DNA of 38,119 nucleotides from contig NZ_ANPE02000100.1 in the NCBI RefSeq assembly GCF_000328305.2, positions 1 through 38,119 on the forward strand. The letters run 5' to 3'. This DNA comes from Arthrobacter crystallopoietes BAB-32. Its GTDB lineage: Bacteria > Actinomycetota > Actinomycetes > Actinomycetales > Micrococcaceae. A model generated the notes under the pieces. The model did not search any database, was not told where the DNA came from, and was given only the letters and a program-made list of their open reading frames with translations. This document shows, piece after piece, positions 1 through 38,119 of this stretch. How positions within the stretch are numbered: the first letter of the stretch is position 1; every line of letters starts with the position of its first letter. The translations under genes were made by a program, and so were the position numbers.

Positions 1-77
1 GCCCGGCCGGTTGCTGCAAGGGCCGCGACACCGGCCACCCCCGCCAGCACCAGCTGGCCGTATTCCATCAGGTCCAT
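1..77 (-). CDS. N-terminal fragment of an unidentified, probably membrane-anchored protein
   Basis: The window edge cuts this gene, so only about 25 codons are visible. They begin MDLMEYGQLVLAGVAG and continue with an Ala/Val/Leu-rich stretch that looks like the start of a membrane segment or signal anchor. The ATG at 77 follows a GGAGGTCGGG stretch that can act as a ribosome binding site; a second in-frame ATG lies at 68. It follows the FAD monooxygenase on the same strand after about 60 bp, so the two may be co-transcribed. No family can be named from this fragment. Confidence 0.4.
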   Translation of the reverse strand, partial: MDLMEYGQLVLAGVAGVAALAATGR

Positions 78-138
78 CCCGACCTCCGCGGCTGCAGTGG
101 CTCCTGTTAAGCCATTGCAGCCCTGCCGGAGGCGCTTG

Positions 139-1296
139 TCAATGTCCTTCGTAGCCGACGACGGTGTCCAGTTGCTTCAGCCGGAAACTCTTGGGCAGCA
201 GGCGCATGGCGGTGTCCCTGGCCTTGCGCAGCTTGGCCGAATCCAGCTGCGCCAGGCGGGCGATCGAATGGGACTGCGAGACGATCCGGTTGGCCCGCTG
301 CGTGCGCGCGTGCTCATAGGCCAGCAGGCCCTCGGCCACGCTGGAGTGGTGGCCGAGGGCGTCCGCCAGCGCGACGGCGTCCTCAAGGGCCTGGCAGCCG
401 CCTTGGCCGAGGAACGGGAGCATGGGGTGCGCGGCGTCGCCCACCAGGGTGGCCGAGCGTCCGGACCATACCGGTTCCGGCTTGCGGTCGAAGAGTTCGT
501 GGGCCAGGATCGCGTCCTCCGGGGTCTGTTGCAGGATGTTCGCGATACCCGGATGCCATGGGGCGAAGGTGTTGATCGCGGCTTGCTTCCAGCCTTGCTC
601 CCGGTAGCTGGCCAGCTCCTCATTGGGCAGCGTGCCGTACCAGTAGACCCGGTCGCCGGAGAGCGGCGTGGCGCCGAAGACCCCGCCGTCGCCCCACATC
701 TCGCCCCAGGGGACACTGCCGTGGTCCAGGCCGGCGGCAGGGCAGATGCCGCGCAGCGCGGTCGTGCCGGAGGACCGGGGCGCTCCTCCGCCGACCAGCC
801 CGGTGCGGACGACCGAGTACAGCCCGTCGGCGCCGACCACCAGGTCGGCGTTCTTCCGGCCGCCGGTATTGAGCTGGACCGAACTGCGCGGGAAGCCGAG
901 TTCGAAGCCGGTGACCTCGAGGCCGAGATGGACGGTATTGACCTTCAGCGGCCGGGCCAGGATCGAGGTCAGGTCGGAGCGGTGGATCATCTGGATGGGC
1001 AACCCGTACCGGCGGCGGACTTCCAGCTGTTCCAGCAGCATGATGGGCTCGCCGGCCATGTCCAGGACATCCCCGCGGACAGGCACGGCGGCAGTGAGCA
1101 CGTTGTCCAGCACGCCAAGGCGCTCCAGGGCTGCCAGCGCATTCGGCCAGAGCGAAAGGCCGGTACCCGGGGACTCCAACGTCCCGGAACGCTCCAGGAC
1201 CTCCACCTTCCAGCCGGCCTTCTGCAGGGCAAGCGCCGTGGCCAGCCCGCCAATTCCCGCTCCGACAATCAGCGCCTTGCGCTCTCCTTCTGCCAT
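139..1296 (-). CDS. FAD-dependent monooxygenase (class A flavoprotein hydroxylase family)
   Basis: The 385-residue protein has the three signatures of the UbiH/salicylate-hydroxylase-type flavoprotein monooxygenases. These are the FAD dinucleotide motif GAGIGG at residues 12-17, the DG motif in VGADGLYS around 154-161, and the GD motif VGDAAHPM at 285-292 followed by a Gly-rich stretch that contacts the flavin. Such enzymes use NAD(P)H and O2 to hydroxylate or epoxidise an aromatic or polyketide-like substrate in the cytosol; the substrate cannot be read from the sequence. The frame is open further upstream, but that part runs through a terminator and a tRNA gene, so the ATG at 1296 is the sensible start. 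No Shine-Dalgarno sequence is obvious. An inverted repeat lies just upstream. Confidence 0.85.
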   Translation of the reverse strand: MAEGERKALIVGAGIGGLATALALQKAGWKVEVLERSGTLESPGTGLSLWPNALAALERLGVLDNVLTAAVPVRGDVLDMAGEPIMLLEQLEVRRRYGLPIQMIHRSDLTSILARPLKVNTVHLGLEVTGFELGFPRSSVQLNTGGRKNADLVVGADGLYSVVRTGLVGGGAPRSSGTTALRGICPAAGLDHGSVPWGEMWGDGGVFGATPLSGDRVYWYGTLPNEELASYREQGWKQAAINTFAPWHPGIANILQQTPEDAILAHELFDRKPEPVWSGRSATLVGDAAHPMLPFLGQGGCQALEDAVALADALGHHSSVAEGLLAYEHARTQRANRIVSQSHSIARLAQLDSAKLRKARDTAMRLLPKSFRLKQLDTVVGYEGH

Positions 1297-1306
1297 GGAA
1301 CCAATA

Positions 1307-1327
1307 CTTTGCGGAATCGGCGCAAAG
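1307..1327. promoter_or_regulatory. Inverted repeat upstream of the FAD monooxygenase (operator candidate)
   Basis: CTTTGCG and CGCAAAG form 7-bp arms separated by 7 nt, about 10 bp upstream of the monooxygenase ATG. The position suits a repressor site, or a hairpin in a short leader. No regulator gene lies next to it within the window. Confidence 0.3.
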
Positions 1328-1402
1328 ATCAAGCCGGACCGGGTCGATGGCCGCCGGGCGCTGTCGCGGGGCCGGTCGCCCGCGCGGTGCGGAAGGGTAT
1401 GC

Positions 1403-1450
1403 AAAAGGGCCCCCGGGTCCGGCTTGATCCAGCCGGCCCGGAGGCCCTTT
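1403..1450 (-). terminator. Hairpin terminator downstream of tRNA-Pro
   Basis: Read on the minus strand, AAAGGGCC...GGGCCCTTTT folds into a long GC-rich hairpin. The inner arms are CCGGCT/AGCCGG and the structure ends in a short T run. It sits between the tRNA and the monooxygenase and most likely ends the tRNA transcript. Confidence 0.6.
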
Positions 1451-1461
1451 CGGAGAGTTCC

Positions 1462-1536
<75 letters not shown>

Positions 1537-1557
1537 GAACTGATGCCCCGCCGTCGT

Positions 1558-1586
1558 TGTTCACATCGGCAAAAGCAACTGTTCAA
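1558..1586 (-). promoter_or_regulatory. Candidate promoter of tRNA-Pro
   Basis: On the minus strand a TTGAAC -35 box (1586-1581) is followed after 17 nt by TGAACA (1563-1558). This would start transcription about 15 nt before the mature tRNA end. The -10 match is weak. Confidence 0.35.
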
Positions 1587-1666
1587 GAATAGCGGAGTTG
1601 GCCGAAAAGCTGAAATCGGCGGAACGGTGAAGCGCAACACACTTCGCCGTGCCCGGTCCGGCGCGC

Positions 1667-2611
1667 TCAGGCCGCCTGCGGAGCCAGGTGCAGCAGGACC
1701 GCCTCCGGGCGGCACGCAATGCGCACGGGCGCCATCCGGGAGGTGCCCAGTCCGGCCGAGACGTTCAGCGGGACCCGGTGGCCGTCATGCTCCCAGTAGG
1801 TCAGCCCGCGGGCCCGCCAGGTCGGCAGGTCGCAGTTGCTGACGAGTGCGCCATAGCCCGGGATGCAGACCTGGCCACCGTGCGTGTGGCCAGCGAGAAT
1901 CAGGTCCGGACGGTCTTCAGTGAAGTAGTCCAGCACACGCTGGTACGGCGCATGTGCGACGGCGATGCGCAGGTGGTCTGCCTCCTGCCCCGTAGAGGAG
2001 CCGTGCGGAAAGCCCGTGTACCGGTCCCGGCCCAGGTGCGGGTCATCCACCCCGGTAAAGTCCAGGCGCAGTCCGTGCAGGACCATCGACTGATGCCGGT
2101 TGCTCAGGTCGATCCAGCCGGATTGGCCAAAGACGGCGTGCATCCGGCGCCATGGCAGCTCGCGGTCCGCGTAGTCGGAGGGCTGCTTGGACGGCCCGGC
2201 GAAATAGCCGAATGGGTTCTTGAGGACCGGCGCGTAGTAGTCGTTGGAGCCCGGGACGAAGACGCCCGGAAACTCGCGGAGCGGGCCGAGGGCCTCGAGC
2301 AGCGGCCCGACCGCCTGGCGGTGGCTGAGGTTGTCGCCGGTGTTGACCACCAGGTCCGGTTCCAGCTGCGCCAGCGCCTGGAGCCAGGCCTGTTTTCGCT
2401 TCTGTCCGGGCGTCATGTGGATGTCGGACAGGTGCAGCAGTTTCATTGGGCGTTGACCGGCGGGCAGGATGCTCAGGGTTTCTTCCCGGACACCGAACAG
2501 ATGGCGTTCGATCAGGCTGCCGTAAGCCAATACGGCGCTGCCGGCCGCAGCGGCTCCCAGAGCCACGCGGCCGGCAGTTCCCAGCGTCCGGCGCAGTCGT
2601 TCAGCGGCCAC
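1667..2611 (-). CDS. Calcineurin-like metallophosphoesterase, membrane-anchored (YaeI/LpxG-like)
   Basis: This 314-residue protein has an N-terminal hydrophobic segment (residues 15-35) followed by the binuclear metallophosphoesterase core. The core motifs are SDIH (62-65), TGDN (91-94), GSND (121-124, in place of the usual GNHD), a histidine in VAHAP, and a final GHTHGG. The GSND variant keeps the Asn metal ligand and loses the His, and is common in actinobacterial members. It probably cleaves a phosphate ester or pyrophosphate of a lipid or cell-wall intermediate at the membrane. It starts with GTG only 2 bp after the stop of the penicillin-binding protein, which suggests translational coupling. 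The same gene pair (Rv3682-Rv3683) is known beside ponA2 in mycobacteria, so a link to envelope synthesis is plausible. Confidence 0.88.
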   Translation of the reverse strand: MAAERLRRTLGTAGRVALGAAAAGSAVLAYGSLIERHLFGVREETLSILPAGQRPMKLLHLSDIHMTPGQKRKQAWLQALAQLEPDLVVNTGDNLSHRQAVGPLLEALGPLREFPGVFVPGSNDYYAPVLKNPFGYFAGPSKQPSDYADRELPWRRMHAVFGQSGWIDLSNRHQSMVLHGLRLDFTGVDDPHLGRDRYTGFPHGSSTGQEADHLRIAVAHAPYQRVLDYFTEDRPDLILAGHTHGGQVCIPGYGALVSNCDLPTWRARGLTYWEHDGHRVPLNVSAGLGTSRMAPVRIACRPEAVLLHLAPQAA

Positions 2612-2613
2612 GG

Positions 2614-4860
2614 TCAGTCGTCATCGTTTCCACGGCCGTTGCCGTTGCCGTTCCCATTGCCGCGGTCGTTGTTGCCGTTGCCGCCGCCGTCGTTATTGGA
2701 ATTGCCGCCCGAGCCGCCGTTGTTGCCGCCGCCGGAGCCGCCGCCGCTGTTGCCGCCGCCGCCGGAGGAACCGACCAGGTGGCTCGGCGGGTTGCTGAAG
2801 CTCCCGGTGTCGTAGAGCGGGGCGACGTTGGACATGTAATCCGTCCACTGCGCACCTGCGATCGTGGCGCCGTCGACGTAGTCACGGGATACGCCGTTGA
2901 TCGGCACGTTGTTCAGCGATTCGTAGGAGGTCCAGTTGCCGACCCAGGAGGCCGTGGAGATGCCCTTGGTGTAGCCGACGGTCCAGGTCTGCTCCGAAAC
3001 GTCCGTGGTACCGGTCTTGGCTGCGGCCGGGACGCCGATCGGGTTCATGTAGCCAGGGCTGTCGTTGACCAGGTTCTCCAGCGGGATGGTCACCGCGGCC
3101 GCTACCTCTTCCGATATGGCGCGCTCACAGGATTCCTTCGGAACGTCGTATTTCTTGCCCTGCGCATCGGTGACCTCGGTCAGGGCGATGGGCGCGCAGT
3201 ACACGCCTCCGCTGGCCATGGTCGCGAATGCGGCAGCCATGGTCATGGGTGCCACTTCCTGGCCGCCGATGACGAAGGACGGGCTGTTTACTTCGAAGGG
3301 CTGGCCGTCCACCGCGCGGTGCACGCCCATCCGGGTTGCTGCATCGCGGATGTCGCACAGGTCCAGCATGGCGGCCTGGGCTACTGTCGCAGAGTTCACG
3401 GACTTGGTCAGGCCGTAGCTGACGGACATCGGGCGGGTATAACCCGGCAGCGCGTTCTTGAAGTCCCACTTATCGAACCAGGCCCCGGCCGGCAGGCAGC
3501 TGGCGTTCCAGTTGTAGCCGGCGGGGTAGGACGTGCGGGTGGCATCCACCGTCTCGTTCAACGTGCGGCCGGCTTCCAGCCAGGCAATCGTCGTGAAGGG
3601 CTTCATGGTCGAACCCGGCTGGAAGCCGTAGGCGGTGCCGCCCATGTCCGCATCCACGTTGAAGTTCAGTTCGGTGTTCTTGGCGCCTTCCTCCGGGCTG
3701 TAATTGGTGTTCTGCGCCATGGCAAGGATCTTGCCGGTGCCCGGTTCCACCGAGACCATGGACGATCCGGCTCCGGACTCGTCGCCGACCGGCACCTCTT
3801 CCTCGATCTGCTTCTGCGCTTCGTTCTGCAGGCGGGAGTCGAGGGTGGTCTTGATCGTGAGGCCGCCGCGGGCCAGCAGCTTGGAGCGCTCCGTGGCGTC
3901 GGCGCCAAAGGCGTCGGACTGCATGATGACGTGCTGGACATAGCTGCAGAAGTAGTCGGCGAAGTTGGCCGCCACGCAGCCTGAACGCACCGGCTGCAGG
4001 TTCACGCCGAGATCCGAGGCGACGGCCTTGTCGTACTCTTCCTGCGTGATTTTCTGGTTGTTCAGCATCGCCAGCAGGACGCTGTCCCGCCGATCCTTGG
4101 TGGCTTCCGGATTGGAGACCGGGTTGAAGTAGTTGGGCGACTGGACCATTCCCGCCAGCATGGCGGACTGCGCGATATTCAGCTTGGCAGCGGGGATCCC
4201 AAAGAAGGTGCGGGCGGCCGCTTCAATGCCGTAGGTCTGCCCGCTGAAGAGCACGATGTTCAAGTAGCCCTGGAGGATCTCCTCCTTCGAGTACTCCTTT
4301 TCAATGGCGATTGCGAGCTTCGCTTCGCGCAGCTTGTCGCCAATGGACTTCGTGCCGCTGATGGTCAGCTCATCGGCGCTCTTGCCGGCGGCTGCTCCGG
4401 CATCGATGAGCACGTTGTTCACGTACTGCATGGTCAACGTCGACGCGCCCTGGAGGCTGCCGCCGGCCATGTTGCTGACTGCGGCTCGCATGATGCCCTG
4501 GGGATCGACGCCGCCATGCTCGTAGAAGCGTGCGTCCTCCATGGAGATGATCGCGTCCTGCATGTGCTGCGACACCTTGTCCAAGGGCACCGGGACACGG
4601 TTCTCGGCGTAGAACGTGGCAATCAGCTTGTTGTCCGCCGAGTAGATCTTGGACGGCTGGGACAGCGGGTTGGTCTGCAACTCATCAGGCAGCTGGTCGA
4701 AATAGTCGATCGATGAAGTTGCTCCGACGCCGGCAACTGCTGCCGCAGGCACGAGGAGCCCGGCTGCGAGTACGCCACAGAGCGCACTGATACCAAGGAA
4801 CGCCACGATTTTGCCCAGCGTTGTAGCAGTGTCAAAAAGGGGGGATTTACGAGCCGCCAT
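2614..4860 (-). CDS. ponA: Bifunctional penicillin-binding protein (transglycosylase GT51 plus transpeptidase), PonA2-like
   Basis: This 748-residue class A PBP polymerises glycan strands and cross-links peptides outside the cytoplasmic membrane. A signal anchor spans about residues 17-48. The GT51 motif EDARFYEHGG at 108-117 holds the catalytic Glu. The transpeptidase has PGSTMKPF (serine nucleophile, near 417), SVNS (near 489) and KTGTT (near 616). The last 50 residues are a low-complexity Gly/Asn/Asp tail instead of the PASTA domain of mycobacterial PonA2. The ATG at 4860 is preferred because the longer open frame runs antisense through the DUF4177 gene. A GGAG lies 4 nt before it, but TAAACT 7 nt upstream would also fit a leaderless transcript. 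Only 36 bp separate it from the divergent DUF4177 gene. Confidence 0.93.
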   Translation of the reverse strand: MAARKSPLFDTATTLGKIVAFLGISALCGVLAAGLLVPAAAVAGVGATSSIDYFDQLPDELQTNPLSQPSKIYSADNKLIATFYAENRVPVPLDKVSQHMQDAIISMEDARFYEHGGVDPQGIMRAAVSNMAGGSLQGASTLTMQYVNNVLIDAGAAAGKSADELTISGTKSIGDKLREAKLAIAIEKEYSKEEILQGYLNIVLFSGQTYGIEAAARTFFGIPAAKLNIAQSAMLAGMVQSPNYFNPVSNPEATKDRRDSVLLAMLNNQKITQEEYDKAVASDLGVNLQPVRSGCVAANFADYFCSYVQHVIMQSDAFGADATERSKLLARGGLTIKTTLDSRLQNEAQKQIEEEVPVGDESGAGSSMVSVEPGTGKILAMAQNTNYSPEEGAKNTELNFNVDADMGGTAYGFQPGSTMKPFTTIAWLEAGRTLNETVDATRTSYPAGYNWNASCLPAGAWFDKWDFKNALPGYTRPMSVSYGLTKSVNSATVAQAAMLDLCDIRDAATRMGVHRAVDGQPFEVNSPSFVIGGQEVAPMTMAAAFATMASGGVYCAPIALTEVTDAQGKKYDVPKESCERAISEEVAAAVTIPLENLVNDSPGYMNPIGVPAAAKTGTTDVSEQTWTVGYTKGISTASWVGNWTSYESLNNVPINGVSRDYVDGATIAGAQWTDYMSNVAPLYDTGSFSNPPSHLVGSSGGGGNSGGGSGGGNNGGSGGNSNNDGGGNGNNDRGNGNGNGNGRGNDDD

Positions 4861-4896
4861 GCGCTCCAGTTTACAAGCAGGCGTTACCGTTGACTT
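4861..4896. promoter_or_regulatory. 36-bp divergent promoter region between ponA and the DUF4177 gene
   Basis: Two start codons face away from each other across 36 bp. On the minus strand TAAACT (4873-4868) ends 7 nt before the ponA ATG; on the plus strand TACCGT (4885-4890) ends 6 nt before the DUF4177 ATG. Both spacings suit leaderless transcription, and the two -35 regions would lie inside the opposite gene or promoter. This is an inference from spacing only. Confidence 0.4.
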
Positions 4897-5052
4897 ATGA
4901 CGAAATGGGAATACGCCACAGTACCGCTCATTATCCACGCTACCAAGCAGATTCTCGACCAGTGGGGCGACGACGGCTGGGAGCTGGTCCAGGTGGTTCC
5001 GGGGCCCGATTCGACCAACCTTGTTGCCTACTTGAAGAGGGAGAAGCAGTAG
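4897..5052 (+). CDS. DUF4177-family small protein
   Basis: The 51-residue product begins MTKWEYATVPLIIHATKQIL and contains the DDGWELVQV core typical of DUF4177 proteins. Its biochemical role is unknown. It ends in TAG one base before the ATG of the RidA gene, so the two form a tight operon. The same short gene beside ridA and ponA2 is a known actinobacterial arrangement, which supports it being real despite its size. Confidence 0.85.
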   Translation: MTKWEYATVPLIIHATKQILDQWGDDGWELVQVVPGPDSTNLVAYLKREKQ

Positions 5053-5053
5053 C

Positions 5054-5548
5054 ATGGCACAGCCCCAGGAATCCCGCGTATCGGCCGTTGAGGAGCGCCT
5101 CTCTGAGCTCGGACTGACGCTCCCGGAGGTTGTTGCTCCGGTGGCGGCCTACGTGCCCGCGGTTGTCTCGGGAGACTATGTCTACACATCGGGCCAATTG
5201 CCGATGGTCGACGGCGAGCTTCCGCGCAAAGGCAAGGTGGGGAACACCACAGCTGCAGTCTCCGCAGAAGATGCCAAGGAGCTGGCAGCGACCTGTGCCC
5301 TGAACGCCTTGGCTGCGGTCAAAGGCGTGATTGGCGACCTGGACCGGATCACCCGGATCGTCAAGGTTGTCGGCTTCGTGGCCTCCGAAACCGACTTCAC
5401 CGGCCAGCCCGGCGTGGTCAACGGGGCCTCGGAACTCCTGGGGAAGGTCTTCGGCGAGGCAGGCGCCCACGCGAGGTCCGCCGTCGGAGTTGCTGTCCTG
5501 CCCCTCGACTCTCCGGTTGAGGTGGAACTGATTGCAGAGTTCAGCTAG
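5054..5548 (+). CDS. RidA-family enamine/imine deaminase
   Basis: The 164-residue product belongs to the YjgF/YER057c/UK114 (RidA) family. These trimeric cytosolic enzymes hydrolyse reactive 2-aminoacrylate-type enamines released by PLP enzymes. It has the central TSGQLP motif and the C-terminal HARSAVGVAVLPL stretch carrying the substrate-binding Arg, followed by a VEVE strand. It is longer than E. coli RidA (about 128 residues), like the actinobacterial subgroup. The ATG at 5054 follows the DUF4177 stop by one base, with GAGGGAGAAGCAG as a binding site. The next gene starts inside its 3' end. Confidence 0.9.
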   Translation: MAQPQESRVSAVEERLSELGLTLPEVVAPVAAYVPAVVSGDYVYTSGQLPMVDGELPRKGKVGNTTAAVSAEDAKELAATCALNALAAVKGVIGDLDRITRIVKVVGFVASETDFTGQPGVVNGASELLGKVFGEAGAHARSAVGVAVLPLDSPVEVELIAEFS

Positions 5549-6464
5549 CCCGCTTCGCCAGACGACGCGGCTGTTCCAGCTGCCGCGGGAGCAGCATGCT
5601 GCGGCCCGCAGCTGGCTGGAACACGGCGGCCGGACACCGCTGAAGGCGCGGCTGGCTACCAGCGTGGTGCTGGTTCGCGACGGGCTCGGAGGCACCGAAA
5701 CCTACCTGGGCTACCGCTCCGGCAAGTCGCCGCTGGGAACGATTGCGTTCCCCGGCGGCAGCCTCGACGAGGCCGATTACGAGACTGTGCCGTGGTTCGG
5801 GCCGACGGCGGGCAAGTGGGCCGGCATTCTGGGAGTGGAGGACCACCAGCAGGCCCGTGCCTTCGTGGCCGCCGCCGTCCGCGAGCTCTTCGAGGAGACC
5901 GGCATCCTGCTGGCGGGCCAGGACGAGGCATCGCTCGTCGAAGGCGGCAACAGTGAAGAGTGGATGCGGGCGCGGCAGCTGGTGGCCGAACAGGAAAGCA
6001 GCTTCCCCGAGCTGCTGGAGCGATGGGGGCTGGGGCTGCGCACCGATCTGCTGCGCCCGCTGTCCCGGTGGATCAGCCCCGACTTCGCGCACCGCAGGTT
6101 CGATACGCGCTACTTCGCCGCCACGCAGCCGGTCAACCAGCAGCCTGTCCTGCTGGAGGGCAAAGGCGTGTGGGGCTCCTGGGTCAGCGCGGCAAGGGTC
6201 ATCGCGGAACGGGATACCAGTAGCTTGGGCGACAGCGCGGACCAGGAGGACACGCGGGGCCGGAACCTGAGCGAAGTCACGTCGCCGGCGGTGGAAACCG
6301 TGCTCGAGAAAATTGCTACGGCGCGCGGCTGCGTCGCTTACCTGTCGCACAAGCGGCAAATGCGGACGTACCAGCCTCAGCTCGTGGTCGAGGACGGTAC
6401 GCCAATGCTGCTCGTGCCCACCGCTGCCGGCACGGAGGGCGGTTCAGTCCAGCGCGGCCGGTAG
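5532..6464 (+). CDS. NUDIX hydrolase with split Nudix box (NUDT19/CoA-type)
   Basis: The 310-residue protein has a Nudix motif interrupted by an insertion. AFPGG is followed after about 40 residues by AAVRELFEETGILL, so the metal-binding REXXEE part is intact. This layout resembles the NUDT7/NUDT19 branch, members of which hydrolyse CoA or other nucleoside diphosphate conjugates; the substrate here is open. The TTG at 5532 is chosen because GAGGTGG sits about 8 nt upstream and conserved sequence starts early. It makes the gene overlap ridA by 17 bp, which suggests translational coupling in a DUF4177-ridA-nudix operon. No other good start is visible before the domain. Confidence 0.85.
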   Translation: MQSSASPLRQTTRLFQLPREQHAAARSWLEHGGRTPLKARLATSVVLVRDGLGGTETYLGYRSGKSPLGTIAFPGGSLDEADYETVPWFGPTAGKWAGILGVEDHQQARAFVAAAVRELFEETGILLAGQDEASLVEGGNSEEWMRARQLVAEQESSFPELLERWGLGLRTDLLRPLSRWISPDFAHRRFDTRYFAATQPVNQQPVLLEGKGVWGSWVSAARVIAERDTSSLGDSADQEDTRGRNLSEVTSPAVETVLEKIATARGCVAYLSHKRQMRTYQPQLVVEDGTPMLLVPTAAGTEGGSVQRGR

Positions 6465-6496
6465 CAGCTGCATTCTTCCCAGCAGGGTGAAAGAAA

Positions 6497-6531
6497 CGGC
6501 GGCGGCCACCCCATAGAGGTGGCCGCCGCCG
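6497..6531 (+). terminator. Strong GC hairpin after the NUDIX gene
   Basis: A perfect 14-bp stem (CGGCGGCGGCCACC and its complement) encloses a 7-nt loop, 33 nt after the NUDIX stop. There is no clean T run after it, only GTCGTCGTTA. The rest of the 6465-6685 gap holds a second GC-rich stretch and the TetR operator region. Confidence 0.55.
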
Positions 6532-6628
6532 TCGTCGTTAAAGGTGGGGCCGCCGCCGTCGTCATGCCCCATGGCCCAGCTGCGCGTGCCCACTGGCCCA
6601 CAATCCGCTCCGCTTTTAGTGTGACATC

Positions 6629-6662
6629 TTGCACTTCTGAAAGTTTGCACTTGTGTAAACTT
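6629..6662. promoter_or_regulatory. TetR-type operator and promoter with tandem TTGCACTT repeats
   Basis: AAGTTTGCAC and GTGTAAACTT (6641-6650 and 6653-6662) form an inverted repeat with 9 of 10 matching positions across a 2-bp centre. The left half is part of a tandem repeat: TTGCACTTCTGAAA at 6629-6642 and TTGCACTTGTGTAAA at 6645-6659. Both contain TTGCAC, which can serve as a -35 box. The site lies 24 bp before the TetR start, so binding by that regulator would repress the tetR-MFS operon. Confidence 0.55.
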
Positions 6663-6685
6663 GCCGCAACTGCCAAGATGGTTCG

Positions 6686-8886
<2,201 letters not shown>

Positions 8887-8896
8887 GCTGGCTTCC

Positions 8897-10048
8897 ATGG
8901 GTGCATCACCGGGATTGCACAAGGAGCCGCGGGTTCTCGAGATCGAGACCGTGGAGCAGTTCGACCGGGCTGCCGGAGGCGGCGGCCCGGCCCTGCGGCC
9001 GCAGGCACGGTCGATGAACGGCTGGCACTTCCAGTCCGTGGACCTCACGGGCCGGACCGAGGCGCTGCGGAACCTGGATCCGGCAGGGGCGCTCTTCCTG
9101 GGCTGCAGCTTCGAAGCCGGGATGGAGCACTGGCTGCGCGAACGCGGCGCGCTGATCTTTCCGCGGCTGCCGGAGATGCCCTTCGACGCGTACCGCTCGC
9201 GGCTCTATGCTCCCGCCGAACTCTATGACGGACTGGACACCGCCGAGTATGAGGCCACGCCGGACGCCCGCATCTACGCCTGGTCCACCCAGCCTGCGGC
9301 ACGCGCCCAACTGGACGGCACCCTCGCCGCCGGGCTGCACGACCACGCCATCGCCGACGCCCTGGACGCGCTGTTCGAAGGGCCGTTCCAGGGCCGGAAG
9401 ACCGTCGGCGTGATGGGCGGCCACGCCGCCGCCCGCAGCAGCGCGACCTACCGGGAAGCTGCGCGGCTCGGCCGCGTCCTCGCCCGCGCCGGCCATGCCG
9501 TGGCCACCGGCGGGGGACCGGGGGCGATGGAAGCGGCGAACCTCGGCGCGTACCTGTCGGAGGCGGGGGAGCAGGAGTTCGACGGCGCCCTGGCGCGCCT
9601 GGCGGGGGTGGAATCCTTCCGGCCCTCCGTCACCGACTGGGCCCGCGCCGCTGCCGCCGTCCTCGCGGAACACCCCTCCGGCGTCGTCAATGTTGGCATC
9701 CCCACCTGGCACTATGGCCACGAACCGCCGAACCTGTTTGCCACCCACATCGCCAAGTACTTCGCCAACGCCGTCCGCGAAGCCGTGCTGCTCCAGCGCT
9801 GCAGCGGCGGCATCATCTTCCTGCCCGGCGCGGGCGGCACGGTGCAGGAAATCTTCCAGGACGCGTGCGAAAACTACTACGCCACGCCGCAGACGCTGGC
9901 GCCCATGGTTCTCGTGGGCAGGCAGTACTGGACCGAGGAGCTGCCGGCCTGGCCGCTGCTGCAGGCGCTCGCGCGCGGCCGGCCGATGGAGGCGGCCATC
10001 CACCTGGTGGATTCGGTGGAGGAAGCCGTCCGCGCAGTCGCGGGGTAA
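8897..10048 (+). CDS. LOG-family Rossmann-fold nucleotide-binding protein
   Basis: The 383-residue protein carries the LOG/lysine-decarboxylase-like fold in its second half. GVMGGHAA near 171-178 is the nucleotide-binding start, GGGPGAMEAAN is at 205-215, and PGAGGTVQE is near 311. The last is a variant of the PGGxGTxxE motif of cytokinin-activating phosphoribohydrolases, with Ala for the second Gly. About 165 extra N-terminal residues of unknown role precede the fold. Hydrolysis of a nucleoside monophosphate is possible but not shown. Starts at 8870 (overlapping the MFS gene by 17 bp) and 8897 are both open and neither has a clear binding site; I chose 8897. It may be co-transcribed with the tetR-MFS genes. 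Confidence 0.8.
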   Translation: MGASPGLHKEPRVLEIETVEQFDRAAGGGGPALRPQARSMNGWHFQSVDLTGRTEALRNLDPAGALFLGCSFEAGMEHWLRERGALIFPRLPEMPFDAYRSRLYAPAELYDGLDTAEYEATPDARIYAWSTQPAARAQLDGTLAAGLHDHAIADALDALFEGPFQGRKTVGVMGGHAAARSSATYREAARLGRVLARAGHAVATGGGPGAMEAANLGAYLSEAGEQEFDGALARLAGVESFRPSVTDWARAAAAVLAEHPSGVVNVGIPTWHYGHEPPNLFATHIAKYFANAVREAVLLQRCSGGIIFLPGAGGTVQEIFQDACENYYATPQTLAPMVLVGRQYWTEELPAWPLLQALARGRPMEAAIHLVDSVEEAVRAVAG

Positions 10049-10063
10049 TGCCATAACGACGGC

Positions 10064-10090
10064 GGAGCCTGCCTCAGGCGGCAGGCTTCC
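10064..10090. terminator. Hairpin between the convergent LOG and VIT genes
   Basis: AGCCTGCC (10066-10073) pairs with GGCAGGCT (10080-10087) around a 6-nt loop, between two convergent genes. It may end transcription from both sides, although no T run follows. Confidence 0.4.
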
Positions 10091-10117
10091 GGTGGGTTCC
10101 GGTAAGCCGAGGCGCGG

Positions 10118-11257
10118 TTACCCGACGGTGGTGCCGAACAGCAGGCCCAGCAGGTAGGTGGCCAGCGCCGCGCCGAAGCCGATGGCCAGCTGGCGCAGTC
10201 CGCGTTTGCCCGGCGAGGAGCCGGAGAGCAGCCCGACGACGCCGCCGGTGAACAGCAGGGCCAGGCCCACCAGGACCAGTGACACGGCGATGGCCGCCAC
10301 GCCTTCCAACCCGAAGATGTAGGGCAGGATCGGGATCAGCGCGCCGGAGGCGAAGAACAGGAAGCTGGATACGGCCGCATTCCAGCCGGTGCCGATTTCC
10401 TGGTACTCGTTCTCGTAGACGTCCGGGGTCTGCAGCGACAGGCTTGGATCGCAGTCGCAGTCCAGGTAGCCCATCCGTTCCGCGGCGCGGTGCTCGGCCG
10501 CTTCCTGGGTCATGCCGCGCGCCCGGTAGACCAGCACGAGTTCGTTGGCGTTCAGGTCAAGGTCCGGCGCGGCGGTGAGTGTGATCTGGGTGGGCTTGGT
10601 GGCGCCCAGAAGTTCCCGCTGGGAGCGCACGGAGACGTATTCGCCGGCGCCCATCGACAGTGCGCCGGCGAGCAGGCCGGCGATGCCGCTGAAGAGGACG
10701 AACGAGCTGGGCACGCCGGTGGCGCCGACGCCCATGATCAGCGCGAGGTTGGAGACCAGGCCGTCGTTGGCGCCGAACACGGCGGCGCGGAAGTTGCCGG
10801 AGATCCGGGCCCGGCCGCGGGTGGCCAGGCCGCGGATGACTTCCTCGTGGATCAGCTCGTCGGCAGCCATCGCCTCGGTGGCGGCGGGCTCGGAGCTGTA
10901 GGGGGAGCGGCCCTCGGCACGCTGGGCCAGCGCCATGACGAAGACGGAGCCGAAGCTCCGGGCCATGAAGCGCAGCAGGATCCGGCGGAACGAGGGGCGG
11001 GTGGGCTTGTCGGCGTGGTCGCCCAGCAGGTCCCGCCAGTGCTGTTCGTGCCGGCCCTCGGCGTCGGCCAGTTCGAGTAGGATTTCGCGCTCTTCGCCAT
11101 CGCGCCGGCGGGCAAGGTCGCGGTAGATCGCGGCTTCGGCTCGTTCATCCGCCAGGTAGCGGCGCCAGAGTCTGATGTCGGAGTTCGACGGCGGTGCCTG
11201 GCTGGGGCGGACGGGGCCTTCGGACGTGGGGCTCAAGTTAGCGGCGCTCCTGGTCAT
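10118..11257 (-). CDS. VIT1/CCC1-family metal exporter with N-terminal ferritin-like domain
   Basis: The 379-residue protein joins a ferritin/rubrerythrin-like helical domain (about residues 25-140) to a VIT1/CCC1 membrane domain. The first domain has carboxylate and His residues such as EGRHEQHW and ELIHEEV; the second begins near FGANDGLVSNLALIMGVG and has several helices including GGVVGLLSG. Family members move Fe(II) or Mn(II) out of the cytosol. The Mn(II) riboswitch in the leader points to manganese as the inducing ion, so a Mn exporter is the best guess. The ATG at 11257 follows a GGAGG by 14 nt, which is long. A downstream TTG (codon 8, after AGGAG) is an alternative. Confidence 0.88.
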   Translation of the reverse strand: MTRSAANLSPTSEGPVRPSQAPPSNSDIRLWRRYLADERAEAAIYRDLARRRDGEEREILLELADAEGRHEQHWRDLLGDHADKPTRPSFRRILLRFMARSFGSVFVMALAQRAEGRSPYSSEPAATEAMAADELIHEEVIRGLATRGRARISGNFRAAVFGANDGLVSNLALIMGVGATGVPSSFVLFSGIAGLLAGALSMGAGEYVSVRSQRELLGATKPTQITLTAAPDLDLNANELVLVYRARGMTQEAAEHRAAERMGYLDCDCDPSLSLQTPDVYENEYQEIGTGWNAAVSSFLFFASGALIPILPYIFGLEGVAAIAVSLVLVGLALLFTGGVVGLLSGSSPGKRGLRQLAIGFGAALATYLLGLLFGTTVG

Positions 11258-11280
11258 GGCCGGAGGCCAGGCCTCCGGCC
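11258..11280. repeat. 23-bp perfect palindrome abutting the VIT start codon
   Basis: GGCCGGAGGCC and its exact complement flank a single central base, directly next to the ATG of the VIT exporter. On the mRNA this can fold over the GGAGG binding site. It is probably part of the expression platform of the riboswitch upstream. Confidence 0.6.
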
Positions 11281-11298
11281 AGCTGGACAACAACTGGC

Positions 11299-11426
11299 CG
11301 AAGGTCTCGCTCGCCCGGGACCTGCCAGGCAGGCCGGGTGGACTGCCGGGCCGCACTAACGGCCAGTATGTCGACAGTCCTCCGCGCGCATCCGTTTGCG
11401 GATGGCGGTGGAGCTACTCCCCTTCG
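11299..11426 (-). ncRNA. yybP-ykoY manganese riboswitch
   Basis: Read on the minus strand, the leader begins CGAAGGGGAGTAGC, contains TGTCGACATACTGG in the middle and ends GAGCGAGACCTTCG. These are the conserved L1, L3 and 3' segments of the yybP-ykoY family, which binds Mn(II). CGAAGG at the 5' end and CCTTCG at the 3' end pair as P1. A TATGAT -10 box ends 8 nt upstream of the first base, so the aptamer starts almost at the transcription start. Downstream, CCTTCGGCCAG can pair with CTGGCCGGAGG. That helix takes up the P1 3' strand and hides the GGAGG site, so Mn binding would free translation. Confidence 0.88.
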
Positions 11427-11434
11427 CAGCCTCC

Positions 11435-11440
11435 ATCATA
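11435..11440 (-). promoter_or_regulatory. -10 box of the VIT exporter/Mn riboswitch transcript
   Basis: TATGAT on the minus strand matches the consensus well and lies 8 nt before the predicted riboswitch start. The -35 region (CCTGCC at 17 nt) is poor. Confidence 0.5.
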
Positions 11441-11509
11441 CCCTCCGGCCCCTGCCGGGCAGGGCGTCATATGCCAAGGCTCACGTCCATGCCGGACTAG
11501 GATGAACCC

Positions 11510-11923
11510 GTGCCAACCTCAGTTCCCTCCGATCCCCAGTCAAGCCCGGAGCCGGGCCGCAGCAAATTCAGCAGCAAGCTGCTGCGCGGCGGCACGGAGC
11601 CGGACCCCCGCTTCACGCTGGCCAACGAACGGACGTTCCTGGCCTGGATCCGTACGTCGCTGGCGCTGTTGGCCGGCGGGATCGCGGTCGAGGCCTTCAC
11701 CAGCGACCTCTTCATTCCGGAAGTCCGCAAAACCATCGCCATCCTGCTGCTGGTGCTGGCCATGGTGATCGGCGCCGGCGCCTTCTTCCGCTGGCTGAAC
11801 GTGGAACGGGCGATGCGCCACAAAGCACCGCTGCCGCTGCCGCTGATCGCCCCGATCCTGGCCGTCGGAGGCGCCGTGGTGGCAGCCATATTCGTGGTGT
11901 TCGTTGTGCTTCGGCCGGCCTGA
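11510..11923 (+). CDS. DUF202/YidH-family membrane protein
   Basis: The 137-residue protein has the DUF202 signature FTLANERTFLAWIRTSLALLAGGIAV (residues 36-61) and about three transmembrane helices. It resembles E. coli YidH, whose function is unknown. The GTG at 11510 follows TAGGAT by 6 nt, so the transcript may be leaderless. It overlaps the next DUF202 gene by one base (TGATG). The pair is divergent from the Mn-riboswitch-controlled VIT exporter, but a functional link is not shown. Confidence 0.85.
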   Translation: MPTSVPSDPQSSPEPGRSKFSSKLLRGGTEPDPRFTLANERTFLAWIRTSLALLAGGIAVEAFTSDLFIPEVRKTIAILLLVLAMVIGAGAFFRWLNVERAMRHKAPLPLPLIAPILAVGGAVVAAIFVVFVVLRPA

Positions 11924-12276
11924 TGATGGCTTTGCGCCGCCGCGGCATCCCGGAACACCAGGACGCCGGCCTGCAGCCCGAGCGCACCTCGCTCGCGTGG
12001 GGCCGCACGACCCTGGCCATGGTGGTCGCCGCCGCCATCTTCCTGCGCTGGATGCCGCAGCACGGTCTGTTCACCGGTGTTCTGGTGGTGGTCACGCTGC
12101 TCGCGGCCCTGGCCATCAACCTGACGCAGAAGATCCGGTACCACCGCGCGGTCCGAGGGATTGCGGACGAAACGGTACACGCCGACGTCGTGGCCGTCCT
12201 CTTCACGTCCCTGAGCGTGGTGGTGCTCGGCGCCCTCGGGATCTACACGGTGCTCTTCCTCCCGGTTCCCGGGTAG
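11923..12276 (+). CDS. DUF202/YidG-like membrane protein
   Basis: This 117-residue partner has the same LQPERTSLAWGRTTLAM signature near residues 17-33 and two further helices, like E. coli YidG. E. coli also carries its two DUF202 genes side by side, which suggests the two proteins work as a pair, possibly a hetero-oligomer in the membrane. The ATG at 11923 shares one base with the stop of the first gene. A second ATG directly follows. Confidence 0.82.
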   Translation: MMALRRRGIPEHQDAGLQPERTSLAWGRTTLAMVVAAAIFLRWMPQHGLFTGVLVVVTLLAALAINLTQKIRYHRAVRGIADETVHADVVAVLFTSLSVVVLGALGIYTVLFLPVPG

Positions 12277-12287
12277 GCCCGAAAACA

Positions 12288-12338
12288 GTGCGCAGATCAC
12301 CACAGTGTCGAGTGGCAACACGGTGGTGATCTGCACAC
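12288..12338. terminator. Long inverted repeat between convergent genes (bidirectional terminator or dispersed palindrome)
   Basis: Two 21-nt arms (12288-12308 and 12318-12338) are complementary at 19 positions around the 9-nt loop CGAGTGGCA. The core is GCAGATCACCAC with GTGGTGATCTGC. It lies between the stop codons of the DUF202 pair and the symporter. No T run is seen. It could also be one copy of a repeated extragenic palindrome. Confidence 0.5.
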
Positions 12339-12397
12339 GAGAGGGCGCTCGGTGGTGGGAGAGTTATCGGGGGCCGTCCCGCCACAGGCCGGCGGGC

Positions 12398-13918
12398 TCA
12401 GTGGCGCGTGAGCTCCTCCGGGCCTTCCACCGGAACTTCCTCCGTCACGCGGCCGGCCACACGCTGGTCCCAGGCCGCCCGGACATCGGGATCCGTGGGC
12501 CGGGTGGCAAGCGAGACCACGATGTAGCTCAGCAGGGATGCAGCAAGGCCGTAGTAGATGGGCTCGTTGGCGTAGATCCCGGCGTACTGCTCCTCCGCAT
12601 TGATCTCCAGGACGATCATGGTGGTCAGCGTGACAACGCTGCCGACCGCCATCGAAACCGCGGCGCCCATGCCGGTGCCGCGCTTCCAGACCAGGCCGCC
12701 GAGGATCGCGATCAGCAGCCCGCCGACCAGGATGTCGTAGGCGATGGTCAGTGCGGCGACGACGTCCTGCACCATGATGGCCAGCACGATGGACACGGCC
12801 CCGAGCCCGAAGACCCACCAGCGGTTGCCGGCGACGTCATGCTCGGCATGGTCGTGGTCGTAGTGGACGGTCTTGCCGAACCAGGACGCGACGAACGGCA
12901 CCACATCAGCTTTCGCCACGGTGGCCGCAGCGATCAGGGTGCCGGAGGCGGTGGACATCATGGCGGCAACGGCCGCGGCCAGCACCACGCCGCCGATGCC
13001 GATCGGCAGCAGGTTCATGGCGACGTCGGCGTAGACATCGTCCGCTACCTCGATTTCGGGAATAACGACGGCGGCAGCCATGCCGATCAGTGCGCCGGCG
13101 GCACCGTAGAGGATGCAGTAGATTCCGGCCGTCGCCCCGCCCCACCGGGCGACCCCGGGCGTGAGGGCGGTAAACACGCGCTGCCAGATGTCCTGTCCGA
13201 TCAGCAGGCCCAGCATGTAGACCACGAAGTAGGTGATGATGGTCTGGACGCCGATGCCCGTGATGGAGAAGAACTCGGCGTCCACGCGGCCGCGAATGCC
13301 CTCCAGCCCGCCGGCCGAAGACCAGGTCAGCGGCAGCATCAGGAAGAAGACACCGATGGTCTTGATGACGAACTGGGCCATGTCGGCGAGGGTGATGGAC
13401 CACATGCCGCCCACGGTGGAGTAGATGAGGACAATGGCGCCGCCGACCAGGATGGCCAGCCAGCGCTCCCAGCCGAACAGCACCACCATGATGGTGGCGT
13501 AGGCCCCGGTGGAAGTGGCACAGAGCATGAGGGTGTACGCGAGCATGACGATGCCCGAGAATCTCGTGGCATGCACTCCATAGCGCAGTGTCAGCATCTG
13601 GGCCACGGTGTAGATTTTCAGCTTCTGCAGCGTCGGTGCGAAGAGCAGGCTCAGCACGAGCACGCCGGCGCCGATGGCAACAACGAGCCACATGCCAGAA
13701 ATGCCGTACTGGTAGCCGAGGCCGACGCCGCCGACCGTGGAGGCGCCGCCGAGGACGACGGCGGCCATGGTTCCGGTGTAGAGCATTGGGCCAAGCCGTC
13801 GCCCGGCGACCAGGAAATCGCTGGTGTTCTTGGTGCGGGACTTGCCCCACCAGCCGAAGAGCAGCATGGCGGCCAGATAGGCCACGACGATAACGATGTT
13901 GATGACTTGACTGTTCAT
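12398..13918 (-). CDS. Sodium:solute symporter (SSS family), probable guanidino-compound uptake
   Basis: The 506-residue membrane protein has the SSS layout of about 13 helices. It starts with a helix followed by GKSRTKNTSDFLVAGRRLGP, the family's first-loop signature, and has GGASTVGGVGLGYQYG in the next segment. Such carriers import a solute with Na+. Its promoter carries the same operator as the ureohydrolase promoter, with identical spacing, so the solute is probably a guanidino compound or amino acid used by that pathway; this is inference. The ATG at 13918 follows GGAG by 7 nt. The C-terminus is short and charged. Confidence 0.9.
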   Translation of the reverse strand: MNSQVINIVIVVAYLAAMLLFGWWGKSRTKNTSDFLVAGRRLGPMLYTGTMAAVVLGGASTVGGVGLGYQYGISGMWLVVAIGAGVLVLSLLFAPTLQKLKIYTVAQMLTLRYGVHATRFSGIVMLAYTLMLCATSTGAYATIMVVLFGWERWLAILVGGAIVLIYSTVGGMWSITLADMAQFVIKTIGVFFLMLPLTWSSAGGLEGIRGRVDAEFFSITGIGVQTIITYFVVYMLGLLIGQDIWQRVFTALTPGVARWGGATAGIYCILYGAAGALIGMAAAVVIPEIEVADDVYADVAMNLLPIGIGGVVLAAAVAAMMSTASGTLIAAATVAKADVVPFVASWFGKTVHYDHDHAEHDVAGNRWWVFGLGAVSIVLAIMVQDVVAALTIAYDILVGGLLIAILGGLVWKRGTGMGAAVSMAVGSVVTLTTMIVLEINAEEQYAGIYANEPIYYGLAASLLSYIVVSLATRPTDPDVRAAWDQRVAGRVTEEVPVEGPEELTRH

Positions 13919-13965
13919 GAGGGAACTCCGGGAGAGGGGAGCGGCGGTAGAACCCGCCCGTGCTT

Positions 13966-13988
13966 TTGCCTATCAGGCAACAAGTGTT
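13966..13988 (-). promoter_or_regulatory. Operator of the symporter gene, shared with the ureohydrolase operon
   Basis: On the minus strand AACACTTG is followed by one T and then the palindrome TGCCT-GAT-AGGCA (with A after it). The block begins 15 nt... that is, the palindrome begins 15 nt after the -10 box. The block at 14786-14808 upstream of the ureohydrolase matches at 20 of 23 positions. The adjacent XRE-cupin regulator is the obvious candidate to bind it. Confidence 0.7.
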
Positions 13989-13995
13989 GATTGAT

Positions 13996-14025
13996 AGGCT
14001 AATTGTGGCGGGCCTCACCCGTCAA
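13996..14025 (-). promoter_or_regulatory. Promoter of the symporter gene
   Basis: On the minus strand TTGACG (14025-14020) and TAGCCT (14001-13996) are separated by 18 nt. The predicted start lies a few bases before the shared operator, so a bound regulator would block early transcription. Confidence 0.6.
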
Positions 14026-14116
14026 CTGTCCCACTCCGGCGGGCGGCTCTTGCGGGGTGAAGATGCCTCCCTGGCGTGCGTCGAAGCCTGCGCGATGGTT
14101 AAGTGCTAGGGAACTG

Positions 14117-14713
14117 ATGTTGCGAAAGAGGACAACTTTGAAAGCACTGCCCGTTGAGCCCAGCAATGCTCCCATTGCCATCGGTTCGCGCATCCGCGCC
14201 GCCAGGCAGGGGCAGCGGATGACAATCGAGCAGGTCGCGGATTCCACCGGCCTCACCAAGGGCTTCCTGAGCCGGGTGGAGCGGGACCTGACCTCGCCGT
14301 CGGTCGCTTCGCTCGTGACGCTATGCCAGGTGCTGGGGATCTCCATCGGCGATTTGTTCACCATGCCCGAAACCCACCTGTCCCGGAAGGGCGAAGGCCC
14401 GCGGGTCAGCCTGGGGGGCGAGGGCATCAAGGAGGAATTGCTCACTGCGCGGCACGAACACCGCCTGCAGATTATCCGCGCCGTCATCGAACCGCACGGG
14501 CGCGGCGAAAGCGAACTGTACTCGGTGGACTGCGACGTCGATGTGCTGCAGGTGCTCTCCGGCCGGATCACCCTCATCTTCACCACGGAGCGCTACGTAC
14601 TGGAGGCTGGTGACACGATTTCCTTCCCCGGACGCGAACCGCACACGTGGGTCAATGACAATGATGAACCGGCCGTGGTGACCTGGACTTTGGTGCCCGC
14701 CGCATCCCGCTGA
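14117..14713 (+). CDS. XRE-family regulator with C-terminal cupin sensor domain
   Basis: The 198-residue protein has an HTH_3 domain at about residues 22-80 (IGSRIRAARQGQRMTIEQVA, then LTKGFLSRVERDLTSPS) and a cupin_2 domain at about 120-192 ending FPGREPHTWV. This PuuR-like class controls catabolic genes, often for polyamines or amino acids, and senses a small molecule in the cupin. It lies between the symporter and the ureohydrolase genes, whose promoters share an operator; it is the likely regulator. ATG 14117 has AGGGA 4 nt upstream; TTG 14138 after GAGGACAAC is an alternative start. Confidence 0.88.
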   Translation: MLRKRTTLKALPVEPSNAPIAIGSRIRAARQGQRMTIEQVADSTGLTKGFLSRVERDLTSPSVASLVTLCQVLGISIGDLFTMPETHLSRKGEGPRVSLGGEGIKEELLTARHEHRLQIIRAVIEPHGRGESELYSVDCDVDVLQVLSGRITLIFTTERYVLEAGDTISFPGREPHTWVNDNDEPAVVTWTLVPAASR

Positions 14714-14749
14714 TTCAGCTTCCCGGTGCCCCTCGAGTGGGCGGGCCCC

Positions 14750-14778
14750 TTGACTGAGGGCGCGGTCACAATTAGCGT
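14750..14778 (+). promoter_or_regulatory. Promoter of the ureohydrolase-ThDP operon
   Basis: TTGACT (14750-14755) and TAGCGT (14773-14778) are separated by 17 nt. The predicted start is near 14785, directly before the operator block. Confidence 0.65.
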
Positions 14779-14785
14779 ATTTCAA

Positions 14786-14808
14786 AACACTTGATGCCTA
14801 TTAGGCAA
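14786..14808 (+). promoter_or_regulatory. Operator of the ureohydrolase operon
   Basis: AACACTTG, one A, then the palindrome TGCCT-ATT-AGGCA. The palindrome begins 15 nt after the -10 box, exactly as at the symporter promoter. It ends 7 nt before the AGGAGG ribosome binding site of the ureohydrolase. Confidence 0.7.
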
Positions 14809-14826
14809 CTTTTCCAGGAGGCCCCG

Positions 14827-15951
14827 GTGGAAGAAATCCGCATCGAAAACAATGGCAGGCTCGGCCCGATCGACTCGTCGCGCATCCCCCGCTTCTCCGG
14901 AGCGGCGACGTTCGCCCGCCTGCCGCGGCTGGACCAGGTGGGCCGGGCCGACGTGGCGGTCGTCGGTGTTCCTTTTGACGCCGGTGTGTCCTACCGTCCG
15001 GGCGCCCGCTTCGGCTCCAACCACATCCGCGAGGCTTCACGGCTGCTGCGTCCCTACAACCCGGCCTGGGACGTCAGCCCGTTCGAAGAGCTGCAGGTGG
15101 CGGACGCCGGAGACATGGCGGTCAACCCGTTCCACATCAACGAGGCCATCGAGACGATCCAGCAGAACGCGCTGGACCTGACCGCCGATGGCACCCGCCT
15201 GGTCACCCTCGGCGGCGACCACACCATTGCGCTGCCCCTGCTGCGTGCCGCCGCCGAGCGGGCCGGCCAACCGGTCGCGATGCTGCATTTCGACGCGCAC
15301 CTGGACACTTGGGACACCTACTTCGGTGCCGAGTACACGCACGGCACACCGTTCCGCCGCGCAGTGGAAGAGGGCATCCTCGACACCGAAGCGATCAGCC
15401 ATGTGGGAACGCGCGGCCCGCTCTACGGCAAGAAGGACCTGGACGACGACCGCCGCTTCGGCTTCGGCATCGTGACCAGCTCCGACGTCTACTATCAGGG
15501 CGTGGCCGAAATCGTGGCGAAGCTGCGGGACCGGATCGGGAACCGCCCGCTCTATATCTCGGTGGACATTGACGTGCTCGACCCGGCCCACGCGCCCGGC
15601 ACCGGCACGCCGGAAGCCGGCGGCATGACCAGCCGCGAGCTGCTCGAAATCATCCGGGGCTTCCGCGGCATGAACCTCATCGGCGCGGACGTCGTGGAAG
15701 TAGCGCCTGCCTATGACCACGCGGAAATCACCGGCGTCGCCGCCAGCCACGTGGCCTACGACCTCGTCACGCTGCTCGCCGCCAATGCCGCGGACACCGC
15801 GGAGGGTGCGCGCGCGGCGGAAGCCGGCGGAGAGTACGACGGCGGCGCACCGGTAGGTGCGGGCGTCTCGCCCCAGGTGCCGGCCGGGTCGCGCAAGCTG
15901 CACGGGGACCCGGTGGCGGAAAGCGCGCTGGGCGCCCGGGAAGGACGCTGA
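14827..15951 (+). CDS. Agmatinase-family ureohydrolase, probable guanidinobutyrase
   Basis: The 374-residue enzyme has all binuclear-manganese motifs of the arginase/agmatinase family: GGDH (129-132), DAHLD (156-160) and [19 protein letters not shown] (245-263). It splits urea from a guanidino substrate in the cytosol. Annotation transfer would call it agmatinase. The ThDP decarboxylase 2 bp downstream suggests instead 4-guanidinobutyrate to GABA plus urea (GbuA-type) in the arginine transaminase route; this is inference. A 55-residue Ala/Gly-rich C-terminal tail (from about 320) is unusual. The GTG at 14827 is chosen for its AGGAGG site 5 nt upstream. An earlier in-frame TTG at 14791 lies inside the operator. 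Confidence 0.87.
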
Positions 15952-15953
15952 GC

Positions 15954-17621
15954 ATGGAGCAGCTGAACGGTGGCGGGACCCGCAACGGCGGCGACCTCGT
16001 CGTCGAAACCCTGAACGCGCTGGGCGCGACCACGGTCTTCGGCATTCCCGGCCAGCACGCCCTGGGCCTGTTCGACGCGCTCTCGCGCTCGAAGCTGCAG
16101 TTCATCTCCTCCCGGGTGGAGAACAACTCGGCCTTCGCCGCGGACGGGTTCTCCCGCGCCACCGGCGAAGTGGGCGTGCTGTTCCTGTCCACCGGCCCGG
16201 GCGCGCTCACGTCGCTGGCGGGACTGCAGGAGGCCTATGCCACCGGCGTGCCGATGGTGGTGGTCGCCAGCCAGATCCCATTGGAGGGCCTCGGCGCGCG
16301 GCGGAAGGGCATGCTGCACCAGCTCGACGACCAGAAGGCCTCGGCCGCCAACGTGACGAAGAGCCAGCGGCTGATCCAGCACGCCTCCGGCATCCCCTCG
16401 GCCATCCAGGACGCTTGGACCGAGGCCATTTCCTCGCCGCAGGGGCCGGTCTGGGTCGAGATACCGCAGAACGTACTGCTCGATCCCATTGTGGTCCCGC
16501 CGGTGGAAGACGCGCTTGCGGAGGCGTTCGACAACCCGCCGCGGACCGAGCTGGTCAAGGAGGCGGTGAAGTGGCTCGCTGCAGCGCAGCGCCCGGCGAT
16601 CATTGCCGGCGGCGGTGTCCGCCGCGGCAAGGCTGAACCATGGCTGCAGTCGATCGCGGAAAAGCTCCGGGCACCGGTGGTTTGCTCGCCCGGCGGCAAT
16701 GGCGCCTTCCCTTGGCTGCACGAGCTGTCGCTGCAGTCCTGGGTGGAGGACCGGTACGTGACCGAGGTGCTCGAGGACGCCGACGTGCTGCTCGTGGTCG
16801 GTTCTTCGCTGGGCGAGGTGACCAGCAACTACTTCACGCTGGAGCCGCGCGGCCGCATCATCCAGGTGGACGCGGAACCGCGGGTGCTCGAGTCCAACCG
16901 GCCGGCCCTGGGGATCCGTGCCGACGCAGGCCAGGCGCTGGAAGCGTTGGATGCTGCGTTGGAAGCCGGCGCCACCAGCCCGGACTGGCACGGAAAGACG
17001 CCGGAGCAGCTGGTGAAGGAGACGCTTACCAAGGTGCAGGAGCGCCTTGACAGCCAGGACCTGGCGAAAGAACGGGCGTTCATGGCGGACATCCGCGCGG
17101 CGGTGCCGGACACCATGCAGACCTTCTGGGACATGACCATCTCGGCCTACTGGGCCTGGAGCTGCTGGGATTCGCGCGAAGGCCAGTTCCACTCGGCCCA
17201 AGGCGCCGGCGGCCTCGGCTTCGGCTTCCCCGGCGCGATCGGCGGTGCCGTCGGTCTCGCGTCCGCGGGCCTGCCCGCACGCGTGCTTGCCGTCTCCGGC
17301 GATGGCTCGGCCATGTACTCGATCAGCGAGCTGGCCACCGTGCGCCAGCACAACCTGCCGGTCACCTGGCTCATTGTCGACGACGGCGGGTACGGCATCC
17401 TGCGCGAGTACATGGAGGGGGCGTTCGGCCAAGCGACCGCCACCGAGCTGGCCAGGCCGGATTTCGTCAAGCTGGCCGAATCCTTCGGGGTGCCGGCCCG
17501 CCGGGTGCGGCCCGAAGACGTCCGGGAGGCGCTCGCGGAAAGCCTTGCAGCGGAAGGCCCGAACGTCGTCGTTGTTGAGACCCGGCTGAAGATGTTCGCA
17601 CCGACGCACCTGGCCACCTGA
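15954..17621 (+). CDS. Thiamine-diphosphate-dependent decarboxylase, probable 2-ketoarginine decarboxylase (AruI-like)
   Basis: The 555-residue enzyme has the three-domain ThDP fold. The cofactor-activating Glu is E56 in RVENNSAFAADGFSR, a central domain follows, and the ThDP/Mg motif starts GDGS (449-452). The length is close to Pseudomonas AruI, which decarboxylates 5-guanidino-2-oxopentanoate to 4-guanidinobutyraldehyde. Together with the ureohydrolase encoded 2 bp upstream this supplies two non-adjacent steps of that pathway. The aminotransferase and aldehyde dehydrogenase are not in the window. The Mg motif ends VDDGGYG rather than the usual NN; Asp can still bind Mg, so activity is not excluded. 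Benzoylformate- or acetolactate-type activity remains possible. Confidence 0.85.
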   Translation: MEQLNGGGTRNGGDLVVETLNALGATTVFGIPGQHALGLFDALSRSKLQFISSRVENNSAFAADGFSRATGEVGVLFLSTGPGALTSLAGLQEAYATGVPMVVVASQIPLEGLGARRKGMLHQLDDQKASAANVTKSQRLIQHASGIPSAIQDAWTEAISSPQGPVWVEIPQNVLLDPIVVPPVEDALAEAFDNPPRTELVKEAVKWLAAAQRPAIIAGGGVRRGKAEPWLQSIAEKLRAPVVCSPGGNGAFPWLHELSLQSWVEDRYVTEVLEDADVLLVVGSSLGEVTSNYFTLEPRGRIIQVDAEPRVLESNRPALGIRADAGQALEALDAALEAGATSPDWHGKTPEQLVKETLTKVQERLDSQDLAKERAFMADIRAAVPDTMQTFWDMTISAYWAWSCWDSREGQFHSAQGAGGLGFGFPGAIGGAVGLASAGLPARVLAVSGDGSAMYSISELATVRQHNLPVTWLIVDDGGYGILREYMEGAFGQATATELARPDFVKLAESFGVPARRVRPEDVREALAESLAAEGPNVVVVETRLKMFAPTHLAT

Positions 17622-17626
17622 CGCCG

Positions 17627-17656
17627 GCCTCGATGGGGACTCCTCCCCATCGAGGC
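17627..17656 (+). terminator. Hairpin terminator of the ureohydrolase-ThDP operon
   Basis: A perfect 13-bp stem (GCCTCGATGGGGA and its complement) with a CTCC loop begins 5 nt after the stop codon. There is no T run. Confidence 0.6.
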
Positions 17657-17738
17657 ACCGACGGGGTTGGGATAGACTGCTGGCTGGCGCCGCAATCGCA
17701 TCGCGCCTGATCACACGCACTTTTACCCGGGGGAATCC

Positions 17739-18428
17739 GTGTCACATCAGTCTGAAACACCGTCCACCAATCCGCAGGGCAACACCCCGCAGAGCGAAGG
17801 GCAAACGCAGCAGCCGGCAGGCCAGCCGGGCAGCTACGGTCGGCCGTATGGCCAAGGCACGGCCCACGCCTCGCAGTACGCCGGCTACCCCGACCAGGCC
17901 GGCTACGGCTACCAGCAGGCGCCGAAGCAGAAGAGCGGCCTGGCTATCACCGCGCTGGTGCTCGGTATCGTCGCCATTGGCGCTTCCTTCATCCCGTTCC
18001 TGGGCATGGTCAGCTTCATCCTGGGCCCGCTGGCGGTCATCTTCGGCATCATCGCGCTGGTGAAGAAGCAGAAGAAGGGCTTTTCCATCACCGGCATCGT
18101 GCTTGGCGCGCTCGGCGCGATCATCGCCGGCATCATCACCGCGGTTATGGCAGTGGCGATCTCGTCGGTGACCGGCGAGCACACCGTCCAGTACAAGGTG
18201 ACCGCCGACGGGCCGGCGACCGTTGTCTACACTGACGGGCTCGATCCTGTGCAGGAAGAGATCACAGGCGACTGGGAGCAGGAAATCACCTTCACCGGAG
18301 TTCCCGTTGGCGCCTTGACCGTCGTGTCCGATGGAAACGTCAGCTGCGAAATCATCATGGACGGCCAGTCCGCGGCCACCAACTCGGGCGTCGGCCAAGC
18401 CGACTGCGTAATCGAAGAAATTCAGTAA
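17739..18428 (+). CDS. DUF4190-type membrane protein with MmpS-like C-terminal domain
   Basis: The 229-residue protein has three parts. Residues 1-63 are a Gln/Pro/Gly/Tyr-rich disordered cytosolic segment. Residues 65-145 hold three hydrophobic segments with the DUF4190 pattern (SGLAITALVLGIVAIG and FSITGIVLGALGAIIAG). The extracytoplasmic tail (TVQYKVTADGPATVVYTDG) resembles MmpS and related small beta-sandwich domains. The function is unknown. The GTG at 17739 follows GGGGGAATCC, a good binding site. It appears monocistronic, bounded by hairpins on both sides. Confidence 0.75.
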   Translation: MSHQSETPSTNPQGNTPQSEGQTQQPAGQPGSYGRPYGQGTAHASQYAGYPDQAGYGYQQAPKQKSGLAITALVLGIVAIGASFIPFLGMVSFILGPLAVIFGIIALVKKQKKGFSITGIVLGALGAIIAGIITAVMAVAISSVTGEHTVQYKVTADGPATVVYTDGLDPVQEEITGDWEQEITFTGVPVGALTVVSDGNVSCEIIMDGQSAATNSGVGQADCVIEEIQ

Positions 18429-18452
18429 CCGGCGATTCCCGCCGGTAAGCAG

Positions 18453-18489
18453 CAGCGGCCTCTTCCCTGGATTGGGGAGGAGGCCGCTG
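18453..18489. terminator. Bidirectional hairpin between the DUF4190 gene and vsr
   Basis: CAGCGGCCTC (18453-18462) pairs with GAGGCCGCTG (18480-18489) and the stem continues with CCC/GGG. A smaller hairpin, ACCGGCG...CGCCGGT, lies just before it (18428-18446). It sits between convergent genes. Confidence 0.6.
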
Positions 18490-18534
18490 GCGTTTCCTGG
18501 CCGCTGCAGCCAGTTTTCCCATTCGCGGCCGTTG

Positions 18535-18963
18535 TCAGTCGAGGAAGCTGACCAGCCGGTTTTCCAGCTCGGACAGATCGGTGCTTCTTTTGAACTCGCA
18601 CTCCCAGACGGTCAGCACCTGCCAGCCCTCTGCTTGGAGCTGCTGCCGCTGGTCGGCATCACGGGCTGCGGTGCGCTCACGTTTGGCGGACCAGAACTCC
18701 GCATTGTTCTTCGGCGCGTGCTGGCCCGCCCGGCAGTCATGCGAGTGCCAGAAGCAACCGTTCACGAAGATGACCTTGCGCCGTCCTGCGAATACGAGGT
18801 CCGGCTTGCCCGGCAGCTTCCCGCCCGCCGCCGAGCCATGCAAGCGGTAGCGGTAGCCGCGGGCGTGCAGCAGCTGGCGCACCAGCAGTTCGGGTTTGGT
18901 GTTCTTGCCGCGGATCCTGGACATGTTGGCGCTGCGCTGCTCGGGAGTGAGCTTGTCCGCCAT
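18535..18963 (-). CDS. vsr: Very short patch repair (Vsr) T:G mismatch endonuclease
   Basis: The 142-residue protein has the Vsr layout: an N-terminal RSANMSRIRGKNTKPE, the catalytic segment LPGKPDLVFAGRRKVIFVNG with the active-site Asp, and the zinc-site segment GCFWHSHDC. FW..K then RD (NAEFWSAKRERTAARD) and ECE near the C-terminus complete it. Vsr nicks 5' of the T in T:G mismatches caused by deamination of 5-methylcytosine. It is normally paired with a cytosine-5 methyltransferase, but none lies in this window. The ATG at 18963 precedes the conserved start DKLTPEQRS. Confidence 0.92.
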   Translation of the reverse strand: MADKLTPEQRSANMSRIRGKNTKPELLVRQLLHARGYRYRLHGSAAGGKLPGKPDLVFAGRRKVIFVNGCFWHSHDCRAGQHAPKNNAEFWSAKRERTAARDADQRQQLQAEGWQVLTVWECEFKRSTDLSELENRLVSFLD

Positions 18964-19003
18964 GCCTCCAGTCTAGTGTTCCAGGAATGCAGTAGGCCGG
19001 CTA

Positions 19004-19039
19004 AACCCACTACATTCATAGTGGGTTGGGCGGTAGGAT
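19004..19039 (+). promoter_or_regulatory. Operator-like inverted repeat and -10 box upstream of metF
   Basis: AACCCACTA and TAGTGGGTT (19004-19012 and 19019-19027) form a perfect 9-bp inverted repeat with a 6-nt spacer. A TAGGAT -10 box follows at 19034-19039, so the repeat covers the -35 region. A related site lies in the ligM promoter. Confidence 0.6.
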
Positions 19040-19048
19040 CGTCTCAGT

Positions 19049-19103
19049 CCCGCCCGGCTTCATCGACGAAACATCCGGGCCTGCGTAGAGTGCGGACGGC
19101 GGG
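19049..19103 (+). promoter_or_regulatory. Structured 5' leader of metF
   Basis: CCCGCC (19049-19054) can pair with GGCGGG (19098-19103), and the overlapping GCCCGG (19052-19057) can pair with CCGGGC (19075-19080). The two helices compete, which could make a switch. I cannot match it to a known riboswitch class. Confidence 0.3.
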
Positions 19104-19130
19104 AGCAGACGGAGGAAGGGGCACTTCGAC

Positions 19131-19991
19131 ATGGCTGGACAGATTCCCGACAACGCGGCAGTGATGAGTCTGTTGGATGATTTTTCGCTCGAGATGACCG
19201 GCAAGGACGTGCCTGCGCTCGAAGAGGCCGCCGCCCTGATTCCGGCCGGAACCCGGATCAACGTGACCTTCCTGGCCAACGAGGACCTGCCGATGCGCGT
19301 GGCGGCAGCGGCGGCGGTCAAGAGGCTTGGTTTCGTCCCCGTCCCGCATATTTCCGCGCGGCGGCTGGCCTCCCGGTCGGAGCTGGAGGAGTTCCTCGCG
19401 GCGCTCGCGGAAGCGGCTGCTCCCGAAGATGTCTTTGTCGTGGGCGGGGATCCTGCCGAACCGTTGGGGCCGTACGAGGATTCGCTCGCCCTGATCCGCA
19501 CCGGCCTGCTGGGCGGCTACGGTATCCGCCGGGTCAGCATCGCCGGTTATCCCGAGGGCCATCCGGACATCAGCCAGGGCCAACTGTGGCAGGCGGTGAC
19601 GGGCAAGGCAGCAGCCCTGAAAGAGCAGGGGCTGGAGGCGGCGATCATCACGCAGTTCGGCTTCGACGCCGATCCGGTCTTCGACTGGCTGCTGGAATTG
19701 CGCCGCCGCGACGTGGACGCGCCGGTGCGGCTGGGCGTACCGGGACCCGCAGGGGTCAAGCGGCTGCTCAACTATGCCCGGCGCTTCGGTGTGGCCTCCT
19801 CTGCCGGCATCGTGCATAAGTACGGCTTCTCGCTGGCCAACCTGCTGGGCACCGCCGGGCCCGACAAGTTCCTCCGTGAGATCGCTGCCCGCCACGAGGA
19901 GTCGGTGCACGGCAGGATGCTGGTGCATTTCTACACCTTCGGCGGGTTGAAGGCGACGGCCGGATGGGTCCGCGACTTCCGCACGAAGTGA
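19131..19991 (+). CDS. metF: Methylenetetrahydrofolate reductase (MetF-like)
   Basis: The 286-residue flavoprotein reads as a member of the MTHFR TIM-barrel family. It has INVTFLANEDLP early, then FVPVPHISARRL, VFVVGGDPAEPLGPY, and IRRVSIAGYPEGHPD around residues 140-155, the last typical of MetF. It would interconvert 5-methyl-THF and 5,10-methylene-THF using NAD(P)H. Its closest-looking relatives are the short MetF proteins that accompany LigM-type O-demethylases, where the enzyme oxidises the methyl-THF they produce. The LigM-like gene lies 0.65 kb away with a related operator, so a catabolic one-carbon role is more likely than methionine synthesis. The ATG at 19131 follows AAGGGG. Confidence 0.85.
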   Translation: MAGQIPDNAAVMSLLDDFSLEMTGKDVPALEEAAALIPAGTRINVTFLANEDLPMRVAAAAAVKRLGFVPVPHISARRLASRSELEEFLAALAEAAAPEDVFVVGGDPAEPLGPYEDSLALIRTGLLGGYGIRRVSIAGYPEGHPDISQGQLWQAVTGKAAALKEQGLEAAIITQFGFDADPVFDWLLELRRRDVDAPVRLGVPGPAGVKRLLNYARRFGVASSAGIVHKYGFSLANLLGTAGPDKFLREIAARHEESVHGRMLVHFYTFGGLKATAGWVRDFRTK

Positions 19992-20016
19992 CACCTGGAG
20001 GAAGTGGAGGTATCTG

Positions 20017-22057
<2,041 letters not shown>

Positions 22058-22162
22058 CTAGATCTTGACCTAGCCGTGGATATCCAGGACGTAGGCTGCG
22101 GCTCTGTTTCCTGACTTGGGGAATTGCTCCTTGGATCGGTTGGCCGCGAAGTGACAGGACTC

Positions 22163-22196
22163 ACGCTAGCTGACATGACCCACTATCGCTATAGGT
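22163..22196 (-). promoter_or_regulatory. ligM promoter with operator-like site
   Basis: On the minus strand TAGTGGGT (22185-22178) precedes a TAGCGT -10 box (22168-22163) by 9 nt. TAGTGGGT is identical to the right arm of the metF repeat; the left arm (ACC-TATAG) is degenerate. The site covers the -35 region, as it does at metF. Confidence 0.5.
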
Positions 22197-22211
22197 ATTT
22201 TCGTGCGGCGC

Positions 22212-22613
22212 TCAGAGGGCCGCCGCGCCGTCCTCGGCGACGGTCTGGTCCTGTTCGCCGCTGCCGCCGCTGACGCCAATGGCGCCGACCACCTGGCCGT
22301 CCCGGCTGAGGGGGATGCCGCCGGCGAATATCATGATGCGGCCGTGGTTGCTGGCGTGGATGCCGTAGAACTGCTGGTTTGGCTGGGCGTTGTCGCCCAG
22401 GTCCTTGGTCTGGATGTCGAAAGCGCGCGACGTGAACGCCTTATTGATGGAGATGTCGATACTGCCCAGCCAGGCCCCATCCATCCGTACATGCGAAACG
22501 AGGTTGCCACCGGAGTCGACGACGGCGATGTTCATGGGCTGGCCGATTTCGGCGGCTTTGGCCTCCGCAGCGGAAATGATGGCGCGGGCCTCAGCCAGAT
22601 TCACTGTGTTCAT
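22212..22613 (-). CDS. GlcG/HbpS-family (DUF336) protein
   Basis: The 133-residue protein is a full-length DUF336 domain: AEARAIISAAEAKAAEIGQPMNIAVVDSGGNLVSHVRMDGA, then GIPLSRDGQVVGAIGVSGGSGEQDQTVAEDGA. Relatives include the haem-binding HbpS sensor of Streptomyces and GlcG, and many sit in aromatic-degradation clusters; the biochemical role is unclear. The ATG at 22613 follows GGAGGAATCCG, a strong binding site, so the longer open frame upstream is rejected. It precedes ligM on the same strand with a 169-bp gap that contains a separate ligM promoter. Confidence 0.82.
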   Translation of the reverse strand: MNTVNLAEARAIISAAEAKAAEIGQPMNIAVVDSGGNLVSHVRMDGAWLGSIDISINKAFTSRAFDIQTKDLGDNAQPNQQFYGIHASNHGRIMIFAGGIPLSRDGQVVGAIGVSGGSGEQDQTVAEDGAAAL

Positions 22614-22722
22614 CGGATTCCTCCAAGGAACCGCCGGCAAGGCGCGTCTTTGCGCCCTGTGTGGACGCGGCGGTACGCACATCCACGGTAGTCCCGCCGA
22701 CCAGTGCTGGCTAGGCACGAAA

Positions 22723-22761
22723 AACGGGGGCTATGCGGCTTCATGCCGCACAGCCCCCGTT
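22723..22761 (-). terminator. Rho-independent terminator of the M23 peptidase gene
   Basis: A 17-bp stem with one mismatch and a 5-nt loop is followed on the minus strand by TTTTT. It lies 40 nt after the peptidase stop codon and is the clearest intrinsic terminator in the window. Confidence 0.85.
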
Positions 22762-22800
22762 CCAGAGCCTTCGGGCCTGCCTGCGCAGGCCCGTACGCAA

Positions 22801-23637
22801 TTAGAGGTACTTGGCCGGATCCACGTCGTCCCCATCGATCTGGACCTCGAAGTGCAGGTGGCAGCCGGTCGAGTTGCCGGTCGTACCCAGCGACGCGATG
22901 TTGTCTCCGGCGGAAACCTTCGCGCCCTGGCTGACGCCAATGCTCTGCAGGTGGTTGTAGGTGGTGGTCATGCCGTCGGCATGCTTGATCACCACGCGGT
23001 TGCCGTAGCCGCCAGCGCTGGAAGAGGTCTCCTCGACGGTGCCTGCTGCTGCAGCAGTAACGGGAGTGCCGCATTCCAGTGCGAAGTCCAGGCCGTTATG
23101 GAATTCACCGGCGGCACCGGTAACCGGGTTGATCCGGTAGCCGAAGCCGGAGCTGGTGACCATCTCCTGGACCGGCGATACCAGGCCTTCGTTGGAAGCC
23201 TTCTGTTCCGCTGCCTTCTTGGCCTTGGCCTCCTCGGCCTTCTTGGCTGCCGCCTCAGACTTGGCCTCGTCCTTCACGGACGCTGCTGCGGCCTCCATCC
23301 CGGTCTTTTCGGGAGCAGGTTTGCTGCTGACCTCGACCCGGGTGAAGTCGGCGGCTGCGTCTTCCGGAGCGGTGACGGCGGCCGGGCTGACGCTGGCAGC
23401 CTGGGTTGTGCCGAGCTGCTCTGCGCCGGCCTGGGCGGTGGGAACGGCTGCGAGAGCCAGGATGCCCGTGGTGGCCAGGGCGATACCGAACTTCTGGCTC
23501 CGGGTGGCGAAGAAACTATGGCCCGTGCCGTTGTCGTCGGCGCGGCGGCGGCCTTCGGTCCCGTTGCCGCGGACAGTGGCTAGCAGGGAGGTGTCGGTGG
23601 AGCGACGGCGGCCGCGCATGGGTGTCTTGTTGTTCAA
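22801..23637 (-). CDS. Secreted M23 family metallopeptidase (cell-wall endopeptidase)
   Basis: The 278-residue protein has an Arg-rich N-terminus, a hydrophobic export segment at about 49-70 ending PTAQAGA, and an Ala/Lys/Glu coiled coil (KDEAKSEAAAKK, near 125-150). A C-terminal LytM/M23 domain follows. Zinc ligands are H180 and D184 (HNGLD) and H262 in HLH; H229 is the likely catalytic His. It would cut peptidoglycan cross-bridges outside the cell. The TTG at 23637 is favoured because GAGAGG lies 8 nt upstream, directly after a c-di-AMP riboswitch; ATG 23619 is the alternative. The longer upstream frame runs through the riboswitch and is not coding. Confidence 0.88.
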   Translation of the reverse strand: MNNKTPMRGRRRSTDTSLLATVRGNGTEGRRRADDNGTGHSFFATRSQKFGIALATTGILALAAVPTAQAGAEQLGTTQAASVSPAAVTAPEDAAADFTRVEVSSKPAPEKTGMEAAAASVKDEAKSEAAAKKAEEAKAKKAAEQKASNEGLVSPVQEMVTSSGFGYRINPVTGAAGEFHNGLDFALECGTPVTAAAAGTVEETSSSAGGYGNRVVIKHADGMTTTYNHLQSIGVSQGAKVSAGDNIASLGTTGNSTGCHLHFEVQIDGDDVDPAKYL

Positions 23638-23649
23638 GGGGAATCCTCT

Positions 23650-23805
23650 CGTGGCGCCGGCGAAGTTAGCTGTCGGATTCGAGCCAGAGAGTTGTGCTCG
23701 GTTCGCCGGCGGGCAGGATTCAGCGATCTCTGCGGCCGTACGAACTTCACCCCAAGGCGCCCCCAAGCGCCAAAAAGTGGTTCCTCCGCCCCTGTCGGGA
23801 AAATC
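23650..23805 (-). ncRNA. ydaO-type c-di-AMP riboswitch
   Basis: On the minus strand the leader contains GGGGCGGAGGAACCAC, then TTGGGGTGAA, and near the 3' end CTCGAATCCGACAGCTAAC followed by TTCGCCGGCG. These are the conserved blocks of the actinobacterial ydaO (c-di-AMP) riboswitch found upstream of rpf and other wall hydrolase genes. In that class ligand binding turns expression off. A further pairing of GGATCC (23812-23817) with GGATTC (23641-23646), which overlaps the ribosome binding site, is possible and would suit control of translation. The ends are approximate. Confidence 0.9.
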
Positions 23806-23883
23806 TTGAACGGATCCGGTCTGCTGACAGGGCTAGGCGGGCAGCCGGGTTTTGCTACCACCGGGAGCGTGGCAACGCAATCA

Positions 23884-23913
23884 AACTTACCTGCTGGTCA
23901 CGAGCTGTTACAA
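23884..23913 (-). promoter_or_regulatory. Candidate promoter of the riboswitch-M23 transcript
   Basis: On the minus strand TTGTAA (23913-23908) and TAAGTT (23889-23884) are 18 nt apart, about 75 nt before the conserved riboswitch core. In the rest of the 23638-24118 gap (23914-24118) I see no gene, only the region upstream of the FMN reductase. Confidence 0.35.
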
Positions 23914-24118
23914 ACTCGTTATAGGTGTTTGTCGACACATCAACGTTTAAGCGGCGTGGCGGCTTGCCCGTAAGTGCGTCGCCGCGCAAGGGACTTCCGT
24001 GCCGACTTCCGCATGTCGTGCTGCACGACCCTGTGGAGCGGGTGGAATAAACGGCATGGCATGCTGGTTCCAGAAGTAAATGCAATCGCATGAACAGTTG
24101 AGGAACCAGGAGAACAGC

Positions 24119-24742
24119 ATGTCCGAACGCAAGATCGTCGTATTGTCCGCGGGCTTGGGCGTTCCATCTTCCAGCCGGATGCTGGCGGACCAGCTCGCCA
24201 AGTCCGCTGCCAAGCGCTTGGCCTTGACCGAGGAGAGAGCTGTTATTGAGACCTTCGAGCTGCGGGAGTACGCCGTGGATATCGCCAATAACATGGTGAC
24301 CGGCTACGCGGGCCCAAAGCTTGCAGCAATGATTGAAGCGGTCACCTCTGCTGATGCGCTGATCGCGGTCACGCCGGTCTTCAGTGCCTCCTACAGCGGC
24401 CTGTTCAAGTCATTCTTCGATGTCATCGACAAGGACTCACTGGCCGGGAAGCCGATCCTGGTCGGCGCGACCGGCGGCACCGCCCGCCACTCGCTGGCGC
24501 TCGATTACGCCATCCGCCCGCTGTTCAGCTACCTGCGGGCGCGGACCACCCAGACTGTCGTTTTTGCCGCACCCGAAGACTGGGGATCAGGGGAGGGGAC
24601 GGGCAGCAGCATTGAGCGCCGTTCCGACCGCGCCGCGGCCGAGCTGGTCGCGCTGATCCAAGGTAGCTCGGCTCCTGAGACCGGCCGTGGCGGCGTGGAA
24701 TCCCTCAGCTTCGAGGAGATCCTGGCGAACGTCGGCCACTGA
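24119..24742 (+). CDS. NAD(P)H-dependent FMN reductase (CE1759-like)
   Basis: The 207-residue flavodoxin-fold protein has the flavin phosphate loop SAGLGVPSSSRMLADQLA (about 10-27), TPVFSASYSGLFKSFFDVID (about 93-112) and GATGGTARHSLALDYAI. It resembles the FMN reductases that feed reduced flavin to a luciferase-like monooxygenase, often encoded next door; no such partner is present here. The ATG at 24119 has AGGAGA 6 nt upstream, so the upstream in-frame ATG at 24080 is not used. It is convergent with the PPOX gene. Confidence 0.82.
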   Translation: MSERKIVVLSAGLGVPSSSRMLADQLAKSAAKRLALTEERAVIETFELREYAVDIANNMVTGYAGPKLAAMIEAVTSADALIAVTPVFSASYSGLFKSFFDVIDKDSLAGKPILVGATGGTARHSLALDYAIRPLFSYLRARTTQTVVFAAPEDWGSGEGTGSSIERRSDRAAAELVALIQGSSAPETGRGGVESLSFEEILANVGH

Positions 24743-24762
24743 GCAGGCGGTGCCGGGGCGTC

Positions 24763-25188
24763 CTAGAAGCGTTCGGGCTGCTGGCCGAGGATGAAGTGCC
24801 GGCCGGTGATCCGTGTCGGCTTGACCTCGATATAGAAGTCCTTGAGCGTCGGAATCCAGGTCTTCAGTCCCAGGCTCTCGGCGGCGGCGATCTCCTCGCC
24901 GGACTGCAGGATCCGGGCCGTGCCTTTGATGACGACGCTCCAGGCTTCATCGCTGCTGATTCCGTCCGTTTCGAAGAGGACGTTCTCGTTGATGGCGATC
25001 TCAGCCAGCTTGGTGCCCGGCGCGCTGCGCATCATGAGCAGGTTGTTGTGCGCCAGGTAGTTGATCGGGAAGATATCCGTCTCGCCCGCAGCAGTGAGGA
25101 CGATCCTGCCGTGTCGGGTATTGGTGAGCAGCTTCCAGCACTGTTCGTCGGTGAGTTCGAGGACCGGGTCGTCATGTTCAAACATCAT
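24763..25188 (-). CDS. Pyridoxamine 5'-phosphate oxidase-family flavin-binding protein
   Basis: The 141-residue protein has the split-barrel PPOX pattern: CWKLLTNTRHGRIVLTAAGETDIFPINYLAHNNLLMMRSAPGTKLAEI, then SVVIKGTARIL, ending VKPTRITGRHFI. Such proteins bind FMN or F420 and reduce small ligands; the substrate is unknown. It begins with ATGATG inside the last 11 bp of the nuclease-helicase gene, so it is translated as the second gene of that operon. Any role in DNA processing is not apparent. Confidence 0.82.
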   Translation of the reverse strand: MMFEHDDPVLELTDEQCWKLLTNTRHGRIVLTAAGETDIFPINYLAHNNLLMMRSAPGTKLAEIAINENVLFETDGISSDEAWSVVIKGTARILQSGEEIAAAESLGLKTWIPTLKDFYIEVKPTRITGRHFILGQQPERF

Positions 25189-28100
25189 GCTCCAATCTTC
25201 TACGACCGGTAGAAGATTGTGAAGGGTCCGGCATGCAAAGTCCGATAAACGCGCCCAGTTCCTCGAGCCCTTCCGGCCTGGCCGGCAAGTAGCCGGTCAG
25301 GGCCTGCGAACGGACAATGACGGCACGCCATTGGCCGCGGGAAACCGCCACGTTCATGCGGTTGCGGTTCAGGACGAAGTCCATTCCGCGCAGCGCCCGG
25401 GTTGCGTCCGACACGGCCGTCGAGATGATCACCACGGGGGCTTCGCGGCCCTGGAACTTGTCCACGGTTCCTACCCGGACATCGGGGAGTCCGTCCGCTT
25501 CCAGGCAGTGCCGAATCAGCTGGACCTGGGCGTTGTAGGGCGCCACTACGAGGATGTCGGCCTGGGCCAAGGGGCGGGCGGAGGGGCCTGCCTGTGGATC
25601 CGTCCACGGCAGGCCAAGGTGCCGGCGGACTTGGCGGACCACTTCGCCGGCTTCCTCGGGTGAGGAGGTGGAGTTGCCGGAATGTTCCAGGAGCACGCAC
25701 TCGACGCCTGGCGCTGCTCCCTCCAGGAGGCGTCCGCTGGCGGCGGAGGCACTGGAGAGGCGGCCTTCATAGGAGAGTTCCGAGACTGCCTGGCACAGGT
25801 CGGGGTGCATCCGCCAGCTCAGTGCGAGGAAATAGCCAAGCTCTTCCGGCAGGGTGGCGTGGCCGGCGGAGAGCCATCCAAGCGCCGACTGGTCCACCGG
25901 CTCCGGATGCGTGCCCTGCGTGACCTGGGGCAGTTGCTGCGGATCCCCGAGAAGCAGCAGCCGCCGGGCGGCTTGGGAGACCGCCAGCGTGTTGGCCAGC
26001 GAGAATTGCCCGGCCTCGTCGATCACGAGCAGGTCCAAGGAACCGGCGGGCACATTGCTGCCGGTCATGGTCCAGGCAGTTCCGCCCACCAACGCGCCGC
26101 CGGCGGCACCCAGGAGCCGGGCCACGTCCGCATCCGTGGTCTGGTGCCACGGAACCGGGTTTCCGTTCGACTTCTTCGCGACGCGGTCCAGCGGGACACC
26201 GCCCTTCTCGATGGCAGCGGTCATCATGTGTTCGACGACGGCATGTGACTGGGCGACGACGCCGATCTTCCAGCCGCGTTCGACGAGGCGGCCGATCACA
26301 TGGGCGCCGACGTGCGTCTTGCCGGAACCCGGCGGGCCCTGGACGGCGAGATAGGAATGGTCGAGGTCCGCGACGGCTGCCGCAATGGCATCGATGTAGG
26401 CATCCGCCCCCTCGCCGACCTGCGGCAGGGCAGGCAGCGTGGCCAGCCGGGGCCGCAACCGCTGCAACAGATCCAGTGCCGGCTGCTGCGGCAGGCGCGG
26501 CAGGTTCCGGCCCACTTCGGCGGCCAGCGCGGACAACGCCTCCCGGAGCGGCTTGCTGCTTGGCGGCTGGTCCGGAGTGAGCGCCATGGGCAGCTCATGG
26601 TACTCCTCGGCCGTCCGGGGCAGCCGTTCGTCCAGCAGCACAACGTCCTTGTCCCCGACGGCATCCAGTCCGACGACTTCGCTGCCAAAGCAAAAGCCGC
26701 GGTAGTTGACCCCGGTGTCCTGGTCGTACAGGTGCCGGGGGAGCGGCGGATCATAGACACGGCACAGCTTGGTGCCTTCCTTGATCGTTGACCCCGGGGC
26801 GAGCGTCCCCGTCAGCCGGAGCCGCCGGACCGGGTTTTTCCGCGGGGACGGCTTGGCCCAATCCTGCAGCACTTCGCCCGACTCGACCGTGAAGACGTCG
26901 CGGGTTTCCCACCAGTCGGACAGGGGCGCATTCAGCCGGTCGAAGTGGCCCCACCAGAACTGTTTGTCTTCCCGGCGGTGGTAGCCGACGGAGGCAGCGA
27001 CCATGGCGACGGCCTGGTCGGCCGCCGAGATTTCCCTGCCCGCGTGCAGCGCTCTTTCGGTCGCGGCGGCGACGTGCTCCAGCAGCCGTGCCTCTTCCGG
27101 CGACGGATCATCCGGGGCACGCTCCGCTGCGGCGGCCGGAGGCTGGGCGCGGGGGATCCCGCGTTTGTCGGCAAGCTCCAGCAGCCAGTTGCGGAGCCGG
27201 AGCGTCGAGAGGCAGTCGTACTCGTTGTAGTCCCGGATGCTGGCGAGGATGCGTTCGGCCTCCGCCGCGCGGCCGCTGTCCCGCGCTTCGCAGTACAGTG
27301 CATACGCAATCACGGAGGCGCCTGCGTCCTTGACCTCCCCGGCGCGCAGATTGTCGCCCATGTACAGCGGCTCAAGCTTCTTGATGCTGTAGGACTTCTC
27401 CGAGATCCGCAGGCTGTTGCGCACCACATCGTAGAGGTCCACCAGCACTCCCTCGCGCAGCAGGGTGTCTACGGCATCTTCACCGATGACGTGCTGCAGG
27501 GACAGCCTGCGCAGGGCGGCCTTTTCATAGTTGGCGTAGTGGTAGATATGCAGGTCCGGGAACTGCTGCCGGCGGCGCGCCACGTAGTCGAGGAAGTCGG
27601 CCAGCGCCTTGCCCTCCTCAGCGCGGCTGTGCGCCCAGAACGGCCGGAAGGGCGGGACGGCGCCGGGATCCGCGGGGTTTTCCATCACCCCGAACAGGTA
27701 CTCCAGGCCCCACTCACCTGTCTGGTCCTGCCAGAGCGGATCGCCTTCGAAGTCGAAGAAGATATCGCCTTCACTGGACCGCGGCAGCGTGCCCAGCGCG
27801 TTCGCCTCCAGCAGCCGGTAGGCCAGGCGGTGGGCCGTTCCGTCACCGTCGGTGTATTCCACCGCGCCGTCCGGCTCGGCCAGGCCGGTCTGCATTCTGG
27901 CCTGGTCCCGTAGCCGGGCGAGCGCGCCGTCCGGGGACTCGCCCGCCGGCAGCTCCATGGCGGCGAGCAGGTCGATCGTGGTGATCCCGAGGGCATGCAG
28001 CTTGCGCCGCCGCGTGCTGCCCATGCGGGACACGAGCCGCAGGTCCCGGTGCAGGGCCACCTGCTCGGCACAGTAGTCGCAGCGGCCGCACGCCGTGTAC

Positions 28101-28774
28101 CGCTCGTCCCCCCAGGCCACCGGATCCGGCTGGGCCCGATGGTCCGCCGTCAGTTCGAGGAAGCGGTCGCGGCGCTCGCGGAACACCGGCAGCAGATCCT
28201 GCAGGCTGTGGTCACTGCGGGAGCGGTTGCCCAGCACCAGCGTGACCGTGGGCGACGGCGCGATGCCGGCCTTCAGCAACTGGTCGCCATAGGCCGCGAG
28301 CTGAAGCAGCGCAGTGACCTTGGCATGCCGGGCGAGTTTGGTGTCGTACACCGCGTATCGGGCGGTGCCGCCGTCCTGTTCCTTGACCAGGAAATCCGAG
28401 CGCCCGTGGAAACTGCCGTCGAAAAAGGAGGCCTGGAACACCACGTCCGCGCCGGAGCGCAGCGCCTCCATCGACTCCGCGTGCTTATCCTCCAGCAGGG
28501 GCCGGGTGTAGCCGGTGATTTCGCTGATTTCCACGACGCCCGGTCCGAACCTGTCCCGGAAATCCTGCAGCACGCTGTGTTCGTGCACATCCCCCAGGGC
28601 GGCCGTCCGTGCGAGCATCTCGTCCGGTTCGAACTCGGCCTTGGGGCTGCGTCCGAGCTTCTCATCCAGCTTCCGCAGCAGCTGGTACTCGCACTGCGCC
28701 GCGACGACCAGGTCGCTGGCTGTGAAGATGAGTTCCCGGGGCGCTCCCGGCTGCAGCGGATCAAGCAGGAACAC
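25178..28774 (-). CDS. TM0106-family Fe-S nuclease fused to a DEDD-like domain and SF1 helicase
   Basis: The 1198-residue protein has three parts. Residues 1-240 are a RecB/Cas4-like nuclease: C28 in AAQCEYQ, AVYDTKLARH near 145 (PD-(D/E)XK core), and CGRCDYC near 230. This Cys spacing fits a 4Fe-4S staple as in AddB and Cas4. A middle RNase H-like domain starts DIFFDFEGD near 341. The C-terminal SF1 (UPF1-like) helicase has GPPGSGKT near 815, VIDEAGQF near 919 and GDPQQLP soon after. It probably processes DNA or RNA ends; the cell process is unknown. The GTG at 28774 has AGGAGG 4 nt upstream. Confidence 0.88.
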   Translation of the reverse strand: MFLLDPLQPGAPRELIFTASDLVVAAQCEYQLLRKLDEKLGRSPKAEFEPDEMLARTAALGDVHEHSVLQDFRDRFGPGVVEISEITGYTRPLLEDKHAESMEALRSGADVVFQASFFDGSFHGRSDFLVKEQDGGTARYAVYDTKLARHAKVTALLQLAAYGDQLLKAGIAPSPTVTLVLGNRSRSDHSLQDLLPVFRERRDRFLELTADHRAQPDPVAWGDERYTACGRCDYCAEQVALHRDLRLVSRMGSTRRRKLHALGITTIDLLAAMELPAGESPDGALARLRDQARMQTGLAEPDGAVEYTDGDGTAHRLAYRLLEANALGTLPRSSEGDIFFDFEGDPLWQDQTGEWGLEYLFGVMENPADPGAVPPFRPFWAHSRAEEGKALADFLDYVARRRQQFPDLHIYHYANYEKAALRRLSLQHVIGEDAVDTLLREGVLVDLYDVVRNSLRISEKSYSIKKLEPLYMGDNLRAGEVKDAGASVIAYALYCEARDSGRAAEAERILASIRDYNEYDCLSTLRLRNWLLELADKRGIPRAQPPAAAAERAPDDPSPEEARLLEHVAAATERALHAGREISAADQAVAMVAASVGYHRREDKQFWWGHFDRLNAPLSDWWETRDVFTVESGEVLQDWAKPSPRKNPVRRLRLTGTLAPGSTIKEGTKLCRVYDPPLPRHLYDQDTGVNYRGFCFGSEVVGLDAVGDKDVVLLDERLPRTAEEYHELPMALTPDQPPSSKPLREALSALAAEVGRNLPRLPQQPALDLLQRLRPRLATLPALPQVGEGADAYIDAIAAAVADLDHSYLAVQGPPGSGKTHVGAHVIGRLVERGWKIGVVAQSHAVVEHMMTAAIEKGGVPLDRVAKKSNGNPVPWHQTTDADVARLLGAAGGALVGGTAWTMTGSNVPAGSLDLLVIDEAGQFSLANTLAVSQAARRLLLLGDPQQLPQVTQGTHPEPVDQSALGWLSAGHATLPEELGYFLALSWRMHPDLCQAVSELSYEGRLSSASAASGRLLEGAAPGVECVLLEHSGNSTSSPEEAGEVVRQVRRHLGLPWTDPQAGPSARPLAQADILVVAPYNAQVQLIRHCLEADGLPDVRVGTVDKFQGREAPVVIISTAVSDATRALRGMDFVLNRNRMNVAVSRGQWRAVIVRSQALTGYLPARPEGLEELGAFIGLCMPDPSQSSTGRRRLEHDV

Positions 28775-28799
28775 GGTGCCTCCTGATGCAGAAGTTGGT

Positions 28800-28842
28800 C
28801 CCGCCGGCTCCGAAACCCCGTTGGGGGACCCGGGCCGGCGGG
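28800..28842. terminator. Hairpin between the hypothetical gene and the nuclease-helicase
   Basis: CCCGCCGGC (28800-28808) pairs with GCCGGCGGG (28834-28842), with an inner CCCC/GGGG stem. GAAGTTG and CAACTTC extend it outside. It may end the upstream minus-strand gene. Nothing else is seen in 28775-28974. Confidence 0.4.
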
Positions 28843-28974
28843 CGGCTTGTGATGCTCAACTTCTATCAGCCGGCTGCGACATTTTTTGCAGTTCGAGGCA
28901 GGCGGCCCTGCCGGTGCCACGGGCCTGCCGACCGCCAAGGGAGGACACAGACTGTGCCGCAGCGCGCCGGTGCC

Positions 28975-29319
28975 TTAGTTGCAGTCCCGGGCTCCGCCGT
29001 CGTCGTCAAGCATCCGCTGCAGCGAGAAGAACCGGTTGCCGGACCCCGGCCTGATGCTGGGAATAAGCAGTTTGGAGTACTTTTCGCACCAGAGCGCGGT
29101 CCCGTCCGAGTCCTTGGAGGCCTCCACGATGGCGCGGATGTCCTCGGAATAGAGCATTTTCTGCTCGCCGTCCAGGCACAGCTGGACCAGGCTCAGCTCA
29201 GCTTCGATATGGACGGAAACTTCGATCCATTCGTCCAGGACACTGTCGTCGCGGACGTCAAGGGTGCGGTCGTCGTGGTTGCTGCGGCTGTCTTTTTCTG
29301 TTGGGTATGCACTCATCAT
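28975..29319 (-). CDS. Hypothetical protein with a leader duplicated upstream of the PIN module
   Basis: I do not recognise this 114-residue protein. It starts with a polar acidic segment (SAYPTEKDSRSNHDD), followed by a compact part with EWIEVSVHIEAELSLVQLCL and LYSEDIRAIVEASKD, and ends MLDDDGGARDCN. No membrane segment is present. The start is uncertain. ATG 29319 has a weak GAGAG site, while ATG 29403 (giving 142 residues, MTKRPAFS...) has GGTGG 5 nt upstream and lies in the duplicated leader. The nuclease-helicase follows it on the same strand after 200 bp. Confidence 0.6.
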   Translation of the reverse strand: MMSAYPTEKDSRSNHDDRTLDVRDDSVLDEWIEVSVHIEAELSLVQLCLDGEQKMLYSEDIRAIVEASKDSDGTALWCEKYSKLLIPSIRPGSGNRFFSLQRMLDDDGGARDCN

Positions 29320-29383
29320 TCTTGTTCTCTCAGTTGTTCTTGCCCGCACCGAGTCCCCTTTCAGAACCTCGTTGTTCTGCGAA

Positions 29384-29432
29384 AATGCAGGCCGCTTCGT
29401 CATCCGAACCACCCAGCGAACATGGGGTTGGT
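29384..29432 (-). repeat. 49-bp leader repeat, minus-strand copy
   Basis: The block begins ACCAACCCCA and ends GCGGCCTGCATT. It differs from the plus-strand copy at 29709-29757 at 3 positions, and its last 33 bp are identical. It precedes the hypothetical gene. Confidence 0.85.
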
Positions 29433-29630
29433 GCGTGACCGGTCGGAGCCGTGCTGTACACCGACAGGCTGCCGGTGTGTTGCGGGTCACATCTCGTGAA
29501 GCAGTTCCCACTATATGGTCCGGCACCGACATAGCCAAACAGTTGCGGCGAAGTAAACAGTTTGTTGTAGGCCCGTTACTGTCTGTGACCGCCCGTGATG
29601 GGCGTGTTACTTCCAGTGAACCGCTGACTG

Positions 29631-29660
29631 GTGACGGCTGGTGCAGGCTCCGGTTATACT
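29631..29660 (+). promoter_or_regulatory. Candidate promoter of the PIN module
   Basis: GTGACG (29631-29636) and TATACT (29655-29660) are 18 nt apart. The -10 box is the best in this AT-richer gap. The interval 29433-29708 otherwise holds no gene that I can see. Confidence 0.4.
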
Positions 29661-29708
29661 CGGTCCAGCTTCAGGAATTGCGGCCGCCAAGCTCCGACTT
29701 GGCCGCGT

Positions 29709-29757
29709 ACCAACCCCACGCTCTCTGGGTGGTTCGGATGACGAAGCGGCCTGCATT
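29709..29757 (+). repeat. 49-bp leader repeat, plus-strand copy
   Basis: Inverted partner of the copy at 29384-29432. A 13-bp match (GGTGCGGGCAAGA) continues at 29773-29785, aligned with 29338-29350 on the minus strand, so the shared region is longer with one gap. It precedes the putative antitoxin. Confidence 0.85.
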
Positions 29758-29801
29758 CGCCCTCGGGCAAATGGTGCGGGCAAGAGCACGCGAAAGGACC
29801 G

Positions 29802-29984
29802 GTGCCCGGCACCGCTTCCATGAGTACAGTTATTGCCGCACGCGCCGGTCTGCGCGTCATGAGCCTGGCCGAATACGAACAAGTCGCTGCCGCACGCCAG
29901 GAGTTCGTGGACTTCCTGCTCGGGTCCGGAACCCATAGCGGTGCGGCCGAAGCAACTCCCAGAGCGAAGGCCACGGCCTGGTGA
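29802..29984 (+). CDS. Putative antitoxin of a PIN-domain toxin-antitoxin pair
   Basis: The 60-residue product reads TVIAARAGLRVMSLAEYEQV, then AAARQEFVDFLLGSG and a basic tail. It shows no clear ribbon-helix-helix, AbrB or Phd domain. It is called an antitoxin only from position and size: its stop overlaps the PIN gene start by 4 bp (GTGA). GTG 29802 and ATG 29820 are both possible starts; AAAGGA lies 3 nt before the first. GGTGCC-C-GGCACC at the first start forms a small palindrome that could be an autoregulatory site. Confidence 0.5.
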   Translation: MPGTASMSTVIAARAGLRVMSLAEYEQVAAARQEFVDFLLGSGTHSGAAEATPRAKATAW

Positions 29985-30415
29985 ACGAGCCTTCGGGACT
30001 GCTGCTGGACACCGATGTGCTGGCCGAAGTCCGCCAGCCGCGGCCGCACCCGGCCGTGGTGGACTTCCTGCAGCGGCGGCGGCACCTGGGGATCTATATT
30101 TCCGCGTTGTCCGTTGCGGAACTGCATGTGCTCGGCAACCGGGACAACGGGGGAGCGGACGACGGCGGTGCCTGGCTTGGCGAGCTGACGTCCCGTTTCG
30201 CCGGGTTCATCCTGCCCGTGGACCTCAGGGTGGCGCTCGCGTGGGCTCCGATGGCCGGCCATGTGCAGGTCTCAGCGGTTGATTCCCTGGTCGCCGCAAC
30301 GGCTGTCCAGCACTGCCTGACGATCGTGTCGCGGAATGTCGACGGCTACCGGAAGCTGGCGGTCCCCGCCATCGATCCGTGGCAGGTCGGCCAGTTCGCC
30401 GAGGACCGCGCGTAG
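29981..30415 (+). CDS. PIN-domain ribonuclease toxin (VapC/FitB-like)
   Basis: The 144-residue protein has the PIN acidic residues in order: D10/D12 in LLLDTDVLAE, E47 in ALSVAELHVLG, D101 in VSAVDSLVAATA, and N119/D121 in SRNVDGY. Such toxins bind Mg or Mn and cut RNA, often tRNA or rRNA, when the antitoxin is lost. The GTG start at 29981 overlaps the upstream small gene by 4 bp. DTDVLAE is closest to FitB-type members. The cellular target is unknown. Confidence 0.85.
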   Translation: MNEPSGLLLDTDVLAEVRQPRPHPAVVDFLQRRRHLGIYISALSVAELHVLGNRDNGGADDGGAWLGELTSRFAGFILPVDLRVALAWAPMAGHVQVSAVDSLVAATAVQHCLTIVSRNVDGYRKLAVPAIDPWQVGQFAEDRA

Positions 30416-30486
30416 GCCCTTCAGGCCTTACCGACTTGCCGCCGGTGCGCGAGAATGGAGGCAGGGGCGCGTTGGAGGAGACAGCG

Positions 30487-30765
30487 ATGGCACGCAAACC
30501 AAGAAGAACCGGCGGCACGTTCGGAGCGGTACGGGCCGAAGGCATCGGGCCGATGCCGCTGCATGGTTCGGCAGGGGATCCCGTCATGCCGAACCTGGCC
30601 GCAGCCCAGATCCCAGGTCCAGGCACCGCCCACATCATCGCGGGGGAGGGCGGCGTCCACCCGGATGACGTTTCCGACCCCTTCGAACAGCAGGGCCACC
30701 AGCGCCTGGGCGGCAGCAGGTCCGGCGGGATCCGTGGCTGGCTGAAGCGGCGGAGGCGGCGCTAG
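30487..30765 (+). CDS. Small basic protein of unknown function
   Basis: The 92-residue product begins MARKPRRTGGTFGAVRAEG and ends in a run of Arg (GWLKRRRRR); the middle is Gly/Pro-rich with HPDDVSDPFEQQGHQRLGG. I do not recognise a domain. The ATG at 30487 follows GGAGGAGACAGCG, a strong site, which supports it being translated. It lies 71 bp after the PIN gene and 41 bp before an alpha/beta hydrolase on the same strand. Confidence 0.65.
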   Translation: MARKPRRTGGTFGAVRAEGIGPMPLHGSAGDPVMPNLAAAQIPGPGTAHIIAGEGGVHPDDVSDPFEQQGHQRLGGSRSGGIRGWLKRRRRR

Positions 30766-30806
30766 CCTGCCGGGTGCCGTCCTTCGTAGTCAATAGACTG
30801 GGGATC

Positions 30807-31610
30807 ATGCCCCATGCTGTGAATCCGGACGACGCAACCCCGATCGGCTATGACGTGGCGGGCAGCGGTCCCGCCGTCGTCATGCTGCACGGATCCGCCC
30901 TCTCGCGTGCCATCTGGCGCGGCCTCGGCTATGTGAAGGCGCTGGCCGGCGACCGGACGGTGGTGCGGATCGACCTGCGCGGGCACGGCCGCAGCGGGAA
31001 GCCCCACCAGGCCGAGGCTTACGCCATGCCGAAAATCGTCGGGGACGTCCTGGCCGTGCTGGACCAGGAAGGGATCGGCAGGGCCGCAGTGGTGGGGTAC
31101 TCCTTTGGCTCGCGGGTGGGCTTTGCCTTGGCCTCGGCTGCTCCGGAACGCGTGGAGCGGTTCGCCGCCTTGGGCGCAACGTACCGGGGGCAGGGCGGGC
31201 AGGTCGCCAAGGTGTTTTTCGACGGCTATCTTGAGGCGCTGCGGAGCGGCGGCATGGAGGCGTTCATCGATGGCCTGGAAGCCGCCGGCCGGACGCTCGA
31301 TCCGTCAACCAAGGCAGCTTTCCGGGCGAATGATCCGCAAGCCCTGGTGGCGTACTTCGAGCAGACCGAACGGGAACCCGGCCTGCCCGAGGAGGAACTG
31401 AGCGGCCTCGGCCTGCCGGCGCTGCTCATGGCCGGGACCAATGACAGCGTGCGTTTGGCGGATTCGCAGCGCGCGGCAGCTCTGATGCCGGACGCGCGCT
31501 TCGTCGAACTGCCGGGGCGGACGCACGCCTCGACACTCTTCCCGGCCGGCGAGGTCCTGGCCGAACTTGCGCCGTTCCTGTCGGCACAGCCGCCTGCACA
31601 GCGGGGATAG
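30807..31610 (+). CDS. Alpha/beta hydrolase
   Basis: The 267-residue protein has the alpha/beta hydrolase fold with LHGSAL (oxyanion loop, 27-32), DLRGHGRSGKP (56-66), the nucleophile elbow GYSFGS with Ser99, an Asp near 212 in AGTNDSVR and a His near 239 in GRTHAST. It would hydrolyse an ester or related bond in the cytosol; the substrate is unknown. The ATG at 30807 follows GGGGATC and suits the fold; a GTG at 30774 would add 11 residues. It may be co-transcribed with the YchJ gene 10 bp downstream. Confidence 0.88.
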   Translation: MPHAVNPDDATPIGYDVAGSGPAVVMLHGSALSRAIWRGLGYVKALAGDRTVVRIDLRGHGRSGKPHQAEAYAMPKIVGDVLAVLDQEGIGRAAVVGYSFGSRVGFALASAAPERVERFAALGATYRGQGGQVAKVFFDGYLEALRSGGMEAFIDGLEAAGRTLDPSTKAAFRANDPQALVAYFEQTEREPGLPEEELSGLGLPALLMAGTNDSVRLADSQRAAALMPDARFVELPGRTHASTLFPAGEVLAELAPFLSAQPPAQRG

Positions 31611-31620
31611 GGTGTAACCC

Positions 31621-32022
31621 ATGCCCACGCCGACCCAGTCTTCCGCTCCGTGCCCCTGCCAAAGCGGCGCCGGCTACGATGCCTGCTGCGGCCGGCTGCA
31701 CCGCGGAAAAGCCGAGGCGGCCACGGCGGAGGAGCTGATGCGCTCGCGCTACTCCGCCTTCGCCGTCGGGGACCGCACGTATTTGTTGAAGACCTGGTCC
31801 TCGGAGACCCGTCCGCGTGGGCTGGAGCTGGATCCCGGGCAGGAATGGACCGGGCTGGAGATCCTGCGGGTGGCGAAGGGCGGCGCGGAAGATCGGGTTG
31901 GAACGGTGGAGTTCCGCGCCCGCTTCCGGACTGGCGGAATCGAGCACCAGCAGCAGGAAGTCAGCACATTCGTGCGGGAGGACGGCCGCTGGGTCTACCG
32001 CGAGGCGCTGTCGCTGCGCTGA
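31621..32022 (+). CDS. YchJ-family protein with SEC-C zinc motif
   Basis: The 133-residue protein starts with the SEC-C type CPCQSGAGYDACCG (11-24), four Cys that bind zinc, followed by EELMRSRYSAFAVGDRTYLLKTW, the mark of YchJ. The rest is a small NTF2-like domain (VGTVEFRARFR, then FVREDGRWVYREA). Its function is not known. It ends 36 bp before the convergent SNF2 gene. Confidence 0.88.
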   Translation: MPTPTQSSAPCPCQSGAGYDACCGRLHRGKAEAATAEELMRSRYSAFAVGDRTYLLKTWSSETRPRGLELDPGQEWTGLEILRVAKGGAEDRVGTVEFRARFRTGGIEHQQQEVSTFVREDGRWVYREALSLR

Positions 32023-32058
32023 GGGTGCCGGCGGCATCCTGGCCGCGCCGCCGCAGCC

Positions 32059-35000
32059 TCAGCTTTCGAGCAGCCCACGGATGTCGTCGGCGCTGAGCGT
32101 AGACGAGAACATCGCGTCGTCGTCCATGACGGAGGAGAAGAGCTTGGCCTTGGTTTCCTTCAGCGCCATGACCTTCTCCTCGATCGTGCCCTTGGACACC
32201 ATGCGGTAGACCATGACGTTCTTGGTCTGCCCGATCCGATGCGTGCGGTCCACGGCCTGGGCTTCGCTCGCCGGGTTCCACCACGGATCGAGCAGGAAGC
32301 AGTAGTCCGCCTCGGTCAGGTTCAGGCCGAACCCGCCGGCTTTGAGGCTGATCAGGAAGACCGGTGCCTTGCCCTCCTTGAAGCGGTTGATGACTTCGGC
32401 CCGCCGGCGGGTGGTGCCGTCCAGGTAGGCGTACTCGACGCCCTCGACATCAAGCCGTGCGGCTGCCTTCTTCAGGAAGCTGGTGAACTGGCTGAAGATC
32501 AGCGCGCGGTGGCCTTCGCCCAGGACATCCTCGAGCTGCTCGAACAGCACATCGAGCTTGCTCGACGGCACGGCTGAGTAATCGTCGTGGACCAGCGAGG
32601 CATCCAGGCTGAGCATGCGCAGCAGCGTCAGCGACTGGAAAATCGTGAAGCGGTGGCGGTCCATGTCCTCCACCAGCCGCAGGATTTTCTGGCGCTCCCG
32701 CTGCAGGTGGGTGTCGTAGATCTTCCGGTGCTTGGCGCTTAGCTCCACCTCGAGCACCTGCTCCTGCTTGGGCGGAAGGTCCGTGGCGACCGCCTCCTTG
32801 GTGCGCCGAAGCATTAAGGGGCGGATCCGCCGTCGTAATTTGGCCAGGAGTTCCGCACTGCCGGAGCGTTCGATGGGCCGCTGGTAGTGGTCCGCGAATT
32901 TCAGTGCGGAGGGGAAGAGGCCCGGCGCGGCGATCGCCAGGATGGACCACAGTTCCATCAGGTTGTTCTCCAGCGGGGTGCCCGTGATGGCCAGCTTGAA
33001 TCCGGTCTTGAGGTCGCGCGCGGCCTGGTGCGCCTTGGTGGTGCGGTTCTTGACGAACTGGGCCTCGTCCAGGATGAGGCCGGCCCATTCCTGTGCCTGG
33101 TAGTCCTGCGCGTTGATGCGGAAAAGCGCGTAGGAAGTAACGACGACGTCCGCCTCCGCCGCGAGGTCCGCCAGCGGGCGGCGGCTGCGCGCCTGGGTGT
33201 CGGTGATCGCGGCGACCTTGAGGCCCGGGGTGAAGCGGGCGGCTTCGTGCGCCCAGTTGGGCACCACCGAGGTGGGCGCGACCACGAGGAACGGTCCGGC
33301 GGGACGGTCCGCGCTTTCCTTGGCGTGGGCGATCAGCGCCAGCGCCTGCAGGGTCTTGCCGAGTCCCATGTCGTCGGCGAGCACCCCGCCCAGCCGGAAG
33401 CGCCACAGGAACGCCAGCCAGTTGAAGCCTTCGCGCTGGTAGGGCCGCAGCTCGGCGTGCAGGCCGCCGGGCAGCGGAGTCGGCTCGACGGACGAGAGCC
33501 GCAGCAGGCCGCTGACGGATTCCTGCCAGGCCCGGGCCTGCTCGGTTTCGGCGGCGAGCTCCTCCAAGTCCTCCCAGAGCCCGGCCTGGTAGCGGCTGAT
33601 CTTCAATTCCCCGGTGTTGCGGTCCTGCAGCGCCATGGCCTCGTCCACCAGGGCGCGGAGCTTGTCGAAGACCGGCTGCTCGAGGGAGAGGTAGGTCTTG
33701 TCCACCAGTAGCAGCTTCTTCTGCCCTCGGGAGAGCGCGCGGAAGATGTTGCCGAAGGGAATCTCGCGGCCTTCGATCTTCACCATGACGCCAAGGTCGA
33801 ACCAGTCCGTCTGCTCCGACTCCACGGTGCTGATGGTCAGCTCCGGCGTGGCGGTCAGTTCCCGATAGTCCGGGCGCTCGCCGACAACGTCCACCCGGAC
33901 GCCGTCGAGCCTTTCCAGGCGCGGCAGCACCTCCTGGGTGAACTCGACGGCGGCCATGTCCTTGAGCGTGGATTCGGCCTGGAGGTCCTGGCCGGGGAGG
34001 ATGCGGCGGACCGCGGCCAGCAGCGCGGTTTCGGCCTCGGTGTCCCGGTAGCCGGTTTCCCCTCCGGCGGGCTCGAGCGGCTTGCGCACTGCGGTTTCAC
34101 CGGCGGTGTATTCGAACTGCCAGCTGAGCTTGAGCGTGTTGGCCTTGCCATAGGCGGCGGTGAGGACCAGGACGGGCGGGATGATTTCGGGCAGCTCGAC
34201 CGACGCGTCGGTGCTGGTCAGGCTGATGGTGCGCTGCAGCCTCGGGTAGACGCGTTCCAGGAACTCGGGAATGTCCTGGACCGGGATGCTGACCGTGGCG
34301 GGCCGCTGCAGCAGTTGCTGCTCGGCGGGCGTCAGCTTCTTGTCCGTCGGCGCCAGCGTGACCTGCCGCAGTTCAGCCTGGTAACTATAGGCACCGTGGT
34401 TGCCGATGGCTCCGGCGCTTTCCAGCGGGTGCGCGGCGCCGTCGATGAACAGTACCGGGTCCAGGCTGAGGTCCGCGCCGGCTTCCGGCGAGCGTGCGTC
34501 CAGCCGCAGTTCGGCGTGCCGGCCGATGATTACGCTGGTATCCGCCTTGGCGCCCATGAGTTCGATGCCCAGGTCCCGGGCCTCGTCGAGGAGCTGCCAG
34601 AGCAGGGGGCTGCTGAACTCGTCCAGGTAGAGCCAGTCGTTGTCCTCGCCGAAGTGCAGCTGGCCGCTGGCCCGGTGCAGCGGAACGAACTGGGAGAACC
34701 AGCGGTGCTGCTCCGGGTCCAGGTTGAGCCCGTAGGTCTTGAAGCTGATCGAGTTCCAGCGCAGGTTGCTGCGGACCCAGCGGCCGCTGTCGTTGCGGAC
34801 CACCGGCCGGACGCCGAGCTGGAGCCGGCTGGTGGGCACCCGCCCGCTGTGGCTGACGCCGGAGCCGGGACGCCACTGCTGGTGTGCCTGCAGGGTCTGG
34901 TCCCGCACCTCGAACTGCAGGCCCAGCAGCATGGGGCGGCCCGAGGGCCGTTTGCCGGCGAGCCGGGGCGAGCGGGCGGTGGCGGCGGGAGCCGGATCAA

Positions 35001-35379
35001 GCAGCGGGCCAAGGGCCTGCTGCCAGTGGGGGCCGGCGGGGCGTTCGGGCAGCTTGAAGTCCTCCCGGGCCTGCAGATTGCTGAGATTGGCGAACAGCAG
35101 CGTCGCAGCAACGTGTTTGCAGTCCCAGCCCACCGGGCAACTGCAGGTGTTCTCCACCAGGCGGTAGCCGGCGTCGGAATTCTTGAGCTGGATCCGGCAG
35201 CGGTAGGGGACCGCTGCGGTGCCTTGGACCCGGCTCGTGAGCACGCCGGTGTCCGCGTCCCACGCCAGGTCCTGCACCGAGCGAGCAGTGGAGTACGTCT
35301 TTCCTCGGGCGAACGCGGCGCCGCCGACATGGCGGATGATTTCGCCGGCGTCGACCTGGGGGAAAGAAAACTCAGGCAT
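32059..35379 (-). CDS. SNF2-family helicase/ATPase with N-terminal SWIM zinc finger
   Basis: The 1106-residue protein has a SWIM finger (C79, C81, C87, H89 in NTCSCPVGWDCKH), a long middle region of DUF3670-like bacterial SNF2 sequence, and a SNF2 ATPase. ADDMGLGKT near 667 is Walker A and DEAQFVKN near 768 is the DExx box. The helicase C domain ends DPWWNPASEAQAVDRTHRIGQTKNV from 1031. Such proteins translocate on duplex DNA and remodel protein-DNA complexes; the bacterial role is largely open. ATG 35379 lies near GGAGGG. It follows the GlgC-like gene by 135 bp. Confidence 0.93.
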   Translation of the reverse strand: MPEFSFPQVDAGEIIRHVGGAAFARGKTYSTARSVQDLAWDADTGVLTSRVQGTAAVPYRCRIQLKNSDAGYRLVENTCSCPVGWDCKHVAATLLFANLSNLQAREDFKLPERPAGPHWQQALGPLLDPAPAATARSPRLAGKRPSGRPMLLGLQFEVRDQTLQAHQQWRPGSGVSHSGRVPTSRLQLGVRPVVRNDSGRWVRSNLRWNSISFKTYGLNLDPEQHRWFSQFVPLHRASGQLHFGEDNDWLYLDEFSSPLLWQLLDEARDLGIELMGAKADTSVIIGRHAELRLDARSPEAGADLSLDPVLFIDGAAHPLESAGAIGNHGAYSYQAELRQVTLAPTDKKLTPAEQQLLQRPATVSIPVQDIPEFLERVYPRLQRTISLTSTDASVELPEIIPPVLVLTAAYGKANTLKLSWQFEYTAGETAVRKPLEPAGGETGYRDTEAETALLAAVRRILPGQDLQAESTLKDMAAVEFTQEVLPRLERLDGVRVDVVGERPDYRELTATPELTISTVESEQTDWFDLGVMVKIEGREIPFGNIFRALSRGQKKLLLVDKTYLSLEQPVFDKLRALVDEAMALQDRNTGELKISRYQAGLWEDLEELAAETEQARAWQESVSGLLRLSSVEPTPLPGGLHAELRPYQREGFNWLAFLWRFRLGGVLADDMGLGKTLQALALIAHAKESADRPAGPFLVVAPTSVVPNWAHEAARFTPGLKVAAITDTQARSRRPLADLAAEADVVVTSYALFRINAQDYQAQEWAGLILDEAQFVKNRTTKAHQAARDLKTGFKLAITGTPLENNLMELWSILAIAAPGLFPSALKFADHYQRPIERSGSAELLAKLRRRIRPLMLRRTKEAVATDLPPKQEQVLEVELSAKHRKIYDTHLQRERQKILRLVEDMDRHRFTIFQSLTLLRMLSLDASLVHDDYSAVPSSKLDVLFEQLEDVLGEGHRALIFSQFTSFLKKAAARLDVEGVEYAYLDGTTRRRAEVINRFKEGKAPVFLISLKAGGFGLNLTEADYCFLLDPWWNPASEAQAVDRTHRIGQTKNVMVYRMVSKGTIEEKVMALKETKAKLFSSVMDDDAMFSSTLSADDIRGLLES

Positions 35380-35450
35380 CCCTCCATCCTTTCACGTGCC
35401 GGCCGATAGGGCCGTCCGGCGCCGGGTGCTGCACGCCAGCGGTGGGACGG

Positions 35451-35477
35451 GGCCGCCCTGGCCGTTTCAAGGCGGCC
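35451..35477. terminator. Weak hairpin between the GlgC-like and SNF2 genes
   Basis: GGCCGCC (35451-35457) pairs with GGCGGCC (35471-35477) around a 13-nt loop, 38 nt after the GlgC-like stop. No T run follows. Confidence 0.3.
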
Positions 35478-35514
35478 TGTTCCTGCCGCTCACTGGCAGT
35501 GCTGGAAAGCGCGG

Positions 35515-36681
35515 TTATTTGCTGCCGGGTTCCAGCTCGGTACCCGCCGGGACCTGCCGGCCGCCCTCGACGCTGCTGCCGCTGCCCAGCACGGTGATAG
35601 CGCCGCCGGCAGACCCCACCGTGGCCTGCGCGCCGACCTGGGATTGGGCATCGGCGATCACCCGGGCCAGTCTGGCTCCCGCGTCCACCTGGGCGCCATG
35701 CAGCAGGACCGAATCGGCAACAGAAGCCCCGGCTTCCACGACCGCCCCGGGGCCGACGACGCTGCGCACCACGGTGCCGCGGACAGTGGCACCGGCGGCC
35801 ACCAGGCTGTCCTCGACGCGTGCACCGGAGGCGACGAAGGCGGGCATGAGCTGCGGGCCGGCCGTGAGAATGGGCCACTGCGGATCGTGCAGGTCGAAGC
35901 CGTCCCCGGACAGCAGTTCCATGTGCGCTTCCCAGTAGCTGTCGATCGTGCCGACGTCCCGCCAGTAGCCGTCCAGCCGGTGCTCGGCCACGGTGCGTTG
36001 CTCCACGAAGTGCGGAATCAGGCTGTCCCCGTAGTCCTCCAGGCCGTCCCGGTCCTCGGCGAGCCGGTCCATCGCCTCCAGCAGGGCGTCGGCGTCGTAG
36101 AGGAAGATCTCGGCGGCCACCAGGTTGCCGGCGGGTTGTTCGGGCTTGTAGTCGAAGCCGGTGACCCGGCCACCCTCGGCCTGCACCACACCGTAACGGG
36201 AGGCATCGCCGTCGATAATGGTGGTGACCATGGTCAGGGCGGCCTCCGCGCCCAGATGGGTCTCGACGACGTCGCGGAAATCCAGCCGGTAGAGATGGTC
36301 CGCGCTCAGCACCAGCACCAGGGCCGGGTCGAACTCGCGGATCAGCACGGCCTGGCGGTGCAGTGCGTCGGCGTTCCCCTCGGCGAAGCCTTCGCCGTCA
36401 GCACCCTGGTAGGGCGGCAGGATCCGCAGGCCGCCGGTGGTCCGGTCCAGGTCCCAGGGGCGGCCGTTGGAGATGTGGTCGTTGAGCGAGTAGGGCAGGT
36501 ACTGCTCGACGATCCAAACATCCGGAATGTGGCTGTGCTTCAGGTTGGAGAGCGGGATGTCGATCAGCCGGTAGTGCCCGCCGAAGGCCAGTGCCGGTTT
36601 CGACCGCTGGTCCGTCAGCATGCCGAGCCTGCTGCCGGCGCCTCCGGCCAGGATGATGGCAAGGATGCTCGGGCGCTTCAT
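35515..36681 (-). CDS. Glucose-1-phosphate adenylyltransferase family protein (GlgC-like)
   Basis: The 388-residue protein has the nucleotidyltransferase signature LAGGAGSRLGMLTDQRSKPALAF (11-33), YRLIDIPLSNLKHS, LSADHLYRLDF with the metal Asp, and a C-terminal left-handed beta-helix (VRGTVVRSVVGPGAVVEAG). It would make ADP-glucose, or another NDP-sugar, from glucose 1-phosphate and NTP. The N-terminal motif is more divergent than in the main actinobacterial GlgC, and no glgA is nearby, so it may be a paralogue with a different role. Confidence 0.82.
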   Translation of the reverse strand: MKRPSILAIILAGGAGSRLGMLTDQRSKPALAFGGHYRLIDIPLSNLKHSHIPDVWIVEQYLPYSLNDHISNGRPWDLDRTTGGLRILPPYQGADGEGFAEGNADALHRQAVLIREFDPALVLVLSADHLYRLDFRDVVETHLGAEAALTMVTTIIDGDASRYGVVQAEGGRVTGFDYKPEQPAGNLVAAEIFLYDADALLEAMDRLAEDRDGLEDYGDSLIPHFVEQRTVAEHRLDGYWRDVGTIDSYWEAHMELLSGDGFDLHDPQWPILTAGPQLMPAFVASGARVEDSLVAAGATVRGTVVRSVVGPGAVVEAGASVADSVLLHGAQVDAGARLARVIADAQSQVGAQATVGSAGGAITVLGSGSSVEGGRQVPAGTELEPGSK

Positions 36682-36723
36682 CCTTCAAGCCTAGCGGGAA
36701 CAGTGGCTTGGGCTGCCGGTTGC

Positions 36724-36752
36724 TTTACCCGCGGTGGCCGTGCGGTTAGCGT
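36724..36752 (+). promoter_or_regulatory. Promoter of the first acidic protein gene
   Basis: TTTACC (36724-36729) and TAGCGT (36747-36752) are 17 nt apart. The ten bases GTTAGCGTGG recur in the promoter of the second acidic gene. Confidence 0.5.
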
Positions 36753-36811
36753 GGGCCGTGGGCGGCAGGTGTGCCGCACCCCGATGCAAGGACGACAGAT
36801 AGGGGCAGGCG

Positions 36812-37144
36812 ATGAGCGAAGAGTCGGCGGAACCGGACCAGGCACAAGACGAACAGGCCCGGGACGAACAGGCCCGGGACGAACAGGCTCCGGACCAGCG
36901 GCCGGACAGCCGGCAGGACGCAGATGCCGGCCAGCCGTCCTACCCGGGTCCCGAGCCGGAGGCCCACGAGGAACTGTCGCCGGATCTGGGCGAACCCGAA
37001 GTCGCGTCGGCCGAGGACCCCGCGGCCGCTCCGGAGGAGTTCGACTTCCCGGAACCGGGCGTGACTCCGGGGCCGGCCGAGGAGCTGGACCGGGAATCCC
37101 CGGATGACCGCGGCCTGACGACGGAGACGTCCTCAAGCGAGTAG
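36812..37144 (+). CDS. Acidic, disordered protein with C-terminal DDRGLTT signature (copy 1)
   Basis: The 110-residue product is rich in Glu, Asp, Pro and Gln, with no hydrophobic segment, so it is probably disordered in the cytosol. A 15-nt repeat gives DEQAR-DEQAR-DEQAP near the N-terminus. It ends DDRGLTTETSSSE, almost the same as the ending of the acidic protein at 37766-38044. The function is unknown. The ATG at 36812 follows AGGGGCAGGCG. A LapA-like gene lies convergent to it and separates it from its relative. Confidence 0.7.
   Translation: MSEESAEPDQAQDEQARDEQARDEQAPDQRPDSRQDADAGQPSYPGPEPEAHEELSPDLGEPEVASAEDPAAAPEEFDFPEPGVTPGPAEELDRESPDDRGLTTETSSSE
36848..36892 (+). repeat. Three 15-bp in-frame tandem repeats
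   Basis: Unit GACGAACAGGCCCGG, two exact copies and a third with two changes. It encodes DEQAR/DEQAP in the acidic protein and may vary in copy number between strains. Confidence 0.85.
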
Positions 37145-37154
37145 GGCCCGCGGG

Positions 37155-37643
37155 CTATACGTCCGGCTTGCGCTCCGGGGCCGGGTCCTGCTGGCTGGGC
37201 GTAGGCCGGGCCGGTCGGCCTTTATCCGCAGGCGATTCGTCCGTGCGCTGGTCCAGGCCGCGGCGCCCGGCAACGGGAGGTTCGACGGCGGTGCCGGGCT
37301 GAGTGCCGTTGAGCCGTTTCGCGTCCCGGCGGGCCTTGAGCCGCAATTGCGTGACCCGGGCGACGCCGGCGACAGCCACCAGCAGGCCGCCGGCCACGGC
37401 CGCGATGAGCAGGGCGACGCCGAGTGGCAAGGAGCCGGCCAGGCCAAAGTAGCGCACCTGCACGGCATCCTGGTTCTGCAGGATGAAGATGATCAGCAGG
37501 ACCAGCAGGAGCAGGGCCGCGATGGTGAAGACCCAGATCATCGCGGTGCGGCTGGCCCCGGCCGGAGCGGGTGTCCCGGCGGTCCCGGCGGGCGCAGTGC
37601 CCTTGCGGTCGGAGGGGCGGTTGGCTGGAGTTCGCTCTGCCAT
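37155..37643 (-). CDS. LapA/DUF1049-family membrane protein
   Basis: The 162-residue protein has a 34-residue Thr/Pro/Ala-rich N-terminus and then two transmembrane helices (about 35-56 and 72-95). They are joined by LQNQDAVQVRYFGLAGSLPLGVALL, the DUF1049/LapA signature (QN..V.v.f). A basic coil and a polar tail follow. In E. coli LapA works with LapB in envelope lipid control; in actinobacteria, which lack LPS, the role is unknown. It lies between the two acidic DDRGLTT genes, in the opposite direction. Confidence 0.82.
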   Translation of the reverse strand: MAERTPANRPSDRKGTAPAGTAGTPAPAGASRTAMIWVFTIAALLLLVLLIIFILQNQDAVQVRYFGLAGSLPLGVALLIAAVAGGLLVAVAGVARVTQLRLKARRDAKRLNGTQPGTAVEPPVAGRRGLDQRTDESPADKGRPARPTPSQQDPAPERKPDV

Positions 37644-37683
37644 GGGACGGTTTCCCTTCTGTCCACCGGATCAGGTAAGCCTG

Positions 37684-37713
37684 CTGACCAACGTATGGTT
37701 CCGCTGTTAGCGT
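37684..37713 (+). promoter_or_regulatory. Promoter of the second acidic protein gene
   Basis: CTGACC (37684-37689) and TAGCGT (37708-37713) are 18 nt apart, within the shared GTTAGCGTGG block. The distance to the ATG is similar to that of the first acidic gene. Confidence 0.5.
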
Positions 37714-37765
37714 GGAGTCTACCGGCCTCCGGGCCGCCTCCAGCCGCAGACTCAAGGAGATGGTC

Positions 37766-38044
37766 ATGAGCACAGAAGCCAACGGTCCCCGCTCCCACGC
37801 CGACGCGAAGACGGAGCCGGAAGGCAGCATCCCCAACACCGAGGACGGGGTCGGGCTCGGCGCGGGCGCTGCCGACAGCACCTTTGAACCGGAAGAGACA
37901 CCCGAGGCGGCTCCCGAACATGCCGGAGCCGGAACGGGTCCCGAGGCTCCGGAGCCGGATGAAGCGGCCGGCCCCGCCGAAGAGAAGGACCGGCAGACGC
38001 GGGATGACCGCGGGCTGACCACGGACACCACCCCGAGCGACTGA
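37766..38044 (+). CDS. Acidic, disordered protein with C-terminal DDRGLTT signature (copy 2)
   Basis: The 92-residue product is rich in Glu, Ala, Pro and Gly (TFEPEETPEAAPEHAGAG) with no recognisable fold. It ends RDDRGLTTDTTPSD, matching the acidic protein at 36812-37144 in its last 12 or so residues but not in the rest. The ATG at 37766 follows AAGGAGATGGTC. The shared ending and promoter block suggest that the two are related, with the tail as the conserved, functional part. Confidence 0.7.
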   Translation: MSTEANGPRSHADAKTEPEGSIPNTEDGVGLGAGAADSTFEPEETPEAAPEHAGAGTGPEAPEPDEAAGPAEEKDRQTRDDRGLTTDTTPSD

Positions 38045-38068
38045 CAACGGGCGGCTGAAAACCGCAGC

Positions 38069-38108
38069 GGAGGAGCCGGCTGGCCGGGCACGCGGCGCCG
38101 GCTCCTCC
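38069..38108 (+). terminator. Hairpin after the second acidic gene
   Basis: GGAGGAGCCGGC and its exact complement form a 12-bp stem with a 16-nt loop, 25 nt after the stop codon. There is no T run before the window ends. Confidence 0.5.
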
Positions 38109-38119
38109 CGCGGGCTCAG

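Follow-up and report, generated by a model that had tools for sequence, protein, structure and literature searches.

Two neighboring promoters of Arthrobacter crystallopoietes BAB-32 carry nearly the same 23-bp block, which raises the question of what regulates them and what else is regulated with them. The promoters lie in the window, meaning the whole 38,119-nucleotide stretch of DNA analysed here (contig NZ_ANPE02000100.1), and they serve a symporter gene and a ureohydrolase gene with an XRE-cupin transcription factor gene between them. The first-pass annotation had proposed a single regulator, most likely the XRE-cupin protein. From the anatomy, conservation and promoter position of the operator, its co-occurrence with the XRE-cupin gene and a third target elsewhere in the genome, all read from DNA, we infer that this protein binds the operator and is probably a repressor that acts locally, senses a ligand and controls a regulon for guanidino-amino-acid catabolism; it would occlude the -10 box and transcription start, be released by its ligand, control an unlinked aminotransferase gene and share these promoters with a probable CRP/GlxR input. 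Such a regulon for breakdown of arginine and guanidino compounds would be testable across the Micrococcaceae.

The sodium:solute symporter (SSS) gene, target 1, is an open reading frame at 12398..13918 on the minus strand (Pfam PF00474, E 9.8e-29). The XRE-cupin gene follows at 14138..14713 on the plus strand (Pfam HTH_3 4.3e-11, Cupin_2 3.1e-11); its product has HTH_3 at residues 19-73 and Cupin_2 at residues 136-183, both above curated cut-offs. The TTG start of this gene was assumed because ATG, GTG or TTG stands there in most relatives. The HTH is nearly invariant among 19 close sequences, and an AlphaFold model (19 close sequences) has a mean pLDDT of 61.7. Near-full-length similarity to PuuR, the XRE-cupin repressor of putrescine catabolism, gave the best NCBIfam match (equivalog NF007408), scoring 57.9 bits, below the cut-off of 211; PuuR serves another pathway than the Arthrobacter protein. 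Target 2, the ureohydrolase gene (URE), lies at 14827..15951 on the plus strand (Pfam Arginase 2.2e-96). Its closest solved chain is the guanidinobutyrase 3nio (E 7e-83), and it passes the NCBIfam agmatinase cut-offs (TIGR01230, 221.4 vs. 174.3; PRK02190, 314.8 vs. 302); we describe it as a predicted guanidinobutyrase-like enzyme, with 4-guanidinobutyrate as the presumed substrate. A gene for a thiamine-pyrophosphate 2-ketoacid decarboxylase-like (TPP) enzyme, presumed to be co-operonic with the ureohydrolase gene, follows at 15954..17621 on the plus strand; it scores 318.6 bits, below the cut-off of 500, for its second-best family (NF005712, 5-guanidino-2-oxopentanoate decarboxylase, AruI). 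The XRE gene has an ortholog in 34 of 59 genomes including this one, and the order symporter-XRE-ureohydrolase-TPP is widespread; named loci with the gene group belong to Arthrobacter, Pseudarthrobacter and Sinomonas, the nearest being that of A. mangrovi.

The 23-bp block was correctly placed by the first-pass annotation, at 13966-13988 on the minus strand before the symporter gene and at 14786-14808 on the plus strand before the ureohydrolase gene, and letter-by-letter comparison of the genome matches gives the 20 of 23 equal positions that it had counted. Its palindrome TGCCT-N3-AGGCA occurs at 13967-13979 and 14795-14807 in the window scan. The palindrome had been said to begin exactly 15 nt after the -10 box in both cases: the equality holds, but each promoter has 16 nt between the hexamer and TGCCT, 15 nt applying only when one extra arm base is counted. 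The symporter promoter has a -35 box TTGACG (14020..14025, minus strand) and, after an 18-nt spacer, a -10 box TAGCCT (13996..14001, minus strand); the ureohydrolase promoter has TTGACT (14750..14755, plus strand), a 17-nt spacer and TAGCGT (14773..14778, plus strand). A generic promoter scan of 13800-14900 called no sigma-70 promoter, because TAGCST is too far from TATAAT; the window promoters were recognised from conservation.

The search of the host genome for TGCCT-N3-AGGCA that had been suggested found four places, about 4.6 being expected from the window base composition, so that the bare palindrome is not rare; the other two (C228 and C271) are, by eye, without the AACACTTG block. A window scan allowing two mismatches was uninformative (20 matches vs. 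20.8 expected). The full 23-mer, at up to three mismatches, occurs only at these two promoter sites in the 4.35-Mb genome. What exceeds chance is thus the whole block together with its promoter placement. The palindrome belongs to the operator without being the whole of it: it is found in the genome at chance frequency, relatives keep another part (h1-h2, below) at least as well as the palindrome, and it corresponds to h2-h3 of a larger operator.

Aligned upstream regions show an operator of half-sites GNMAAC/GTTKNC in the arrangement h1-N4-h2-N5-h3, with a fourth half-site (h0) overlapping the -10 box. In sequence, h0 is TTAGCC, followed after 5 nt by h1 (GNMAAC), after 4 nt (mostly ANNT) by h2 (GTTKNC or GATGCC) and after 5 nt by h3 (GGCAAC), so that half-sites recur every 10 to 11 bp in alternating orientation. 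The 38-bp symporter operator, at 13965..14002 on the minus strand, reads TTAGCC-N5-ATCAAC-N4-GTTGCC-N5-GGCAAA; it contains the 13966-13988 block, and the -10 box lies inside its h0. The 38-bp ureohydrolase operator, at 14772..14809 on the plus strand, reads TTAGCG-N5-CAAAAC-N4-GATGCC-N5-GGCAAC, and is identical to the first at 28 of 38 positions. The symporter operator is a strong dyad (15 of 19 pairs self-complementary, equaled by none of 20,000 shuffles), and the ureohydrolase dyad is weaker (9 of 19 pairs, shuffle p 0.045). Among 50 family sites, which were chosen by a matrix so that letter counts are somewhat circular, 49-50 retain AAC in h1 and 47-49 retain G, T and C in h2; in h3 the last shared A is kept in all 50, and G, C and A in 43.

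Lack of conservation in orthologous promoters had been named as evidence that would count against a shared operator; the operator is instead well conserved. It is found upstream of the symporter gene in all 10 genus genomes, matching the consensus at 28-31 of 31 letters. Other genera were then scanned with a matrix derived from 20 genus sites alone, p being taken against 20,000 random segments: at p<=0.01 the matrix found sites in 12 of 13 SSS, 17 of 23 URE and 16 of 21 XRE upstream regions, the last often being the intergenic region common with the symporter gene. Six of the 23 URE regions of these non-genus loci had no site at that threshold, nor did any of 17 TPP gene starts. In 80 named XRE loci, every scorable upstream region, 66 of SSS and 52 of URE genes, exceeded 99.9% of the null; this set is partly independent, since at least L213-L217 and L221 are genomes already used. 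The pattern AACANNTGWTGCN6GGCAA with up to one mismatch occurs at 32 places in the 10 genus genomes (12 for the reversed control), and without mismatch at 15 places in 61 family genomes (none for the reversed control); of these 15, one is inside an unrelated frame and the other 14 are at regulon genes (symporter, XRE, ureohydrolase or aminotransferase). At two mismatches the host genome itself gave 10 places, against 14 with the reversed pattern. The 10 comprise both window sites, a mirror match of the symporter site and seven others; of three of these seven that were inspected (C184, C178 and C261), only C178, at an aminotransferase gene, recurs in relatives.

This third target, found through the genus-wide pattern search, is the promoter of a PLP aminotransferase gene elsewhere in the genome. 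With a matrix trained without that promoter, 9 of 10 genus genomes have the site at p<=0.01; p is 0.003 in the host genome, and the site is weak (p 0.025) in the remaining genome, G006. Upstream regions were scored for 30 of 47 aminotransferase matches. Outside the genus 8 of 19 regions have the site at p<=0.01 and 11 do not, several of these matches being about 50% identical and perhaps not orthologs. One candidate (L129) was discarded as false, the match beginning at residue 100 and the region being intragenic. A LuxR/GerE-type HTH protein is encoded directly upstream of the aminotransferase gene in the host genome (L073, 510-1478), and similar frames precede it in several genus members.

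The aminotransferase matches Pfam Aminotran_1_2, and its best six NCBIfam matches include the enduracididine enzyme MppQ and the guanitoxin enzyme GntC, both below cut-offs. In the arginine transaminase pathway of Pseudomonas (AruH/AruI/KauB/GbuA), arginine is converted to 2-ketoarginine, guanidinobutyraldehyde, guanidinobutyrate and finally GABA plus urea. The third target fits such a route: an arginine aminotransferase would complete the pathway from arginine to GABA and urea, and the unlinked gene is the likely source of its first enzyme. As in Pseudomonas there would be a guanidinobutyrase-like ureohydrolase, a 2-ketoarginine-decarboxylase-like TPP enzyme and an aminotransferase, here under one operator and with predicted substrates; unlike in Pseudomonas, the TPP enzyme is below its family cut-off and no aldehyde dehydrogenase gene is among the sites examined. 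The regulon had been defined as uptake plus two catabolic enzymes; small it appears to be, with a membership enlarged by the unlinked aminotransferase promoter.

Repression just after the transcription start had been suggested. That geometry holds at the two window promoters and is no general rule, since in many relatives, and at the aminotransferase gene, the operator is upstream of the -10 box. Two classes can be described. A class I promoter reads TTGAC, 17-18 nt, TAnnnT and then the operator after a gap of 2-7 nt, this gap being 4 nt for 69 of 95 non-redundant cases; a class II promoter has the operator first, standing in place of the -35 box, and TAnnnT 6-9 nt after it. These classes were defined after sequence inspection and then applied as a fixed rule, with the forward strand scored, to larger sets and to random placements. 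A strong forward operator is present in 199 upstream regions, which divide into 104 of class I, 85 of class II, 4 that fit both classes and 6 that fit neither; operators placed at random in these regions fell into class I in 0.3% and class II in 4.7% of cases. Symporter promoters (90) are mostly class I: 72, with 1 class II, 4 both, 5 neither and 8 below threshold. Ureohydrolase promoters (105) comprise 32 class I, 66 class II, none both, 1 neither and 6 below threshold, and aminotransferase promoters (30) comprise 18 class II, no class I and 12 below threshold. Among ureohydrolase orthologs the promoter class differs between genera, some having class I and others class II; a quick tree built from 78 loci requires at least three changes, two of them forced by well-supported (starred) branches. 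Since the classes differ between orthologous promoters, it is the operator that is kept rather than its position.

We propose that the GNMAAC/GTTKNC half-sites, which alternate in orientation at intervals of roughly one helical turn, are bound by XRE-cupin dimers; at class I promoters all four half-sites of the operator could be covered by two adjacent dimers. At the symporter gene and the ureohydrolase-decarboxylase operon the window operators cover the -10 box and transcription start, and protein bound there would therefore block RNA polymerase. Repression would thus act by covering -10 and +1 in class I and the -35 region in class II, the latter including the aminotransferase promoter as part of the regulon. 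A pathway compound bound in the cupin domain would release the repressor; our guesses are 2-ketoarginine, 4-guanidinobutyrate and arginine.

The class II operator replaces the -35 box at a near-fixed distance, as would likewise be expected if the bound protein were an activator. The same XRE-cupin protein might then be a dual regulator, repressing class I promoters from its place over -10/+1 and activating class II promoters from about -38 to -41 through sigma region 4, as lambda cI at PRM contacts region 4 of the sigma factor. The near-exclusiveness of the two classes against random placements favors this reading. So does the poverty of class II promoters in other elements: TTGACA matches average 2.8 of 6 (5.0 in class I, 2.3 at random), an extended -10 occurs in 1 of 85, and the h1-h2 dyad centers at -37.5 to -40.5 when the -10 box start is set at -12. 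Yet 13 of the 85 match TTGACA at 4 or 5 of 6 positions, and covering the -35 region fits repression too. The same gene is class I or class II depending on genus, so that activation would require opposite regulation of orthologs or a ligand effect besides release. Excerpts from PMC7901475 describe the P. aeruginosa XRE-cupin proteins with determined regulons as all being inhibitors. On balance we consider dual regulation unlikely. Its evolutionary extension, a portable half-site array with two interchangeable modes (class I repressor, class II sigma-contacting activator) in which orthologous promoters switched mode during family evolution, is offered as a tentative and rather doubtful idea. Repression throughout, our preferred reading, can be set against activation experimentally, since one conserved operator can lie on the -10 or on the -35 side of a promoter and paired orthologous promoters supply the comparison.

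Assignment of the operator to the XRE-cupin protein is supported as likely by co-occurrence. Among 149 family genomes including the host, the ureohydrolase has a match (E<=1e-100) in 132 and XRE a match (E<=1e-30, which would miss a too-diverged regulator) in 112, none of these being among the 17 genomes without a ureohydrolase match. With a masked null, the URE upstream site at p<=0.01 was found in 20 of 20 further XRE-bearing genomes, hand-chosen over many genera, and in 1 of 20 that have the ureohydrolase and no XRE match (G171); the XRE-less genomes are clustered in few genera and many have diverged ureohydrolases, so this comparison is not independent of descent. Ureohydrolases as close as 78-84% identity do occur in the XRE-less set, namely in genus g13 and genome G105. 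An unmasked null contained real sites and inflated p, so that only 10 (family matrix) or 4 (genus matrix) of the 20 XRE-bearing genomes reached p<=0.01. Ureohydrolase paralogues, present as second copies in the genus, had the upstream site in 0 of 7 cases at p<=0.01 with the masked null.

A regulator encoded elsewhere might bind the operator, the XRE-cupin gene being a mere neighbor, and the lack of linkage between the third target and that gene would agree with this. We think it improbable, because the site tracks the XRE-cupin gene across the family as just described, and because at the 12.5-kb locus L065, where no adjacent symporter was detected, the sole strong operator (at 5940) is just upstream of the XRE-cupin gene, a position that hints at autoregulation. 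More improbable still is that the two window sites are alike through recent promoter copying without functional constraint. In its favor, the two operators agree at 28 of 38 positions, most symporter promoters have the class I form, and the tree is compatible with a return of the genus to class I at the ureohydrolase gene; a copy event could still be the origin of the likeness. Half-sites are conserved across genera, however, and the operator is kept in both promoter classes. Lastly, the window block is downstream of -10, hence transcribed, and TGCCT-N3-AGGCA could make a short stem, but an mRNA-leader hairpin (riboswitch or attenuator) in place of a DNA operator is rejected as scarcely credible, since the class II element is upstream of, and untranscribed from, its -10, a search of 13900-14900 against Rfam yields nothing at E<=1, and h1 is conserved although it is no part of the stem.

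Both core promoters contain a second element, absent from the earlier account of the locus: a CRP/GlxR-like box, GGTGAGGCCCGCCACA between -35 and -10 of the symporter promoter (14004..14019, minus strand) and TGAGGGCGCGGTCACA likewise between -35 and -10 of the ureohydrolase promoter (14755..14770, plus strand), each agreeing at 8 of 10 positions with TGTGA-N6-TCACA, given as the GlxR consensus in excerpts from PMC7999487. The window boxes recur at matching places in most relatives. Counting boxes of at least 8/10 at their fixed promoter position, 151 of 182 non-redundant promoters have one, and overlapping control windows give 16 of 621; when all 350 nt of control upstream regions are considered, 9 of 27 have a box. 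Class I promoters mostly have it between -35 and -10, class II ureohydrolase promoters over -10, and aminotransferase promoters just after -10. A CRP-type protein is encoded in the host genome, and its best-matching solved structures are those of actinobacterial CRP/FNR-family regulators. Through this core-promoter box the regulon probably receives a second, global input from a CRP/GlxR-like protein; if that protein binds there, the pathway would be tied to global carbon control.

Controller (C) proteins are small HTH proteins recognising paired half-sites and are not known to have a cupin domain; unlike XRE-cupin proteins they serve a restriction-modification timing circuit, with no metabolic ligand. 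Excerpts from PMC3695507 describe dimers of one of them, C.PvuII, binding cooperatively at two sites, one over a -35 box, with both activation and repression resulting; by this description the arrangement resembles the multi-half-site Arthrobacter operator. There is also a likeness to P. aeruginosa XRE-cupin proteins. In excerpts from PMC7901475, those with determined regulons bind beside their own gene and mostly at core promoters, and inhibit; PauR, PsdR, ErfA and PA0535 are described as having HTH and cupin domains and a palindromic core-promoter site near their own gene, and most such proteins have one or two targets and a role in amine or amino-acid catabolism. The Arthrobacter protein likewise has HTH_3 and cupin domains and a palindromic core-promoter operator beside its own gene. 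It differs in belonging to Actinobacteria and in an operator of three to four half-sites, up to 38 bp, at two fixed positions; PauR, with 29 target genes in the same excerpts, has no small local regulon. The portions consulted of open-licence papers on XRE-cupin proteins, guanidinobutyrase and Arthrobacter contain no account of this guanidino regulon. An enzyme of the same genus, the Zn2+-guanidinobutyrase/D-arginase of Arthrobacter sp. KUJ 8602 (as cited in PMC11271267), is reported to have 4-guanidinobutyrate ureohydrolase activity; its likeness to the window ureohydrolase is by reported activity and genus.

Two further loci can be mentioned. A contig labelled Vibrio cholerae strain 35D (L271, WNZI01000046.1) bears an Arthrobacter-type locus, probably through contamination or mislabelling of the assembly. 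In one genus member (L070, G003:C2:673333-685650) the symporter gene is present twice, the additional copy having an operator of its own, and there is a partial XRE copy (matching residues 1-107, with a stop).
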